From Streptomyces sp. ICC1 (GTDB taxonomy: Bacteria; Actinomycetota; Actinomycetes; Streptomycetales; Streptomycetaceae), in assembly GCF_003287935.1 (NCBI RefSeq), contig NZ_CP030287.1:1984001-2048000 (forward strand): a stretch of DNA of 64,000 nt. The letters are read 5' to 3'. The notes beneath the pieces were generated by a model. That model did not search any database. It was not told where the DNA came from and saw only the letters and a program-made list of their open reading frames with translations. A program made the translations under genes and the position numbers. Positions 1-64,000 of the stretch are shown one piece after another. How positions within the stretch are numbered: the stretch's first letter is position 1; the number at the start of each line of letters is the position of its first letter.

Positions 1-558
1 GGAGGCGTACGGATCGCGGTCGGGGAAGCCGCCGAGGCGGGGCTGCTGCCAGCCGTAGTCGTCCTGCTGGCCGCCGCGGGGCCAGGCGCCGGGCTCGGGG
101 CGCGGCTGCTGGTAGTCCGGGTAGGCGGGGCGGGCGTTCGGGAGCTGGTCGTCGCCGGGGCCCGTGTGGCCCGTGTGACCGGTGTGGCCCCCCGGCCCGG
201 TGTGGCCTCCGGGGCGCTGGCTTCCGTACGGCTCGTAGGCGTCGCGCGCGGAGGGAGCGGACGGGGCCTGGGGCGCGGGCTCGCCGGCGGAATCGTCCAC
301 GGTGATGGCGATCCGGATGGGGCGGCCGCACTCGCGGCTGAGCGCGTCGCTGATGAGGGGGGCGAGGCGGCCCTCGAGGACGCGCTTGCCGTATTCGTTG
401 GGGACGGCGAGCAGAGCGGTGTCGGCGACGAGGGCGAGCGGCTGGCAGCGCTCGACCCACTGCTTGTCCTTGGGCTCGATGCTGTTCTGTCCCTCCCCGA
501 GGAGCTTCTCGAGCACCCTTGGCCACACTGCGGCAAGATCGGCAGGTACGTCAGCCAC
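1..558 (-). CDS. dnaA: Chromosomal replication initiator DnaA, N-terminal part (cut by window edge)
   Basis: DnaA binds DnaA boxes at oriC and opens the origin. The frame starts with GTG at 558 and runs off the left edge after 186 codons. The N-terminus ([19 protein letters not shown]) and the following 90 or so residues match DnaA domain I, which contacts DnaB and regulators. From about residue 95 the chain becomes Pro/Gly/His/Gln-rich, the long domain II linker typical of streptomycetes. The AAA+ and DNA-binding domains lie outside the window. It is divergent from rpmH, the standard actinobacterial arrangement. Annotated from the translated reverse strand. Confidence 0.95.
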
Positions 559-637
559 AGAGCACGCTCTCTCAGAGGGGGTCCCACGAATGTGTGGTTC
601 TTTGGGACGGTCGGGACAAAAAATCCGGGGTCAGGCA

Positions 638-667
638 ACGGTAGTCAGGCCGACGGGTACGGTTCAA
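638..667 (-). promoter_or_regulatory. Predicted dnaA promoter
   Basis: On the reverse strand TTGAAC, an 18-nt spacer and TACCGT form a vegetative (HrdB-type) promoter pointing into dnaA, 80 nt upstream of the GTG. Two DnaA boxes lie just upstream of the -35, which fits autorepression of dnaA as known in Streptomyces. Confidence 0.55.
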
Positions 668-671
668 GTCG

Positions 672-692
672 TTGTCCACAGCCTGTGCACAG
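672..692. promoter_or_regulatory. Pair of opposed DnaA boxes
   Basis: TTGTCCACA at 672-680 is a perfect streptomycete DnaA box. TGTGCACAG at 684-692 is the second, in opposite orientation (reverse complement CTGTGCACA). Three bases separate them. They sit between the divergent dnaA and rpmH promoters. Oppositely oriented DnaA boxes in the dnaA promoter are documented in S. lividans. Confidence 0.7.
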
Positions 693-714
693 TGTGGGGC
701 ACCGCAGCCTCGGT

Positions 715-744
715 TTGACCGGATGGCGTAGCCGCGCGTACCGT
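715..744 (+). promoter_or_regulatory. Predicted rpmH promoter
   Basis: TTGACC, an 18-nt spacer and TACCGT form a good vegetative promoter about 175 nt upstream of rpmH. It has the same -10 and spacer as the divergent dnaA promoter. The rest of the 559-917 intergenic stretch shows no gene; the remaining ~170 nt would be the rpmH leader. Confidence 0.5.
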
Positions 745-917
745 AACGAGGTCGAGTTGTCGATGGCTGCTGCCGCCTGCCTACCGATGGGCGAAGATCA
801 CTGGTCGTGATCGTTTTGCGGTGCCACTCGGGCGAACACGCGAGTTTTCTCCTCGTGGGCGCACGGTGACAGCCAGGCGATGTCCCGCCTAAACGATTTA
901 TTCTCTGGAGCCCTCGA

Positions 918-1055
918 GTGAGCAAGCGCACCTTCCAGCCGAACAACCGCCGTCGTGCCAAGACCCACGGCTTCCGTCTCCGGATGCGTACCCGTGCCGG
1001 TCGCGCGATCCTCGCGAACCGTCGTGGCAAGGGCCGCAGCGCCCTCTCCGCGTAA
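918..1055 (+). CDS. rpmH: 50S ribosomal protein L34
   Basis: A 45-residue, strongly basic protein starting with GTG and reading [20 protein letters not shown], the universal L34 signature, and ending GRSALSA. It is a structural protein of the large ribosomal subunit, bound to 23S rRNA. A GGAG sequence at 907-910 is well placed as ribosome binding site. The length is normal for the family. It is the first gene of the rightward rpmH-rnpA-yidD-yidC-jag run. Its codon use and position leave no reasonable alternative. Confidence 0.98.
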
Positions 1056-1077
1056 CTGACGGGCGGATCGTGACGTC

Positions 1078-1452
1078 GTGCTGTCTCCCGAAAATCGGCT
1101 GAGGCGGCGCGAGGACTTCGCGAGCGCGGTACGTCGAGGTCGTCGGGCTGGTCGCCCGCTCCTCGTCGTCCACCTACGTACAAGCGGTGCAACGGACCCG
1201 CACGAGCCGGGGGAGATCGATCCCTCGACGCGTGCGGGTTTCGTCGTCAGCAAGGCTGTCGGCGGCGCCGTCGTACGCACCCGGGTCAAGCGCCGGTTGC
1301 GCCATCTCATCCGCGATCGGCTGTCCGGGTTGCCCGAAGGTAGCCTGGTGGTGGTACGGGCTCTGCCCGGAGCGGGTGATGCCGGTTACGACGACCTGGC
1401 CCGGGACCTTGATGCCGCACTGCTGCGGCTCTCGGGAGGCGAGGCTCGATGA
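1078..1452 (+). CDS. rnpA: Ribonuclease P protein component
   Basis: RnpA is the basic protein cofactor of RNase P, which removes 5' leaders from pre-tRNAs. The 124-residue product starts with GTG ([21 protein letters not shown]) and carries the family motif region with [17 protein letters not shown] (about residues 64-80), the RNR-type RNA-binding helix. It starts 22 nt after rpmH and its stop overlaps the ATG of yidD by 4 nt, suggesting translational coupling. Length and position are typical. Confidence 0.97.
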
Positions 1453-1730
1453 AGTACCCGCTGCTCGCATTGATCAAGCTGTACCAGTGGACCATCAGTC
1501 CGCTGCTCGGGCCGGTGTGCCGCTACTACCCCTCGTGTTCGCACTACGGGTACACGGCCATCGACCGGCATGGTGCGGTGAAGGGGACGGCTCTGACCGC
1601 CTGGCGGATCCTGCGGTGCAATCCGTGGTCCCCGGGTGGCGTGGACCACGTCCCACCCCGGAAACGCCCGCGTTGGCACGAGCAGCTGCGCAGTGCGTTG
1701 CGTAGATCTCGCAATGCTCAAGGAGCCTGA
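1449..1730 (+). CDS. yidD: Membrane protein insertion efficiency factor YidD
   Basis: YidD is a small membrane-associated protein that helps insertion of inner-membrane proteins and is nearly always encoded between rnpA and yidC. The 93-residue product has the family core: [21 protein letters not shown] (residues 8-28), [11 protein letters not shown], and [15 protein letters not shown], with the conserved cysteines. The start ATG overlaps the rnpA stop (ATGA). The C-terminus is basic. There is nothing unusual in it. Confidence 0.95.
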
Positions 1731-1733
1731 TTA

Positions 1734-2840
1734 GTGGACACGATTGCCAGTTTTTTCAGCTTTATTACCACGCCTGTCTCGTGGATCATCGTCCAGTTCC
1801 ACAAGGTGTACGGCGCCATGTTCGGCGCGGACAGTGGTTGGGCCTGGGGCCTGTCCATCGTCTCCCTGGTGATCTTGATCCGCATCTGCCTGATCCCGCT
1901 CTTCGTGAAGCAGATCAAGGCGACGCGCGGCATGCAGGCGATCCAGCCGAAGATGAAGGCGATCCAGGAGCGCTACAAGAACGACAAGCAGCGCCAGTCC
2001 GAAGAGATGATGAAGCTGTACAAGGAGACGGGTACCAACCCGCTCTCCTCGTGCCTTCCCATCCTGGCGCAGTCCCCGTTCTTCTTCGCGCTCTACCACG
2101 TGCTCGCCTCCATCGCCAACGGCACCCCGATCGGCAAGATCGACGGCCCGCTGCTGGAGAGCGCGCGTAACGCGCACATCTTCGGCGCCCCGCTGGCGTC
2201 CAAGTTCACGGACAGCGCGGACAAGGTCGCCGCTCTCGGCGCCTCGATCACCGACGTGCGGATCGTCACCGCGATCATGATCGTGATGATGTCGCTGTCG
2301 CAGTTCTACACGCAGCGCCAGCTGATGCAGAAGAACGTCGACCTCTCGGTCAAGACGCCGTTCATGCAGCAGCAGAAGATGCTGATGTACGTCTTCCCCC
2401 TGATCTTCGCGGTCATGGGCATCAACTTCCCCGTCGGCGTCCTCGTCTACTGGCTGACCACGAACCTGTGGACCATGGGCCAGCAGATGTTCGTGATCAG
2501 CCGGAACCCCACCCCGGGCAGCATGGCCCAGGACCAGTACCTGACGCGTCTGCTGAAGCAGGTCTCCTCGCACGGCGAGCTCAAGGGCCGGGGCAAGAAG
2601 AAGATCGTCGCGGGGATCGTGGCCAAGGGCCCGGACCGCAACGACAACGAGCGCAAGTTCATCACCGCTCTGACCAAGCAGGGCTTGGCCGCGCAGGCGG
2701 ACGGCTCCGTGGCGAAGAGCGTCGAGGCGACCGTCGACGCCGATGCGGCAGGCGGCGGTCTCCAGAAGCGGCAGCAGCCCAAGAGGCAGTCGAAGTCGCA
2801 GCGCCAGACGCCCCCCAGCAAGCCCTCTCCCAAGAAGTAA
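1734..2840 (+). CDS. yidC: Membrane protein insertase YidC
   Basis: YidC/Oxa1 insertase places proteins in the cytoplasmic membrane alone or with SecYEG. The 368-residue protein (GTG start, 3 nt after yidD) has the Oxa1-type core: a first transmembrane segment near residues 38-58 with a conserved hydrophilic Arg ([11 protein letters not shown]), a coiled cytoplasmic hairpin ([14 protein letters not shown]), then further membrane segments near residues 105-125, 175-195 and 215-250. The C-terminal tail is rich in Lys, Arg, Gln and Ser, as in ribosome-binding actinobacterial YidC. No lipoprotein signal is seen, the usual situation in high-GC Gram-positives. Confidence 0.96.
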
Positions 2841-2855
2841 GAAGGAGTCCCTCCC

Positions 2856-3365
2856 GTGACGGAAGGCACCACCACCGCCGCCGCTGAGAGTGGCGACACC
2901 CTGACCCGCCTCGAGCAGGAGGGTGAGATCGCGGCTGACTACCTTGAGGGTCTGCTGGACATCGCCGACCTGGACGGCGACATCGACATGGACGTCGAGG
3001 CGGACCGCGCCTCGGTCTCCATCGTCAGTGAGTCCGCGCGCGACCTGCAGAAGCTCGTGGGCCGCGACGGAGAGGTGCTGGAGGCTCTGCAGGAGCTGAC
3101 CCGCCTCGCCGTGCACCGCGAGACCGGGGACCGCAGCCGGCTGATGCTGGACATCGGCGGGTTCCGGGCGAAGAAGCGCGAGGAGCTGGCGGCGCTCGGC
3201 GCCCAGGCCTCGGCGGACGTGAAGGCGTCCGGCGAGCCCCTGAAGCTGGCCCCGATGACCCCGTTCGAGCGGAAGGTCGTCCACGATGCGGTGGCGGCCG
3301 CCGGTCTGCGGAGCGAGTCGGAGGGCGAGGAGCCGCAGCGCTTCGTCGTCGTGCTCCCGGCCTGA
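2856..3365 (+). CDS. jag: Jag/KhpB family RNA-binding protein
   Basis: This 169-residue acidic protein is the SpoIIIJ-associated Jag (KhpB) protein, an RNA-binding factor linked to cell division and envelope growth in Gram-positives. After an acidic N-terminus it has a KH-like domain (about residues 45-100, loop GRDGEVLEALQEL) and an R3H-type domain (FERKVVHDAVAAAGL, about 130-145) ending in RFVVVLPA. The N-terminal Jag_N domain of firmicutes is absent, as usual in actinobacteria. It follows yidC by 15 nt, so the two are probably co-transcribed. The start codon is GTG. Confidence 0.93.
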   Translation: MTEGTTTAAAESGDTLTRLEQEGEIAADYLEGLLDIADLDGDIDMDVEADRASVSIVSESARDLQKLVGRDGEVLEALQELTRLAVHRETGDRSRLMLDIGGFRAKKREELAALGAQASADVKASGEPLKLAPMTPFERKVVHDAVAAAGLRSESEGEEPQRFVVVLPA

Positions 3366-3381
3366 CCGGAAGCTTGAGTGT

Positions 3382-3412
3382 TCGGCCCCGTCTGTCTCGC
3401 AGGCGGGGCCGA
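3382..3412 (+). terminator. Intrinsic terminator after jag
   Basis: TCGGCCCCG at 3382-3390 pairs with CGGGGCCGA at 3404-3412 (9-bp stem, 13-nt loop), followed by TGTTTGT. It lies 17 nt after the jag stop and would separate the yidC-jag unit from rsmG. Confidence 0.6.
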
Positions 3413-3490
3413 TGTTTGTCAGCCTGGCAGTGACGACGTGGCCCGCGGCACGGCACGGCCACAACCATGCGGTACGGAAGGACGGTCCCC

Positions 3491-4228
3491 GTGACGGAGG
3501 CAGCTGAGCTTCCCCCGATGCCTGAAGAAGCGCCCCCGGCACCCGAAGAGGCGCGCGCGGTGTTCGGTGAGTTTTTCCCGGAAGCTGTGCGGTACGTGGA
3601 GCTGCTGGCGGACGCGGGCGTGAAGCGGGGTCTGATCGGGCCGCGCGAGGTGCCGCGGCTCTGGGAGCGGCACGTGCTGAACTGCGCCGTGCTCGCCGAG
3701 GTGGTGCCCGAGGGCGTCACCGTGTGCGACGTGGGCTCGGGTGCCGGCCTCCCCGGCATCCCACTGGCCCTGCTGCGCCGTGACCTGAAGATCACGCTGC
3801 TGGAGCCGCTGCTGCGCCGCACGAACTTCCTCCAGGAGGCCGTGGAGCTGCTCGGGCTCGACCACGTGACGGTGGTGCGCGGGCGGGCCGAGGAAGTCCT
3901 CGGCAAGCTGCAGCCGGTGCACGTGGTGACGGCGCGGGCGGTGGCCCCCCTCGACCGGCTCGCCGGATGGGGCGTTCCCCTGCTGCGGCCGTACGGCGAG
4001 ATGCTGGCGCTCAAGGGCGACACCGCCGAGGAGGAGCTGGTGTCGGCGAAGGCCGCGCTGGCCAAGCTCGGTGTGGTGAAGACCTCGGTGCTGCACGTCG
4101 GCGAGGGCATCGTGGACCCGCTGACCACGGTGGTGCGGGTCGAGGTGGGCGAGAGCCCCGGCGGTGTGAGGTTCGCGACGAAGCGGGCCAAGGCCGCCCG
4201 GGTGAGCCGCACCCGGCGGCGCCGCTGA
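3491..4228 (+). CDS. rsmG: 16S rRNA (guanine-N7) methyltransferase RsmG
   Basis: RsmG methylates N7 of the conserved guanine 527 (E. coli numbering) of 16S rRNA using SAM; loss gives low-level streptomycin resistance in Streptomyces. The SAM motif I is [20 protein letters not shown], followed by [21 protein letters not shown] and the [13 protein letters not shown] motif. I take the GTG at 3491 (VTEAAELP, 245 aa) because GGAAGGA lies 8 nt before it. An in-frame ATG at 3467 has no ribosome binding site. The C-terminal ~20 residues are basic. Confidence 0.95.
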
Positions 4229-4232
4229 TCCC

Positions 4233-4260
4233 CGGCCGCCCGGTTCTCTGTGCGGGCGGC
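4233..4260 (+). terminator. Hairpin after rsmG
   Basis: GGCCGCCCG at 4233-4241 pairs with CGGGCGGCC at 4252-4260 around a 10-nt loop, 5 nt after the rsmG stop. No T-run follows, as is common in streptomycetes. Confidence 0.5.
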
Positions 4261-4352
4261 CCCGGATCCGGCGGAGTTTCGGGGCGTGTTGCGCCCTATA
4301 GGTATGGATTTCGGAGTGTCGTAGCGGCCGGATGACTCCGTCCGGGCATCGT

Positions 4353-4366
4353 GTTTCACGTGAAAC
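4353..4366. promoter_or_regulatory. parS: parS site 1 (ParB centromere)
   Basis: GTTTCACGTGAAAC, the exact streptomycete parS palindrome, about 200 nt upstream of the parA start. ParB nucleates here and spreads as a CTP-dependent clamp. The palindrome does not extend beyond the core by more than the 14 bp. Confidence 0.93.
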
Positions 4367-4449
4367 GTCGCTCTCTGCTGCACGGAATCATCAGCCGCGG
4401 TCGTGCGGCTGCGTCCCCCCGTCACCGCAAGCACGAAGGGGGGACGGAG

Positions 4450-4476
4450 TTGTCCACATCGGTGGATTCATCCACA
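4450..4476. promoter_or_regulatory. Two direct DnaA boxes upstream of parA
   Basis: TTGTCCACA (4450-4458) is a perfect DnaA box and TCATCCACA (4468-4476) is a close variant, in the same orientation, 18 nt apart start to start. They lie between parS site 1 and the parA start, in the presumed parAB promoter region. Confidence 0.55.
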
Positions 4477-4560
4477 GGAGTGCGGGCCCCGCTGGTTCGC
4501 GACCCCGGTGACATGGCAGGCTCTGTTCATCGCGAGCCTGATGCCGAGGAGAGTGACACC

Positions 4561-5604
4561 GTGCGGTCAGACGCCAACCTTGCGGGGCCGATGGCCGAAC
4601 CGGTCCCCGGTCCCCGCTCTGAATCGCCGGGTGAAGATGTTTCACGTGAAACATCGGCCCCGCCGCTAGTGGACAACGAAGACACGCCCATCGGCCGAGC
4701 CGCGCAGATCGCGGTCGAGGCGCTGGGCCGTGCGGGTGAGGGCCTGCCCAGGCCCGCACAGACCCGGATCATGGTGGTCGCCAACCAGAAGGGCGGCGTG
4801 GGCAAGACCACGTCGACCGTGAACCTGGCCGCCTCCCTGGCCCTGCACGGTGCGCGGGTCCTGGTGGTCGACCTCGACCCGCAGGGCAACGCCTCCACGG
4901 CGCTGGGCATCGACCACCACGCCGACGTGCCGTCCATCTACGACGTGCTCGTGGACAGCCGGCCCCTGATGGAGGTCGTCCAGCCGGTCGCCGATGTGGA
5001 GGGGCTCTTCTGCGCTCCGGCCACCATCGACCTGGCCGGCGCGGAGATCGAGCTGGTCTCCCTCGTGGCGCGGGAGAGCCGCCTCCAGCGGGCCATCCAG
5101 GCGTACGAGCAGCCGCTCGACTACATCCTGATCGACTGCCCGCCCTCGCTGGGCCTGCTGACGGTGAACGCCCTGGTCGCGGGCGCCGAGGTGCTGATCC
5201 CGATCCAGTGCGAGTACTACGCGCTGGAGGGGCTGGGTCAACTGCTGCGCAACGTCGACCTGGTGCGGGCCCACCTGAACCCGACGCTGCACGTGTCCAC
5301 GATCCTGCTGACGATGTACGACGGCAGGACCCGGCTGGCCTCGCAGGTGGCGGAGGAGGTGCGCACGCACTTCGGCAAGGAGGTGCTGCGCACGAGCATC
5401 CCGCGGTCGGTCCGCATCTCCGAGGCCCCGAGCTACGGGCAGACGGTGCTGACCTACGATCCGGGTTCCAGCGGTTCCCTCTCCTACCTGGAGGCGGCGC
5501 GGGAGATCGCGCTGCGCGGGGCCGGCATCCAGTACGACGCCCAGCACCCTCATCTGAGTGCGGGCCTGAACAACACGCAGAGCATGGCGGAGGGGATCCA
5601 GTGA
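4561..5604 (+). CDS. parA: Chromosome partitioning ATPase ParA
   Basis: ParA is a Walker-type ATPase that in Streptomyces extends from the hyphal tip and drives segregation and ordered placement of ParB-parS complexes. The deviant Walker A motif is KGGVGKTT, followed by [11 protein letters not shown] and [11 protein letters not shown] prefer the GTG at 4561 (347 aa) because GAGGAGAG lies 7-8 nt upstream. An ATG at 4513 is in frame but has no ribosome binding site. The frame stays open to 4351, where translation merely reads through parS. The Pro-rich N-terminal ~70 residues are streptomycete-like. The stop overlaps the parB GTG by 4 nt. Confidence 0.95.
4639..4652. promoter_or_regulatory. parS: parS site 2, inside parA
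   Basis: Exact GTTTCACGTGAAAC within the ParA N-terminal coding region, translated there as VSRET. The palindrome extends to 20 bp (GATG...CATC flanks). Confidence 0.93.
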
Positions 5605-6692
5605 GTGAGCGACGTAGGGGTCTGGGGCGGGGGCTCGGCGCGCTGATTCCCGCGGCTCCCCAGGAGAAGACGCCGCCGGTGATCGGCGCCGGGTCGACGT
5701 CTCCGTCGGCGGTTCCGGTGCTGCCCTCGGAGCGGGGGATCGCGGCGGCGAGGCTGGCCTCGCTGGCGCAGGCCGATGTTTCACGTGAAACATCGGTGCC
5801 GATCGTGGCGGCCGAGCCGGAGCCGGCAGCGGATCCGGCGGCCGGCGAGGTGGCGGGTGCGACGTTCGCGGAGCTCCCGATGGACTCGATCACGCCGAAC
5901 CCGCGGCAGCCGCGGGAAGTGTTCGACGAGGACGCGTTGGCCGAGCTGGTGACCTCCATCCAGGAGGTGGGCCTGCTCCAGCCGGTGGTGGTCCGGCAGG
6001 CGGCCCCGGGCCGCTACGAACTCATCATGGGCGAGCGGCGCTGGCGGGCGTGCCGGGAGGCGGGCCTGCAGCGGATTCCGGCCATCATCCGTGCCACGGA
6101 CGACGAGAAGCTGCTGCTGGACGCGCTGTTGGAGAACCTGCACCGGGCTCAGCTGAACCCGCTGGAGGAAGCCGCCGCGTACGACCAGCTCCTCCAGGAC
6201 TTCAACTGCACGCACGACCAGCTGGCGGACCGGATCGGGCGCTCGCGCCCCCAGGTCTCGAACACGCTGCGCCTGCTGAAGCTGTCGCCGCCCGTGCAGC
6301 GCCGGGTGGCGGCGGGCGTCCTGTCGGCGGGGCACGCGCGGGCCCTGCTCTCGGTGGACAACTCCGAGGAGCAGGACCGGCTGGCGCACCGGATCGTGGC
6401 CGAGGGCCTCTCGGTGCGCGCGGTCGAGGAGATCGTCGCGCTGATGGGGTCCGAGAATCCGGGCGCGGTGAAGTCGAAGGGTCCGCGGGCCGGGGCCCGG
6501 GTCGCCCCCGCGCTGAACGAGCTGGCGACGCGGCTGTCCGACCGCTTCGAGACGCGGGTGAAGGTGGACCTGGGTCAGAAGAAGGGCAAGATCACCGTCG
6601 AGTTCGCGTCCATGGAGGACCTGGAGCGGATCCTGGGCACGCTGGCGCCGGGCGAGGGCCGGGTGCTGGACCAGGGACTCTCCGGGGAGTAG
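5601..6692 (+). CDS. parB: Chromosome partitioning protein ParB
   Basis: ParB binds parS, hydrolyses CTP to form sliding clamps and condenses the origin region for segregation during sporulation. Start GTG at 5601 overlaps the parA stop (GTGA); product 363 aa. It begins [16 protein letters not shown], the conserved N-terminus that contacts ParA. The CTPase motif is [15 protein letters not shown], followed by [21 protein letters not shown] and the helix-turn-helix [19 protein letters not shown]. The C-terminal dimerisation region ([18 protein letters not shown]) is complete. A parS site lies within its own 5' coding region. Confidence 0.96.
5778..5791. promoter_or_regulatory. parS: parS site 3, inside parB
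   Basis: Exact GTTTCACGTGAAAC in the ParB linker between the ParA-contacting N-terminus and the CTPase domain. The perfect palindrome extends to 24 bp (5773-5796). Confidence 0.93.
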
Positions 6693-6703
6693 CGCCCAGC
6701 CTG

Positions 6704-6743
6704 GGGGCGGGTCGTGCCGGTGCGAACCGGCGCGGCCCGCCCC
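6704..6743 (+). terminator. Strong intrinsic terminator after parB
   Basis: A 17-bp stem (6704-6720 with 6727-6743) pairs completely if two G-U pairs are allowed; the loop is TGCGAA. It is followed by TTTGCCTTGTT. It ends the parAB operon 11 nt after the parB stop. Confidence 0.75.
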
Positions 6744-6793
6744 TTTGCCTTGTTGCGGTTTCGGGTGATTCGAGCTGTGGATACGATGCGGTC

Positions 6794-7411
6794 ATGGGTC
6801 GTCGGCTGGTACCGCTCACGCTGGACAACCTTCAGGACCTGCCCCGGCGTTGCCGGTCCTGTGTCTTCTGGGAGCTGGATCCCGTCACCGGTGCGGCTGC
6901 GGTGAAGGCGGGCACCTCTGCCCAGGAGAAGGAGGCGTGGATCTCCGCCGTGCTGCTCGAATGGGGTTCGTGCGGCCGGGTGGTCTACGTGGACGAGGTG
7001 CCCGTCGGGTTCGTCCTGTACGCCCCGCCGGCCTATGTGGCGCGCGCGACCGCCTTCCCGACCAGTCCGGTCTCACCGGACGCCGCACAGCTCATCACGG
7101 CGTGGATCATGCCGGGGTATCAGGGGCAGGGCCTGGGGCGGGTGATGGTCCAGGCGGTGGCGAAAGACCTGCTGCGCAGGGGGTTCCGGGCGATCGAGGC
7201 GTTCGGCGACGTCCGGTGGGAGCGTCCGGCCTGTCTCCTGCCGGCCGACCACCTGCTGGCGGTGGGCTTCAAGACGGTCCGGCCGCATCCGGTCCACCCC
7301 CGGCTGCGGCTGGAGTTGCGGTCCACGCTGTCGTGGAAGGAAGACGTGGAGCTGGCCCTGGACCGGCTGCTGGGCGCGGCCCGCAAGGAGCCGGCGCTGC
7401 GGCCGCTCTGA
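6794..7411 (+). CDS. GNAT family N-acetyltransferase
   Basis: A 205-residue acetyltransferase of unknown substrate, in the position after parB that streptomycetes conserve. The acetyl-CoA pyrophosphate loop is GYQGQGLGRVMVQAVAKDLL (about residues 115-134), followed by FRAIEAFGD. The N-terminal half includes CRSCVFWELDPVTG, a family-specific region with two cysteines. ATG 6794 is chosen. A possible -10 (TACGAT, 6782-6787) lies 6 nt upstream, so the mRNA may be leaderless. A DnaA-box-like sequence (GTATCCACA on the reverse strand, 6776-6784) overlaps it. The gene is convergent with trxA. Confidence 0.85.
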   Translation: MGRRLVPLTLDNLQDLPRRCRSCVFWELDPVTGAAAVKAGTSAQEKEAWISAVLLEWGSCGRVVYVDEVPVGFVLYAPPAYVARATAFPTSPVSPDAAQLITAWIMPGYQGQGLGRVMVQAVAKDLLRRGFRAIEAFGDVRWERPACLLPADHLLAVGFKTVRPHPVHPRLRLELRSTLSWKEDVELALDRLLGAARKEPALRPL

Positions 7412-7463
7412 CGCGGCTGCCGTATCGCTGTGGCGCTGCCGAGCTGCGGCGCCGCTGCGCGGG

Positions 7464-7511
7464 ACATGCGAACGGGGCCGCCCCCGGCCAGGGGCGGCCC
7501 CGTTCGCATGT
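7464..7511. terminator. Bidirectional terminator, perfect 21-bp hairpin
   Basis: Bases 7464-7484 pair perfectly with 7491-7511 around the loop CGGCCA. It lies between the convergent acetyltransferase and trxA genes and would end both transcripts. Confidence 0.85.
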
Positions 7512-7527
7512 CACCGGTGCGGGTGCG

Positions 7528-7869
7528 TCAGACGGTCTTGACCTCGACGAAGTCCGCCAGGTCGCGCAGGATGGCGGCCTTCGGCTTGGCGCCGACGATG
7601 GTCTTGGCGACCTCGCCGCCCTGGTAGACGTTCAGCGTCGGGATGGACATGACGCCGTACTTGGCGGCCGTGGCCGGGTTCTCGTCGATGTTGAGCTTGA
7701 CGATCTCGATCTGGTCCCCGTACTCGGCGGCGATGGCCTCGAGGGAGGGAGCGATCTGGCGGCACGGACCGCACCAGGCGGCCCAGAAGTCCACCAGGAC
7801 GGGCTTGTCGCTCCTGAGGACCTCGGCGTCGAAGTCAGCGTCGGTCACGTTCTTGAGGGTGCCGGCCAC
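7528..7869 (-). CDS. trxA: Thioredoxin
   Basis: A 113-residue cytoplasmic thioredoxin, the dithiol reductant for many enzymes. The active site is WCGPC in VLVDFWAAWCGPCRQIAP (about residues 24-41), and the cis-proline loop is VMSIPTLNVY. It starts with GTG 56 nt after trxB and is read from the trxBA operon, which carries a sigma-R type promoter. The length and all key residues are standard. Confidence 0.97.
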   Translation of the reverse strand: MAGTLKNVTDADFDAEVLRSDKPVLVDFWAAWCGPCRQIAPSLEAIAAEYGDQIEIVKLNIDENPATAAKYGVMSIPTLNVYQGGEVAKTIVGAKPKAAILRDLADFVEVKTV

Positions 7870-7925
7870 AGCGGCCTCCTTCTTTTCCTGCGGGGAGAGT
7901 GGGGTGTGGTGCTGCTGGGTGTGCG

Positions 7926-8885
7926 TCAGACCGTCGCGTGCGTCTTCTCGGCGTCCGCGAGGGCGGCGAGGAAGCGCTCGGCGTCGAGGGCGGCGGAGCA
8001 GCCGGTGCCCGCGGCGGTGATGGCCTGGCGGTAGGTGTGGTCGACGACGTCGCCCGCGCCGAACACACCGGTGAGGCTGGTGCGGGTGGACGGGGCGTCG
8101 ACCTTGAGGTAGCCCTCGGAGTCGAGGTCCAGCTGGTCCTTGAAGAGCTCCGTGCGCGGGTCGTGGCCGACGGCGATGAAGAGGCCGGTCACGGGCAGCT
8201 CGGAGGTCTCACCGGTCTTGGTGTTGCGCAGGGTGAGTCCCGAGAGCTTCTGCTCGCCGTGGATCGCGGCGACCTCGCTGTCCCAGGCGAACTTGATCTT
8301 CGGGTCGGCGAACGCGCGGTCCTGCATGGCCTTGGAGGCGCGCAGCGAATCGCGGCGGTGCACGATCGTGACGGACTTGGCGAACCGGGAGAGGAAGGTG
8401 GCTTCCTCGATCGCGGTGTCGCCGCCGCCGACCACGACGATGTCGTGGTCCTTGAAGAAGAAGCCGTCGCAGGTGGCGCACCAGGAGACGCCGCGTCCGG
8501 AGAGGGCGTCCTCGTTCGGCAGGCCGAGCTTGCGGTGCTGCGAGCCGGTGGTCACGATCACGGCCTTGGCACGGTGCACGGTGCCGGCGGTGTCGGTGAC
8601 GGTCTTGATCTCGCCGGTGAGGTCCACGGCCACCACGTCGTCCGGAACCAGCTCGGCGCCGAAACGCTCGGCCTGGCCGCGCATGTTGTCCATGAGGTCG
8701 GGCCCCATGATGCCGTCCTGGAAGCCGGGGAAGTTCTCGACCTCGGTGGTGTTCATCAGCGCGCCGCCGGCGGTGACGGCACCTTCGAAGACCAGGGGCT
8801 TGAGCGAAGCGCGTGCGGTGTACAGGGCGGCGGTGTAACCGGCCGGCCCGGAGCCGATGATGATCACGTTTCGAACGTCGCTCAC
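7926..8885 (-). CDS. trxB: Thioredoxin reductase (NADPH)
   Basis: A 319-residue flavoprotein that reduces thioredoxin with NADPH. FAD binding: [15 protein letters not shown] at the N-terminus. Redox-active disulfide: CATC in [11 protein letters not shown] (about residue 138). NADPH binding: [14 protein letters not shown]-terminal FAD motif: [20 protein letters not shown]. The start is GTG. It is the first gene of the leftward trxB-trxA operon, and its upstream region holds a sigma-R consensus promoter, as known for trxBA of S. coelicolor, giving induction by thiol oxidation. Confidence 0.97.
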
Positions 8886-8957
8886 GGGTTGCTTCCTCGT
8901 CTCTGGACTGCCTGCTGCCTACCGGGGGGTGGGCCGGTGTGAACCTTCACCCCACCC

Positions 8958-8984
8958 AACGGATCCTACGGCGCATGCATTCCC
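8958..8984 (-). promoter_or_regulatory. Sigma-R type promoter of trxBA
   Basis: On the reverse strand GGGAAT, an 18-nt spacer, then GTT: the consensus for sigma-R (GGAAT-N18-GTT), the thiol-stress ECF sigma factor. It lies about 70 nt upstream of the trxB GTG, as in S. coelicolor. Confidence 0.85.
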
Positions 8985-9012
8985 GCGCTGACCCCCTCGG
9001 CCCTGCGGGGTC

Positions 9013-9960
9013 TCAGCTCCGGGGGTAGGTGGCGGTCAGCAGCGGCTTCCCCGGGGCGGCCGACGGGGTGCCGACGCAGGTGGAGGGGACGAGGTAGGCG
9101 TCCACGGAGGCGGGGTCGCCGGGGTGCGGCAGGACGACGAGGAAGACTTCGGTCCCCTCGTAGGTGCCCTGCTCGGAGCCCAGCGGGCTCTCGGAGCGGC
9201 CGGTGGCCTTCTGGACGCAGGCCGGGACGGGGGGTGCCTCGCGGTCCCCCGGGGCGAGCTCCGGCGAGGTCGGGGGGCTGTTCTCCACTCCGAGGGTCTT
9301 GTTCCGGTCCCCCGCGCCCGTGTCTCCCTTCGGCTGGTCCCCGGTGGCGAGGAGCTCCCGGACCTGTCCCTGGAGCCCCTGCGCGGTGTACTCGTCCCCG
9401 CCGGGCCTGGACAGCGCGGTGGCGGCATCGCCTTGGGCGCTCCGGTCGGGGGAGGAAGCGGGGCCGGAGACCAGGTTGAACAGCAGGAGGCCGGCGGCGC
9501 AGGAAGCGAGCAGGCCGCCGGCGAGGGCGATCCGCAGGCGGGCCCGGCGCCGACCGGGGCCGGTTGGGCCGGCCGGGTGACCGGAGGGCCGCGGGGCGGC
9601 GGCCCGCGTGGGCCGGTCGGGCGGTGTTTCACGTGAAACAGCGGGGTCGGACAGGCCGCGGGCCGCGGGCCGCGGTGCGGGGGCGGCGTCCTCGCGCGGG
9701 GTGGTGGCGTCGAGGAGCGCTTCGGCGGCGAGGGCCGCGTCGATCCGGCCGGAGATGTCGGCGGGCATGCGGGCGGGCCCGGGAAGGGTGCCGAGCAGGG
9801 CCCGGATCTCCTCCAGGGAGGCGCGTACGTCGGCGCACAGGGCGCAGTCGCCGAGATGGCTGCGGACCTCCGCCGTACGGGACGGGGAGAGGAGGCCCTC
9901 CGTCAGCTCGGAGATCTCCGAGACGTCGGGGTGCCGGACCGTGCCGGTCGTGGTGCTCAC
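9013..9960 (-). CDS. Membrane anti-sigma factor with zinc (ZAS) motif
   Basis: A 315-residue protein encoded directly after an ECF sigma gene with a 4-nt overlap, so it is the likely cognate anti-sigma factor. Near residue 35 it has the ZAS motif HLGDCALC (HxxxCxxC) inside a small helical domain (LTEGLLSPSRTAEVRSHL). A Pro/Arg-rich linker follows, then one membrane segment (about residues 143-165, IALAGGLLASCAAGLLLFNL). The ~150-residue outer domain is of unknown fold and may sense an envelope signal. A parS site sits inside the linker coding region. Target and signal are inferred from position only. Confidence 0.88.
   Translation of the reverse strand: MSTTTGTVRHPDVSEISELTEGLLSPSRTAEVRSHLGDCALCADVRASLEEIRALLGTLPGPARMPADISGRIDAALAAEALLDATTPREDAAPAPRPAARGLSDPAVSRETPPDRPTRAAAPRPSGHPAGPTGPGRRRARLRIALAGGLLASCAAGLLLFNLVSGPASSPDRSAQGDAATALSRPGGDEYTAQGLQGQVRELLATGDQPKGDTGAGDRNKTLGVENSPPTSPELAPGDREAPPVPACVQKATGRSESPLGSEQGTYEGTEVFLVVLPHPGDPASVDAYLVPSTCVGTPSAAPGKPLLTATYPRS
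9626..9639. promoter_or_regulatory. parS: parS site 4, inside the anti-sigma gene
   Basis: Exact GTTTCACGTGAAAC in the cytoplasmic linker of the anti-sigma protein, read there as VSRET. Confidence 0.93.
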
Positions 9961-10658
9961 GCTCGCCCACCTCCGCCCTTCACTGCGTTGGGGTCCGGGG
10001 CTGCGTCCCCGCGGTCTGCCGCCGGTGGGACGGTTGTCCCGGGTGTCCGGTTCCTTCCCCGCCCGGTGTCGGTGTTATCCCCGGTGGACGTGCGCAGATG
10101 AGTGAGGAGCGGGACCAGTTTCGCCCGGCCGCGCGCACACCGGCTCTTCACGGTGCCGACGGGGACGTCGAGCAGCCGGGCCGCCTCGGCGACGGGGTAG
10201 CCCTGCATGTCGACCAGGACGAGCGCGGCGCGCTGCTCGGCCGGCAGGGTGCCCAGGGCGGCCAGGAGCTGGCGGTGGAGGTCCTGGCGCTCCGCGGGGG
10301 CCTCGGCGGACTCGTGGGGCTCCAGGAGGCGCTCCAGGCGGTCCGTGTCGTCAAGGGGGGACGTCCTGCGGGAGGCGGCCTTGCGGGCCCGGTCCAGGCA
10401 GGCGTTCACGGTGATGCGGTGGAGCCAGGTGGTGACGGCGGACTCCCCGCGGAAGGTGTGCGCGGCCCGGTAGGCGGAGACCAGGGCGTCCTGCACGGCG
10501 TCGGCGGCCTCCTCCCGGTCGCCGAGCGTGCGCAGGGCCACCGCCCACAGCCGGTCGCGGTGGCGGCGGACGAGCTCACCGAACGCGTCGGGATCGCCGG
10601 CGGCGTGCAGCGACAGGAGTTCCTGGTCGCTGCGGCCGTCGGGTGTGGCTTCGTTCAA
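9957..10658 (-). CDS. sigM: ECF RNA polymerase sigma factor (SigM-type)
   Basis: A 233-residue ECF sigma factor. Region 2 runs over about residues 25-95 (LVRRHRDRLWAVALRTLGD, AVQDALVSAYRAAHTF, VTTWLHRITVNACLD). Region 4 (about 125-185) has LPAEQRAALVLVDMQGYPVAEAARLL and GTVKSRCARGRAKL, the -35 binding helix-turn-helix. A C-terminal tail of ~40 residues is disordered-looking. The anti-sigma gene overlaps its end. It lies downstream of murJ and the pseudokinase on the same strand, an order shared with other actinobacteria. The symbol follows the usual annotation at this locus and is less certain than the family. Confidence 0.93.
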   Translation of the reverse strand: MNEATPDGRSDQELLSLHAAGDPDAFGELVRRHRDRLWAVALRTLGDREEAADAVQDALVSAYRAAHTFRGESAVTTWLHRITVNACLDRARKAASRRTSPLDDTDRLERLLEPHESAEAPAERQDLHRQLLAALGTLPAEQRAALVLVDMQGYPVAEAARLLDVPVGTVKSRCARGRAKLVPLLTHLRTSTGDNTDTGRGRNRTPGTTVPPAADRGDAAPDPNAVKGGGGRA

Positions 10659-10682
10659 CGGTGGGCCCTCCCCCTGCTGTCG

Positions 10683-12479
10683 TCAGCCCGTGAACTTCAC
10701 TTCCGCGATGGCCTGCTTGTACCCGGCCCCGCTGAACGTGTCCGGGGGCGCGTCCGGCATCGCGGTGATCCAGACGAGGACGTAGCGGGCCTTGACGGGC
10801 TTCTCGGCGGCCAGCTTGAGCGTGCTGGACGAGGTCGTCTCGGTGACGATCTTCTCCATGGACGCGAGCGACGCCGACGGGGAAAGGGAGGAGGCCTTGT
10901 AGAGCGTGGCGGTGGTGTGGTCGCCCGCGTACTTCAGCGTTATCGATGCTCCGCTGACGTCCTGCTCCGAGCCGAGGTCGTAGACGATCCCGAGGCCCTC
11001 TTTGTAGGCCGGGTTCATGTCCGGGCCGTCGAGGTAGTACTTGGTGCGCCAGTAGGTGGAGTTGTCCCCGTCGAAGGTGCTCTTGGCGCCTTCGGCGTCC
11101 TGTGGCTTGCCGTCGGGGTAGTACTCGGCGGCGCCGGTGGGGGCGAGGACGACCGGGTCCTTGTTCTCCGGGGCCTCGTCGGACTTCGGGTTCGGGTTCT
11201 GGTTGCTGCCGTTGCTGCCCTGGTTGGCGCGGCCCAGCAGGGTGTCTGCGAGCTGCCAGCTGCCCAGGCCGAGGGCGGCGATCAGCAGGGCCGCCACACC
11301 CCACTTCAGGGCCCGGCCCGTCCGGCTCTGCAGGGGCGGCGGCGGGGGTGCCACGGGGAGCGGCTGCGCGGGGGGCATGCCGGGAGGCGTGGGCCTGCCG
11401 TAGCTGCCCTGCTGGTAGGTCGTGTGCTGGTACTCCGGAGGCGCGGTGAAGGTGGGCTCCGGCGGCCGGATGCGGGGCATCGCGGCGACGGCCTTGGAGA
11501 GCTCTTCCGGGGTGGTGCAGGCGGGTTCCTGACGGGAGGCGGTGGCCCCGTCGTTGGCGAGGGCGCGCATGGCGAGCTCGCCCAGGCCGCGGTGGACTCC
11601 GGCGCGGACCTGGTCGGGGGCGATCAGGCCGACGCCCTTGGGCAGGCCGGTGAGGCCGTACGCGTCGTTCTCGTACGGCCAGCGCTGGGTGAGGGCGGCG
11701 TACAGCAGGGCGCCGATGGCCTCGGTGTCCGCGCGCTGCGGGGTCTCGCTGGTGATGCCGCGCAGGGCGGCGTTCACGGCGAGGCCGCGGATGCGGTACT
11801 GGCCCGAGGAGGTGCGCAGTATGGCGCTGGGGGTCAGGCGCAGGTGCGCCAGGCCCTCGCGGTGCGCGGCGGTCATGGCCTGGGAGACCTGGCTGACCAG
11901 CTGGTAGGCCTCGTGCGGCTCCATGGGGCCCGCCGCGAGGACCGCGGTGAGCTCCGTGGCGTCGGGCAGCCACTCGTGGACGACGTAGACGAGGTCGTTC
12001 TCCTCCACGGCGTCGAGGACCTGGACGAACCGGGGGTCGCCGAGCAGGGCGGAGGAGCGGGCGGCGGCCAGGACCGCGCGGGCCCGGGCGTGGTCGGCGG
12101 GCAGCAGGTGGACACCCACCGCCCTGCGCAGCTTCTCGTCCATCGCGCGCCAGCTGCTGAATCCGTCCACACGGGTGACGCACTCTTCGAGCCGGTAGCG
12201 TCTGGCGAGCTTGTGACCGCTGTGGAGTTCGGGAGCGGCCGCAGGTGCCGCGTTCCTGCGCTCGCCGTCCTTTTCGGGCATGGATCCGTCCGCGGCTCGT
12301 CCGTTCTGGGTGTCCACCCCGTCGGCCGTGGCCTTGACCGCCTCAGCGGCCGGCGGCTCGTCGCCGCCGTTGTCGGCCACGTCGACGGCAGCCGTGCTAC
12401 GTTCCGCCACCGTCGTCCCTGCCTCCCCATCCGTTACGCGCTGTCGGCCATCCTGCGAAGCCATGCCAATTGTGCCCAC
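10683..12479 (-). CDS. Membrane pseudokinase of the MviN/MurJ system
   Basis: A 598-residue single-pass protein. The N-terminal ~90 residues are low complexity. A protein-kinase-like fold follows (about 90-345: LARRYRLEECVTRVDGFSSW, VYVVHEWLPD, AAHREGLAHLRLTPSAIL), but the catalytic HRD is replaced by HLRL and the DFG position reads IRGLAV, so it should be inactive. A Pro-rich linker and a membrane segment (about 400-420, WGVAALLIAALGLGSW) lead to an outside domain with a discoidin-like look (ASITLKYAGDHTTATLY to the end). In M. tuberculosis a related pseudokinase is fused to MviN (Rv3910). Here it is a separate gene 48 nt after murJ. Confidence 0.85.
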   Translation of the reverse strand: MGTIGMASQDGRQRVTDGEAGTTVAERSTAAVDVADNGGDEPPAAEAVKATADGVDTQNGRAADGSMPEKDGERRNAAPAAAPELHSGHKLARRYRLEECVTRVDGFSSWRAMDEKLRRAVGVHLLPADHARARAVLAAARSSALLGDPRFVQVLDAVEENDLVYVVHEWLPDATELTAVLAAGPMEPHEAYQLVSQVSQAMTAAHREGLAHLRLTPSAILRTSSGQYRIRGLAVNAALRGITSETPQRADTEAIGALLYAALTQRWPYENDAYGLTGLPKGVGLIAPDQVRAGVHRGLGELAMRALANDGATASRQEPACTTPEELSKAVAAMPRIRPPEPTFTAPPEYQHTTYQQGSYGRPTPPGMPPAQPLPVAPPPPPLQSRTGRALKWGVAALLIAALGLGSWQLADTLLGRANQGSNGSNQNPNPKSDEAPENKDPVVLAPTGAAEYYPDGKPQDAEGAKSTFDGDNSTYWRTKYYLDGPDMNPAYKEGLGIVYDLGSEQDVSGASITLKYAGDHTTATLYKASSLSPSASLASMEKIVTETTSSSTLKLAAEKPVKARYVLVWITAMPDAPPDTFSGAGYKQAIAEVKFTG

Positions 12480-12527
12480 AGTCCGGCGCTCTGCACGACA
12501 CGCTAGGGAAGGGGATGGTTGTGCGCA

Positions 12528-14705
12528 TCAGCGCCCCAGGCGTCCGCGCACCATTCCGACCATCGCGTTGAGTTCTTCGATGCGCATCCGCTTGGCGGAG
12601 ACGATGAACACCGCGGCCAGCGCGATAGCGCCGGCCACCAGCGCGGTGAGCGAACCGAGCGCACCGTTGCCGAGGAAGCGCAGCACCGCGAAGGCGACCG
12701 CGCCGGCCACGGCGGCGGCGGGGACGCAGGCGCCGATGAGACGGGTGTAGGTGCGCATCACGTGCGCCCCGTCGAGGTCGCCGCCGAGGCGGGTGCGCAG
12801 CCGGCGCCAGGCGACGCCGACGCCCACCGCGTAGCCGAGGCCGTATGCGGCGGCCATGCCGACGACGGCCCAGCGGGCCGGCAGGACGAAGAAGGCGGCG
12901 GTGGAGACGCCCGCGTTGACGGCGGCGACGATGACCGTGTTGTAGAAGGGGGTCCGGGTGTCCTCGTAGGCGTAGAAGCCGCGCAGGACGACGTACTGGA
13001 CCGAGTACGGGATCAGGCCGAGGCCGAAGGCCATCAGGATGAAGCCGATGTTCTGGGCGCTCTCCGCGCCGGAACCGGCGTAGAGCAGGCCTGCCATCGG
13101 GACGCCCAGCGCGAGGAACGCGAAGGCGCAGGGCACGATCGCGACGGCCGAGGTGCGCAGGCCGTAGGAGATGTCGTCGCGGACGGCGGCGGCGTCGCCG
13201 TCGTGGGCGGAGCGCGAGATGCGGGGCAGGACCGCGGTCATGACGGAGACGGTGATGATGGCCTGCGGCATCTGCCAGAGCAGCAGGGCGTAGTTGTAGC
13301 CGGTGATGCCGGTGCCGCCGTGGCCCTGCTTGTCGGCGACCTCGCCCGCCCAGGTGGCGAGCTGCGTGACGACGATCAGTCCGAGCTGGTTGGCGAGGAC
13401 GAAGAAGAACGTCCACTTCGCCAGGCCGGCGGCCTTGCCGAGGCCGTGGCCCTTCCAGTCGAAGCGCAGCCGCGGCTTGAAGCCGGCGTCGCGCAGGTAG
13501 GGAACCATCGCCAGGGACTGGACGACCAGGCCGAGCAGGGTGCCCAGGCCCAGCAGCCGGACGCCGTCGGGGGTGATGCCGGCCTCGGTGACGCCGGTGG
13601 TGGTGAAGCCGCCGAAGGCCCAGATGAAGGCGCTGAAGGTGGCGATGACGACGATGTTGTTGAGGACCGGGGTCCACATCATGGCGCCGAACCGGCCGCG
13701 GGCGTTGAGGATCTGACCGAGGACCACGTGCACGCCCATGAAGAACATGGTGGGCAGGCAGTAGTGGGCGAAGGCGACGGCGACGTCCAGGCGCTGCGGA
13801 TCGTCGGCGATCTTCTGCGACATCATGCCGATGAACAGCGGGGCCGCGAGGACGCAGATGGTGGTGACGGCGCCCAGCAGGACGATGACGAGGGTGAGCA
13901 GCCGGTTGGCGTAGGCCTCTCCCCCGTCCTCGTCGTTCTTCATCGCGCGCACCAGCTGCGGGATGAAGACCGCGTTGAGGGCGCCGCCGCCGACCAGTAC
14001 GTAGATCATCGTCGGCAGGGTGTTGGCGACCTGGTAGCTGTCGTTGAGGGTGGCCACGCCGATGGCTCCGGCGATCACCAGAGTCCGCATGAAGCCGGTG
14101 ATGCGGGAGACGATCGTGCCGGCGGCCATCAGGGCGCTGGACTTCAGCAGGCTGGAGGCGCGTCCGGCGGGCTTGCTCGGCGCCGGTGCGGCGACGGGCG
14201 CGTCCTCCGCCGGGGTGCGCGGTGCGGCCTCCTGGTCCCGGTAGAGGTGTGCGAAGGCGTCCGGCTGGGGCTCCTGGCCGGCGGCCTTGGTGACGAGGGA
14301 GTCCACGCCGACGAACTGCGTGGTGGTGGCGTGGTCGCCGTAGGGCAGGTGCCGGGAGGGGCCGTCCGGCTCGGGCGGCGGGGTCTGGGCCCAGACCCGC
14401 GGGTCGGGGGCGTAGGAGGGGGCCTGCGGAGCCGCGTAGAGCGGGCCGGGCTCCTGGAAGGTCCCGGGCGGCGGCGGCGGGTGCGAGGCCCGGTCGTAGA
14501 GGACCTCGGCCACCGGGTCCTGGGCCGACAGGTCCTGTGACCGGTACGGGTCGTAGGCGTAGGCGTCCTGGACATACGGGTCGTGGTCCGGCGCGGGCGC
14601 GGGCGCGGGAACCTGCCCCGGCACCGGGGCGCCGGGGGCAGTGCCCTGGGAGGGCGCGGGCCCGCCAGTGCCCTGCGCGCGGTCACCTTCGTACGGCGCG
14701 TTCAT
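12528..14705 (-). CDS. murJ: Lipid II flippase MurJ (MviN)
   Basis: MurJ flips the peptidoglycan precursor lipid II across the membrane. The 725-residue protein has a Pro-rich cytoplasmic N-terminus of about 180 residues, then a MOP-superfamily core with about 14 membrane segments, starting SSALMAAGTIVSRITGFMRT. Conserved charged positions of TM1 (SRITGFMRT) and the sequence ALNAVFIPQLVRAMKNDED are present. The long N-terminus is typical of streptomycetes. It follows the DUF6049 gene by 46 nt and precedes the pseudokinase, forming a cell-wall synthesis unit with the ECF sigma pair downstream. Confidence 0.95.
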   Translation of the reverse strand: MNAPYEGDRAQGTGGPAPSQGTAPGAPVPGQVPAPAPAPDHDPYVQDAYAYDPYRSQDLSAQDPVAEVLYDRASHPPPPPGTFQEPGPLYAAPQAPSYAPDPRVWAQTPPPEPDGPSRHLPYGDHATTTQFVGVDSLVTKAAGQEPQPDAFAHLYRDQEAAPRTPAEDAPVAAPAPSKPAGRASSLLKSSALMAAGTIVSRITGFMRTLVIAGAIGVATLNDSYQVANTLPTMIYVLVGGGALNAVFIPQLVRAMKNDEDGGEAYANRLLTLVIVLLGAVTTICVLAAPLFIGMMSQKIADDPQRLDVAVAFAHYCLPTMFFMGVHVVLGQILNARGRFGAMMWTPVLNNIVVIATFSAFIWAFGGFTTTGVTEAGITPDGVRLLGLGTLLGLVVQSLAMVPYLRDAGFKPRLRFDWKGHGLGKAAGLAKWTFFFVLANQLGLIVVTQLATWAGEVADKQGHGGTGITGYNYALLLWQMPQAIITVSVMTAVLPRISRSAHDGDAAAVRDDISYGLRTSAVAIVPCAFAFLALGVPMAGLLYAGSGAESAQNIGFILMAFGLGLIPYSVQYVVLRGFYAYEDTRTPFYNTVIVAAVNAGVSTAAFFVLPARWAVVGMAAAYGLGYAVGVGVAWRRLRTRLGGDLDGAHVMRTYTRLIGACVPAAAVAGAVAFAVLRFLGNGALGSLTALVAGAIALAAVFIVSAKRMRIEELNAMVGMVRGRLGR

Positions 14706-14751
14706 CGAAACCCCACCTCATCGTCCCCAGGCCGACCGGCCACGGCGTCGC

Positions 14752-17019
14752 TCAACGGTCCACTGTCTCACCCGTGCCGGACGGGTCCGCGCTTTGCGGT
14801 CCGGTGTCCGGGGACTCGTCACTCTGCTGCGTGCTCTCCTCCACGGCGGCGCGCGCCGCGACGCGCTTGCGGCTGGCGTACATCTTGATGCCGGCCAGCA
14901 CGAGCAGGAGGACGCCGCCGGCGATGACGAGCATGACGGTGGGGGTCACTTCGGTCGCCTCGACCGTGAACGTGCGTGCCTTGCCGTAGGGGACGCCGTC
15001 GGTCGTGAAGAGCTGCGCGGTCACCTCGACGGGGCCGCTCGCGGTGGCGTTGGCGGGGAACTTCACGGTCTGGCTGTGCCCGCCCTGGACCGCGACTTCT
15101 TCCTCGGCCTGGCCGCTGTCGCCGAACATCAGGCGGGTCGGGTTGGCGGACTGCACGCGCAGGACGAGGTTGCGGGTGTCCTGGACCAGGCTGTTCTGCA
15201 CGCTGACCGGGATCGTCGCGCTGTGCCCGGAGAGGGTGGCGTCGGACTTGGGGATGACCCTGACCTTCTCGGTGAGGCCGATCAGGTACTTCTGCACCTG
15301 GTCCCGGTAGTCCAGGGCCGGGCCGGGGCGGTCGCGCCAAGAGGCGGACATCTCCCGGTTGGTGGTGTTGCCGAAGGGGATCTCGACGCGGTCGGGCGCG
15401 GTCAGGATCACCTTGAAGTGGTCGAGGGTGTTCTCAGTGCTGCGGATCTTCTCGAAGGCGGAGACCGGCAGTTCCTGCTTGCTGAGCTCCTCGGGGTACT
15501 GGCCCGCGCCCGGGACCTGGGTGGCGGCGCGCGGGTCGGGCGTCGCGGCGGCGGCCGCCTCCAGGTCGGAGGGCTGGGTCCAGCGGCCCGGCTGCAGGCC
15601 CCGGATGGCGGCGGCCATCGTCTGTGCCTGGCTGGCGGACGGCATCCGCTGGGGAGCCACGACGAAGCTGCGCTGGTTGTCGGTCTTCTGCAGGTTCAGG
15701 GCGAGCGTGTGGGCGAGGAAGCGCTGGATCGCGAGCGCGGAGTTCCCGGCATCGAGCATGTCGCCCTGGAAGGCGGTGGAGAGCTCTGCGTCGGAGACCA
15801 CGGCCGTGGTGCCCGCACCGATGGGGCGGGCCGCCGAGGGGGTGTAGCCCAGCGCGCCGGTCTCCTGGAGGCTGTCGCTGCGGGTCAGGACGTTGTGGGC
15901 GCCGGCCGAAGTCGCGACGTTGACGATGGACGGGTCGATCGCCCCGTCCACCGGCCAGGAGAAATCGGTGGTCGCGGGGACGTGCAGGACGGTCTCGACG
16001 GCCTGCTTCGCCTTGTCGGTGGCCGGCCGGAGCTGGCCCAGCGTGCCGGAGACGTCCTTGCCGCGGTGGGCGAGCGAGGCGATGTCGGGGTCCGCGAAGG
16101 GCAGCGCGACGACCTTCTTGCCCTGGACGGCGCTCTCCAGCGCGCTCAGCCACTGTTCGGCGACGGCCTTGTTCTTGCCCTGGACGGTCCGGCCGTCGGG
16201 GGTGCGGATCCGGTAGCCCTTGGTCATGGCGTCGACCGTGTAGAGCAGGTCCGGATCGATCACCCAGGTGATCGGCAGATCCTTGCCGAGCGAGACCATC
16301 TGCTCCAGGCGCCCGCCGGGCCGAAGCTCGTCGGCCAGGCTGTCGTCGAGGAAGACGGGGGTCTGGAGCTCGTCCGAGCCGGTCTCCGCGGTCAGGTGCG
16401 TGGTGGAGATCAGCGGCCACACGTACGAGATCTGCGAGCGCTTGGCCGCGGCTTCCGGCTGCCAGGGCAGGAAGGTCCGCTGGATGCCGAGGACCTGCTC
16501 GTACGGGCGGCCCTCGGTCTCCCCGGACAGCGAGACGCCCAGCTGGTAGACGCCGTCCTTGTCGAGCTCCAGCTTGTTCACCGGAACCTTGAGGGTGAAG
16601 GGCTGGGAGACCTTCGAGGGCAGCGAATCGATCTTCACGGCGAATTCGGCACCGACCTCGGCGGGGTCCGCCCCGGCCCGGAAGGCGCCGCGATCCGCTG
16701 CCTCGTCGATGGAGCTGCGGTCCCCCAGCGCCGGGCCGACCCGCAAGCCCACGTGCGCGTCGGTGATCTTCTCGCGGCCGTTGTTGACCACGGTGCCGGA
16801 GATCGTGAGGGTGTCGCCCTTGACCGGGGCGGTGGGCGTCAGGCCGTCGAGCCGGATGTCGACGGCCGCGGCGGCCTCCGCGGCCTGGGCCTCGGGGGCG
16901 GGTGAGTAGACCAGGGCGGCGAGGACCGGGGTTCCGGCGAGCAGGACGACCGCGCGCCGCAACCAGCGCTTGCGGGCAGGAGCGGGGGGCGCCCCCTGGA
17001 TGTCTGCCGCCTCGGCCAC
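14752..17019 (-). CDS. Large exported DUF6049-type surface protein
   Basis: A 755-residue protein with an N-terminal signal (RRAVVLLAGTPVLAALVY, cleavage probably near AEAQAAEA), a long extracellular region beginning with an Ig-like fold (LTISGTVVNNGREKITDAHV), and one C-terminal membrane anchor (about 702-722, TVMLVIAGGVLLLVLAGI) with a short acidic cytoplasmic tail. It corresponds in position to mycobacterial Rv3909, next to MviN. The function is unknown; the conserved link to MurJ and the pseudokinase suggests a role in wall synthesis. It heads the leftward operon and is divergent from the tRNA nucleotidyltransferase gene. Confidence 0.85.
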   Translation of the reverse strand: MAEAADIQGAPPAPARKRWLRRAVVLLAGTPVLAALVYSPAPEAQAAEAAAAVDIRLDGLTPTAPVKGDTLTISGTVVNNGREKITDAHVGLRVGPALGDRSSIDEAADRGAFRAGADPAEVGAEFAVKIDSLPSKVSQPFTLKVPVNKLELDKDGVYQLGVSLSGETEGRPYEQVLGIQRTFLPWQPEAAAKRSQISYVWPLISTTHLTAETGSDELQTPVFLDDSLADELRPGGRLEQMVSLGKDLPITWVIDPDLLYTVDAMTKGYRIRTPDGRTVQGKNKAVAEQWLSALESAVQGKKVVALPFADPDIASLAHRGKDVSGTLGQLRPATDKAKQAVETVLHVPATTDFSWPVDGAIDPSIVNVATSAGAHNVLTRSDSLQETGALGYTPSAARPIGAGTTAVVSDAELSTAFQGDMLDAGNSALAIQRFLAHTLALNLQKTDNQRSFVVAPQRMPSASQAQTMAAAIRGLQPGRWTQPSDLEAAAAATPDPRAATQVPGAGQYPEELSKQELPVSAFEKIRSTENTLDHFKVILTAPDRVEIPFGNTTNREMSASWRDRPGPALDYRDQVQKYLIGLTEKVRVIPKSDATLSGHSATIPVSVQNSLVQDTRNLVLRVQSANPTRLMFGDSGQAEEEVAVQGGHSQTVKFPANATASGPVEVTAQLFTTDGVPYGKARTFTVEATEVTPTVMLVIAGGVLLLVLAGIKMYASRKRVAARAAVEESTQQSDESPDTGPQSADPSGTGETVDR

Positions 17020-17191
17020 GCGCTCCCCCGGTCCCTCGAAGTGTCAGTGGTCGTCGTTTGTGCGTCCACGCATGGTAACGAGGCCCGCTGTGCGCGAGTG
17101 CCGCGCCTTGCTCCACATGATCGGGTCCGGCCCGGTGCCGCCGTGGGCCGGGGTGGCCGTAAACGCGGGAGCTCCGGGCGGGCCGGGCACG

Positions 17192-17197
17192 TACCCT
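17192..17197 (+). promoter_or_regulatory. -10 element of a leaderless tRNA nucleotidyltransferase promoter
   Basis: TACCCT lies 8 nt before the GTG at 17206. This -10 to start spacing is that of leaderless actinobacterial mRNAs; no Shine-Dalgarno sequence precedes the GTG. Confidence 0.45.
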
Positions 17198-17205
17198 TTT
17201 CTGTT

Positions 17206-18675
17206 GTGCCGAACGCCAACGAAGACAATCCCAGTGTCCTGAGTCAGGGGCAGGCCCGCGCGGTGAGCGAACTGCTGCGGATCGCCCCCGTCGCCGACGA
17301 GCTCGGCCGCCGTTTCCAGGCGGCGGGCTTCCGCCTCGCCCTGGTCGGCGGGTCCGTCCGCGACGCGCTGCTCGGGCGCCTCGGCAATGACCTCGACTTC
17401 ACCACCGACGCCCGCCCCGAGGACGTTCTCAAGATCATCAGGCCGTGGGCCGACTCGGTCTGGGACGTCGGCATCGCCTTCGGCACGGTCGGTGCGCAGA
17501 AGCTCGCCCGCGTCGAAGACGTTGATCGGAACTTCCAGATCGAGGTCACCACCTACCGCTCGGAGTCCTACGACCGGACCTCGCGCAAGCCGGAGGTCTC
17601 CTACGGTGACTCGATCGAGGAAGACCTCGTCCGCCGTGACTTCACGGTGAACGCGATGGCCGTCGCGCTCCCCGAGAAGGAATTCGTGGACCCGCACGGC
17701 GGCCTGGAGGACCTCAGGGCCGGTGTGCTGCGCACCCCGGGCACTCCGGAGGACTCCTTCTCCGACGATCCGCTGCGCATGCTGCGGGCGGCCCGGTTCG
17801 CCGCCCAGCTCGACTTCGAGGTCGCCCCCGACGTGGTGGCGGCGATGAAGGCCATGTCCGGCCGGATCGAGATCGTGTCGGCGGAGCGGGTCCAGGGCGA
17901 GCTGAACAAGCTGCTCCTGTCCGCGCACCCGCGCAAGGGCCTCGGCCTGCTCGTGGACACCGGGCTGGCCGACCACGTGCTGCCCGAGCTGCCCGCGCTG
18001 CGTCTGGAGAGTGACGAGCACCACCGGCACAAGGACGTCTACGACCACTCGTTGATCGTGCTGGAGCAGGCGATCGCACTCGAGGAGGACGGCCCGGACC
18101 TGGTGCTGCGGCTCGCGGCCCTGCTGCACGACATCGGCAAGCCGCGCACCCGGAGGTTCGAGAGCGACGGACGGGTCTCCTTCCACCACCACGAGATGGT
18201 GGGCGCGAAGATGACCAAGAAGCGCATGACCGCGCTGAAGTACTCCAACGACATGGTCAAGGACGTGTCCCGGCTGGTCGAGCTGCACCTGCGGTTCCAC
18301 GGCTACGGGGACGGGGAGTGGACCGACTCGGCGGTGCGCCGCTACGTCCGCGACGCCGGCCCGCTGCTGGAGCGGCTGCACAAGCTGACGCGCTCCGACT
18401 GCACCACGCGCAACAAGCGCAAGGCGAACGCGCTCTCCCGCACTTACGACGGGCTGGAGGAGCGCATCGCCCAGTTGCAGGAGCGGGAGGAGCTGGACGC
18501 GATCCGCCCCGACCTGGACGGCAACGAGATCATGCAGGTGCTGGACGTCGGCCCCGGCCCGGTGATCGGCAAGGCGTACGCCTTCCTGCTGGAGCTGCGG
18601 CTGGAGAACGGGCCGGTGGGGCGCGACGAGGCGGTCGCCGCCCTCAAGGAGTGGTGGGCGGCCCAGGACGCCTGA
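17206..18675 (+). CDS. cca: CCA tRNA nucleotidyltransferase (poly(A) polymerase family)
   Basis: This enzyme adds or repairs the 3' CCA of tRNAs. The 489-residue product (GTG start, PNANEDNPSVL) has the class II nucleotidyltransferase head LVGGSVRDALLGRLGNDLDF with the metal-binding D-x-D, and the motif RRDFTVNAMAV. A C-terminal HD domain is present (RHKDVYDHSLIVLEQ, LLHDIGKPRTRR). Streptomycete proteins of this type, also called pcnA, are linked to murJ as here. Upstream in-frame codons to 17041 are read as non-coding because of the leaderless promoter. It is divergent from the DUF6049 operon. Confidence 0.93.
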   Translation: MPNANEDNPSVLSQGQARAVSELLRIAPVADELGRRFQAAGFRLALVGGSVRDALLGRLGNDLDFTTDARPEDVLKIIRPWADSVWDVGIAFGTVGAQKLARVEDVDRNFQIEVTTYRSESYDRTSRKPEVSYGDSIEEDLVRRDFTVNAMAVALPEKEFVDPHGGLEDLRAGVLRTPGTPEDSFSDDPLRMLRAARFAAQLDFEVAPDVVAAMKAMSGRIEIVSAERVQGELNKLLLSAHPRKGLGLLVDTGLADHVLPELPALRLESDEHHRHKDVYDHSLIVLEQAIALEEDGPDLVLRLAALLHDIGKPRTRRFESDGRVSFHHHEMVGAKMTKKRMTALKYSNDMVKDVSRLVELHLRFHGYGDGEWTDSAVRRYVRDAGPLLERLHKLTRSDCTTRNKRKANALSRTYDGLEERIAQLQEREELDAIRPDLDGNEIMQVLDVGPGPVIGKAYAFLLELRLENGPVGRDEAVAALKEWWAAQDA

Positions 18676-18746
18676 GCAGGCCCTCCCGGGCCGGGGACAC
18701 GGGCGTCCGCCTGGTCGGAGGGCCGTGGTGGTCGGGGTCGGTCGGT

Positions 18747-18760
18747 GTTTCACGTGAAAC
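18747..18760. promoter_or_regulatory. parS: parS site 5
   Basis: Exact GTTTCACGTGAAAC in the short gap between convergent cca and the MFS gene, 53 bp centre to centre from site 6. Confidence 0.93.
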
Positions 18761-18789
18761 ATCGGCCGGCGGACTCGGGCGCGCTCCGG

Positions 18790-20070
18790 TCAGGGCGATG
18801 TTTCACGTGAAACATCGCCCTGCCGCATGAGGAAGGCCGCGATCGCGGCATAGAGCGCGGCCACGCCGACGATCAGCGGGACGGACTGCCCGTCGAGGGG
18901 GAGCACGAGCGAGGCCACGGCGGCGGCGCCGACGAAGGCGACGTTGAAGAGCACGTCGTAGACGGAGAAGACCCGGCCGCGGAAGGCGTCGTCCACCTGG
19001 GACTGCACGACGGTGTCGGTGGAGATCTTGGCGCCCTGGGTGGCGAGGCCCAGCACGAAGGCCGCGGCGAGCATCGGTCCGGGGGCGAAGAACAGCCCCA
19101 GTGCGGGGACCAGGACGGCGGAACCGGCGGCGCAGGCGGTGATCCAGCCGCGCGTGCCCAGCCGGTCCACCAGCCACGGCGTGATGACGGCGGCGGCGAA
19201 GAACCCGGCCCCCGAGACCCCCACCGCGACGCCCAGCAGGGCCAGGCCTTCGGCCTCGTCGGCCGACCAGGAGTAGCGGCAGAGCGTCAGCAGCGTGACG
19301 GTCAGCGCTCCGTAGCAGAACCGCATCAGGGTCATGGCGGTGAGTGCCTGGGCGGCCGACCGCCTGGCCGCCAGGTGCCGGAGCCCTTCGGCCATGCCCC
19401 GGACGGCGATGGCGACGCCCTCGGCGACCGTCGGGTCGATCCGGCCGGGAGGGTGGTCGGGCCCGAGGAGGCGGACGGCGAGGCGCAGGGAGGCCAGGGC
19501 GGCGCACAGGTAGAAGCCGGCTGCCAGGAGGACGACGAGGGCGTCGGAGCCGGCGGCCAGTGCCCGGACGAGGAAGGCCAGTCCCCCGCCGCCGACGGCC
19601 GCGAGCGTTCCGGCGGTGGGCGAGAGGGCGTTCGCGGTGACCAGCTGGCCGGGGCCGACGACATGGGGCAGGGAGGCTGCGAGTCCGGCGAGGACGAAGC
19701 GGTTGACGGCCGTCACGGACAGGGCCGAGGCGTAGAAGAGCCAGTCGGGCACGTGGGCGACGATCAGCATGCCGGTGACACAGGCGAGGAAGGCCCGCAG
19801 CAGGTTGCCGTAGAGGAAGACCTGGCGGCGGGGCCAGCGGTCCAGCAGCACCCCGGCGAAGGGCCCGATCACGGAGTAGGGCAGCAGGAGCACCGCCATG
19901 GCGGAGGCGATGGCCGCGGGCGAGGCCTGCTTCTCCGGGGAGAAGACGACGTAGGTGGCCAGTGCGACCTGGTAGACGCCGTCGGCCGCCTGCGAGAGAA
20001 GCCGTACGGCCAGCAGGTTGCGGAAGTCCCGCAGACGCAGGAGTACGCGCAGATCACGTACGACAGCCAT
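18790..20070 (-). CDS. MFS transporter
   Basis: A 12-helix major facilitator protein, probably an exporter; the substrate is unknown. The first helices read FRNLLAVRLLSQAADGVYQVA and the loop 2-3 motif A region is AGVLLDRWPRRQVFLYGN. ATG 20070 (426 aa) is taken as the start. An in-frame GTG at 20085 lies only 4 nt from a strong terminator hairpin and has no ribosome binding site. The last codons (GDVSRETSP) are encoded by parS site 6. It is convergent with cca. The sequence is Ala/Leu/Val-rich as usual. Confidence 0.85.
   Translation of the reverse strand: MAVVRDLRVLLRLRDFRNLLAVRLLSQAADGVYQVALATYVVFSPEKQASPAAIASAMAVLLLPYSVIGPFAGVLLDRWPRRQVFLYGNLLRAFLACVTGMLIVAHVPDWLFYASALSVTAVNRFVLAGLAASLPHVVGPGQLVTANALSPTAGTLAAVGGGGLAFLVRALAAGSDALVVLLAAGFYLCAALASLRLAVRLLGPDHPPGRIDPTVAEGVAIAVRGMAEGLRHLAARRSAAQALTAMTLMRFCYGALTVTLLTLCRYSWSADEAEGLALLGVAVGVSGAGFFAAAVITPWLVDRLGTRGWITACAAGSAVLVPALGLFFAPGPMLAAAFVLGLATQGAKISTDTVVQSQVDDAFRGRVFSVYDVLFNVAFVGAAAVASLVLPLDGQSVPLIVGVAALYAAIAAFLMRQGDVSRETSP
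18791..18822. promoter_or_regulatory. parS: parS site 6 within a 32-bp perfect palindrome
   Basis: The core GTTTCACGTGAAAC (18800-18813) is flanked by CAGGGCGAT and ATCGCCCTG, so 32 bp read identically on both strands. It covers the stop end of the MFS gene. As RNA it would fold into a long stem, so it may also act as a terminator for the convergent genes. Confidence 0.92.
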
Positions 20071-20088
20071 GAGGAAAAGGGTCACATA

Positions 20089-20129
20089 CGCGGAGGGTCC
20101 CCGGGCGCATTGCCCGGGGACCCTCCGCG
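20089..20129 (-). terminator. Strong terminator after inositol-phosphate synthase
   Basis: Bases 20089-20106 pair perfectly with 20112-20129 (18 bp, loop GCATT). It lies 60 nt beyond the synthase stop and directly before the MFS gene on the same strand, so the MFS gene needs its own promoter or read-through. Confidence 0.8.
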
Positions 20130-20191
20130 GAAGAACAGCCGAAGTCCAGGTGTCGTCAAGGACCCTTGGGGTTCGGCGGTCGGGGCGCGAC

Positions 20192-21274
20192 TTAGCGCTC
20201 GACCTCGCCCTTGATGAACTTCTCGACGTTCGCGTAAGCCTCGTCGTCGAAGTACTGCACCGGCGGGGACTTCATGAAGTAGCTCGACGCCGACAGGATC
20301 GGGCCGCCGATACCGCGGTCCTTGGCGATCTTCGCGGCGCGCAGGGCGTCGATGATGACACCGGCGGAGTTCGGGGAGTCCCACACCTCGAGCTTGTACT
20401 CGAGGTTCAGCGGGACGTCGCCGAAGGCGCGACCCTCGAGGCGGACGTAGGCCCACTTGCGGTCGTCGAGCCACGCGACGTAGTCGGACGGGCCGATGTG
20501 GACGTTCTTCTCGCCGAGATCACGGTCGGGGATCTGCGAGGTGACGGCCTGCGTCTTGGAGATCTTCTTCGACTCGAGGCGGTCGCGCTCGAGCATGTTC
20601 TTGAAGTCCATGTTGCCGCCGACGTTGAGCTGCATGGTGCGCTCGAGTCGGACACCGCGGTCTTCGAACAGCTTCGCCATCACGCGGTGCGTGATGGTGG
20701 CGCCGACCTGGGACTTGATGTCGTCGCCGACGATCGGGACACCGGCCTCGGTAAACTTGTCAGCCCACTCCTTGGTGCCGGCGATGAAGACCGGGAGGGC
20801 GTTGACGAAGGCGACCTTGGCGTCGATGGCGGCCTGGGCGTAGAACTTCGCCGCAGCCTCGGAACCGACGGGCAGGTAGCAGATCAGGACGTCGACCTGA
20901 CGGTCCTTGAGGATCTGGACGATGTCGACCGGGGTCTCGGTCGACTCCTCGATGGTCTCGCGGTAGTACTTGCCCAGGCCGTCCAGGGTGTGGCCGCGCT
21001 GAACGGTCACACCCGCACTCGGGACGTCGCAGATCTTGATGGTGTTGTTCTCGCTGGCGCCGATGGCGTCCGAAAGGTCGAGGCCGACCTTCTTCGCGTC
21101 GACGTCGAACGCGGCGACGAACTCGATGTCACGCACGTGGTAGTCGCCGAACTGGACGTGCATCAGACCGGGGACCTTGGCCGCCGGGTCGGCGTCCTTG
21201 TAGTACTCGACGCCCTGCACCAGCGAGGCGGCGCAGTTGCCTACGCCGACGATGGCTACGCGAACCGAACCCAT
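20192..21274 (-). CDS. ino1: myo-Inositol-1-phosphate synthase
   Basis: Converts glucose 6-phosphate to inositol phosphate with NAD, the first step to phosphatidylinositol, mycothiol and inositol sugars. The 360-residue protein is the short actinobacterial/archaeal type. NAD binding: [21 protein letters not shown]; core motifs are [20 protein letters not shown] and [16 protein letters not shown]; the C-terminus is [22 protein letters not shown] 21274 (MGSVRVAIV) has GGGAG upstream. The frame remains open for 36 more codons, but those read into the PadR-synthase spacer. It follows the PadR gene by 49 nt, so the two are probably co-transcribed. Confidence 0.95.
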
Positions 21275-21323
21275 TCCGGTTGCTCCCTGTTTGTTCTCGG
21301 ACGAGGCCTGCGAGATGCAGGCC

Positions 21324-21926
21324 TCACTTTGCAGTTTCGTCGGACGGACCGGGTCGTCTCTGATCCCGTCCCGCCCGCTCACTTTCGATGAGCTCGTTCA
21401 GCCAGCGCACTTCGCGCTCCACGGATTCCATTCCGTGGCGTTGCAGCTCGAGCGTGTAGTCGTCGAGCCGCTCGCGTGTGCGGGCGATCGAGGCGCTCAT
21501 CTTCTCCAGGCGCTCCTCAAGCCGGCTGCGACGGCCTTCCAGCACCCGCATCCGTACTTCCCGTTCGGTCTGGCCGAAGAAAGCGAAGCGGGCGGCGAAG
21601 GACTCGTCCTCCCAGGCATCGGGGCCCGTGTGGGAGAGGAGCTCTTCGAAGTGCTCCTTGCCTGCCGCCGTCAACCGGTAGACGATCTTGGCGCGGCGCC
21701 CTGCGAGTGAAGCGGCGAGAGCGTCTTCCGGGGCGTTGCCCGGTTCTTCGATCAACCAACCGTTGGTGACGAGCGTCTTGAGGCAGGGGTAGAGCGTTCC
21801 GTAGCTGAACGCTCTGAACACCCCCAGCGAGGTGTTGAGCCGCTTGCGCAGCTCGTAGCCGTGCATGGGGGATTCGCGAAGCAGGCCCAGGACGGCGAAC
21901 TCGAGGATGCCTGAGCGCCTGCTCAT
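21324..21926 (-). CDS. PadR family transcriptional regulator
   Basis: A 200-residue PadR regulator. The winged helix is residues 1-80 ([43 protein letters not shown]). The C-terminal part is a long coiled coil for dimerisation (residues 120-185, [25 protein letters not shown]). An AAGGAC ribosome binding site precedes ATG 21926. A 9-bp inverted repeat lies 42-62 nt upstream and is a candidate autoregulatory operator. It is linked to the inositol-phosphate synthase and divergent from the penicillin-binding protein gene. The effector is unknown. Confidence 0.92.
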
Positions 21927-21967
21927 CCGCCTGTCCTTCCCCCGCCTCGGAGTCATTATGTCGAGCT

Positions 21968-21988
21968 GATGTATCGGCTCGATACATC
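21968..21988. promoter_or_regulatory. Candidate PadR operator
   Basis: GATGTATCG (21968-21976), spacer GCT, CGATACATC (21980-21988): a perfect 9-bp inverted repeat upstream of the padR-type gene. It contains ATGT and ACAT half-sites, as in known PadR operators, though with a longer spacing. Confidence 0.6.
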
Positions 21989-22130
21989 CAGACGATAGAA
22001 CGGGTGGCCCCCGGCTACAAGTGGCGACACGGTGACCGGCGTCACATCGCCAATTCGTGCGGTGCAAGTTGCCTGTTTTGGGGTGAACTTCGGCACTGAT
22101 TGGCTTTTGGGCGTGCGTAGTCTGTGCGCC

Positions 22131-22193
22131 ATGACACCGGGGGGACCGGAACTCACCTGCCGCTTCCAGGCCACTCGCCTGCCCGAGGAGTAG
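22131..22193 (+). CDS. Possible 20-codon leaderless upstream ORF before the penicillin-binding protein
   Basis: A -10 like hexamer TAGTCT (22118-22123) is followed by 7 nt and ATG 22131, the leaderless geometry. The ORF reads 20 codons (MTPGGPELTCRFQATRLPEE) and stops with TAG at 22191. Its last codons GAGGAG are also the ribosome binding site for ATG 22201. If made, its translation could be coupled to the downstream gene. It may equally be untranslated leader. No function is recognised. Confidence 0.35.
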   Translation: MTPGGPELTCRFQATRLPEE

Positions 22194-22200
22194 TCGTTCG

Positions 22201-24726
22201 ATGAGCGAGCACCGCCGCAAACAGCAGCAGCCCCAGGGTGGGGGCCGCGCCGCTGCCCGCCGGGCTGCCCAGCAGCGCCCCGGACGGGGTGCCGAGTCCG
22301 GACGCGACGTGCCCACCGCGTCGCCCAGCGGACCGTACGGGGACGAGCCGGGGCACGGCAGCAGCCGTGCGGACGGCCGCAGATCCGCCGGCCGAGGCAC
22401 GGCGGGACGGGGCCGGGGCGCCGCCCAGGCCGGACGCGGCACGGGCCGCCCGGACAAGCGGTTCATCAACTACCCGCGCTCGGACAGGGACGGCTGGAAG
22501 CGCTTCGTCCCGTCCTGGAAGCTCGTGGGCGGCACGGCCCTGGGCTTCTTCGCGATCATCACGGCAGGTGCCGGCATCGGCATCGCCTCGGTGAACACGC
22601 CGGACGCGAACAAGATGGCCGAGGCGCAGAACAACGTCTTCTACTGGGCCGACGACACCCAGATGGTCGCGACCGGCGGGTCCGTCAACCGCCAGATCGT
22701 GCCCATCGGCAAGATCCCCCGGTCGATGCAGAACGCCGTGATCGCCGCGGAGAACGAGTCCTTCGAGTCGGACAAGGGCGTCGACCCGATGGGCATCACC
22801 CGTGCCGTGTGGAACATGGCCAAGGGCGGATCCACCCAGGGCGGCTCGACGATCACCCAGCAGTACGTGAAGAACACGTACCTGGACTCCGACCAGACGC
22901 TCAAGCGCAAGGTCACCGAGCTCTTCATCTCGATAAAGCTCGGTGTCACCGCGGAGAAGAACACGATCCTCGCGGGCTACCTCAACACCGCCTACTACGG
23001 GCGTGACGCCTACGGGATCCAGGCGGCCTCCCGGGCCTACTTCGGGAAGGACTGCCAGGACCTGACCCCGTCCGAGGGCGCCTTCCTGGCTTCGGTGCTG
23101 AAGGGTCCCAACCTCTACAACCCGGACGGCGGCATCGGCACCGCGGCCACGCCCGAGCTGAACACCGCGCGAGCCCAGGAGCGCTGGGCCTGGGTCCTGG
23201 ACCGCGAGGTCAAGGTCGGCCGCATGCAGCAGGCCGAGCGGGACCAGTACAAGGAGTTCCCCAAGCTCATCGAGTCGGCGCAGGCCCGCAACATGTCCGG
23301 GCAGATCGGCTACATGGTCGACACGGCCAAGGCCTACGTCATGAAGACCGCGAACCTCACGGTCGACGACCTGGCCAAGGGCGGCTACCAGATCCACACC
23401 ACCTTCGAGAAGCCTCGGGTCGACGCGCTGGTCAAGGCCGTCGAGGAGACCCGCGACCGGATCATCGACGAGAAGAAGCGGCCCGAGACGGACACCTTCG
23501 TCCAGTTCGGCGCGGCCTCGGTGGACGTGAAGACCGGAGCCCTCGTCGCCCTGTACGGCGGTCCCGGCATGGACAAGAAGCACTTCAACAACAACGCCAA
23601 CACCTCGGGTGTCCAGGTCGGCTCGACCTGGAAGCCCTTCGTGCTGGCGGCGGCCATGCAGTACGGCACCCAGAACTCCAGCGGCGCGGGGATCTCGGCC
23701 GACAGCAAGTACATGGCCAACGACCTCACGGTGATCAACAACCGTGACGGCCAGCCGCTGCGCGACAAGGCCGGCAAGCCGTTCAAGCAGAAGAACGAGA
23801 GCCCGACCGCCTACGGCTACGTGACCCTGAACGAGGCGATGGAGAAGTCCATCAACGTTCCGTTCGCCCAGCTCGTCTTCGATGTCGGCCACAGCAAGGT
23901 CAGGGAAGTCGCCAAGGCCACGGGCATCCTCGAGGAGTCGATGGACCCGAACGCCAACGCCTCCTTCGCGCTCGGCACCTCGACCCCCAGCGCCATCCGG
24001 ATGGCCGACTCGTACGCCACCTTCGCCGCCTCGGGCACCCACCACGAGCCGTTCTCGGTGCGCAGCGTCCAGCGCGACGGCAAGGACCTGGCGAACTTCG
24101 AGGCCCCCAAGGCGCAGCAGGCCATGGACAATCTGATCGCGGACAACATCACCAAGGTCCTCCAGAACGTCGTGGAGAACGGCACCGGCAAGAAGGCCAA
24201 GGGCCTGAACCGGCCGGCCGCCGGCAAGACCGGTACCACCGATGAGAACATGTCGGCCTGGTTCGTCGGCTACACGCCCGAGCTGTCCACCTCCGTGACC
24301 CTGTTCCGCTCGGACCCCGCCGCGCAGAAGAAGGAACTGATCTCCATGAAGGGCGTGGCCGGCATCCCGTCGCTCCACGGTGGAGACATCCCGGCCGAGA
24401 TCTGGACGAAGTACATGAAGGACGCGCTCGACGGGGTCCCGGTGAAGGACTTCCCGGAGCCGGACAAGATCCCTGTCATCGCGGACGCCTCCGGTGCCCC
24501 CTCCCCCAGTCCCTCGATCACCCCCCCCTGGAGCGCGCCCCCGTCGCCGTCACCGCCCCGGACGGATCCGCCCGCCCGGCCGTCACCTGCGACCCCGACG
24601 GGCCCCTCGTGGCCGAGGTCGTCAAGACCTCCTCCGACCCCTACGTCGGCCGCGTCTCCCTCGTCCGCGTCTTCTCCGGGACCCTGCGCCCCGACGAGAC
24701 CGTCCACGTCAGCGGCCACGGGCTGA
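22201..24726 (+). CDS. Class A penicillin-binding protein (C-terminal end chimeric)
   Basis: A bifunctional wall synthase. A basic, Gly/Arg-rich cytoplasmic N-terminus (about 105 residues) leads to one membrane segment (about 110-130). The glycosyltransferase GT51 domain carries AVIAAENESFESDKGVDPMG and GGSTITQQYVKN. The transpeptidase domain has the serine motif GSTWKPF, the SxN motif EKSINVPF and KTGTT. The authentic sequence reaches about residue 775 (ASGAPSPSPS). After the poly-C run at 24521-24528 the frame reads out-of-frame EF-G DNA until 24726, so the last ~65 residues are not a natural PBP tail. A GAGGAG precedes ATG 22201. Confidence 0.9.
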   Translation: MSEHRRKQQQPQGGGRAAARRAAQQRPGRGAESGRDVPTASPSGPYGDEPGHGSSRADGRRSAGRGTAGRGRGAAQAGRGTGRPDKRFINYPRSDRDGWKRFVPSWKLVGGTALGFFAIITAGAGIGIASVNTPDANKMAEAQNNVFYWADDTQMVATGGSVNRQIVPIGKIPRSMQNAVIAAENESFESDKGVDPMGITRAVWNMAKGGSTQGGSTITQQYVKNTYLDSDQTLKRKVTELFISIKLGVTAEKNTILAGYLNTAYYGRDAYGIQAASRAYFGKDCQDLTPSEGAFLASVLKGPNLYNPDGGIGTAATPELNTARAQERWAWVLDREVKVGRMQQAERDQYKEFPKLIESAQARNMSGQIGYMVDTAKAYVMKTANLTVDDLAKGGYQIHTTFEKPRVDALVKAVEETRDRIIDEKKRPETDTFVQFGAASVDVKTGALVALYGGPGMDKKHFNNNANTSGVQVGSTWKPFVLAAAMQYGTQNSSGAGISADSKYMANDLTVINNRDGQPLRDKAGKPFKQKNESPTAYGYVTLNEAMEKSINVPFAQLVFDVGHSKVREVAKATGILEESMDPNANASFALGTSTPSAIRMADSYATFAASGTHHEPFSVRSVQRDGKDLANFEAPKAQQAMDNLIADNITKVLQNVVENGTGKKAKGLNRPAAGKTGTTDENMSAWFVGYTPELSTSVTLFRSDPAAQKKELISMKGVAGIPSLHGGDIPAEIWTKYMKDALDGVPVKDFPEPDKIPVIADASGAPSPSPSITPPWSAPPSPSPPRTDPPARPSPATPTGPSWPRSSRPPPTPTSAASPSSASSPGPCAPTRPSTSAATG

Positions 24727-25799
24727 CCGACCGGGGGCACGAGGACCACGATGTCGACGAGCGCGTCGGCGCCCTCACCTCCCCCTTCGGCAAACAGCAG
24801 CGCAGCCTCCCCCACTGCATCGCCGGCGATCTGGCCTGCGTGGCCAAACTCACCCGCGCCGAGACCGGCGACACCCTCTCCGGCAAGGACCGGCCCCTCC
24901 TGATGGAGGCCTGGCCGATGCCCGATCCGCTCCTCCCCCTCGCCATCGAGGCCCACAGCAAGGCCGACGAGGACAAGCTCTCGCAGGGCCTGGCCCGGCT
25001 CGTCGCCGAGGACCCCACCATGCGGCTCGAACAGAACCCGCACACCCGCCAGCTCGTCCTGTGGTGCCTCGGCGAAGCCCACCAGGACCTCGCCCTCGAA
25101 CGGCTGCGCACCCGCTACGGGGTCCAGGTCGACCCCGTCCCCCACAAGGTCAGCCTCCGCGAGACCTTCGGCGCCAAGGCCGCCGGCCGCGGCCGGCACG
25201 TCAAACAGTCCGGCGGGCACGGCCAGTTCGCCATCTGCGAGATCGAGGTCGAGCCGCTGGCGCCCGGCAGCGGCATCGAGTTCGTCGACCGGGTCGTCGG
25301 CGGAGCCGTTCCCCGGCAGTTCATCCCCTCCGTGGAGAAGGGCGTCCGCGCGCAGGCCGCCCGGGGGATCTCGGCCGGCTATCCGCTGGTCGACGTACGC
25401 GTCACCCTGCTCGACGGCAAGGCCCACTCGGTGGACTCCTCCGACGCCGCCTTCCAGACCGCCGGCGCCCTCGCCCTGCGCGAGGCCGCCGCCGAGGCCT
25501 CCCTCCACCTCCTCGAACCGGTCGCCGAGCTCGCCGTCCTCGTCCCCGACGAGTACGTCGGCCCCGTCATGAGCGACCTCGCGGGCCGCCGCGGCCGCGT
25601 CATCGGCTCCGACCAGGCCGGTCCGGGCCGCACCCGCGTCCTCGCCGAGATCCCCGAGATCGAGATCGGCCGGTACGCCGTCGAACTGCGCTCCGTGTCG
25701 CACGGCACGGGCCTGTTCAGCCGGGCGTACGCCCGGCACGAGCCCATGCCGCCACAGATAGCGGACAAGCTTCGCGAAAAGACCGAGAAGGGAACGTAA
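24528..25799 (+). pseudogene. EF-G-like translation factor (EF-G2 type), N-terminal GTPase domain missing
   Basis: The frame from 24528 encodes domains II to V of an EF-G-like factor: PDGPLVAEVVKTSSDPYVGR (domain II), QNPHTRQLVLWCLGEAHQDL (III), KVSLRETFGAKAAGRGRHVK and GHGQFAICEIEVEPL (IV), EYVGPVMSDLAGRRGRVIGS (V). The whole G domain (about 300 residues, with GHxxSGKTT, DTPG and switch motifs) is absent; upstream DNA belongs to a penicillin-binding protein. A GTG at 24609 could start a 396-residue remnant. Without GTPase it cannot act as a translocase. The break at poly-C looks like a chimeric join or a deletion. Confidence 0.85.
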
Positions 25800-25821
25800 T
25801 TGACATAACGTCACTCCGACT

Positions 25822-25847
25822 GCCCACCCAACCCGCTTGCGGTGGGC
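25822..25847 (+). terminator. Possible terminator after EF-G-like gene
   Basis: GCCCACC (25822-25828) pairs with GGTGGGC (25841-25847) over a 12-nt loop, 23 nt after the stop, followed by GGCATTTG. Modest stem. The rest of 25800-26007 shows no gene. Confidence 0.4.
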
Positions 25848-26007
25848 GGCATTTGCCTGTCCCATGACCATGGGGAGCAATCCGCCGATAAGCTCATCGG
25901 CGCGGTGAAGCGGGTAGAAGGACGGGTAGACCGGATACGCCGCCCGCCGCGGGCGGCCTGGCGGGCGGCCACGCGGGCGCACCCGCACACGAGCACGGCG
26001 CACAGCG

Positions 26008-27690
26008 ATGGGGGCAGCGGTGGCGGACGACGGATTCGACTTCAGGCCGGGGGCCCAGATCCCCCTCCAGGGGGGCGGCGGCCAGACCGCGGCGACCAAC
26101 GCGCTCGCCTCCGCCGCCTACCGCGACGGCGCGAAGGACACCGCGCTGCCCTCCATCCTCGACGCCAACAACGACTACCACGAGTCGGCGGTCAAGCCGG
26201 GCAAGATCTCCCTCTTCGAACCCAACCTCGGCGAGGCCTTCTGCCGCGCCGTCGAGGCCCGCACCCTCCCGCCCACGCGCAAGCCCCTCATCCAGTCCTT
26301 CGGCGCCGACCCGCAGACCGTCGTGGAGCACTGCCTGGCCGCTTCCCGCATCCGCAAGGAGCGCGACCGCAAACTCCGCTGGATCATGCTCGTCTGCGGG
26401 GTCGTGTTCCTCCCCGGCCTGCTCCTGTGGCTCGGCCTCTTCTGGGGCCGCAAGGCCCTGTCCTCCTCCGCGGGCAAGCACGCCTCCTGGCTGGGCACCG
26501 TGCTCCTGGTCGGCGTCGGCCTCGTGGTCGCCGTCCTCATGTTCCGGCTGCCGGTCACCGGCTTCCTCGGCCTCTACGTCCGCGCCATGGTCATCGCCCC
26601 CGCCCTCGGCTGGTTCTTCGCCCGGCGGCTCTGCGAGGCCACCGCCGAGGACCTGCGCTCCCGCTGGGACGGCCTCCTCGCCGGCGGCGGCGGGGTCGCC
26701 GCCAAGATCCCCGAGGCCGTGCCCGGCAACCCCGACGAGAAGGCCCGCGAGGACCTGCGCCACTCGCTGGCCAAGCTCACCGCCGAGGACCGCAGCAACT
26801 CCGTCTTCTACGCCGGGCCCAAGGGCATACTCGGCATGGGGACCCGCTGGGGCAGCTGGCAGATGGCGGAGGAGCTCGCCCCCAAGACCGAGGGCGCCGA
26901 GATCCACCCGTTCCGCAGCTGGGACGTCATACGCGCGATCGACACCCAGCTGCGCAAGCTGGAGCGCGGCCCGCTGCACACGGGCGGCCTGCCGCCCGCC
27001 TCGATCCAGCACTGGATCGTCACCCCGGTCGGCGAGGGAGCCAAGGAGGTGGCCCGCCCCACCGGAGCGGACGTCGACACCTTCCTGATCAAGACGCACG
27101 AGGTCACCCGGATCTGCAACGAGCAGCAGTTCAACGCCGGCAACCGGCACTACCTCGGCATCCAGTACCCGCTCTGGGACGGCCAGCTCGTCATCACCAT
27201 GCTGGTCACGGTCACCGTGCTCTACAAGACCCTGCGCGTGGAGGTCACCGGCCACGCGCTCGGCCCGGTGCACGGCCTGTTCACCACGAAGTCGAAGCCC
27301 CCGGTGGTCGAAGTCCCCAAGTCCATACGGTTCTGGGAGACCGTGGAGCGCCCGCTGCCCCTGGTCGACGTGTCCGAGGTCGTACGCCTCTCCGTGCGCG
27401 CCCCGTTCACCTGGTACCCGCCGCTCCTGGACTTCCTCGGCGGCAAGCTCGTCCTGCCCGAGCCCTTCGGCGTCCGCCACGTCTGGGCCGGCCAGCCGTG
27501 GCGCCACCGCTTCATGGCGGACGACGCGATGCGCGCCGCGACCCCGGTCCTGCGCGCGGTGCACGCCGCCGCGATGCGGGTCCTGGACGAGAACGGCGTC
27601 GACACCGACCGCTTCACCAACCGCTCGTCGATCGTCAGCGGCCTGATCCAGGACGCCGCCCCCCGCAAGGCGGACGTCTACGACGCGTGA
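26008..27690 (+). CDS. Conserved membrane protein of unknown function
   Basis: A 560-residue protein I do not recognise beyond membrane topology. An N-terminal soluble part of ~115 residues is followed by a cluster of hydrophobic segments (about 122-145, 158-175, 178-205), a long soluble middle (about 210-390), a further hydrophobic segment (LVITMLVTVTVLYKTL, about 395-410) and a C-terminal soluble region ending RKADVYDA. ATG 26008 is used; GTG 26020 (VADDGFDFRPG) is an alternative. It lies between the EF-G-like fragment and the convergent HIT gene. The sequence suggests an integral membrane protein facing the cytoplasm. Confidence 0.8.
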   Translation: MGAAVADDGFDFRPGAQIPLQGGGGQTAATNALASAAYRDGAKDTALPSILDANNDYHESAVKPGKISLFEPNLGEAFCRAVEARTLPPTRKPLIQSFGADPQTVVEHCLAASRIRKERDRKLRWIMLVCGVVFLPGLLLWLGLFWGRKALSSSAGKHASWLGTVLLVGVGLVVAVLMFRLPVTGFLGLYVRAMVIAPALGWFFARRLCEATAEDLRSRWDGLLAGGGGVAAKIPEAVPGNPDEKAREDLRHSLAKLTAEDRSNSVFYAGPKGILGMGTRWGSWQMAEELAPKTEGAEIHPFRSWDVIRAIDTQLRKLERGPLHTGGLPPASIQHWIVTPVGEGAKEVARPTGADVDTFLIKTHEVTRICNEQQFNAGNRHYLGIQYPLWDGQLVITMLVTVTVLYKTLRVEVTGHALGPVHGLFTTKSKPPVVEVPKSIRFWETVERPLPLVDVSEVVRLSVRAPFTWYPPLLDFLGGKLVLPEPFGVRHVWAGQPWRHRFMADDAMRAATPVLRAVHAAAMRVLDENGVDTDRFTNRSSIVSGLIQDAAPRKADVYDA

Positions 27691-27761
27691 GCCCCGGGGC
27701 CGGCAGGTGAGCCCCGGGGACGGGCGGCGGCCCCGGACGACTGGGCGGCGTCCGAGACGGC

Positions 27762-28310
27762 CTAGCCGTTCGGCCAGGCGTCGGCGAGCATCTGGCGGGT
27801 GTCCGCGAGGAGTTGGGGCAGCACCTTGGTGTGGCCGACGACCGGCATGAAGTTCGTGTCCCCGCCCCAGCGGGGCACGATGTGCTGGTGCAGGTGCGCG
27901 GCGATCCCGGCGCCCGCGGCCTGGCCCTGGTTCATGCCGATGTTGAACCCGTGCGCCCCGGAGGCCTTGCGCAGCGCGGCCATCGCCCGCTTCGTGAGGT
28001 CCGCGAGCTCGGCCGTCTCAGCGGCGTCCAGGTCCGTGTAGTCGGCGACGTGCCGGTACGGGACGACCATCAGGTGGCCGCCGTTGTACGGGTACAGGTT
28101 GAGCACGGCGTAGACGTGCTTGCCCCGCGCCACGACCAGGCCGTCCTGGTCGGACATGTCCGGAATCCCGCAGAAGGGACAGCCGTCCCCGGCCTCCGGC
28201 CCGGTCGGCTTGTTCTCCCCCTGGATGTAGGCCATCCGGTGGGGCGTCCACAGACGCTGGAACGCGTCCTGCGTGCCCACACCGATCTGCTGCTCCGGCT
28301 CAATCGTCAT
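27762..28310 (-). CDS. HIT family hydrolase
   Basis: A 182-residue histidine-triad protein, a nucleotidyl hydrolase or transferase related to Ap4A phosphorylase-like enzymes. The triad is AAHLHQHIVPRW (HxHxH), with GHLMVVPYRHV upstream and an N-terminal CPFC zinc pair (CPFCGIP). ATG 28310 is chosen because TATGCT lies exactly 7 nt before it and no ribosome binding site is present, so the mRNA is probably leaderless. An ATG at 28322 overlaps that -10. It is divergent from the channel gene. Confidence 0.92.
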   Translation of the reverse strand: MTIEPEQQIGVGTQDAFQRLWTPHRMAYIQGENKPTGPEAGDGCPFCGIPDMSDQDGLVVARGKHVYAVLNLYPYNGGHLMVVPYRHVADYTDLDAAETAELADLTKRAMAALRKASGAHGFNIGMNQGQAAGAGIAAHLHQHIVPRWGGDTNFMPVVGHTKVLPQLLADTRQMLADAWPNG

Positions 28311-28389
28311 GGGATGCAGCATATGACCTTGCCCCCGCACGGCGTGTCGCCGGGGCGAAGACCAGCGGCGGGGCCACCATGCTGACCCC

Positions 28390-29055
28390 ATGCACGCTGC
28401 ACCCGAGACCCGCGACGAGGCCTGGGAACGCCGGACCGAACTGCCGCTGTTCTTCGCTTCCCTGATCTTCCTCACCGGTTTCACCGTCGCCGTCCTGGCT
28501 TACGAGGTCCACCCGCTCCCGCGGGCCATCGGCGTCGGCCTCGTGGCGCTGACCTGGCTGTGCTTCGTCGTGGACTACGCGGCCAGGCTGATCCTGAGCG
28601 GCACGCGCCCGCTGCGCTTCGTACGCCTGCACCCGCTGGACACGCTGATCGTGCTGCTGCCGCTGCTGCGGCCGCTGCGCATGGTCAAGGTGCACGACGC
28701 GGTCCAGTCCCGGTACAACCGCCCGCGCCGGAACCTGTACGCGCGGGTCATGTCGTACGCGGGCCTGTCCGCCGGACTGCTCGGCTTCGCGGGCGCCCTC
28801 GGGGTCCACCACTTCGAGCGCCGGGCCCCGGGCGCCACCATCCTCACCCTCGGGGACGCGGTGTGGTGGGTGTGCGAGACGCTGACGACGGTGGGCTACG
28901 GGGACATGGCCCCGGTGACCCCGGAGGGCCGGATCATCGCGGCGTTCATGATGGCGGGCGGGCTGGCCCTGCTGGGCGCGGTGACGGGTTCGTTCTCGTC
29001 GTGGATGCTCCAGGCGTTCCGGCGGGAGGACGAGGCGGAGCCCCCGGGGAACTGA
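28390..29055 (+). CDS. Potassium channel family protein
   Basis: A 221-residue ion channel subunit with about six membrane segments, resembling a short voltage-gated-like K+ channel. Segments lie near residues 19-40, 45-70, 82-98, 118-138 and 175-198. The pore loop has the selectivity filter TVGYGD in VCETLTTVGYGDMAPVTP (about residues 155-172). Loop RLHPLDTLIVLLPLLRPLRM contains arginines like a degenerate S4. No cytoplasmic RCK domain follows; the tail is short and acidic. It should form a homotetramer. Its 3' end is part of a strong terminator hairpin. Confidence 0.88.
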   Translation: MHAAPETRDEAWERRTELPLFFASLIFLTGFTVAVLAYEVHPLPRAIGVGLVALTWLCFVVDYAARLILSGTRPLRFVRLHPLDTLIVLLPLLRPLRMVKVHDAVQSRYNRPRRNLYARVMSYAGLSAGLLGFAGALGVHHFERRAPGATILTLGDAVWWVCETLTTVGYGDMAPVTPEGRIIAAFMMAGGLALLGAVTGSFSSWMLQAFRREDEAEPPGN

Positions 29056-29075
29056 GGTTCCCCGGGGGCTCCGCC
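29034..29075. terminator. Bidirectional terminator between channel and thrS genes
   Basis: Bases 29034-29052 pair perfectly with 29057-29075 (19 bp, loop TGAG). The left arm lies inside the last codons of the channel gene. The convergent thrS ends 50 nt away, so both transcripts can stop here. Confidence 0.82.
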
Positions 29076-29124
29076 CGCGTCACGTCCGTGCGCGCCGGTG
29101 CGCGGCCCTGCGCGCCTCTGCGCG

Positions 29125-31101
29125 TCAGACCTGTACGCGGCGCTCCACCACGTCGGCGATCTTGGCCAGCGCCTGGTCGCGCGGGACGCCGTTCTCCTGC
29201 GAGCCGTCGCGGTAGCGGAAGGAGACGGTGCCCGCGGCCATGTCCTCGTCACCGACGATGATCATGAAGGGGACCTTCAGCTTCTGCTGGTTGCGGATCT
29301 TCTTCTGCATCCGGTCGGACGAGGCGTCGACCTCGACCCGCAGGCCCTTCTTCTTCGCCTCGGCGGCGAACTCCTGCAGGTACTCGACGTGCGAGTCGCC
29401 GATCGGGATGCCGACCGCCTGGACCGGGGCGAGCCACGGCGGCATGACGCCCGCGTAGTGCTCCAGCAGCACCGCGAAGAACCGCTCGATGGAACCGAAG
29501 AGCGCACGGTGGATCATGACCGGGCGCTGCTTGGTGCCGTCCGGGCCGGTGTACTCCAGGTTGAAGCGCTCCGGCAGGTTGAAGTCGAGCTGGACGGTCG
29601 ACATCTGCCAGGTGCGGCCGATCGCGTCGCGGCACTGGACCGAGATCTTCGGGCCGTAGAACGCGGCGCCGCCCGGGTCCGGGACCAGGGGCAGGCCCTG
29701 CTTCTCGGCCACCTGCTGGAGGGTCGCGGTGGCCTCCTCCCAGATCTCGTCCGAGCCGACGAACTTCTCCGGGTCCTTGGTCGACAGCTCCAGGTAGAAG
29801 TCGGTCAGACCGTAGTCGCGGAGCAGGTTCAGCACGAAGGTCAGCGTGCGGTCGAGCTCCTCCGCCATCTGCTCCTTGGTGCAGTAGATGTGCGCGTCGT
29901 CCTGGGTGAAACCGCGCGAGCGGGTCAGGCCGTGCACGACGCCCGACTTCTCGTACCGGTACACGGTGCCGAACTCGAAGAGGCGCAGGGGCAGTTCACG
30001 GTAGGAACGGCCGCGCGCGTCGAAGATCAGGTTGTGCATCGGGCAGTTCATGGGCTTGAGGTAGTAGTCGGTGCCACCGTCGAGCTGCATGGGGGGGTAC
30101 ATGCCCTCCGCGTACCAGTCCAGGTGGCCGCTCTTCTCGAAGAGGGTGCCCTTGGTGGCGTGCGGGGTGTAGACGAACTCGTAGCCCTCTTCCTCGTGCC
30201 GCTTGCGCGAGTAGTCCTCCATGGTGCGGCGGATGACGCCGCCACGGGGGTGGAAGACGGCCAGGCCGGAGCCGATCTCGTCCTGTACGGAGAACAGGTC
30301 GAGCTCGGTGCCGAGCTTGCGGTGGTCGCGCTTCTCGGCCTCGACGAGGAAGTCGAGGTGGGCCTTCAGCTCCTCCTTCGACGGCCACGCGGTGCCGTAG
30401 ATGCGCTGGAGCATCGGGTTCTTCTCGCTGCCGCGCCAGTAGGCGGCGGCGTTGCGCATGAGCTTGAACGCGGGGATGTTGCGGGTGGTGGGCAGGTGGG
30501 GACCGCGGCAGAGGTCCTTCCAGCACAGGTCGCCGGTCTTCGCGTCGAAGTTGTCGTAGATGGTCAGCTCGCCGCCGCCCACCTCGACGTTCGCGCCGTC
30601 GTCGGACGAGGCCGAGCCCTTGATGCCGATGAGCTCCAGCTTGTACGGCTCGTTCGCGAGCTCCTCGCGGGCCGCCTCGTCGGTGACGACGCGGCGGGCG
30701 AAGCGCTGACCGCGCTTCTGGATCTCCTGCATCTTCTTCTCGACGGCCTTGAGGTCATCGGGGGTGAAGGGCTTCGCGACGTCGAAGTCGTAGTAGAAGC
30801 CGTCGCGGACCGGCGGGCCGATGCCCAGCTTGGCCTCGGGGAAGAGCTCCTGCACGGCCTGCGCCATGACGTGGGCGGTCGAGTGGCGCAGGATGTCCAG
30901 GCCGTCCGGGGAGGAGATCTCCACCGGCTCGACGGTCTCGCCGTCCTGCACCTCGTACGCGAGGTCCTTCAGCTCACCCGCGACGCGCGCGGCGACGATG
31001 GTGCGCTCGCCGGCGAAGAGCTCCGCCGCCGTAGTGCCCGTGGCCACCACGCGCTCGTCCCGCTCGGAATCGCGTTGGATGATCACACGGACGTCTGACA
31101 C
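29125..31101 (-). CDS. thrS: Threonyl-tRNA synthetase
   Basis: Charges tRNA-Thr. The 658-residue protein (GTG start) has an N-terminal TGS domain ([19 protein letters not shown]), the editing domain ([21 protein letters not shown]), the class II core with [52 protein letters not shown] and [20 protein letters not shown], and the anticodon-binding domain ([18 protein letters not shown]). All motifs and the length are normal. No T-box leader is visible upstream, in line with actinobacterial practice for thrS. Confidence 0.97.
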
Positions 31102-31187
31102 CGGTCTGCTCCTGACTCAGGGGGTGCGCGAGCGAACACTGCGCGCCTGAATCGTACCGAGCGGAGTGGCCGCGCCGCTAAACGGTT

Positions 31188-31263
31188 GGGGACTGCCCCC
31201 GCCGGGACCGCTGTGAGCCCCCGCGTCCGAGCGCTCGGACGCGGCCCTGCGGGGGCAGTCCCC
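31188..31263 (-). terminator. Two-tier hairpin between thrS and its upstream neighbour
   Basis: An outer perfect 15-bp stem (31188-31202 with 31249-31263) encloses a perfect 22-bp palindrome (31222-31243). It follows the stop of the leftward hypothetical gene by 16 nt and precedes thrS by 86 nt, so it probably ends that transcript. The nested form is unusual. Confidence 0.65.
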
Positions 31264-31278
31264 GGGCAAGGGGACAGG

Positions 31279-32499
31279 TCAGTCGTCGGACGGGAGGACC
31301 TCCGAGGTGTCCAGGGACTCGTCCAGGGACTTCATGAGGCGGTCGCGCTCGACCTCGTCCAGCGGGACCGGACGGACATCCGCGGCGTCCGTCAGACGGC
31401 GGAAGCCGCCCCGCCGCTGCAAGCTCCCGCTGACCCGGATCGGCAGTCCGACCAGGTGGGCGTGGCCCGCGACCCGGTACGACTCCTCGTCGAGGACGAC
31501 CCGGACGTAAGGGATCTCCGCCCCGGCGAGGACCCGCAGCCGGACCGTGCCCCCGCCGCCCGGGGCCGACCTCCGCATCCGGACCACCGCTCCGGCCACC
31601 CGGACGGGTACCGCCGGCTCGTCCCGCGTGTACCGGGCGGCCGCCTCCCGCAGCACCGGGAGGTCGCCGGGCGAGAACTCCACCGGCTCCGGCCGGGCCG
31701 CGCACCCCGCCGGCACCCCCGCGGCCGGGGCCCAGGCGAGCGCGATCCGGGCCCCCTCCGAGCCGCGGACCAGCGCGATGAGCGCCTCGGCCAGTTCCCG
31801 GCTGACCCCGGCCTCGACCGCCGCGTCGAAGGCGTCCATGCCGCCGGTGGCCCGCTGGTAGTCCACGGCCTCGCGGGCGGCGTGCAGTGCGTGGTGCAGC
31901 CGGGTCACGGTGCCCCGGCCCCCGTCGACGGGGACGTACGCCGTCAGCCGACGCCCGCCCGGGGCCGGCCCGACCAGGACCCCGTCCAGCGCCCGCTCCG
32001 CCTGGCCGCGGTGGCGGGCCCCGTAGTAGCCGGCCCGGGCCCGGTCGGCCAGTGCTCCGGCGAGGAGCAGCTGGCGGGCGGCCGAGCGGAGCTGTTCCTG
32101 GACCGTCCAGTCGGCCTCGCCCTGGAGCCCGTACGCCCCGCGCGGGATCTCGCGCTCCCAGCGGATCTCGTCGCTCGGCACGCTCAGCCCGTACAGCACC
32201 TCGCGCGCCGACGGCAGCGCGCTGCGCGCGAGCGCGGTGAGCGCCTCTTCGAGCAGGTCGGCGCAGTCGGGGAAGGCCCGGCTCTCGGGGACGAGGAGGC
32301 TGGTGCCGCCGCTGCCCGTGGCGTACGGGGCGGGCGGCGTCCAGCGTCCGTACCGTCCGGCGGCGCCGCCGCGGCGCAGCCAGCCGTGCCGGTGCAGCAG
32401 TGCGCCGAGCACGAGGGGATCCACGTGTGCGGGATCGGGGGCGCCCGCGGCGAACTCCGGTGAGGAGAGCGGCTCCAAGTGCGGTGACTGCCAGTTCAT
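31279..32499 (-). CDS. Unknown protein paired with DUF4365, OB-like C-terminus
   Basis: A 406-residue cytoplasmic protein starting at ATG 32499 (MNWQSPHLEPL), overlapping the DUF4365 stop by 1 nt (TGATG), so translation is coupled. I do not recognise the N-terminal 270 residues. The C-terminal ~110 residues (VRVAGAVVRMRRSAPGGGG, LDEESYRVAGHAHLVGLPIR, VSGSLQRRGGFRRL) resemble an OB-fold beta barrel, which would fit nucleic acid binding. This fold call is inference. The pair is the likely functional unit. Confidence 0.75.
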   Translation of the reverse strand: MNWQSPHLEPLSSPEFAAGAPDPAHVDPLVLGALLHRHGWLRRGGAAGRYGRWTPPAPYATGSGGTSLLVPESRAFPDCADLLEEALTALARSALPSAREVLYGLSVPSDEIRWEREIPRGAYGLQGEADWTVQEQLRSAARQLLLAGALADRARAGYYGARHRGQAERALDGVLVGPAPGGRRLTAYVPVDGGRGTVTRLHHALHAAREAVDYQRATGGMDAFDAAVEAGVSRELAEALIALVRGSEGARIALAWAPAAGVPAGCAARPEPVEFSPGDLPVLREAAARYTRDEPAVPVRVAGAVVRMRRSAPGGGGTVRLRVLAGAEIPYVRVVLDEESYRVAGHAHLVGLPIRVSGSLQRRGGFRRLTDAADVRPVPLDEVERDRLMKSLDESLDTSEVLPSDD

Positions 32500-33089
32500 C
32501 AGGGTGTCCCTCCCGACCCGACCCGGGTCATGATCTCGCAGAGTGCCCGGTCGTCGAAGATCCGCGCGGTCGGGATCCTGACGGTGGTGCGGCGGCGGCC
32601 GGTCACGGGCTGTCCGGCGAGATTGGTCCAGTAGCAGCAGTGCCGCAGGTCGAGGCGGTCGTGTCCGGCGCTCAGCCACTGCTCGCGCTCACGCGGTACG
32701 AGCATCACGACGAGGATCTTGTGCACGGCGACCGGGCTGCGGGCGAGCTTCACCAGGTGCTCGTTGTCGAGGGTGAAGCCGAAACTGGGCCCGGCCGGTC
32801 TGGGTGGTACCTGGTACGTCGCCTTGAGCTGCACCTTGATGGTCACCTCGTCGTCGACGACGTGCTCGGGCGCCCCGTGGCTGACGTGCCAGTCGATGCC
32901 GTTGTCCGGAAAGGGCTGGGAGAGCGAGCAGCCGGCCGCGGCGGCGACGGCGTGCAGGTATCCCACCTGGAGGGTCTCCATGCAGGCGGTGGTGGCGAGT
33001 GTGCCGCGCAGCGGTCCGCTCCGCGGTTCGGTCCGCCGAGCGATCTGCAGCGCCGGCACCCCGCCCGGTTCGGGCTGCGCGAGCGCCAT
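32499..33089 (-). CDS. DUF4365 family protein, candidate PD-(D/E)xK nuclease
   Basis: A 196-residue protein with the DUF4365 pattern: an N-terminal helix, then DNGIDWHVSHG and the strand VTIKVQLKATYQV (about residues 62-95), resembling the D...(Q/E)xK active-site layout of PD-(D/E)xK nucleases. The C-terminus includes CCYWTNLAGQPV. A partner gene is translationally coupled downstream. Members of this family occur beside defence or repair genes, but the role here is unknown. The start ATG at 33089 has no strong competitor. Confidence 0.8.
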   Translation of the reverse strand: MALAQPEPGGVPALQIARRTEPRSGPLRGTLATTACMETLQVGYLHAVAAAAGCSLSQPFPDNGIDWHVSHGAPEHVVDDEVTIKVQLKATYQVPPRPAGPSFGFTLDNEHLVKLARSPVAVHKILVVMLVPREREQWLSAGHDRLDLRHCCYWTNLAGQPVTGRRRTTVRIPTARIFDDRALCEIMTRVGSGGTP

Positions 33090-33346
33090 GGCCGGCTCCC
33101 CGTGCCTTCCGGGCTGTCCCGTTTCGAGCGGCCGCGTCAGGCCGCGTCGGGTCCGTGTGAGGGTGGCGGGGTTGACGACCGGTCATGTGCGCGGCCCCCC
33201 ACTGGAGTTGTCTCCGCAGTCGGCGTGCCGCAAACGGCGTACGGGGCAAAGAGCCCGGGTATCACCGATGCGGGCGAGGGTGGCGGGTCCTGAGGCTGCG
33301 GTGCCCGGGTGCGCCCCATCTGCCGACGGGTGACGAGGAGTTCGCC

Positions 33347-34072
33347 ATGACACGCTGGTACGAGGGCCCGCTGGCCGCATTCGACACGGAGACGACCGGG
33401 GTGGACGTCGAGCGGGACCGGATCGTGTCCGCCGCTCTGATCGTGCAGGAGTGCGCGGGCGGCCGGGTCCGCGCGACGCGCTGGCTGGTCAATCCCGGTG
33501 TGCCGGTGCCGCCGGGGGCCACGGAAGTGCACGGTCTGACCGATGACCACCTCCAGCGAAACGGGCGCTGGCCCGCGCCGGTGGTGGAGGAGATAGCCCG
33601 CGCGCTCGGTGAGCAGCAGGTCGCGGGGCGGCCGGTGGTGGTGATGAACGCGCCGTTCGATCTGACGCTGCTGGACCGGGAGTTGCGCCGGCACCGGGCG
33701 TCCTCGCTGGCGCGGTATCTGGACAACCGGCCGCTGACCGTGCTGGACCCGCGGGTGCTGGACAAGCACCTGGACCGCTACCGCAAGGGGCGGCGGACGC
33801 TGACGGACCTGTGCGCGCACTACGGCATAGAGCTGGAGGCGGCCCATGACGCGGGTGCGGACGCGCTGGCCTCGCTCGAGCTCGTACGGGCGGTGGGGCG
33901 CAGGTTCGCGGGACGGCTGGAGCGGTTGACCCCGGGGGAGCTGCACACCCTGCAGCAGGTGTGGCACGCCGCCCAGGCGCGGGGCCTGCAGGCGTGGTTC
34001 GCGCGCCAGGGGACGCCGGAGCCGGTGGATCCGCACTGGCCGCTGCGCCCGGAGCTGCCGGCGGCGGCGTAG
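33347..34072 (+). CDS. DnaQ-like 3'-5' exonuclease (DEDDh)
   Basis: A 241-residue exonuclease of the DNA polymerase III epsilon type. Exo I: LAAFDTETTGVDVERDRIV. Exo II: VVMNAPFDLTLLDREL. Exo III: HDAGADALASLELV, with the DEDDh histidine. Middle motif: LDPRVLDKHLDRYRKGRRTL. The C-terminal ~50 residues (LHTLQQVWHAAQARGLQAW) are family-typical in streptomycetes. ATG 33347 is preceded by GACGAGGAG. It probably acts in proofreading or DNA/RNA repair rather than as the main epsilon subunit. It is divergent from the DUF4365 pair; the 257-bp gap upstream has no other gene. Confidence 0.92.
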   Translation: MTRWYEGPLAAFDTETTGVDVERDRIVSAALIVQECAGGRVRATRWLVNPGVPVPPGATEVHGLTDDHLQRNGRWPAPVVEEIARALGEQQVAGRPVVVMNAPFDLTLLDRELRRHRASSLARYLDNRPLTVLDPRVLDKHLDRYRKGRRTLTDLCAHYGIELEAAHDAGADALASLELVRAVGRRFAGRLERLTPGELHTLQQVWHAAQARGLQAWFARQGTPEPVDPHWPLRPELPAAA

Positions 34073-34161
34073 CGCGGGGCCCCGGCGCGACGGGTCGCGG
34101 CGCGAAGGGTCCCGGGAATGCGGAAGGCCGGTCCGTCTCGCGACGGACCGGCCTGTCCCGG

Positions 34162-34233
34162 TGGGCGATACTGGGATCGAACCAGTGACCCCTTCGGTGT
34201 GAACGAAGTGCTCTCCCGCTGAGCTAATCGCCC
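34162..34233 (-). tRNA. tRNA-Val (anticodon CAC)
   Basis: On the reverse strand: acceptor GGGCGAT pairs with ATCGCCC, D arm AGCTCAGCGGGAGAGC, anticodon arm CTTCG-TTCACAC-CGAAG (anticodon CAC), T arm ACTGGTTCGATCCCAGT, discriminator A. CCA is not encoded. Confidence 0.95.
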
Positions 34234-34271
34234 GGGAACGGACTGAACAATACAGAAGGCCCGGGGCTCGT

Positions 34272-34883
34272 TCAAACCGCTTCCGGTCCGGCCGCCAGAT
34301 GGGCGGCCAGGCCGCGCCGGCCGGCCCGCATCATCAGGGCGTGGTTGAGCCGGAACACCGGCCGTCCGGGCAGCGAGAGCCACCGCATGAGCGGGCGGCG
34401 CACCTCGACCTCCTGCTCGTAGAGGGCCCGCGCGCCGCCGGCCCGGGACCGGACGGTCCAGCGCGCCCACCCCTCCAGGTCTCCGCGCAGGGCGACCTCG
34501 AGCACCCCGCGCGCGGGGTCCCGCAGGAGTTCGGCGGCGCTCACGCGCAGGGTGAACGGCAGCGCCGAACGGATCAGGGCGCCGCCTGCGCCCTCGTCGG
34601 CGGTCGGGGCGACCGGGCGGATCTGGGGCCACCACAGGGGGTACGCCTCCGGGCGCTCCAGGGCGGCGTAGACGCGGGCCGCCGGGGCGTCGAGGTCCCA
34701 CACGCTGCGGAAGCGGTAGCGGGTCCAGCGCCCGCGGGGGCCGCCGGGGCCGGGACCGCGCGGACTCAGGTGGGGGCGCGGACTTCGAGGAGGCCGCGGG
34801 CTTCGGGGACTGGTGCTGTTTCCGGAACTGGTACTGCTTTCGGGACTGGTGCTGCTTCCGGGACTGGCGCTGCTTCGGTCCAT
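34272..34883 (-). CDS. SRPBCC family protein with Ser/Pro repeat N-terminus
   Basis: A 203-residue protein. The N-terminal ~40 residues are Ser/Pro-rich and encoded by four 18-bp tandem repeats. The rest is a START/SRPBCC-like hydrophobic-cavity domain (RYRFRSVWDLDAPAARVY, AYPLWWPQIRPV, RWTVRSRAGGARALYEQEVE, FRLNHALMMRAGRRGL), similar to polyketide cyclase/dehydrase-type proteins. The ligand is unknown. ATG 34883 is chosen; the frame is open to 34916. It is divergent from the large membrane protein gene, with an inverted repeat between them. Confidence 0.82.
   Translation of the reverse strand: MDRSSASPGSSTSPESSTSSGNSTSPRSPRPPRSPRPHLSPRGPGPGGPRGRWTRYRFRSVWDLDAPAARVYAALERPEAYPLWWPQIRPVAPTADEGAGGALIRSALPFTLRVSAAELLRDPARGVLEVALRGDLEGWARWTVRSRAGGARALYEQEVEVRRPLMRWLSLPGRPVFRLNHALMMRAGRRGLAAHLAAGPEAV
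34807..34878. repeat. Four tandem 18-bp repeats
   Basis: Units at 34807, 34825, 34843 and 34861, each like GGACTGGTGCTGTTTCCG with a few substitutions. They lie inside the 5' end of the SRPBCC gene and encode Ser/Pro/Thr-rich residues; copy number may vary between strains. Confidence 0.8.
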
Positions 34884-34920
34884 GCGTCCAGTCTCGCGCG
34901 CGGCGGGGGCGCGCACCCCG

Positions 34921-34951
34921 TACTCAGACGGGACTCACCCCGATCTGAGTA
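34921..34951. promoter_or_regulatory. Inverted repeat between divergent genes
   Basis: TACTCAGA (34921-34928) and TCTGAGTA (34944-34951) form an 8-bp inverted repeat with 15-nt spacing between the SRPBCC and membrane protein genes; GAGTAT at its end could serve as a -10. Candidate operator. Confidence 0.4.
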
Positions 34952-34997
34952 TCCGCGCCCATGTCCTGACGCCGTGACGGGCGCCACACTCCCCACC

Positions 34998-37358
34998 ATG
35001 GAGATCCCCCTGCCGCCGGCCGAAGAGCTGGCGCTCATCGACCGAGAACTGTTCCAACTCGACGCCCGGCGGCATTATTTGCTGGGCCGGCGGGAGTGGC
35101 TGCTGCGCGGCCAGGTCCCCTTCGTCTGGGGCGGCGGCGTCCAGCCGGCCCGCCCGGGGCGGCCGGACGGGGCCGCGGAGGCCTCCGCGCCGAGCGCGCA
35201 GAACGTGCTGTTGGTCCTCGGTGCGGTGCTGCTGGCCGTGGCGGCGCTGGCGTTCACGCTGGTCAGCTGGGGTTCGCTGGGCATCGCCGGACGCGGGGCG
35301 GTACTGGCCGCGGTGACGGCGGCCGCGCTGGGCACCCCCGCGGCGCTGCTGCGCCGGGGGCTGCGCTCGACCGCCGAGGCGGTGGCCGCGGTCGGCCTGC
35401 TGCTGACGGTGCTGGACGCGTACGCGCTGTACGCGGTCGGCATGCCGGAGGTGGACGGCCTGGCGTACGCGGCGGGCACCGCGGCCGTACTGGCGGCGCT
35501 GTGGGCCGGCTACGGACTGGCGCTGGCACGGCTGCGGACCCCGCTGCCCGCGGCGCTGCTGACGGCCCAGCTCCCGCTGCCGCTGGCGGCGCTGGCCGCC
35601 GGGGCGGCGGGGCTGGACCTGGGCTGGGCGCTGCTGGTGACGGCCGCGCTGGACGCGGGGCTCGCGCTGCGCCGGCCGGGGCGTCTGACCCCCTGGGCCG
35701 CGGTGGCGGGGTCCGTGCTGGGCGGGGCGGCGCTGCTGACGGGCCTGGCCGAGTCGGCGGCGGCCGGATCGGCGGGCATGGCGCTGGGTTCGTCGGCGCT
35801 GCTGGCGGCGGCGGCCGCGCTGGGCGTGGCGGTGGCGTGGCGCGCGGCCCGGGCGGGTGCGGTGTTCGCCGCGGCGGGCGCCCTCGCGGCGGTGGCGGCG
35901 GTGGGCGGTCCCCTGACGCGGGAGCTGCGGCCGTCCTGGGCCGCGGTGGTGTACCTGGTGCTGGCGCTGGCGCTGTTCGGCGCCCTGCGGGTGCCCGCGC
36001 TGCCCGGCGCGGTCCGGCGCGGCCTCGCCTGGGCCGGTGCGGGGGTGGCCGCCCTGGAGGCGGTGTCGGCCCTGGCGTGGGTGGCGGCGCTGCTGGCGGG
36101 CGGGGCGCGGGTGCTGGCGCAGGTGTGGTCGGCGACGACTCCCCCGCCGGCGGATGACAGCGGCGCGGGCGCGGCTCCGGTGGTGGCCCTGCTGCTGACG
36201 GCGGCGGCCGCGTGGTGGCTGGCCCGGATGCTGCCGGGCCGTACGGAGCCCGGGGTCGCCGCGGTGGCCCTGGGCTGGGCGGGGCTGTTCTCGGCCCCGG
36301 TGGTGCTCGGCCTGCCGGCCGGAGCGGTCCTCGCGGCCCAGCTCGCGGTGGTGCTGGCGGCGGGGGCGCTCGCGCTGCGCTCGGCGTCGATCGGCGCCGG
36401 TCCCGGGATCGCGGCGGGGGCGTGCGCGCTGGCGGGGGCCGTGAGCGTGTCCGTGGCGGCGCTGGACGGCCGACTGGCCACCTTCGCGGTGCTGGGGATC
36501 CTGGGGGCGGCCTGGGCCGCCGCAGCGGCGTACAGGCCCGCCCCGGCGTGGGCCCGGGCGGGGGCGGCGGTGCTCGCCGTCGGGTACGCGGCGCTGCTGG
36601 CGGTGGCGCTGGGAGCGCTGCTGGAGCGGCCCGTGGCGTGGTGGGCGCTCCTCGTGCTGGCGGTCCCGGCGGCGGTGGCCGCGCTCGGGCCCCGGCTGGG
36701 CTCCGCCCGGGTACCGGCGGAGGCCGCGGCGGGTGGGGCGGGGCTGCTCGCGGTGGCGCTGGCGACCGGGGACGTGCCCGTGCTCGCCCTGGTGCTGGCG
36801 CTGGCCGGGGTGGTGTGCGCGGGGGCGGCGGTGCGGTCCGAGCGCCGCGCGGCGGCGGGCTGGCCGGCCGGGGTGCTGTTCCTGGCGGCGACCTGGGTGC
36901 GGCTCGCGGCGTCGGGGGTCACGGTGCCGGAGGCGTACACCCTGCCGGTGACCGCGGCGGCGCTGGCGGTGGGGTTCGCCCGGCGGCGCCGGGATCCCGA
37001 GGCCCGGTCGTGGACGGCGTACGGGCCGGGGCTGGCGGCGACCCTGCTGCCGAGCACCCTCGCCGTGTGGGGCGACCCGCACTGGCTGCGGCCGCTGCTG
37101 CTGGGCATCGCCGCGCTCGCGGTGACCCTGGCCGGGGCCCGGCGCCGGCTCCAGGCTCCGCTGGTGCTCGGCGGGGCGGCGCTGGCGGCGGTGGCGCTGC
37201 ACGAGCTGACCCCGTACGTGGTCCAGGTGGTCGACGCGCTGCCGCGCTGGCTGCCGCCGGCGCTGGCCGGGCTGCTGCTGCTGGCGGTGGGGGCGACGTA
37301 CGAGAAGCGACTGCGCGACGCCCGGCGGCTGCGGGAGGCGATCGGCCGGCTGAAGTAG
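34998..37358 (+). CDS. Large polytopic membrane protein (SCO7613 C-terminal domain type)
   Basis: A 786-residue protein with a ~70-residue cytoplasmic head (MEIPLPPAEELALIDRELFQ, LDARRHYLLGRREWLL) followed by about 25 very hydrophobic Ala/Leu/Val segments, ending with a basic tail (TYEKRLRDARRLREAIGRLK). This layout is that of streptomycete membrane proteins annotated with the SCO7613 C-terminal domain. The function is unknown. ATG 34998 is taken; no clear ribosome binding site precedes it. GC content is extreme even for this window. It is convergent with the tRNA-Val gene. Confidence 0.8.
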   Translation: MEIPLPPAEELALIDRELFQLDARRHYLLGRREWLLRGQVPFVWGGGVQPARPGRPDGAAEASAPSAQNVLLVLGAVLLAVAALAFTLVSWGSLGIAGRGAVLAAVTAAALGTPAALLRRGLRSTAEAVAAVGLLLTVLDAYALYAVGMPEVDGLAYAAGTAAVLAALWAGYGLALARLRTPLPAALLTAQLPLPLAALAAGAAGLDLGWALLVTAALDAGLALRRPGRLTPWAAVAGSVLGGAALLTGLAESAAAGSAGMALGSSALLAAAAALGVAVAWRAARAGAVFAAAGALAAVAAVGGPLTRELRPSWAAVVYLVLALALFGALRVPALPGAVRRGLAWAGAGVAALEAVSALAWVAALLAGGARVLAQVWSATTPPPADDSGAGAAPVVALLLTAAAAWWLARMLPGRTEPGVAAVALGWAGLFSAPVVLGLPAGAVLAAQLAVVLAAGALALRSASIGAGPGIAAGACALAGAVSVSVAALDGRLATFAVLGILGAAWAAAAAYRPAPAWARAGAAVLAVGYAALLAVALGALLERPVAWWALLVLAVPAAVAALGPRLGSARVPAEAAAGGAGLLAVALATGDVPVLALVLALAGVVCAGAAVRSERRAAAGWPAGVLFLAATWVRLAASGVTVPEAYTLPVTAAALAVGFARRRRDPEARSWTAYGPGLAATLLPSTLAVWGDPHWLRPLLLGIAALAVTLAGARRRLQAPLVLGGAALAAVALHELTPYVVQVVDALPRWLPPALAGLLLLAVGATYEKRLRDARRLREAIGRLK

Positions 37359-37391
37359 CCCCGGCCCGCCCGGCCCGGAAGGGCGGAAACG

Positions 37392-37430
37392 CCAGAGGCC
37401 CGGAGACTGTGAAAGTCTCCGGGCCTCTGG
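37392..37430. terminator. Bidirectional terminator
   Basis: Bases 37392-37408 pair perfectly with 37414-37430 (17 bp, loop GTGAA), between the membrane protein gene and the convergent tRNA-Val. Confidence 0.8.
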
Positions 37431-37436
37431 TCCGGG

Positions 37437-37508
37437 TGGGCGATACTGGGTTCGAACCAGTGACCCCTTCGGTGTGAACGAAGTGCTCTCCCACTGAGCT
37501 AATCGCCC
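37437..37508 (-). tRNA. tRNA-Val (anticodon CAC), second copy
   Basis: Nearly identical to the copy at 34162-34233: acceptor GGGCGAT/ATCGCCC, anticodon loop TTCACAC. Differences are single bases in the D loop and T loop. Confidence 0.95.
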
Positions 37509-37566
37509 GGACGCACCGCAAACATTACCCCATGTCAGCGGTGCCTTTCGCCATGGCCGGGCGTGC

Positions 37567-38040
37567 TCACTGGTCCTTGATGTCCCAGGGCAGGACGAGC
37601 CCGTACTTCCACAGGTAGAAGCCGATCAGGGCGCCCGCGATGACGAGCCCGACACTGGTCAGGATGATGTTGCGGCGGCGGACCCGCGGGTCCAGCGCCT
37701 TCTGCGCGGCCTCGCTGACCTTGCGCTTCGTCCAGCGCAGGACGAAGTGGGCCCAGGCGAATTCCGTGGCCCAGATCGCGAGGCCCGCGAAGATCGCGAC
37801 CCAGCCGGGGCCGGGCAGGACGAGCATGGCGATTCCGGCGCCGATGACGGCGAGGCCGACGACGAAGACGCCGACCTGCCAGCTCAGGTGCAGCCCCCGG
37901 CGGGCCTTGATGAATTCCGGCGCCTTGGAGACGTGCGGCGCTTCCTCCGCGGCGGCGGAACCGGCAGCGGAATCGGCGGCGGCTTCGGATGCGGCTTCGG
38001 ATGCGGACTCATTGGCCTCGCGGTCACTCCCCGTGTTCAT
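37567..38040 (-). CDS. TIGR02611 family membrane protein
   Basis: A 157-residue protein: an acidic, Ala/Ser/Glu-rich N-terminus (~45 residues), then a hydrophobic pair (about 53-90, VGVFVVGLAVIGAGIAMLVL followed by PGPGWVAIFAGLAIWATEF) with the conserved PGPGW turn, then a basic loop and a third segment (about 130-150). The PGPGW signature is that of the actinobacterial TIGR02611 family, of unknown function. It lies upstream of the divergent ssgB, an arrangement known in streptomycetes. Confidence 0.88.
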   Translation of the reverse strand: MNTGSDREANESASEAASEAAADSAAGSAAAEEAPHVSKAPEFIKARRGLHLSWQVGVFVVGLAVIGAGIAMLVLPGPGWVAIFAGLAIWATEFAWAHFVLRWTKRKVSEAAQKALDPRVRRRNIILTSVGLVIAGALIGFYLWKYGLVLPWDIKDQ

Positions 38041-38217
38041 GGGGTCGAATCTACCCGAGCGCGAAGCACACGTGAACGGAGGTTTGGATCCGCCGTCCGA
38101 GGGACCCAGAGGTCCGCAAAACGGTCAGAGGGGTTTACAACGGCACCGTAGGTGGCATGTCGATTTCGCCGACGTGCGAATCCCCGAGCGCACACTGAGC
38201 GAAAGGCCCTGGCGCTT

Positions 38218-38631
38218 ATGAACACCACGGTCAGCTGCGAGCTGCACCTGCGCCTCGTTGTGTCGAGCGAGTCCTCACTGCCTGTTCCTGCGGGCCTGCG
38301 GTATGACACGGCCGATCCCTACGCCGTGCACGCCACCTTCCACACCGGCGCCGAGGAGACGGTCGAATGGGTATTCGCCCGCGACCTCCTCGCTGAGGGC
38401 CTTCACCGGCCCACCGGTACCGGCGACGTCCGCGTATGGCCGTCCCGCAGCCACGGTCAGGGAGTCGTCTGCATCGCCCTGAGCTCACCGGAGGGAGAAG
38501 CACTGCTCGAAGCACCCGCCCGAGCACTCGAGTCGTTCCTCAAGCGGACGGACGCCGCGGTTCCACCAGGAACCGAACACCGGCACTTCGACCTCGACAA
38601 GGAGCTCTCCCACATCCTGGCCGAATCCTGA
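38218..38631 (+). CDS. ssgB: Sporulation-specific cell division regulator SsgB
   Basis: SsgB is a SsgA-like protein that recruits FtsZ to future septum sites in aerial hyphae. The 137-residue product begins MNTTVSCELHLRLVVSSESS, the nearly invariant SsgB N-terminus, and continues VHATFHTGAEETVEWVFARDL and HRHFDLDKELSHILAES. Length and sequence make the assignment firm and mark the organism as a morphologically differentiating streptomycete. The ATG at 38218 is preceded by GAAAGG. The gene has its own upstream region, divergent from the TIGR02611 gene. Confidence 0.95.
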   Translation: MNTTVSCELHLRLVVSSESSLPVPAGLRYDTADPYAVHATFHTGAEETVEWVFARDLLAEGLHRPTGTGDVRVWPSRSHGQGVVCIALSSPEGEALLEAPARALESFLKRTDAAVPPGTEHRHFDLDKELSHILAES

Positions 38632-38654
38632 GCCAGGCCTACAGAGGCAACCTT

Positions 38655-38708
38655 CTCCCGGCCCCGGCCGGGAGCCGTACGACACCGTCCGACTCGGGGC
38701 GACGGTGT
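38655..38708 (+). terminator. Two hairpins after ssgB
   Basis: CTCCCGGCC (38655-38663) pairs with GGCCGGGAG (38666-38674), then ACACCGTC (38682-38689) pairs with GACGGTGT (38701-38708). Either could end the ssgB transcript, starting 23 nt after the stop. Confidence 0.45.
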
Positions 38709-38860
38709 GCGACGGACAACCACATACGGAAGTACCGGCGCTGTTCACGCGGGAGCCACCCGCGCGGACGGCGCCGGTGCGCTTCGGGGGACCCGCTAGA
38801 GTCGGCCACCAGCGGCGGCAGCAGCCCGTCACCGCAGGCCCGGCCCATGAGGGAGACCCC

Positions 38861-39526
38861 GTGCAGATCCCCCACGACACCCGTCGCGCGCTCGACGTCG
38901 TCGTCGCGCTGGTGAACACCGCGGCCGAGCCGGCCCACTCCGACGGGCTGGCGGACGTGCACGCGCTGCGCGGATTCGTCCACGAGTACGCGATCAGCGA
39001 CGTCGGCGAGCTCAGCGCCCGCGACCTCGCGGGCGTGCGGACGGTACGCGGCAAATTCGCCCAGGTCTTCGCGGCGCCCAGTTCGCGCGCGGCCTCGGTC
39101 CTGATCAACGAGCTGGTCGCGACGGCCGGCACCACCCCCCAGCTGACCAACCACGACGGCTACGACTGGCACGTGCACTACTTCGCGCCGGGCGCCTCGG
39201 TGGGCGACCACCTGGCGGCCGACGGCGGCATGGCGCTGGCGTTCATCGTGGTCTCCGGCGAGCAGGAGCGGCTGCGCCGCTGCGAGGCCCCGGACTGTCG
39301 GCGGGCCTTCGTGGACCTGTCCCGCAACCGCTCCCGGCGCTACTGCGACAGCCGTACCTGCGGGAACCGGCTGCACGTGGCGGCGTACCGGGCCCGGCGC
39401 AAGTCGGAGCAGGGGGCGGAGCAGGAGGCGGAGCTCGCGGCGGGGCAGGGTCCGGCGCAGGAGCGGTCAGAGCAGGAACAGATCGTGCAGGGCGGCCAGC
39501 AGCAGCAGTCCTCCGACCACGCCTAG
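38861..39526 (+). CDS. CGNR zinc finger protein, putative regulator
   Basis: A 221-residue protein with an N-terminal ABATE-like stress-sensing region (DTRRALDVVVALVNTAAE, LRGFVHEYAISD) and a C-terminal CGNR zinc finger: CEAPDCRRAFVDLSRN followed by RRYCDSRTCGNRLHVAAYR (about residues 145-180). Such proteins are thought to bind DNA. The start is GTG 38861 with GAGGGAG upstream. The C-terminus is Gln/Glu-rich low complexity and overlaps a small membrane protein gene on the other strand by 60 nt. Confidence 0.88.
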   Translation: MQIPHDTRRALDVVVALVNTAAEPAHSDGLADVHALRGFVHEYAISDVGELSARDLAGVRTVRGKFAQVFAAPSSRAASVLINELVATAGTTPQLTNHDGYDWHVHYFAPGASVGDHLAADGGMALAFIVVSGEQERLRRCEAPDCRRAFVDLSRNRSRRYCDSRTCGNRLHVAAYRARRKSEQGAEQEAELAAGQGPAQERSEQEQIVQGGQQQQSSDHA

Positions 39527-39637
39527 GAAGATCATCAGGGGCGGCTGGGAGAGCGCGAAGAGGCAGCCTCTCGGCTCCTCGGCGGGAACGGTGGCCGGCG
39601 GGGGAACGGACGGCTCACCCTGCGATGTCTCGAGCAT
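39467..39637 (-). CDS. Small single-pass membrane protein
   Basis: A 56-codon ORF read directly from the reverse strand: Pro-rich start (MLETSQGEPSVPPPATVPAE), a Cys-containing junction (EEPRGCLFALSQPP) and one C-terminal membrane helix (LMIFLGVVGGLLLLAALHDL). The hydrophobic pattern and its complementary fit with the odd Gln-rich tail of the overlapping CGNR gene favour a real small protein. It overlaps that gene tail-to-tail by 60 nt. The function is unknown. Confidence 0.65.
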   Translation of the reverse strand: MLETSQGEPSVPPPATVPAEEPRGCLFALSQPPLMIFLGVVGGLLLLAALHDLFLL

Positions 39638-39778
39638 GTCGGGGCGATGATGGCGCAGCGCGCCCCCGTCCGGCGCTCAACACGCCTATCCGCCGGCGCG
39701 CGGCCCCCGGATCCCGTCAGATCAGGTGGTTCCCGGCCCGAATCCCCCCCGCGGGCCGGGCCGATGGCATATGCCGGG

Positions 39779-40222
39779 TCATATGCCGTGCTTCTTGAGG
39801 ATCGCCTCGATGTCGGAGAAGTCCTCGCCCGGGGCGGCCGGCTCGGCCGGCTTGCGGCGGGCACCACCGCCCAGGGAGGGCGCGGACGCCTCCGGGGCGA
39901 CGGCCTCCCGGTCGGGGCGCCCCTTGGCGGCCTTCGGCTCCTTCGCGGGCCGGTCCCCCGCCCCGACCCCGCGCCGCTCTATCGCGCGGGTGGTCAGGAA
40001 GAGCAGCCAGGCCAGCCCGAGCACGGCGAACCCGGCCCAGACCGTCGGCTTGAAGACGATCCCGGACAGCCACTGCACGACGCCCGTCATCACCAGGCCG
40101 ACCGGCACCAGCGCGTACGCCGCGATCCGGGTCGCGGCGAGGAAGCGCTTGCGGTAGGCGGTCAGTGCGGCGATGCCCAGGCCCGCCGCGGACACCGCGG
40201 AGCAAATGGTCTCGGCGAGCAT
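39779..40222 (-). CDS. Small membrane protein, unknown function
   Basis: A 147-residue protein starting at ATG 40222 with GGAGG 7 nt upstream. It has three hydrophobic segments (about 5-22, 32-52 and 62-80: AYALVPVGLVMTGVVQWL, VWAGFAVLGLAWLLFL) and a charged Ala/Pro/Lys-rich cytoplasmic tail ending in the helix EDFSDIEAILKKHGI, which looks like a conserved peptide-binding end. I do not recognise the family with certainty. The frame upstream of 40222 overlaps the DsbA gene on the other strand and is not used. Confidence 0.8.
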   Translation of the reverse strand: MLAETICSAVSAAGLGIAALTAYRKRFLAATRIAAYALVPVGLVMTGVVQWLSGIVFKPTVWAGFAVLGLAWLLFLTTRAIERRGVGAGDRPAKEPKAAKGRPDREAVAPEASAPSLGGGARRKPAEPAAPGEDFSDIEAILKKHGI

Positions 40223-40420
40223 GCGGGGCCTCCAGGGCGGTGCGGTCGGTCGGACCCGGCCGGCGGGCCGGGTGTTCTGTCCCCATCCATCCTGCACCGG
40301 GGACCGTCGCCGCGGCCATGGCCGGAGCCCGCCCCGGGCGGATCTCCGGGACATCTCCGGGTCGCGGCTCCTCCCCAGGTCCCGGTCCGTGGGCACCCGG
40401 CGGGCTGGGAGACTGTGCGC

Positions 40421-40921
40421 ATGACCGATTCCGTGATCCTCGACGTGTGGTGCGAGCTCCAGTGCCCGGACTGCCACAGCGCTCTGGACGACGTACGGGC
40501 CCTGCGGGCCCGCTACGGCGACCGGCTGGACATCCGCCTGCGCCACTTCCCGCTGGAGAAGCACAAGCACGCCTTCGCCGCCGCCCAGGCCGCCGAGGAG
40601 GCCGTCGAGCAGGGGCAGGGCTGGCCGTACGTGGAGGCCGTCCTGGCCCGCACCGCGGACCTGGCCAAGGCCGGCGAGTCCGTGCTCGTCGATGTGGCGC
40701 GCGAACTCGGCCTGGACGCCGAGGAGTTCGACACCGCCCTGATCGACGGCCGGCACATCCTGATCGTGGACGCCGACCAGGCCGAGGGCAAGGCGATCGG
40801 CGTGACCGGCACCCCGACGTACGTGATCGACGGGCAGCGCCTCGACGGCGGCAAGAGCCAGGAGGGCCTGCGCGGCCGCATCGAGGAGATCGCCGACCGG
40901 CTCCTGGCCGCCGAAGCCTAG
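40421..40921 (+). CDS. DsbA family thioredoxin-fold protein
   Basis: A 166-residue protein with a thioredoxin fold: active site CPDC in VWCELQCPDCHSALDDV (about residues 9-25) and the cis-proline loop GVTGTPTYVI. The inserted helical domain (AAQAAEEAVEQGQGWPYVEA) places it in the DsbA/FrnE-type oxidoreductase group. No signal peptide is present, so it is cytoplasmic. The start is ATG 40421. Its stop overlaps the end of the convergent GNAT gene by 4 nt. Confidence 0.88.
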   Translation: MTDSVILDVWCELQCPDCHSALDDVRALRARYGDRLDIRLRHFPLEKHKHAFAAAQAAEEAVEQGQGWPYVEAVLARTADLAKAGESVLVDVARELGLDAEEFDTALIDGRHILIVDADQAEGKAIGVTGTPTYVIDGQRLDGGKSQEGLRGRIEEIADRLLAAEA

Positions 40922-41742
40922 ATCAGGTCCTTGGCGTAGTTGAGGTTCGTCGGCCGGTAGCCGAGGGACTCGTAGAGCCGCATGGCCGGGGTGTTGTCGG
41001 TGAAGACGTGGAGCGCGAGCACCCGGTGGCCCGCGGCGAGGGCCGTGCGTTCCGCGAGGAGCATCAGGTCCCGGCCGTGGCCGCGGCCGCGGTGCTCCTC
41101 GGCGACGGCGACGTCGAAGACGTACGAGCCCTCCCCGCTCGGCGCGACCCACACCGTGCCGACGGGGGTGCCGGCCGCCTCCAGGACGCCGAAGCTGACG
41201 CCCTCGGTGGCCAGGCCCCGGGGCAGCAGGGACGCGTGGTCGGCCACCGACTTCGCGCGCGCGGCCTCCTCGGACATGCCGCGGTCGATCCAGTTCCGCG
41301 CGTAGCCCTCCCGCGCCCCGGCGAGCCAGGTCTCGAACTCGGCCTGCGACATCGGGCGCCCGACCGCACCCTCGCTCAGGGCCGGCGGCTCGGCCGGGAG
41401 CCGCTTGTCCATGTTGCGGCTGTACTCGGCGTACCCGAGGGAGCCGGCCATGCGCAGGCCGCCCGCCGAGCCGGCGGGGACCGAGACACGGATCCGCCGG
41501 CAGCCCCAGCCGCGCAGGACCTCCTCGGCGGCGAGCGCGGCGACCGTGGCGCGGCCGCGCCGGCGGTCGGGCTCCTCGACCACGAGGTCGCGGATCTCCG
41601 CGACCGTCGGCCCGAAGGGCGTGTCGCAGGCCAGCAGCAGGGCGCCGACGCGCCTGCTGTTGACGCGGATCTCGTACGGGCGCGAGCGCGCCCCGCCGGT
41701 GCTCTGCTGAAGCGGCCCGCTCGGCCGCAGGGTGGTGGTCAT
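40918..41742 (-). CDS. Tandem GNAT acetyltransferase
   Basis: A 274-residue protein with two GNAT-like halves. The first (about 25-105) has DRRRGRATVAALAAEEVL and an RMAGSLGYAEY end. The second (about 175-270) has the clearer acetyl-CoA loop EEHRGRGHGRDLMLLAE and the NTPAMRLYESLGYRP signature. ATG 41742 is used. Such double-GNAT proteins often keep one active half. The substrate is unknown. It ends tail-to-tail with the DsbA gene and is transcribed leftward like pabC/pabB. Confidence 0.88.
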   Translation of the reverse strand: MTTTLRPSGPLQQSTGGARSRPYEIRVNSRRVGALLLACDTPFGPTVAEIRDLVVEEPDRRRGRATVAALAAEEVLRGWGCRRIRVSVPAGSAGGLRMAGSLGYAEYSRNMDKRLPAEPPALSEGAVGRPMSQAEFETWLAGAREGYARNWIDRGMSEEAARAKSVADHASLLPRGLATEGVSFGVLEAAGTPVGTVWVAPSGEGSYVFDVAVAEEHRGRGHGRDLMLLAERTALAAGHRVLALHVFTDNTPAMRLYESLGYRPTNLNYAKDLI

Positions 41743-41800
41743 CAGTCGAGTTCTACCCGCCCCGCGGCCCGAAGGACAGCGGCTTCGCACCGCCTCCCGA

Positions 41801-42628
41801 TCAGGACCGGGGGTCGGCGTCCTCGGCGGCGCGGGCGTCGAAGATCCGCATGGCCTCGGCGGTGACGGGGCCGGGGGCGGTGCCCAGCTCGCGCCCGTCG
41901 ATCCGTACGACGGCCTGGACGTCGCGCAGCGAGGAGGTCAGGAAGACCTCCTCGGCCTGCTCCAGCGCCTCGAAGGGCAGGTCGGTCTCCTTGGCCCCGG
42001 CCCACTCGGCGACGAGGGCGCGGGTGATGCCGCCCAGGCAGCCGGAGGCGACGGGCGGGGTGTGCAGCTGTCCGTCGAGGACGACGAACACGTTGGAGCC
42101 GGTGCCCTCGCAGAGCCGCCCGACGGTGTTGGCGAAGAGGGCCTCGGAGGCGCCGGCGCGGTGGGCGGCGGCGAGCGCGACGACGTTCTCGGCGTACGAG
42201 GTGGTCTTCAGGCCGGCCACGGCCGAGCGCTCGTTGCGCACCCACGGCACGGTGACGACGGCGGTGGTGTCCGGGCGGCGGACGGTCTCCGCGAGGGCGA
42301 CGATCAGCGTGGGGCCGGCCTCGCCGCGGTCGGAGCCGAGCGGGGAGACGCCCCCGGTGTAGGTGACGCGCAGCCGGGCGAGCGGGAGCGGGTGGGCGGC
42401 CAGCACGGCCGCGCAGGCGCGGCGGACCTCGTCCAGGTCGGGGTCGGGCAGGCCGAGCCCGCGGGCGGAGCGGGTCAGCCGCTCCAGGTGGCGGGTGAGC
42501 GCGAAGGTCTTGCCGTGCTCCGCCTTGAGCGTCTCGAAGACCCCGTCGCCGACGGTGAGACCGTGATCGAACACGGACACCTTCGCGTCGTCGGCGTCCC
42601 GCAGTTCTCCGTCGAGCCAGATCCTCAC
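41801..42628 (-). CDS. pabC: Class IV aminotransferase, probable aminodeoxychorismate lyase
   Basis: A 275-residue fold-type IV PLP enzyme. The start is IWLDGELRDADDAKVSVFDHGL. The PLP lysine is in GLKTTSYAENV. The LCEGTGSNVFVVLDGQ segment binds the cofactor phosphate, and CLGGITRALVAEWA is typical. It starts at GTG 42628, overlapping the pabB stop by 4 nt. With a chorismate-binding enzyme encoded just upstream, 4-amino-4-deoxychorismate lyase (p-aminobenzoate synthesis for folate) is the likely activity, but a D-amino acid or branched-chain aminotransferase cannot be excluded. Confidence 0.85.
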   Translation of the reverse strand: MRIWLDGELRDADDAKVSVFDHGLTVGDGVFETLKAEHGKTFALTRHLERLTRSARGLGLPDPDLDEVRRACAAVLAAHPLPLARLRVTYTGGVSPLGSDRGEAGPTLIVALAETVRRPDTTAVVTVPWVRNERSAVAGLKTTSYAENVVALAAAHRAGASEALFANTVGRLCEGTGSNVFVVLDGQLHTPPVASGCLGGITRALVAEWAGAKETDLPFEALEQAEEVFLTSSLRDVQAVVRIDGRELGTAPGPVTAEAMRIFDARAAEDADPRS

Positions 42629-43707
42629 CGCACGGTCCTCCCGCTTCGCTTCGCGTCCGCCTCGTGCGCGTTCGCTTCGGCTCCTGACGCTACCCGCAGC
42701 AGGCGGGCGGCCTTCAGCTCGGTCTCCGCCCACTCGCGGTCGGGGTCGGAGCCCCAGGTGATCCCGGCGCCGGTGCCGAAGAGCAGCCGGGGGCCGCCGG
42801 GGGTTTCGCGGTCGATCCAGAAGGTCCGGATGCCGACGGCGAGCTCGGCGGTGCCCTGGTCGGCGTCCACCCAGCCGATGCCGCCGCAGTAGGGGCCGCG
42901 CGGGGCGGTCTCCAGGGCCTCGATGATGCGCAGGGCGGAGGACTTGGGTGCGCCGGTGACGGAGCCGGGCGGGAAGGCCGCGGCGAAGAGCTGGGGCCAG
43001 CCGGCGCCGTCGGCGAGTTCGCCCGCGACGGTGGAGACGAGGTGGACGAGGCCCGGGTGCTCTTCGAGCGCGCACAGTTCGGGCACGGTGACGGAGCCGG
43101 TGGCGCAGACCCGGCCGAGGTCGTTGCGCACGAGGTCCACGATCATCACGTTCTCGGCGTGGTCCTTGGGCAGCAGGTCGGCGGCGGTGCGTCCGGTGCC
43201 CTTGATCGGGCCGGACTCGACGTGCCGGCCCCTGCGGCGCAGGAACAGCTCGGGGGACGCGGTGGCGATCTCGACCCCGTGGGCCGGAAGCCGAATCGTT
43301 CCTGCATAGGGGGCCGGGTTGCCGCGCGCGAGCAGCGACGTCAGGGCGTCGACATCGGCTCCCGCCGGATCGGGCAGCGTCGCGGACATCACGCGGCAGA
43401 GGTTGGCCTGGTAGACCTCGCCCGCCTCGATGTGCTCGCGGATGCGGCGTACGCCCGCGACGTACGCGGCGCGGTCGAGCGAGGAGGTCCACTGGTCGGC
43501 GTCGGGGCCGCGCCAGGCGCCGGGGACGGGCGCGGGCACCGGGGCGGGACGTACGTCCCCGAAGCGCGCGCAGACGAGCCGACCCTCGAAGTCGGCGGTC
43601 ACCGCCCAGAACCCGGTGGAGTCGAGGGCGGCGGGATCACTGGTGACATCTCGAAGATCGGTCGCGAGCAGGCCGCCGAAGCGGGCGAGGGGAGGCAGGT
43701 CGTGCAC
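42625..43707 (-). CDS. pabB: Chorismate-binding enzyme, aminodeoxychorismate synthase component I type
   Basis: A 360-residue chorismate-utilising enzyme. The catalytic half has YQANLCRVMSATLPDPAG, SPELFLRRRGRHVESGPIKG, HAENVMIVDLVRNDLGRV and GSVTGAPKSSALRIIEALE. It is shorter than anthranilate synthase and has a compact N-terminus. Chosen start GTG 43707 has TAGACT exactly 7 nt before it (leaderless geometry); no ribosome binding site is seen. The 4-nt overlap with the class IV aminotransferase supports p-aminobenzoate synthesis; the glutamine amidotransferase partner is not in the window. Confidence 0.88.
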   Translation of the reverse strand: MHDLPPLARFGGLLATDLRDVTSDPAALDSTGFWAVTADFEGRLVCARFGDVRPAPVPAPVPGAWRGPDADQWTSSLDRAAYVAGVRRIREHIEAGEVYQANLCRVMSATLPDPAGADVDALTSLLARGNPAPYAGTIRLPAHGVEIATASPELFLRRRGRHVESGPIKGTGRTAADLLPKDHAENVMIVDLVRNDLGRVCATGSVTVPELCALEEHPGLVHLVSTVAGELADGAGWPQLFAAAFPPGSVTGAPKSSALRIIEALETAPRGPYCGGIGWVDADQGTAELAVGIRTFWIDRETPGGPRLLFGTGAGITWGSDPDREWAETELKAARLLRVASGAEANAHEADAKRSGRTVR

Positions 43708-43804
43708 GGCTGCGAGTCTATGACCGGTGACGCGCGGGCGCCGGTGAGGCGTCCGCCGGGTGACCGGCGGTGATCGAGCGGCAGCACGCTGCGGAAACGC
43801 GTTT

Positions 43805-43832
43805 TTGAGCTGGCCCCGGAATCCGCTAGAGT
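43805..43832 (+). promoter_or_regulatory. Predicted promoter of the tRNA cluster
   Basis: TTGAGC, a 16-nt spacer and TAGAGT, about 55 nt upstream of tRNA-Gly. The spacer is one short of ideal. Confidence 0.5.
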
Positions 43833-43887
43833 TCAACTCGTCGCCAGGGAGCGAAGGGGGAAAACCCCCGAGCGAACACGGTGACCT

Positions 43888-43960
<73 letters not shown>

Positions 43961-44004
43961 CTGTGGTGGGGGATCATCTTCCCGAAGACCCCCGCTCGCT
44001 CCAT

Positions 44005-44075
44005 GGTGGAGTGGCCGAGAGGCGAGGCAACGGCCTGCAAAGCCGTCTACACGGGTTCAAATCCCGTCTCCACCT
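44005..44075 (+). tRNA. tRNA-Cys (anticodon GCA)
   Basis: Acceptor GGTGGAG with CTCCACC, anticodon loop CTGCAAA (GCA), T arm ACGGGTTCAAATCCCGT, discriminator T. The following bases are CCA, so the 3' CCA appears encoded (to 44078). Confidence 0.94.
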
Positions 44076-44079
44076 CCAA

Positions 44080-44151
44080 GGACGATTAGCTCAGCGGGAG
44101 AGCGCTTCCCTGACACGGAAGAGGTCACTGGTTCAATCCCAGTATCGTCCA
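44080..44151 (+). tRNA. tRNA-Val (anticodon GAC), copy 1
   Basis: Acceptor GGACGAT with ATCGTCC, D arm AGCTCAGCGGGAGAGC, anticodon arm CTTCC-CTGACAC-GGAAG, T arm ACTGGTTCAATCCCAGT, discriminator A. Begins 1 nt after the CCA of tRNA-Cys. Confidence 0.95.
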
Positions 44152-44170
44152 CTGGTCCGCAAGGATCCCC

Positions 44171-44242
44171 GCGCGATTAGCTCAGCGGGAGAGCGCTTCC
44201 CTGACACGGAAGAGGTCACTGGTTCAATCCCAGTATCGCGCA
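44171..44242 (+). tRNA. tRNA-Val (anticodon GAC), copy 2
   Basis: Body identical to copy 1, but the acceptor stem is GCGCGAT with ATCGCGC, a compensatory exchange of two base pairs. Confidence 0.95.
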
Positions 44243-44294
44243 CGCAGTACGCTTGCCCTTGCCGCCGCGGTGTTCGCACCGTGCTGGTGGTCCC

Positions 44295-44366
44295 GCGCGA
44301 TTAGCTCAGCGGGAGAGCGCTTCCCTGACACGGAAGAGGTCACTGGTTCAATCCCAGTATCGCGCA
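44295..44366 (+). tRNA. tRNA-Val (anticodon GAC), copy 3
   Basis: Identical to copy 2 over all 72 nt. Last gene of the Gly-Cys-Val-Val-Val cluster. Confidence 0.95.
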
Positions 44367-44373
44367 CTCGCAT

Positions 44374-44409
44374 CGAAAGCCCCGGCCGTCTCGACGGCCG
44401 GGGCTTTCG
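44374..44409 (+). terminator. Terminator of the tRNA cluster
   Basis: Bases 44374-44390 are complementary to 44393-44409, so a long GC-rich stem (CGAAAGCCCCGGCC arm) forms 8 nt after the last tRNA. Confidence 0.8.
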
Positions 44410-44494
44410 CGTGTGCGGTGTGTGCGGACCGCGCGCGTGCGGACCGGAGGGGGACGCGGGGGCCGGGCCGTGCCGACCCGCCCACCGCGCACCG

Positions 44495-44803
44495 TCAGGA
44501 CGAGAAGAGCATCCGGCCGAAGCCGCCCTTGCGGTGGCCGTGACCGTGGCCGTAGCCGCCGTGCTGCGGGGCGCCCCAGGCGGGCGCGGGCGCGGCGTGC
44601 TGCGCCGGGTAGGGCGCCGGGGCCGGCGGCGCCGCGGGCGGCGGGACCTGGCCGTACTGGGAGGTGTACTGGGACTCCAGGCGGGTCAGCGCCTCGAGTT
44701 CGCCGTAGTCGAGGAAGATGCCGCGGCAGCCGCTGCACTGCTCTATCTGGACACCGTTGCGGTTGTACGTGTGCATCATCGCGTGACACTTCGGACACTG
44801 CAT
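44495..44803 (-). CDS. TFIIB-type zinc ribbon protein
   Basis: A 102-residue protein with an N-terminal zinc ribbon: MQCPKCHAMMHTYNRNGVQI and EQCSGCRGIFLDYGELEAL (CxxC...CxxC, residues 3-27), the zf-TFIIB domain pattern. The C-terminal half is Pro/Ala/Gly/His-rich low complexity with GHGHGH, which might bind metal. It is common in streptomycetes with unknown role. It follows the tRNA cluster in the opposite direction. Confidence 0.88.
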   Translation of the reverse strand: MQCPKCHAMMHTYNRNGVQIEQCSGCRGIFLDYGELEALTRLESQYTSQYGQVPPPAAPPAPAPYPAQHAAPAPAWGAPQHGGYGHGHGHRKGGFGRMLFSS

Positions 44804-44868
44804 GACCGGATCAACTCCTCGCCGTCTGCGTCGACACCGGATGCCTACCCGGTGGCGTGGGGCTCACC

Positions 44869-45882
44869 CTACGACGGAGCCCCCGGCTCCAAGTCGGTCG
44901 GGAGGGAGGCAATTCGGGCACAGGCGTCCACCATCAGCCGCTCCCCGTCGTCCAGTCGGCGTCCCTCGCCGGCCGCCTTGGCCAGGGCCAGCGCCGCCGT
45001 CTGGACGGTGAGTGCGCGGGCAGCGACGTCGAGTTCCGGCCAGGGGTCGCAGCCGGGCGGTCCCGCGGCGGGGCCGTCGGCGGCGCGGTAGGCGTCGAGG
45101 AAGCGCAGCCAGGTCTCCGTGTCGAGCAGTCCGGCGGCGTACCAGGCCGCGGGCCGGGCGAGGTCCCAGGCGGGCGCGCCGACCCCGAGGTCGTCGATGT
45201 CGATCAGCCGCCACCGCCCCGCCGGGCCACGGACCAGCTGGCCCAGGTGCAGGTCCCCGTGGCACAGCGACCCGCCGGGCGGCTGCGCCCCTTCGCCCCG
45301 GGCCCATCCGGGGAGCGTCGCCGCGGCGGACCGCACGAACCGTGCCATCGCACGGGCATCCGTGTCGGTGCTGGCGTCGGTACTGGCGTCGGTGTCCGCG
45401 GTGGCGGGGGCCGCTGGCGGGTGGGCCGCGGCGAGGCGGCGCAGCGCGCGGGCCAGCTTGGCGGGGCCGCGCATCGGGGGGACCGGGGCCGGGAGCCGGT
45501 GGAGCGGGGTCCGGTGGAGGCCCGCCACGAGCTCGGCGGCCGCCTCCCAGGGCGCGTCCTCGGGACGGTCCGGGGCGACCGGAGCACCGTAGGGCCACAG
45601 CGAGACGGCCCGGTCCTCGACCCGGCCGAGCCCGGCGCGCAGCGGGGTCAGCAGGACCCCGGCCAGCGCGGCGTCCCCGGCGATCCGGATCCGTACGGCC
45701 AGGGCGTCGGGGTCACTGTCCCCCGCGTGCGCCTTGGCCACGGTGTCCCCGCAGCGGACGACCGTGCCGTCGTCCCGGTCGGCGAGGACCTCGTACCGCG
45801 TCGCGCCCGCGTACGCGGCGAGGGCGGCGTACCCGGTGTCGATGCGCTCGCCGTCGATCGTGACCTCCCCGCACCGTGACAC
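44869..45882 (-). CDS. Aminoglycoside phosphotransferase family protein
   Basis: A 337-residue APH-fold kinase. The Brenner-type catalytic loop is SLCHGDLHLGQLVRG (about residues 212-226) and the metal motif is RLIDIDDLGVGAPAWDLARP. The N-lobe reads YEVLADRDDGTVVRCGDTVAKAHA. The start is uncertain: GTG 45882 (VSRCGEVTIDGERID) is chosen because the open frame further upstream runs into a terminator hairpin. An Asp/Thr/Ser repeat (TDTDASTDAS type, near residue 175) is a streptomycete insertion. The substrate is unknown and there is no reason to infer antibiotic resistance. Confidence 0.82.
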   Translation of the reverse strand: MSRCGEVTIDGERIDTGYAALAAYAGATRYEVLADRDDGTVVRCGDTVAKAHAGDSDPDALAVRIRIAGDAALAGVLLTPLRAGLGRVEDRAVSLWPYGAPVAPDRPEDAPWEAAAELVAGLHRTPLHRLPAPVPPMRGPAKLARALRRLAAAHPPAAPATADTDASTDASTDTDARAMARFVRSAAATLPGWARGEGAQPPGGSLCHGDLHLGQLVRGPAGRWRLIDIDDLGVGAPAWDLARPAAWYAAGLLDTETWLRFLDAYRAADGPAAGPPGCDPWPELDVAARALTVQTAALALAKAAGEGRRLDDGERLMVDACARIASLPTDLEPGAPS

Positions 45883-45996
45883 CCCGATCGGGTGGTCCTC
45901 CGGACGAGGGTACGCAGCGCCCGCCAAGCGCACGCAGCGGACCCGGGGCGGACCGGCGACGGACCGGAGTCGGACCGGAGGCGCCGGGGCATGAAA

Positions 45997-46042
45997 AAGG
46001 GTGCTGCCCGTCCGACTCCCCAGTCGTACGGGCAACACCCTT
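45997..46042 (-). terminator. Terminator after the small membrane protein gene
   Basis: A 15-bp stem with one mismatch: AAGGGTGCTGCCCGT (45997-46011) with ACGGGCAACACCCTT (46028-46042). Reading left, the stem is followed by TTTCATG. It separates the 46135-46320 gene from the phosphotransferase gene. Confidence 0.65.
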
Positions 46043-46134
46043 CTCCTGCCGTCCGTTGGCCGCGCCCCCGTCCCCACGGGGTTCGGCCGGTGACAGCCCC
46101 GGTCCAGGCCGCTCTCCTGGACCCGGGGCGCCGC

Positions 46135-46320
46135 TCAGCGCCCCAGCATCACGCTCACGGACGACGCCTGTGCCACCACCTGGTCGAAGCCTCCGAAGAG
46201 GAAGAGCAGGAGGGCGGCCAGGGGGAGCACCATCGCCGCCGCCACCAACGGGTGGCGGTGGCCGGACTCATGGCCGTTGAACGCGAATGCCTTGCGTCCC
46301 TGCCGTGCGATGTCCGCCAT
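46135..46320 (-). CDS. Small membrane protein
   Basis: A 61-residue protein starting at ATG 46320 (MADIARQGRKAFAFNGHESG), with GGGAGAGG upstream. One membrane helix (about residues 25-45, VAAAMVLPLAALLLFLFGGF) and a short outer tail ending in VSVMLGR. The function is unknown. It is a monocistronic unit with its own terminator. Confidence 0.72.
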   Translation of the reverse strand: MADIARQGRKAFAFNGHESGHRHPLVAAAMVLPLAALLLFLFGGFDQVVAQASSVSVMLGR

Positions 46321-46866
46321 GGTCCTCTCCCTGTCGTTTGGCAGCGGCGGGCTTGTGACCTCGGGGGACGAGTGCTCCACCCGCCGCTTGTCTTCAACAC
46401 TAGGCGCGGGAAAGGGCCCTGGCCTCATGCCCTCGTACCCATTGCCGGGCCTCCGGGAGGATGACGGGGCCACCTCGCGCGTACTCCCCTGGGTGGAGAC
46501 CGGCCCCCCGCTCTGAGGGTCATCCCGGAGGGGATGACCGGAGGGTGGTGACTTCGCTCACTTCCGTCACCGTCCGTGCACGTATGGTCGGCGACCAGGC
46601 AGTCCCAAGATCAACCGGACCTGGCCGGACCGCACGGCGGGGAGCCCGTCCCGGACGGACGGTCCGGCATCCCAATTCCCTTGGACCGACGGCTCTTTGG
46701 GATCGGACCCCGCTACCGCACACGCGTCCGACCGGTGGCCTGAGGGTCCCTCAAGTGGACTGCCCCGTACTGACAATCGAATCTCCCGGCGAGGGCGCGG
46801 CCTCTGAGCGCGCATGCCGGATGGTCCGTAAGCTGTGCCACGTCAACAGGACGACCGGTCAGCGGG
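46321..46866. other. Intergenic region without a recognisable gene
   Basis: Both strands have only short or antisense-looking frames here. It must hold the divergent promoters of the small membrane protein and the kinase. A TAAGCT (46829-46834) about 40 nt before the kinase start could be a -10, but no convincing -35 accompanies it. Confidence 0.5.
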
Positions 46867-46872
46867 GTGGAC

Positions 46873-48120
46873 ATGGCGATGATGCGGCTCCGGCGCGAGG
46901 ACCCGCGTGTCGTCGGCTCGTTCAGGCTGCACCGGCGCCTCGGCGCCGGCGGCATGGGCGTCGTCTACCTCGGATCCGACCGGCGCGGCCAGCGCGTCGC
47001 GCTCAAGGTGATCCGGCCGGACCTCGCCGAGGACCAGGAGTTCCGCTCGCGCTTCGCCCGCGAGGTCTCCGCCGCCCGGCGGATCCGCGGCGGGTGCACC
47101 GCGCGCCTGGTCGCCGCGGACCTGGAGGCCGAGCGCCCCTGGTTCGCCACGCAGTACGTGCCCGGCCCCTCCCTGCACGACAAGGTGGCCGAGGAGGGCC
47201 CGCTCACGGCCTCGCAGATCGCCTCCATCGGCGCGGCGCTCGCCGAGGGCCTGGTCGCCGTCCACGAGGCCGGGGTCGTCCACCGCGACCTGAAGCCCTC
47301 GAACATCCTGCTGTCGCCCAAGGGCCCGCGCATCATCGACTTCGGGATCGCCTGGGCCACCGGCGCGAGCACCCTCACGCACGTGGGGACCGCCGTCGGC
47401 TCCCCCGGGTTCCTGGCACCCGAGCAGGTGCGCGGCGCCGCCGTCACCCCCGCGACGGACGTCTTCTCGCTCGGCGCCACCCTCGCCTACGCGGCCACCG
47501 CCGACTCGCCCTTCGGGCACGGCAGTTCCGAGGTCATGCTGTACCGGGTGGTGCACGAGGAGCCGCACCTCCAGGGTGTCCCGGACGCGCTGGCCCCCCT
47601 CGTGCGGGCCTGCCTGGCCAAGGACCCCGAGGAGCGGCCGAGCACGCTCCAGCTGTCGATGCGGCTCAAGGAGATCGCGGCCCGCGAGGCGCACGGGCTG
47701 GGCGACAGCCGGCCGCCGGCACAGCGGGCGCGGACGGAGCGGCCCACGGGGCGGCTCGCCGAGGGGTACGCCGAGGAGCGCGCGGAGCGCCGTACCGACG
47801 GCACCCCGGTGTCCAGGCTCCAGGGGCCGGGAACGGGCGGCCACGGTCAGGGTCAAGGCCAGGGGCAGGGCCAAGGACAGGGATCGGCCCAGGGGCCGCA
47901 CAGCGGGCCGCACTCGCGGCCCTCGTCGCCGCGGGGCACCGGCTCGCGGGGACCCGGGTCCACCGCCGGGCGCACGGGCGGACGTCCGGCGCCCCGTACG
48001 ACGGGGACGGGACGGCGGCCGTCGCGGCCGGACCCGAAGCTGATGCGCCAGCGCCTGATCGTCTTCGTCGTGGTGACGCTGCTGGTGGCGCTGGGCATCG
48101 CGCTCGCCCAGAAGCTCTAG
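46873..48120 (+). CDS. Eukaryotic-type Ser/Thr protein kinase, tail-anchored
   Basis: A 415-residue PknB-type kinase with all catalytic elements: P-loop RRLGAGGMGVVYLGSD, VALKVIRP, catalytic HRDLKPSNILLSP, IIDFGIAWATG and APEQV with a Thr/Ser-rich activation loop (TLTHVGTAVGSPGFLA). After residue 270 comes a long disordered Arg/Pro/Gly region that includes GQGQGQGQGQG-type repeats, then one C-terminal membrane helix (LIVFVVVTLLVALGIAL). It has no extracellular sensor domain, so signals must come through partners. ATG 46873 is used; GTG 46867 is possible. Confidence 0.92.
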   Translation: MAMMRLRREDPRVVGSFRLHRRLGAGGMGVVYLGSDRRGQRVALKVIRPDLAEDQEFRSRFAREVSAARRIRGGCTARLVAADLEAERPWFATQYVPGPSLHDKVAEEGPLTASQIASIGAALAEGLVAVHEAGVVHRDLKPSNILLSPKGPRIIDFGIAWATGASTLTHVGTAVGSPGFLAPEQVRGAAVTPATDVFSLGATLAYAATADSPFGHGSSEVMLYRVVHEEPHLQGVPDALAPLVRACLAKDPEERPSTLQLSMRLKEIAAREAHGLGDSRPPAQRARTERPTGRLAEGYAEERAERRTDGTPVSRLQGPGTGGHGQGQGQGQGQGQGSAQGPHSGPHSRPSSPRGTGSRGPGSTAGRTGGRPAPRTTGTGRRPSRPDPKLMRQRLIVFVVVTLLVALGIALAQKL

Positions 48121-48196
48121 CCGAGGCCGGAACCGGGAGCCGAGGCCCGAGCCGGAGCCGAGGCCCGGGGCCGCGCGGGCCCGTCCCCGGGACTTC

Positions 48197-49009
48197 CTAC
48201 GGGCGGCCGCTCGCCACCGCGTAGAAGGCGACGGCCGCGGCCGCGCCCACGTTCAGCGAGTCCACTCCGTGCGCCATGGGGATCCGCACCCATTCGTCGG
48301 CGGCGACCAGCGCCTGCGTGGAGAGCCCGTCCCCCTCCGCGCCCAGCATCAGGGCGACCCGGTCCAGCGTCTGCGGGGCGGCCACGTCGATCGGCGAGGC
48401 CTTCTGGTGCGGGGTGAGGGCGAGCAGCTTGAAGCCGGCCTCGCGGACCGAGTCCAGGCTCTTGGGCCAGGCTTCCAGGCGGGCGTAGGGGACGGAGAAC
48501 ACCGCGCCCATGGAGACCTTGACGGAGCGCCGGTACAGCGGGTCCGCGCAGTCGGGCGAGAGCAGCACCGCGTCCATCCCGAGGGCGGCCGCGCTGCGGA
48601 AGATGGCGCCGATGTTGGTGTGGTCGTTCACCGCTTCCATGATGACCACGCGCCGGGTGGTGGCGAGGAGTTCCTCGGCCGTGGGCAGCGGCTTGCGCTG
48701 CATCGAGGCGAGGGCGCCGCGGTGCACGTGGTAGCCGGTGACGCGCTCGGCGAGCTCCGGGCTGACGGCGTAGACCGGGGCCGGGAGCTCGTCGATGACG
48801 TCGCGCATGACGTCGACCCACTTGGCGGAGAGCAGCATCGAGCGCATCTCGTACCCGGCGTCCTTGGCACGTCTGATCACCTTCTCGCCCTCGGCGATGA
48901 AGAGACCTTCCGCGGGCTCGCGCCTGCGCCGCAGTTCGACGTCGGTCAGGCCCGTGTAGTCGCGCAGGCGCGGGTCGTCGGGGTCCTCGACGGTGATGAG
49001 ATCAGCCAC
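48197..49009 (-). CDS. TrmH/SpoU family RNA 2'-O-methyltransferase
   Basis: A 270-residue SPOUT methyltransferase. The N-terminal substrate-binding domain (LFIAEGEKVIRRAKDAGYEM) precedes the knotted SAM domain with NDHTNIGAIFRSAAALGMDA (motif 1), VALMLGAEGDGLS (motif 2) and IPMAHGVDSLNVGAAAAVAF (motif 3). It methylates tRNA or rRNA; the exact nucleotide is not predictable. It starts 78 nt upstream-to-downstream from the cobA-type gene and both are read leftward. Confidence 0.92.
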   Translation of the reverse strand: MADLITVEDPDDPRLRDYTGLTDVELRRRREPAEGLFIAEGEKVIRRAKDAGYEMRSMLLSAKWVDVMRDVIDELPAPVYAVSPELAERVTGYHVHRGALASMQRKPLPTAEELLATTRRVVIMEAVNDHTNIGAIFRSAAALGMDAVLLSPDCADPLYRRSVKVSMGAVFSVPYARLEAWPKSLDSVREAGFKLLALTPHQKASPIDVAAPQTLDRVALMLGAEGDGLSTQALVAADEWVRIPMAHGVDSLNVGAAAAVAFYAVASGRP

Positions 49010-49087
49010 AGGGTGATACTGCCTTGTCCTGGGTGCGGTGCCAACGGCTCCGCTGCGGGGTTGTCCTGGCGGCCTGACGGCCGGGCG

Positions 49088-50302
49088 CTAGGCCGGCCGG
49101 TGCACGTTCACCACGTCGCCGATGACGATGACGGCCGGGGGCCGCACCTCCTGGGCCCTGACGGTCTCGCCGACCGTGGCCAAGGTGGCGTCCACCCGGC
49201 GCTGGGCGGCGGTGGTGCCCTCCTGGATGACGGCGACGGCGGTGTCGGCGGGGCGGCCGTGGCGGACCAGCGCCTCGGCGATCAGGCCGATCTTGTCGAC
49301 GCCCATGAGGATGACCAGGGTGCCGGTGAGCTTGGCGAGGGAGGCCCAGTCCACCAGGGAGCGCGGGTCGTCGGGGCCGACGTGGCCGCTGACCACGGTG
49401 AACTCGTGCGCGACGCCCCGGTGCGTGACCGGGATGCCGGCCGCGCCGGGCACCGAGATGGAGCTGGAGATGCCGGGGACGACGGTGCAGGAGATGCCCG
49501 CCTCGGCGAGGGCCTGGAGCTCCTCCATGCCGCGGCCGAAGACGTACGGGTCGCCGCCCTTGAGCCGGACGACGGCCTTGCCGGCCCTGGCGTGCTCGAT
49601 GAGGGCGTTGTTGATGGCCTCCTGGGCCATGAAGCGGCCGTACGGGATCTTCGCGGCGTCGATGACCTCGACGTGCGGCGGGAGCTCGTCGAGGAGGTCG
49701 CGGGGGCCGAGGCGGTCGGCGATGACGACATCGGCCTCGGCGAGGAGGCGCCGTCCGCGGACCGTGATCAGGTCGGGGTCGCCGGGACCCCCGCCGACGA
49801 GGGAGACACCGGGGGTGTGGTGGCGGCGGCCGGGAGCGGCGAGGCTTCCGTCGCGCAGGCCCTCGACGACCGCGTCCCGTACGGCGGCGGAGCGGCGCGG
49901 GTCGTTGCCCGTCAGCACGGCGACGGTGACGCCCTCGACGCGGCCGGTGGCCGGGGTCCAGGCGGTGGCCGCTTCGGCGTCGTCGGCGCGGACGCACCAG
50001 ACGCGGGCCCGCTCCGCTTCGGCCGACGCGGCGTCGTTGGCGGCCTTGTCGCGGGTGGCGATCAGCGCGTACCAGGCGTCGGTGAGGTCGCCGTCCTGGT
50101 AGCGGCGGCGTTCCCAGCGGATCTCGCCGGTCTCCGCCATGGCGTCCACGGAGGGGGTCGCGGAGGGCGAGATCAAGACGATGTCGGCGCCGGCCGCGAT
50201 GAGCGCGGGCAGGCGCCGCTGGGCGACCTGGCCGCCGCCGACGACGACGACGCGGCGGCCCGCGAGTCTCAGGCCGACGGGGTACGCGGGGTGTTCAGCC
50301 AT
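49088..50302 (-). CDS. cobA: Uroporphyrinogen-III C-methyltransferase with N-terminal precorrin-2 dehydrogenase-like domain
   Basis: A 404-residue enzyme for siroheme/cobalamin synthesis. The N-terminal ~115 residues form an NAD-binding CysG-like domain (LRLAGRRVVVVGGGQVAQRRLPAL). From about 160 comes the SUMT domain: VSLVGGGPGDPDLITVRGRR, VIADRL, VVRLKGGDPYVFGRG, VPGISSSISVPGAAGIPVTHRG and LVILMGVDKI. It makes precorrin-2 from uroporphyrinogen III with two SAM and may oxidise it to sirohydrochlorin. The central CysG dimerisation domain appears shortened. No cobalamin riboswitch is visible upstream. Confidence 0.92.
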   Translation of the reverse strand: MAEHPAYPVGLRLAGRRVVVVGGGQVAQRRLPALIAAGADIVLISPSATPSVDAMAETGEIRWERRRYQDGDLTDAWYALIATRDKAANDAASAEAERARVWCVRADDAEAATAWTPATGRVEGVTVAVLTGNDPRRSAAVRDAVVEGLRDGSLAAPGRRHHTPGVSLVGGGPGDPDLITVRGRRLLAEADVVIADRLGPRDLLDELPPHVEVIDAAKIPYGRFMAQEAINNALIEHARAGKAVVRLKGGDPYVFGRGMEELQALAEAGISCTVVPGISSSISVPGAAGIPVTHRGVAHEFTVVSGHVGPDDPRSLVDWASLAKLTGTLVILMGVDKIGLIAEALVRHGRPADTAVAVIQEGTTAAQRRVDATLATVGETVRAQEVRPPAVIVIGDVVNVHRPA

Positions 50303-50517
50303 GGCGGTGCGGCTCCTGATGCAGCGGTCGTCGTGCTGTCTTGCCGCTGCGGCACTGGAGCGGCGGGGTGGTGCGGCGGGGTGGTGCGGTGCGCCGCGTG
50401 GTGCTGACGTGCGGGTTCTCGTGCGGGTCCACGATACGGCCCGGCGGGTGCGGGGGCGCGGGCCGGGCCCTGCGGGCGGCTTTCCCCACCCCGCCCCTTC
50501 CCGGAACCGGGAGCGGA

Positions 50518-51198
50518 CCGCAGGTCTTCGAACTGCGCGGGCGGACCGGGGTGTTCGACGGAGTCACCGACTTCGCCTACCTCCCCCGGGACGGCCGCGC
50601 CGAGATCCGGTCGGCCGCCGGCGGCCGCTTCGCGCTCGCGGGCGCACGGTGCGACGAGGTCCTCCCCGCCCGGTACGGGCCCGCCCACCGGATCCCGGTG
50701 GAACTGCGCGGCGCCGGCCAGTGCTCCCGCCAGGTCAACAACTTCGCCGCCGCCGACGCCTTCCCCTGCGACCGGCTCATCGCCGTCGAGGTGCTCACCC
50801 CCGGCGGGAACTGGTCCTCCTACCCGCCGCACAAGCACGACGAGCACCGCCCCGGCGAGGAGTCCCGGCTGGAGGAGATCTACTTCTACGAGATCCGCGC
50901 CCACGGGAACACGCCCGGACTCGGCTACCAGCGTGTCAGCCCGTCCCCGGCCGGGAAGACCGACATCCTCACCGAGGTGAGGACCGGGGACACCGTGCTC
51001 ATCCCGGACGGCTGGCACGGCCCGTCCATCGCCGCGCCCGGACACGACATGTACTACCTCAACGTCATGGCAGGGCCCGGCCGGACGCGGGAGTGGCTCA
51101 TCAGCGACCACCCCGACCACGGCTGGATCCGCTCCACCTGGGCCGGCCGGGACACCGACCCCCGGCTGCCCTTCTACCGCGCGGAGGACCCCGTATGA
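50518..51198 (+). pseudogene. iolB: 5-deoxy-glucuronate isomerase IolB, N-terminal ~70 residues missing
   Basis: From 50524 the frame reads VFELRGRTGVFDGVTDFAYL, then RQVNNFAAADAFPCDRLIAV, NWSSYPPHKHDEHRPGEES and GDTVLIPDGWHGPS, all highly typical IolB. The family normally has about 70 more residues before FELRGR. Here no homologous N-terminus or suitable start exists in any frame; the upstream DNA is a C-rich stretch (50479-50511) resembling a dispersed streptomycete motif. IolB isomerises 5-deoxyglucuronate in inositol catabolism. The stop overlaps iolD by 4 nt. The break is probably an assembly join or a deletion. Confidence 0.85.
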
Positions 51199-53075
51199 CG
51201 CCGCCCGTCCGGCTCACCGTCGCGCAGGCCCTCGTCCGCTTCCTCGCCCGCCAGTACACCGAGCGCGACGGACACCGGCAGCGGCTCATCGCCGCCACCT
51301 GGGGGATCTTCGGGCACGGGAACGTCGCCGGGATCGGGCAGGCCCTGCTGGAGACCGGCCGCGAGGAGATGCCGTTCCTGCAAGGGCGCAACGAGCAGGC
51401 CATGGTGCACGCCGCCGTCGGGTACGCGCGGCAGAGCGGGCGGCTGTCCGCCCACGCCGTGACCACCTCCATCGGGCCCGGGGCCACCAACCTCGTCACC
51501 GGGGCCGCCCTCGCCACCGTCAACCGGATCCCGGTGCTCCTGCTGCCCGGGGACGCCTTCGCCACCCGGCCCGCCGACCCCGTGCTCCAGCAGCTCGAGG
51601 TCCCCCACGCGGGGGACGTCTCCGTCAACGACACCCTGCGCCCCGTCTCCCGGTACTTCGACCGGATCACCCGCCCCGAAGCCCTGGTCCCCGCCGCCCT
51701 GCAGGCCGTGCGGGTCCTGACCGACCCCGTCCAGACCGGCGCCGTCACCCTCGCGCTGCCGCAGGACGTGCAGGCCGAGGCGTACGACTGGCCGGCGGAG
51801 TTCTTCGCCGAGCGCGTGTGGGGCGTGCGCCGGCCCCGGCCCGACCGTACGGAGCTCGCGCGCGCGGCCGAGGCCGTACGGGGCTCCGCGCGGCCCCTGG
51901 TCATCGCCGGCGGCGGGGTCCGGCACAGCGCGGCGCAGGCCGCGCTGGCGGAGTTCGCGGAGGCCACCGGGATCCCGGTCGCCGTCACCCAGGCGGGCAA
52001 GGGCGTCCTGGCCTGGGACCACCCCGCCGACGTGGGCGGGATCGGGCACACGGGCACGGCCACCGCCGACGCGCTGGCCCGCGAGGCCGACCTGGTGATC
52101 GCCGTCGGGACCCGCCTCACCGACTTCACCACCGCCTCCGCGACCCTCTTCCGCCACCCGGACGTGCGGTTCGTCGGCCTCAACCTGGACCCGTACGACG
52201 CCCACAAGCTCGCGGCCCGCCCCCTGGTCTGCGATGCGCGGGAGGGTCTGGAAGATCTCCGGGCCGAGGTCGCCGGGTACCGGGTGGACCCCGCGTACGA
52301 GGCGGCGTACAAAGAAGGGAAGAGGACGTGGGAGCGGCTGGTCGACCGGGCCTGCGCGGCTCCCGACGAGGACGCCGTCCCGACCCAGGCACAGGTGCTC
52401 GGGCTGCTCGACGCCCTGGTCGACGGCGACGACATCCTGGTCAACGCCGCCGGCTCGCTCCCCGGAGACCTGCACAAGCTGTGGCGGACCCGCTCCGCCG
52501 ACCAGTACCACGTCGAATACGGCTACTCCTGCATGGGCTATGAGATCCCCGCCGCGATCGGCACCGCGCTGGCCGCGCCCGGCCGCCCGGTGTGGGCCCT
52601 GGTCGGCGACGGGACGTACCTGATGAACCCGACCGAGATCGTCACCGCCGTGCAGGAGGGGATCCCGGTCAAGGTGGTGATCCTCGACAACCACGGATAC
52701 GCCTCCATCGGCGGCCTCTCGGACGCGGTGGGCGGCGAGGGGTTCGGGACCGCGTACCGCTTCCGGGCGGTCGACGGTTCGTACAGCGGCGCGCCGCTGC
52801 CGGTGGACCTCGCGGCCAACGCGGCCTCCCTCGGGATGGCCGTGATCCGCGCCCACACCATTGGTGACCTGCGGAAAGCCCTCGCCGAGGCGCGAGCCGC
52901 GGACCGTCCCACATGTGTCTACGCACAGACCCGAACACCCGACACTGTGTCGGGCCTACCCCCGGCGCAGGCGTGGTGGGATGTTCCTGTGGCCGAGACC
53001 GCGACCCGTGCGTCGGCGGTGGAAGCCCGCGAAGAGTACGACCGGCAAGCCGCGCATCGACGTCGCCATCTGTGA
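51195..53075 (+). CDS. iolD: 3D-(3,5/4)-trihydroxycyclohexane-1,2-dione hydrolase
   Basis: A ThDP-dependent ring-opening hydrolase of myo-inositol catabolism. The 626-residue protein has the ThDP family layout: PYR domain (FGHGNVAGIGQALLE, LQGRNEQAMVHAAVGYARQ with the catalytic Glu), middle domain (PLVIAGGGVRHS), and PP domain with VEYGYSCMGYEIPAAIG and the cofactor motif VGDGTYLMNPTEIVTAVQEG...VILDNHGYAS. ATG 51195 overlaps the iolB stop, so translation is coupled. It precedes mmsA by 11 nt, giving an iolB-iolD-mmsA operon. Confidence 0.94.
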   Translation: MTPPVRLTVAQALVRFLARQYTERDGHRQRLIAATWGIFGHGNVAGIGQALLETGREEMPFLQGRNEQAMVHAAVGYARQSGRLSAHAVTTSIGPGATNLVTGAALATVNRIPVLLLPGDAFATRPADPVLQQLEVPHAGDVSVNDTLRPVSRYFDRITRPEALVPAALQAVRVLTDPVQTGAVTLALPQDVQAEAYDWPAEFFAERVWGVRRPRPDRTELARAAEAVRGSARPLVIAGGGVRHSAAQAALAEFAEATGIPVAVTQAGKGVLAWDHPADVGGIGHTGTATADALAREADLVIAVGTRLTDFTTASATLFRHPDVRFVGLNLDPYDAHKLAARPLVCDAREGLEDLRAEVAGYRVDPAYEAAYKEGKRTWERLVDRACAAPDEDAVPTQAQVLGLLDALVDGDDILVNAAGSLPGDLHKLWRTRSADQYHVEYGYSCMGYEIPAAIGTALAAPGRPVWALVGDGTYLMNPTEIVTAVQEGIPVKVVILDNHGYASIGGLSDAVGGEGFGTAYRFRAVDGSYSGAPLPVDLAANAASLGMAVIRAHTIGDLRKALAEARAADRPTCVYAQTRTPDTVSGLPPAQAWWDVPVAETATRASAVEAREEYDRQAAHRRRHL

Positions 53076-53086
53076 AGGAGCAAGGC

Positions 53087-54586
<1,500 letters not shown>

Positions 54587-54596
54587 CCGACCGCAG

Positions 54597-54626
54597 GACC
54601 GCGTGACCGCGTGACCGCGTGACCGC
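54597..54626. repeat. Tandem 8-bp repeat
   Basis: GACCGCGT three times at 54597, 54605 and 54613 followed by GACCGC, just after mmsA. Simple repeat with no evident function. Confidence 0.75.
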
Positions 54627-54659
54627 AGGCCCGGCCGTGCCCCGGGTCCGTCGCGACCG

Positions 54660-54693
54660 CTCGCCCCCCGCAACCCTCACCGCGGGGGGCGAG
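54660..54693 (+). terminator. Terminator after mmsA
   Basis: CTCGCCCCCCGC (54660-54671) pairs perfectly with GCGGGGGGCGAG (54682-54693), 10-nt loop, 73 nt after the mmsA stop; followed by TCCGTTCC. Confidence 0.7.
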
Positions 54694-54760
54694 TCCGTTC
54701 CCGGCCCCGGGAACCGCCCCGGGAATCGCCCCGGCCCCGGGAACCTTCCGGGGCACCGCG

Positions 54761-55975
54761 CTAGAACAGCGACCAGACGTCGGCCGCCGCCGTCGTGGAC
54801 CACACCGCGTCGCCGTGCCCGTAGCCCGGGACCACGGTGAAGCGGACCCGCCGGTTGCCGCCGTCCCGGATCAGCCGGGCGCCGCGCGGGTGGTCGCCGC
54901 GCCCCAGCTCGGTGTTGACCCACACCACCTCGGCTTCGATCCGCTCCCAGGGGAGCGCGTACGTCTTCTCGTCACCCGCCCAGATCGCGGCCAGGTCCCG
55001 CATCAGTGCGGTCGGGACCAGCCCGCTGCCCAGGGCGGAGGCGGCGGCGTGCCAGGTGGCCAGCGGGGTGTGGGTCAGGCCGAAACGGTCCTCGGCCGGC
55101 GTCGCCCCGAAGACGTAGGAGCCCGCGCTGTGGCCCTGGGCGTGGATCCAGTTCGCGGGGCCGGGCAGCGCGGCCGTGCGGACCAGCGCGAAGTGGGCGA
55201 GCCCGGCGTTGGTGAAGCGGAGCGCCGGGTCCGGCGGCCAGGGGACCGGGGAGGGTGCCTGCGGGTCGGTGACGGCCCGGGCGATCATCGCCGCCAGACC
55301 CGGGTCCGCCGCGTACGCGCCCCGCGCGAGCTGGGCTTCGTACGCGTCCCGGGTCGCGGCCGCCCGTACGGCCAGGTCGCCCTCGTACGGCCCGGTCGTG
55401 TCCAGGACCACCACCCGGGACAGGCGCGGCGAGCGGTCGTGGGCGGCGGCGTCCAGCGCGAGGGCGGCTCCGGCGGAGTGCCCGACGTACTGGTAGGGCA
55501 GCCCGAGTGCGCCGTCCAGCGCCGACACGACCCGGGCGAGGTCCCGGCGGTGCGCCGCGAGCCCCCGATCGGCGCCGATGTCGGCCGCCGTCGCCGCGTC
55601 CTCGCGCGGGGTGACCCCGACGACGAGGAGACCCTCGCGGCGCAGCTCTTGGGCGAGGCCGAGGTCGCCCGGCGTGAAGAACTCGGCGCAGAAGTTCAGC
55701 CCGCCGCCCGGCAGCAGGTACGCGATCCCGCGCGGCGCCCGCCGGGTGTCCGCGACCACGTCCACCGTGACCGGGGCCGGGCCGCCGTCGTCGAGCGGGA
55801 GGGTCAGCCGGATCCAGCCGTCGCCGGGCAGGTAGGCGGCCGTTCCCGTGCCGAGCGTCCGCTCGAGGAGGGCCAGCAGCCCCACCCCGTGGCCGGCGGC
55901 GTCCCGCGGCCGGCCTGCGGCGTCCTGCCCGGGGGCCGGCCGGTCGGGACCTTCTTCGCCGCGCTGTCGTTCCAT
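54761..55975 (-). CDS. Alpha/beta hydrolase
   Basis: A 404-residue serine hydrolase. The nucleophile elbow is YVGHSAGAALALD (GHSAG, Ser near residue 166). The oxyanion region is IAYLLPGGGLNFCAEF. An acidic residue follows strand 7 (RRVRFTVVPGYGHGDAVW, with a terminal His in YGHGDAVW). The N-terminal ~50 residues are charged and no signal peptide is seen, so it is cytoplasmic. GGAGG lies upstream of ATG 55975. The substrate is unknown. It lies convergent to mmsA. Confidence 0.82.
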   Translation of the reverse strand: MERQRGEEGPDRPAPGQDAAGRPRDAAGHGVGLLALLERTLGTGTAAYLPGDGWIRLTLPLDDGGPAPVTVDVVADTRRAPRGIAYLLPGGGLNFCAEFFTPGDLGLAQELRREGLLVVGVTPREDAATAADIGADRGLAAHRRDLARVVSALDGALGLPYQYVGHSAGAALALDAAAHDRSPRLSRVVVLDTTGPYEGDLAVRAAATRDAYEAQLARGAYAADPGLAAMIARAVTDPQAPSPVPWPPDPALRFTNAGLAHFALVRTAALPGPANWIHAQGHSAGSYVFGATPAEDRFGLTHTPLATWHAAASALGSGLVPTALMRDLAAIWAGDEKTYALPWERIEAEVVWVNTELGRGDHPRGARLIRDGGNRRVRFTVVPGYGHGDAVWSTTAAADVWSLF

Positions 55976-56037
55976 GACTGCTGCCTCCCCCGTAGCGGTG
56001 ATGGCCGGATGCCGTCACCTGGGGACACCCTCTCCGG

Positions 56038-57057
56038 TCAGCGCGCTTCAGCCAAGTCCGGGGTCTCGTGGGGCTGTTCGGTGCCGCTGCGGCGGCGTCG
56101 GCGGACCACCAGGGCGGTGATGCCGGCGCCCGCCAGCACCAGGAGCGCGCCCAGCGCGGACCACGGCACGGCGAGGAAGTCGGTGGAGGACTCGGAGACG
56201 AGGTCGGGGTAGGCGGAGGCGGAGGCGCTGATGTCGACGGTGACCCAGTCCGACTGCGGTGCGTCCGCCCAGTCCTCGGTCAGCTCGATCCGCTGGCCCG
56301 GCAGCAGCACGAGCTTCAGCTCGCGCGCCGGCCGGTCCAGCACGCTGCGGCCGAACAGGCCCTCGGCGGAGACCGTCACGCTCGGCTCGACGACCACGTT
56401 GCCCCGGTTGACCAGGGAGTAGGAGATCTTGGCGTGGGCGTCCTTCACCCAGGGCAGCAGCGGCGCCGACCGGCTGACCTTCACGTCCTCGACGCTCAGC
56501 CCGGGCGTCACCGGCCCCGGCACCCGGAAGTAGAGGCGGGCGCCCACCTGGCGCTTCACCCCGACCTTGACCTTGCCCTCCTGCTGCGTGCCCTCCACTT
56601 CGGTGTTGAGGGCGACGATCCCGCCCACGTGGTCACCGGGCGTCGCGTCCGCCGGGACCTTCACGGAGAACGGGAAGTCCTTGCGGCCCTTGGGCGGCAC
56701 GGTCACGGTCGTCTTCGCCTCGGGCGGCAGCGCGACCCAGGTGCCGACGTCCTTGGGCTTCGTCTCGACCGGCAGCAGCGCGAAGGCGCCGCCCACCGGG
56801 GTGTTCACGGCGTCGGTGGCGAAGACCTGGAACGTCAGCTCCTTGTCGGAGGAGTTCACGATCGTCGCGCTGTCGTTGACGGTGGTGCCGGCCGAGCCCT
56901 GGTGGAAGAAGTACGCGCGGTCGGTCATCGCCGCACCGGCGGGCGGGGTCGGGAAGACACCCCACGTGCCGTTGTCCGCGGCCGTCGCGGGCGAGGCCGG
57001 GAGCAGCAGGGCGGCGAGGCCGAGGAGCAGGCCGAGGAGGAGGGTGCGGGTGCGCAT
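56038..57057 (-). CDS. DUF916 (WxL-interacting) family surface protein
   Basis: A 339-residue membrane-anchored protein. A signal peptide (LLLGLLLGLAALLLPASPATA) is followed by an extracellular DUF916/WxL-interacting-protein region: TDRAYFFHQGSAGTTVNDSA, PKGRKDFPFSVKVPADATPG and DHVGGIVALNTEVEG, then DUF3324-like KISYSLVNRGNVVVEPSVTV. A C-terminal helix (about 297-317, ALGALLVLAGAGITALVV) and a basic tail anchor it. In firmicutes such proteins bind peptidoglycan and WxL proteins. The gene just upstream encodes a WxL-like protein, so the two probably form a surface complex. Confidence 0.85.
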   Translation of the reverse strand: MRTRTLLLGLLLGLAALLLPASPATAADNGTWGVFPTPPAGAAMTDRAYFFHQGSAGTTVNDSATIVNSSDKELTFQVFATDAVNTPVGGAFALLPVETKPKDVGTWVALPPEAKTTVTVPPKGRKDFPFSVKVPADATPGDHVGGIVALNTEVEGTQQEGKVKVGVKRQVGARLYFRVPGPVTPGLSVEDVKVSRSAPLLPWVKDAHAKISYSLVNRGNVVVEPSVTVSAEGLFGRSVLDRPARELKLVLLPGQRIELTEDWADAPQSDWVTVDISASASAYPDLVSESSTDFLAVPWSALGALLVLAGAGITALVVRRRRRSGTEQPHETPDLAEAR

Positions 57058-57106
57058 GGGCGGTTCTCCAGTCGGGCCGGACGGGGTGTGGTGGGGATGC
57101 GCGGAA

Positions 57107-57138
57107 GGGTGGTGCGGCGCCGGAGCGCCGCACCACCC
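57107..57138 (-). terminator. Hairpin between the WxL-like and DUF916 genes
   Basis: Bases 57107-57120 pair perfectly with 57125-57138 (14 bp, loop CGGA) in the 104-nt gap between two same-strand genes. It may reduce, rather than stop, transcription into the DUF916 gene. Confidence 0.6.
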
Positions 57139-57161
57139 GGGATGGAGCGGGGCCGTACGGG

Positions 57162-58454
57162 TCAGGCGATCGAGAAGGTGACGACCGACTGGTAGGTGTC
57201 CGCGAACATGAACGGCGGGAGCTGGATCATTCCGGCGCCGCCGATCTCGAACTCGCCACCGGTCAGGTCCTCACCGCCCGCGGCCTGGGAGGCGATCTTC
57301 ATCGGGACGTCGGAGATCGCACCCGGCGCACCCGCGGAGCAGGTGCTCGGGCTGTCCACGTTGGTCACCTTGCAGGACGGCTGGATGCCGAGCTGCGCCT
57401 TGGCCATCGAGTGGCCGGTGACCGCGTTCAGGAACGGCGTACGGGTCGCCGAGACGTCCCAGCCGAGGGTCCCGCCGCGGAAGTCCTGGACGGCCATCGC
57501 GGTGAACTGCCCCACGACCGACTGGGCCTTGCCGTTGATGGTGACCTTGCCGAAGTCGACGGCCGGGTTGCCGGACTGCGGGCCGATGGCCAGCGGACCG
57601 GGCAGGACCTCGACGTCGACCGGGTTCTGCACGCCGGGCTGTTCGACGACGAAGACGAAGGCCTTGAACGGGGGGAGCGAGCCGTCGATCTTGATCTCGT
57701 CGGCAGCCTTGGTGACGGTGAGGTTGCAGGTCGCGGCGCCGGACGCGGCGGCCGTACCGGTGCCGGTGTCACCGGTGGCGACGCCGGCCTTGAGCGCGGA
57801 ACAGGTGACCGGACCGGCCGGGAAGTTGGCGCCCGTGACGACGACCGCGGTGCCGGCCTTGCCGCTGTTGGGCGTCAGCTTCGTGGTGACCGGGTCCTTG
57901 GGCAGCGCCTCGACGGCCACCGATCCGAGCGACGCGCTCGGGCGCGGGCTCGGGGTGCAGGTGGTGGTGAAGACCGAGCCCATGAGGCTCGCGTCGGTCA
58001 CCGACAGGTCCAGGGCCACGTTGACCGTGGTCCCCTCGCTGCCGTCCGGGATCTTGATGGTGCCGGAGAACGCGGCCGGGTCGAGCGGCTGCCCGGCGAC
58101 CACGTTGACCGTCTCGGGCGGGCTGACGACCGTCTGCGTGGTCGACCCGACCTTGAGGGTGATCTTGGAGACGTTGGTGGTCGTCACCGAGAAGCCGGGG
58201 ATGACCGGGCTCGCACCCGGGTCGATGCTGATCGGGACCACGTCGCCGGCCTTGGCGCCGTCGGGCAGCGTGACCGTGAAGGGCTGACTGCCCGAGGCGC
58301 CCGCCTGGGGCGGGGGCGCGACGCAGTCCATCTGGACGGGCGTCGTCTTGGTCGCGGCCTGCGCGGTGCCCGACAGGCCCACCACGGCGCCCGTCAGGGC
58401 GAGGGACAAGGCGCCCGTCCCGGCCAGAACTCTTCGTCGAAACGTTGTACTCAC
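57162..58454 (-). CDS. Secreted WxL-like cell-surface protein
   Basis: A 430-residue exported protein. The signal peptide is MSTTFRRRVLAGTGALSLAL up to about TAQAA. Ig-like repeats follow (LTPNSGKAGTAVVVTGANFP resembles an IPT/TIG start). The C-terminal ~120 residues look like a WxL domain: VQDFRGGTLGWDVSATRTPF matches the DxR...GW pattern and the end is a hydrophobic strand (YQSVVTFSIA), though the final W is replaced. Together with the adjacent DUF916 gene this is a WxL/WIP-type pair. The WxL call is inference from motif order. Confidence 0.72.
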   Translation of the reverse strand: MSTTFRRRVLAGTGALSLALTGAVVGLSGTAQAATKTTPVQMDCVAPPPQAGASGSQPFTVTLPDGAKAGDVVPISIDPGASPVIPGFSVTTTNVSKITLKVGSTTQTVVSPPETVNVVAGQPLDPAAFSGTIKIPDGSEGTTVNVALDLSVTDASLMGSVFTTTCTPSPRPSASLGSVAVEALPKDPVTTKLTPNSGKAGTAVVVTGANFPAGPVTCSALKAGVATGDTGTGTAAASGAATCNLTVTKAADEIKIDGSLPPFKAFVFVVEQPGVQNPVDVEVLPGPLAIGPQSGNPAVDFGKVTINGKAQSVVGQFTAMAVQDFRGGTLGWDVSATRTPFLNAVTGHSMAKAQLGIQPSCKVTNVDSPSTCSAGAPGAISDVPMKIASQAAGGEDLTGGEFEIGGAGMIQLPPFMFADTYQSVVTFSIA

Positions 58455-58789
58455 TGGGTCGCGACTCCTTCGTCATACGAACCCTCCCCCCACCCGCTGT
58501 GTGGGGGAGGCCGAGCCGGTGCGGTGGCCGACATTGACGCGTCGCTGTGATGAGAAGTCAATGACTTGCTTTCGCCCGAAGCACACAGAAATTGATGTGC
58601 CATCAGGCCGGGTGGGCCGGCGGGCCGGATACCGACCGGCCGGTGGGTTGTACGGGTGGGGCGGGTGGGTTCGCCGGAGGGCGGCGCTCCGGCGCTGAGC
58701 TGCGCTTCGCCGCGGCGGCGCGGTGGGGGACGCGCGGGGCCGGCTCCCGCCGGCGGGCGGGTCACCGCCGGCGGGGGTCCTCGTACGGG
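58455..58789. other. Intergenic region upstream of the WxL-like gene
   Basis: No gene is visible. An imperfect C/G hairpin (58483-58510) sits 30 nt before the WxL-like start and ATTGAC/GTCAAT (58533-58562) form a loose inverted repeat that could hold its promoter. The subtilisin gene ends at 58790. Confidence 0.45.
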
Positions 58790-60067
58790 CTACTTCTCGG
58801 CCGGGACGTGGAGCAGCAGGTTCGGAGTACCGGCCGGCAGGGCCGTGATCCGGTCCCGTACGGCGTCCCGCAGAAGGATTTCGGCCACCTGCGCCGGGGT
58901 CTTGCGCGGGCCGCCGGCCGCCAGGTCCCGCGCGAGCACCAGCGCCGCGGCGCCCGCCGCGTGCGGGGCCGCCATCGAGGTGCCGGAGGCTCGCGCGAGG
59001 GCCGTCGCGGAGCCCTTCCAGGCCGAGGTGACGGCCACGCCCGGGGCGGAGAGGTCCACGCAGGGGCCGTGGTTGGAGAAGGAGGGCCGCCGGTCCCCGG
59101 CGTCGGTCGCGCCCACGGTGAGTGCCTGCAGAACGCCCGAGGGGGAGCCGGTGCAGGCGTCCTCGGCCGCGTTGCCCGCGGCCACGGCGAAGGTGATCCC
59201 GGCCGCGACGGCGCGGGTCACGGCCCTGTTCAGGGCGAAGCTGTGGCTGCCGCCCACGCTCATGTTCGCCACGGCAGGGGTCGCGGGGTGCTTGAGGGAG
59301 TCCTTGACCATCCAGTCGATCCCGCGCGTGATGGCCGACAGGCTCGCCTCCCCACGGCAGTTCGCGACCTTCACGGCGACGAGCGAGACCTCCTTGGCGA
59401 CGCCGTAGGTGGCTCCGCCGACCGTTCCCGCGACGTGCGTGCCGTGGCCGTTGCAGTCCGTGGCGCCCTCCATGTACACGGCGTTGGCGCCCCAGCGGGC
59501 GCGGCCGCCGAACTCCTGGTGCAGGGTGTTGATCCCGGTGTCCACGATGTACGCGGTGACCCCCCGTGCCGTGGCCGGGTACGCGTACGAGCCGTCGAGC
59601 GGGAGCTCGCGCTGGTCGATCCGGTCCAGGGCCCAGGGCGCGGAGGACTGGACCAGGGGCTGAGCGTCGACCGGGGCGCTCGGTGTGTCGCGGCCGACGC
59701 TCACCCCGTTGACCAGGAACGTCGCGTCGGGCTCCACGGAGGCCACCCGCGGATCGGCGGCGAGTTCGGCGGCGCGGGCGGCGGTGGTGCGGACGGCGAA
59801 GCCGTTCAGGGCGGTGTCGTAGACGGTGCCGACGCGGTCGCCGGAAGCCTCGGCCTCCGCGACGAGCGCACGCGTGGAGGCGAGGGCGGAGGCGCGGGAG
59901 AGCCGGTCCTCGAGCACCACGACGTAGGGCGCGGTCTCGGCACCGGGGCCGGCTTCGACGGTGGCGGTGGTGGTGGCGGCTGTGGCTTCGGCGGCGGCGT
60001 ACGGCGGCAGGGCGGTGGCCACCGCCAGCAGGGCGGCGGCCGGGAGCAGCGCGGTGAATGCGGTCAT
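58790..60067 (-). CDS. Secreted subtilisin-like serine protease (S8)
   Basis: A 425-residue preproenzyme from ATG 60067 (an in-frame GTG at 60127 would add 20 residues). Signal: TAFTALLPAAALLAVATALP. An I9-type propeptide follows (YVVVLEDRLSRASALASTR to SVEPDATFLV). The catalytic triad is Asp in AYIVDTGIN, His in DCNGHGTHVAGTVGG and Ser in GTSMAAPHAAGAAAL, with the oxyanion Asn in FAVAAGNAAEDAC. It is of the proteinase K/thermitase type common in streptomycetes and is likely to be secreted and self-activated. Extra cysteines suggest disulfides. Confidence 0.92.
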   Translation of the reverse strand: MTAFTALLPAAALLAVATALPPYAAAEATAATTTATVEAGPGAETAPYVVVLEDRLSRASALASTRALVAEAEASGDRVGTVYDTALNGFAVRTTAARAAELAADPRVASVEPDATFLVNGVSVGRDTPSAPVDAQPLVQSSAPWALDRIDQRELPLDGSYAYPATARGVTAYIVDTGINTLHQEFGGRARWGANAVYMEGATDCNGHGTHVAGTVGGATYGVAKEVSLVAVKVANCRGEASLSAITRGIDWMVKDSLKHPATPAVANMSVGGSHSFALNRAVTRAVAAGITFAVAAGNAAEDACTGSPSGVLQALTVGATDAGDRRPSFSNHGPCVDLSAPGVAVTSAWKGSATALARASGTSMAAPHAAGAAALVLARDLAAGGPRKTPAQVAEILLRDAVRDRITALPAGTPNLLLHVPAEK

Positions 60068-60217
60068 GCGGCCGATGCTCGGCGAGGCACGGGCCGGCCG
60101 CGCGGAGGGTGCGCCGACTGGCCCCACGACACGCCGCCGCGCGGGCTACGGGGTGCCGGCCCGGGGACTGGCCCGGGGACCAGGCCGGGCGGCTTGGTGG
60201 CCACCAGGCCGGGCGGC

Positions 60218-60631
60218 CTACTGGCCGATGGGCCAGCCGCGCATGGAGAAGACGCCCTCGTCCTGGGCTCCGGCCGCCTCGTACGTGGCCAGGGCGGCCT
60301 CGTTGTCCGTGTCCACACCCACCCACATGCCGTAGCAGCCGCGGGCCCCGGCCTCGGCGGCGAGCGCCGCGGTCAGCGCACGGCCGATGCCGCGCCGACG
60401 GTAGCCCTCGTCCACGGAGAGCTCGTACAGGCACATCTCGGTGCCCTTGTCCGGGTGGCTCATCTCGATGCCGGAGACCATCCCGGCGGGTACGCCGTCC
60501 ACGTAGGCGATGAGCATCAGGTGCCCGGGGGCGTCGAGGAACCGCTGCGACCAGTCCGGGCGCACGGGCCCGTCGAAGAGTCCCTCCGCGGCCAGGAGTT
60601 CGGCAGGGGTGCTGGCGGGTCGGATGTCCAT
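60218..60631 (-). CDS. GNAT family N-acetyltransferase
   Basis: A 137-residue single-domain acetyltransferase resembling the aminoglycoside 3-N-acetyltransferase I (AAC(3)-I) group: MCLYELSVDEGYRRRGIGRALTAAL is the acetyl-CoA binding segment (quoted here in part: VDEGYRRRGIGRAL), followed by VGVDTDNEAALATYEAAGA. The substrate is not predictable and resistance should not be assumed. TATCGT lies 7 nt before ATG 60631, so the transcript is probably leaderless. It is read leftward like its neighbours. Confidence 0.87.
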   Translation of the reverse strand: MDIRPASTPAELLAAEGLFDGPVRPDWSQRFLDAPGHLMLIAYVDGVPAGMVSGIEMSHPDKGTEMCLYELSVDEGYRRRGIGRALTAALAAEAGARGCYGMWVGVDTDNEAALATYEAAGAQDEGVFSMRGWPIGQ

Positions 60632-60834
60632 GGCGGTGACGATAACGGCCCGCCGTGCGCCGGGGAACGTGATTTCTGCGCGTCGCGGCGGTCTGTGGTC
60701 CTCGGTGCAGCGGTGCAGCGGTCTGCGGTCTGCGGTCCGCGGTGCCGGTGCGCGGCCCGCCGCCGGCCCGTACCGACGAGCGCCGCGCGTGCCGGGCGTC
60801 CTGGATCAGCGGGCGCGCGCCGCCCGCCGCCTGA

Positions 60835-61359
60835 TCAGCGGCCTCCGCGCGCCGCCTGCCGGACCGGGGCGCCGTCCCCCGTCTTCGCGCCGGGCGACGG
60901 AGTGCCGTCGGTCCAGGCGTAGACCTCCCGGCCCCGCACTGTGACCTGGTACTGGTAGTAGTCGCGGCACTCGGGCCGCTCCTCCTCCCGCGTGCCGGCC
61001 GGCCACCACTTGGCGGCCGGCACCCTCCCCGCGGGTTTCTTCGCCACGGCCGCCGAGCACTGCGGTCCGTCCAGCGGGGTGGCGCCCAGGGTGAACCGGA
61101 GCAGCCGTGCCCCACTGTCCGTGCGCGCTTTTATTCGCACGGCGGTCGCGTCCTTCGGCACCCAGTCCGGCAGCACCCACGACCGTTCCCCGCGCGTCGG
61201 GGCGTCGGCGGCCGTGGCGAAGCGCATGCCCTTCTCCTTGAAGACCCGGTCGTTGATCGCGTCGGACAGGGGGTTGGGCGGGAGGTTGGGAAGGGCGATG
61301 GCTGCGGTGGCGAGGACTCCCACGGTGGCGGCGAGGATGACGAGAGGGCGGCGGTTCAT
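60835..61359 (-). CDS. Exported or membrane-anchored protein of unknown function
   Basis: A 174-residue protein from ATG 61359 (MNRRPLVILAATVGVLATAA), with an N-terminal signal or anchor helix, then a soluble extracellular part (VFKEKGMRFATAADAPTRGE, WVLPDWVPKDATAVRIKART) containing two cysteines, and a WTDGTPSPGAK end. I do not recognise the family. The gene is divergent from the sensor kinase gene, so it could be its regulatory target, but nothing in the sequence proves that. Confidence 0.75.
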   Translation of the reverse strand: MNRRPLVILAATVGVLATAAIALPNLPPNPLSDAINDRVFKEKGMRFATAADAPTRGERSWVLPDWVPKDATAVRIKARTDSGARLLRFTLGATPLDGPQCSAAVAKKPAGRVPAAKWWPAGTREEERPECRDYYQYQVTVRGREVYAWTDGTPSPGAKTGDGAPVRQAARGGR

Positions 61360-61536
61360 GTGTACGAGTATTCGTGGGGGGAGGGGTAACCCGCGTCCCT
61401 CCCGAGGACGAACCGAAACTCTGCCCCAAGGGTGACAGCGGCTCATACCTGAGTCCTGCCTCTGCCCTTCGGCAGAGGGCCGGATCCCTCGCGAGGCTCA
61501 CGCCGGACCCCCTTCCGGCCTCGGATAATCGTGGAT

Positions 61537-63456
61537 ATGTCTGTCATGGGTCGCTCGCTGCTCAGGGCCGCCGCCGAGGCGTTCGGCGGGGGTGTCCTCG
61601 TCCTGCTGGCGTTCGGGCTCATCGACCAGGTCGGCGGCGGCCTGCCGGTCCACACCAAGGCGGTGGTCGCGCTCGCCGCGCTGGTCCTGTTCGTCGTACG
61701 GCGCCGCTTTCCGGAGGCGGCACTGCTCGGCATGGGAGTGCTGCTCGGGGTGATGTCCTGCCTCGGAGTCCTGATGGCGGTGACCGCCTACGCGGTCGCC
61801 CACCAGCTGGCCGGGGCCGGGCGCAGGGCCGCCGTGCTGTTCGGGGCCGGGGCGCTCACCGTGCTCACGGCGGGCGCGACGGTCCACCGCCAGGGCTTCG
61901 GCTCCTGGCAGTACGGGCTCACCCTCGGCGGGGTCCTCGCCGCGGTCGCCGTCCTGGTACCCGGTCTGGTCGGGGCTTCCGCCGGGCAGCAGCAGCGGCT
62001 CCTCGCCGCCCTGCGCGAGCGCGCCGCCGCCGCCGAGGAGAACCGCCGGCTCGCCGAGAGCGAGTCCCGCATCCACGAGCGGTCCCGCATCGCGGCCGAG
62101 ATGCACGACCTCGTCGGACACCGGCTCAGCCTGATCTCCCTGCACGCCGGCGGCCTCGAGATGGCGCTGCGCGGCCGGGCCGGCGAAGACGCCGGCGAAC
62201 TGCGCGAGAGCGCGGGCCAGGTGCGCCAGGCCACCCGCGACGCCATGCACGAGCTGCGCGAGGCGCTCGGGGTGCTGGGGCCGCTGTCCCGCGACACCGG
62301 AACCGACGCGCTGACCGACGCCACCGGGACCCGGGCCGACATCGAGGCGCTGGTCGCCGAGTCCCGTGCGGGCGGGGTCCGCATCGGCTTCGGTTGGACC
62401 GGGCCCGACACCGTCGACCGCGAACCGCGGGTGCGGCGGGCGGTGCACCGGGTCGTGCGCGAGGCCCTGACGAATGTGCACCGGTACGCGGCCGGTGCGC
62501 CGGTGGAGGTGCGGATCGAGCACACCGCCGACTCCGTCGAGGTCTCCGTGGCCAACGGGGCCGCCCCGGTGCGGCCGCCGGGCGCGGGGGACGCGGCGGC
62601 CGAGGCCGGCACCGGCCGCGGCCTGAGCGGGCTGCGCGAGCGGGTCGCCCTGCTCGGCGGCGACCTGGCCGCCGGGCCGGGGCCCGCCGGGGGCTTCGCC
62701 GTGCGGGCCCGGCTGCCGGCCGTCCCCCCGACGGCGGCGCAGACCGACGCGGAACGCGCGCAGACCCGTACGCCGGGTACCGCGGGCGCGGCCGCCCGGC
62801 GGCTGCGGCGGGCCCCGCTGCTGATCCCGCTCGCCCAGGCGGCCTCCGGGCTGCTCGTCCTGGCCGGCATCGGGGCCACCTTGATGTTCGGCCTGCAACT
62901 GGTCGGCCACGCCCGGCCGCTGGACTACTCCCCGCCGCGGCCGCCGGAACCGGGGATGACCCGGCAGCAGGTCGAGGCCGCCGGCGTCTACGACGAGAGG
63001 ATGGCCCGCGCCGCGGCCGCCGGGCACGAGCCGGTGCGGCCGGCGGGTACGGGCGACTGCCTGTACCCGTACAGCCGGGACACCGTCGGCCGGGACCGGC
63101 TGGAGCTCACCCGGTACTGCTTCCGTGGCGATATTTTGATCGAAATCACCCGATTCGAGGTGCCGATGGTGCCCGCAACCCTCTCCCCGTCCCCCTGTCT
63201 CCTATACACCTCTCCGAGCCCGTGTGGGGGAGCTGTTGGGTCGGCTCACTGCCGGGTGCCGGCGTCGACGGCAGCTGCTGGGTCACCGGCTCGGCGACCG
63301 TGGGAACCTCGGGGGCCTCGGAGGCAGGAGCGGCCACCGGGGGTGCGGGCGGGGCCGCGGGGGGCGTCGGGGCCGCGGTGCCCTCGTTCTCGGTGCTCAC
63401 AGCGCTCTCTCCTCGTCACACACGGCTTCAGAAATACTGGCGATCGGTCCGACTGA
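61537..63456 (+). CDS. Sensor histidine kinase (NarL-type partner), 3' end corrupted
   Basis: ATG 61537 lies 7 nt after GATAAT, leaderless geometry. The N-terminal half holds about five membrane helices (residues 10-150), then the HisKA_3 dimerisation box with the phospho-His (RIAAEMHDLVGHRLSLISLH) and an HATPase domain (VVREALTNVHRYAAGAPV, GRGLSGLRERVALLGG). A further membrane helix and a ~100-residue outer part (CLYPYSRDTVGRDRLELTRY) follow. Reliable sequence ends about 63190. After that the frame translates an adapter-like segment (CLLYTSPSP) and antisense of another gene to 63456. The cognate response regulator is not found downstream. Confidence 0.85.
   Translation: MSVMGRSLLRAAAEAFGGGVLVLLAFGLIDQVGGGLPVHTKAVVALAALVLFVVRRRFPEAALLGMGVLLGVMSCLGVLMAVTAYAVAHQLAGAGRRAAVLFGAGALTVLTAGATVHRQGFGSWQYGLTLGGVLAAVAVLVPGLVGASAGQQQRLLAALRERAAAAEENRRLAESESRIHERSRIAAEMHDLVGHRLSLISLHAGGLEMALRGRAGEDAGELRESAGQVRQATRDAMHELREALGVLGPLSRDTGTDALTDATGTRADIEALVAESRAGGVRIGFGWTGPDTVDREPRVRRAVHRVVREALTNVHRYAAGAPVEVRIEHTADSVEVSVANGAAPVRPPGAGDAAAEAGTGRGLSGLRERVALLGGDLAAGPGPAGGFAVRARLPAVPPTAAQTDAERAQTRTPGTAGAAARRLRRAPLLIPLAQAASGLLVLAGIGATLMFGLQLVGHARPLDYSPPRPPEPGMTRQQVEAAGVYDERMARAAAAGHEPVRPAGTGDCLYPYSRDTVGRDRLELTRYCFRGDILIEITRFEVPMVPATLSPSPCLLYTSPSPCGGAVGSAHCRVPASTAAAGSPARRPWEPRGPRRQERPPGVRAGPRGASGPRCPRSRCSQRSLLVTHGFRNTGDRSD
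63195..63221. other. Nextera transposase adapter-like sequence (artefact)
   Basis: The 27 bases consist of CTGTCTC, C, TATACAC, C, TCTCCGAGCCC. The Illumina Nextera read-2 adapter has T and A at the two single positions, so 25 of 27 bases agree. Translation gives CLLYTSPSP, a peptide known as an adapter contaminant in protein databases. It marks a probable false join. Confidence 0.85.
63222..63400 (-). CDS. N-terminus of a probable HtrA/DegP-type serine protease (truncated)
   Basis: A GTG at 63400 starts MSTENEGTAAPTPPAAPPAP, continuing as a Pro/Ala-rich region ending TQQLPHT at the adapter-like segment. Streptomycete trypsin-like HtrA proteases with a PDZ domain start this way and often lie beside a glycerophosphodiester phosphodiesterase gene, as here. 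Everything after residue ~60, including any membrane and protease domain, is missing. The family call rests on this start and the neighbour, so it is tentative. Confidence 0.55.
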
Positions 63457-63588
63457 ACGTTCGACGTGCCGTACAAGTTCCAGGGCGAAGCCTTTCCCAT
63501 GACCCGTCAGAGCACTGTAAGCCGGACCTGTGCGTCTCCCCCCATCCTTTATCTCCGACATATCGGACGCATCCGCAGAAGCACCCAC

Positions 63589-63624
63589 AGGGCTCTCCCC
63601 AGGGCTCTCCCCAGAGCTCCCCCC
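63589..63624. repeat. Three tandem 12-bp repeats
   Basis: AGGGCTCTCCCC at 63589 and 63601, and AGAGCTCCCCCC at 63613, within the divergent region upstream of the phosphodiesterase gene. The rest of 63401-63658 holds no gene. Confidence 0.7.
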
Positions 63625-63658
63625 GACATCCGGAGCCTCTCGGTGGCACCATGACCCG

Positions 63659-64000
63659 GTGACCCACGCAACGCCGCGCCCCATCCAAGTCGTCGCCCAC
63701 CGCGGCGCCTCGGAGGATGCCCCCGAGCACACCCTGGCCGCCTACCGCAAGGCCATCGAGGACGGGGCCGACGCCCTCGAATGCGATGTACGGCTCACGG
63801 CCGACGGCCATCTGGTCCTGGTCCACGACCGTCGGGTGAACCGCACCTCCAACGGCCGCGGCGCGGTCTCCGCCCTGGAGCTCGCCGATCTCGCCGCGCT
63901 CGACTTCGGCTCGTGGAAGGACCGCGAGGAGTCCCCCGACTGGGACGCCGACCCCGAGCGGACCTCCGTCCTCACCCTGGAGCGGCTGCTGGAGCTGGTC
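63659..64000 (+). CDS. Glycerophosphodiester phosphodiesterase, N-terminal part (cut by window edge)
   Basis: A GTG at 63659 opens a frame that runs to the right edge (114 codons): VVAHRGASEDAPEHTLAAYR is the GDPD catalytic start with the HRG motif, followed by DALECDVRLTADGHLVLVHD (metal-binding Glu/Asp and the second catalytic His). It hydrolyses glycerophosphodiesters to glycerol 3-phosphate and an alcohol. No signal peptide is present in the N-terminus, so this is a cytoplasmic type. It is divergent from the truncated protease gene. Confidence 0.92.
   Translation, partial: MTHATPRPIQVVAHRGASEDAPEHTLAAYRKAIEDGADALECDVRLTADGHLVLVHDRRVNRTSNGRGAVSALELADLAALDFGSWKDREESPDWDADPERTSVLTLERLLELV

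Follow-up and report, generated by a model that had tools for sequence, protein, structure and literature searches.

A penicillin-binding protein (PBP) gene and the gene for an elongation factor G-like protein (EF-G2) run into one another within a run of eight cytosines in the genome assembly examined here (G000), which raises the question of whether the fusion is carried by the organism or was made during assembly. The window analysed is a 64-kb stretch of DNA (G000:C1:1984001-2048000) from a single contig of 9,034,319 bases. Its features around the joint are:

22201..24524, + strand: class A PBP cut in its C-terminal tail (homology and domains)
24521..24528, no strand: candidate seam 1, PBP contig to EF-G2 contig (C8 run and homology switch)
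24523..25799, + strand: 3' part of EF-G2, domains II-V, lacking the 5' part (homology, NCBIfam and Pfam)

The PBP open reading frame (22201-24726, 841 aa) carries Transgly and Transpeptidase domains (Pfam). Its homology to the draft genome G216 (94% over 1025 bases) stops at 24524, and homology to EF-G2 begins at 24523, at 94% identity in G216, 90% in G053, 88% in G090 and 89% in G061. The switch from one gene to the other falls at 24523-24524, within the C8 run present at 24521-24528, and the C run is shared at the joint. A sequence-only reading had considered the PBP frame authentic to about 24520, the C8 run the point of joining and the remainder of the PBP frame a nonsense tail, and this agrees with the homology limits and with the reading frame, which passes the joint and ends at 24726. 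A full-length, tail-bearing PBP homologue reads through in G216, and the EF-G2 locus of that genome lies on a different contig from its PBP locus. The suggestion that the genes downstream of the joint come from a distant locus is right. A query of 340 bases spanning the joint found matches in 388 of 392 genomes of the genus, with G000 itself at 614 bits (E 4.5e-176). The same fusion, which the sequence-only reading had proposed to look for in other assemblies, occurred in none of the 391 other genomes, the best E-value (3.4e-73) belonging to a match of one half; best E-values per genome cover all 392, and single matches are those among the matches listed. Repeat-mediated recombination was considered and rejected, as the interval scanned (24400-24700) has just short, imperfect repeats, direct ones of 8 and 15 nt and inverted ones of 8-20 nt, and the C run forms an arm in only one 20-nt inverted pair of 75% identity.

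Downstream of the joint, the frame at 24609-25799 matches NF009377, 'elongation factor G-like protein EF-G2' (NCBIfam). It resembles that family in domains II-V, covering profile positions 311-699 of 700 only, and differs in scoring 720.5 bits, below the curated cut-off of 890 for a full-length member; this shortfall stems from the absence of 378 bp and from a GTPase part located 1.2 Mb off in the assembly. Pfam recognises EF-G domains II, III and IV and the C-terminus in this frame and no GTPase domain, in keeping with the earlier description of the gene. EF-G2 residues 8-185 (from a 315-residue query) are encoded at G000:813512-814045 on the minus strand, 1.2 Mb from the part in the window. 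A search of G000 for the 378 bp between the halves gave nothing but the flanks on either side and matches that were short and weak. Where the 5' half breaks off, it abuts a degraded Nextera adapter (24/33 positions) at 813.5 kb, beside a tRNA-Ser gene. By our own reading of the frame, the 5' part also adjoins a CDP-alcohol phosphatidyltransferase-like frame. Integrases use the 3' end of tRNA genes. The tRNA-Ser at 813.4 kb was rejected as an integration hotspot, the seam lying 5' of the tRNA gene (minus strand, L034 10356-10441) and the gap being adapter-like. Comparison with close relatives, also proposed by the sequence-only reading, yielded EF-G2 in 17 of 20 genomes, at 69-86% identity and as part of open frames 641-867 aa long, besides the complete PBP of G216; G005, G008 and G010 gave paralogue-level matches or fragments only. 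The organism most likely has an EF-G2 with its GTPase domain, as its relatives do, and the window warrants no conclusion about a GTPase-less factor.

The PBP gene also has its missing end elsewhere. The PBP contig would end in a GC-rich, repetitive stretch of the tail, which resumes at G000:2382.27 kb (L032:6270), ahead of rpsF, with 36 bp absent between the two parts. The only rpsF match in G000 (2386941-2387210) lies behind this resumed tail, 378 kb from the joint on the same strand. Immediately before the tail (L032 5967-6284, G000:2381966-2382283) is an 84-base piece followed directly by a 234-base piece. The former is identical at 82 of 84 positions to G000:3962326-3962409 (minus strand) and the latter at 224 of 234 to G000:6879621-6879854. 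All 10 mismatches of the longer piece are confined to its final 107 bases, on the side of the PBP tail, and the preceding 127 bases are identical to their counterpart; such clustering is better explained by a poor contig end than by age. As in relatives, the PBP of the organism most likely has a normal tail.

Two further switches of homology occur in the window:

50370..50511, no strand: candidate seam 2, G216 C34 to C39, G090 1.666 to 2.971 Mb (match switch)
63174..63221, no strand: candidate seam 3, G216 C39 / G090 2.949 Mb to G216 C80 / G090 4.147 Mb (match switch)
63195..63228, + strand: degraded Nextera adapter in seam 3 (27/34 positions)

The 64-kb window thus holds three seams, spaced 26 and 13 kb apart. 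In seam 2, some 140 GC-rich bases go unmatched; 65-68 bases that match weakly (76%) at 50405-50469 may still be part of its left side. The blocks flanking seam 3 are 1.2 Mb apart in G090, and the adapter there runs with its final bases into the beginning of the block that follows. No N spacer separates the sequences at the five seams examined, and adapter was found in two of the five. No adapter could be recognised at seams 1 and 2 or at the one before the PBP tail, where the best scores were 15-17 of 33-34.

Gene order was compared using forty 150-base markers from G000, searched in G090 (2 contigs), G061 (2 contigs) and G012 (1 contig); G216 and G053 are drafts. Clear places were obtained for 19, 16 and 10 markers, respectively, the remainder having no clear hit, being multicopy, lying on a second contig or being weak, and one being ambiguous at 1050 kb. 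Rank correlations (rho) of G000 were 0.08 against G090 (n = 19), -0.11 against G061 (16) and 0.05 against G012 (10). With G090 as reference, G061 gave -1.0 (16 markers) and G012 gave 1.0 (10). Retaining the ambiguous marker changed the G000 values to 0.06 (20) and -0.14 (17), and that of G090 versus G061 to -0.81 (17). The order of G000 is random against these three collinear genomes, and it is scrambled in blocks of tens of kb.

The rRNA genes are also depleted. G000 has a single 16S copy, compared with 7 in G061 and G090, 6 in G012 and G009, and 5 in G007, and no 23S gene was found by Rfam within 20 kb around it. The right end of G000 (L135 19396-20000) consists of two tandem pieces of about 302 bases that match the end of the 16S gene and the spacer region of G061 at 83-84%, and no similarity was found between the right and left ends. 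The assembly is nonetheless rated 100% complete, with 1.19% contamination.

Remnants of library adapters were sought using the adapter sequence, including the 19-bp Nextera transposon end, as printed in PMC3906532. Allowing up to 3 mismatches, the transposon end occurs 162 times in G000 and not at all in ten other genomes; the reversed pattern, used as a control, occurs a single time in each of G000, G061, G090 and G012. The exact end is absent among the matches listed for G000, as it should be if trimming had removed the perfect copies. The 92 matches with up to 2 mismatches are spread at 2-6 per Mb over the first 6 Mb, rising to 15, 21 and 28 in the following ones, and 6 fall within the final 34 kb; this is the pattern expected if contigs were placed roughly from long to short. 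Among 20 adapter loci that were read, several continue into the rest of the adapter and others do not. At L216, all 15 bases after the transposon end are correct for the adapter, and the complete adapter is followed there by TAGGCATG, which we take to be a Nextera i7 index. Runs of N directly follow adapter-like ends in G000 at L135 13894-13945, L202 and L203; another, at L031 103-134, follows a stretch that resembles adapter. These may be masked adapter, although withheld sequence is likewise written as N. Control DNA of relatives reached maximal scores of 20 (638,806 positions) and 21 (638,768) for the two adapters. Two other positions in the window score 22 of 33-34, so the adapter score is not absolute on its own.

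We have very little doubt that the PBP/EF-G2 fusion is an assembly seam, an artefact instead of biology. Contigs assembled from Illumina Nextera short reads would have been set end to end, probably roughly longest first, in an order that does not reflect the real chromosome. The contig carrying the PBP would have ended in the GC-rich repetitive tail of that gene, and the one placed after it would have started inside EF-G2. In the living cell, PBP and EF-G2 probably each occupy a locus of their own and are intact, like those of relatives. The sequence-only reading had allowed for either a misassembly or a real rearrangement. The former is strongly supported by the random order, the single 16S gene, the adapter remnants, the other seams and the pieces missing at both broken genes, and the latter is not supported.

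A real rearrangement would have joined the PBP to the 3' part of EF-G2 by end joining at C-rich microhomology, with small deletions. The 36 and 378 bp lost from the two genes are compatible with such an event, the shared C8 run could have served as its microhomology, and this joint is free of adapter. Against it stand the random order genome-wide, the single 16S gene and the adapter that adjoins the second EF-G2 half where it is broken, and we regard such an event as very improbable. Equally slight is the chance of what it would have produced, namely a PBP whose tail is new and an EF-G2 remnant lacking the GTPase part, with the joint physically present in the strain within an otherwise badly assembled genome. 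Other real events were also entertained. An inversion or transposition, with several breaks, was suggested by rpsF 378 kb away and by the 5' part of EF-G2, which is found at 813 kb in opposite orientation, and templated insertion by the short pieces before the PBP tail. All three were dropped because the order is random, the 16S gene is single and adapters were found.

A chromosome shattered and rejoined as in chromothripsis, with this joint as one of many, would accommodate the order scrambled in blocks of tens of kb, and also the fragments from two other loci that sit right at the PBP-tail joint. Reshuffling, however, would not cut the 16S genes to one copy, adapter would not be expected at joints, nor would a sequence ending in rRNA-spacer fragments, and the 234-base piece has all its mismatches on the side facing the seam, which fits a poor contig end. 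This explanation is the least credible of those weighed, with hardly any probability left to it. The points that count against an artefact are the seams without adapter, the C8 run as possible microhomology, the two further window positions with an adapter score of 22 and the completeness of 100%; our near-certainty that the fusion is an artefact stands because these contrary points leave the genome-wide facts unexplained.

Gene fusions, truncations and neighbourhoods in G000 can therefore be false, and users of the sequence should be warned that its seams are not marked by N. Counting 16S copies and scanning for the Nextera transposon end is a quick check that exposes G000 and can be applied to other 'one-contig' genomes. 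The literature matches listed for adapter contamination in bacterial assemblies held nothing on this strain or on such a Streptomyces record. Concatenated contigs of a short-read draft, shown as one sequence and with Nextera carry-over, are a known type of artefact. G000 resembles such a draft in its random order, collapsed rRNA genes, adapters at seams and genes cut with bits missing. It differs from one in nothing that was tested, and the three adapter-free seams are compatible with trimmed contig ends.
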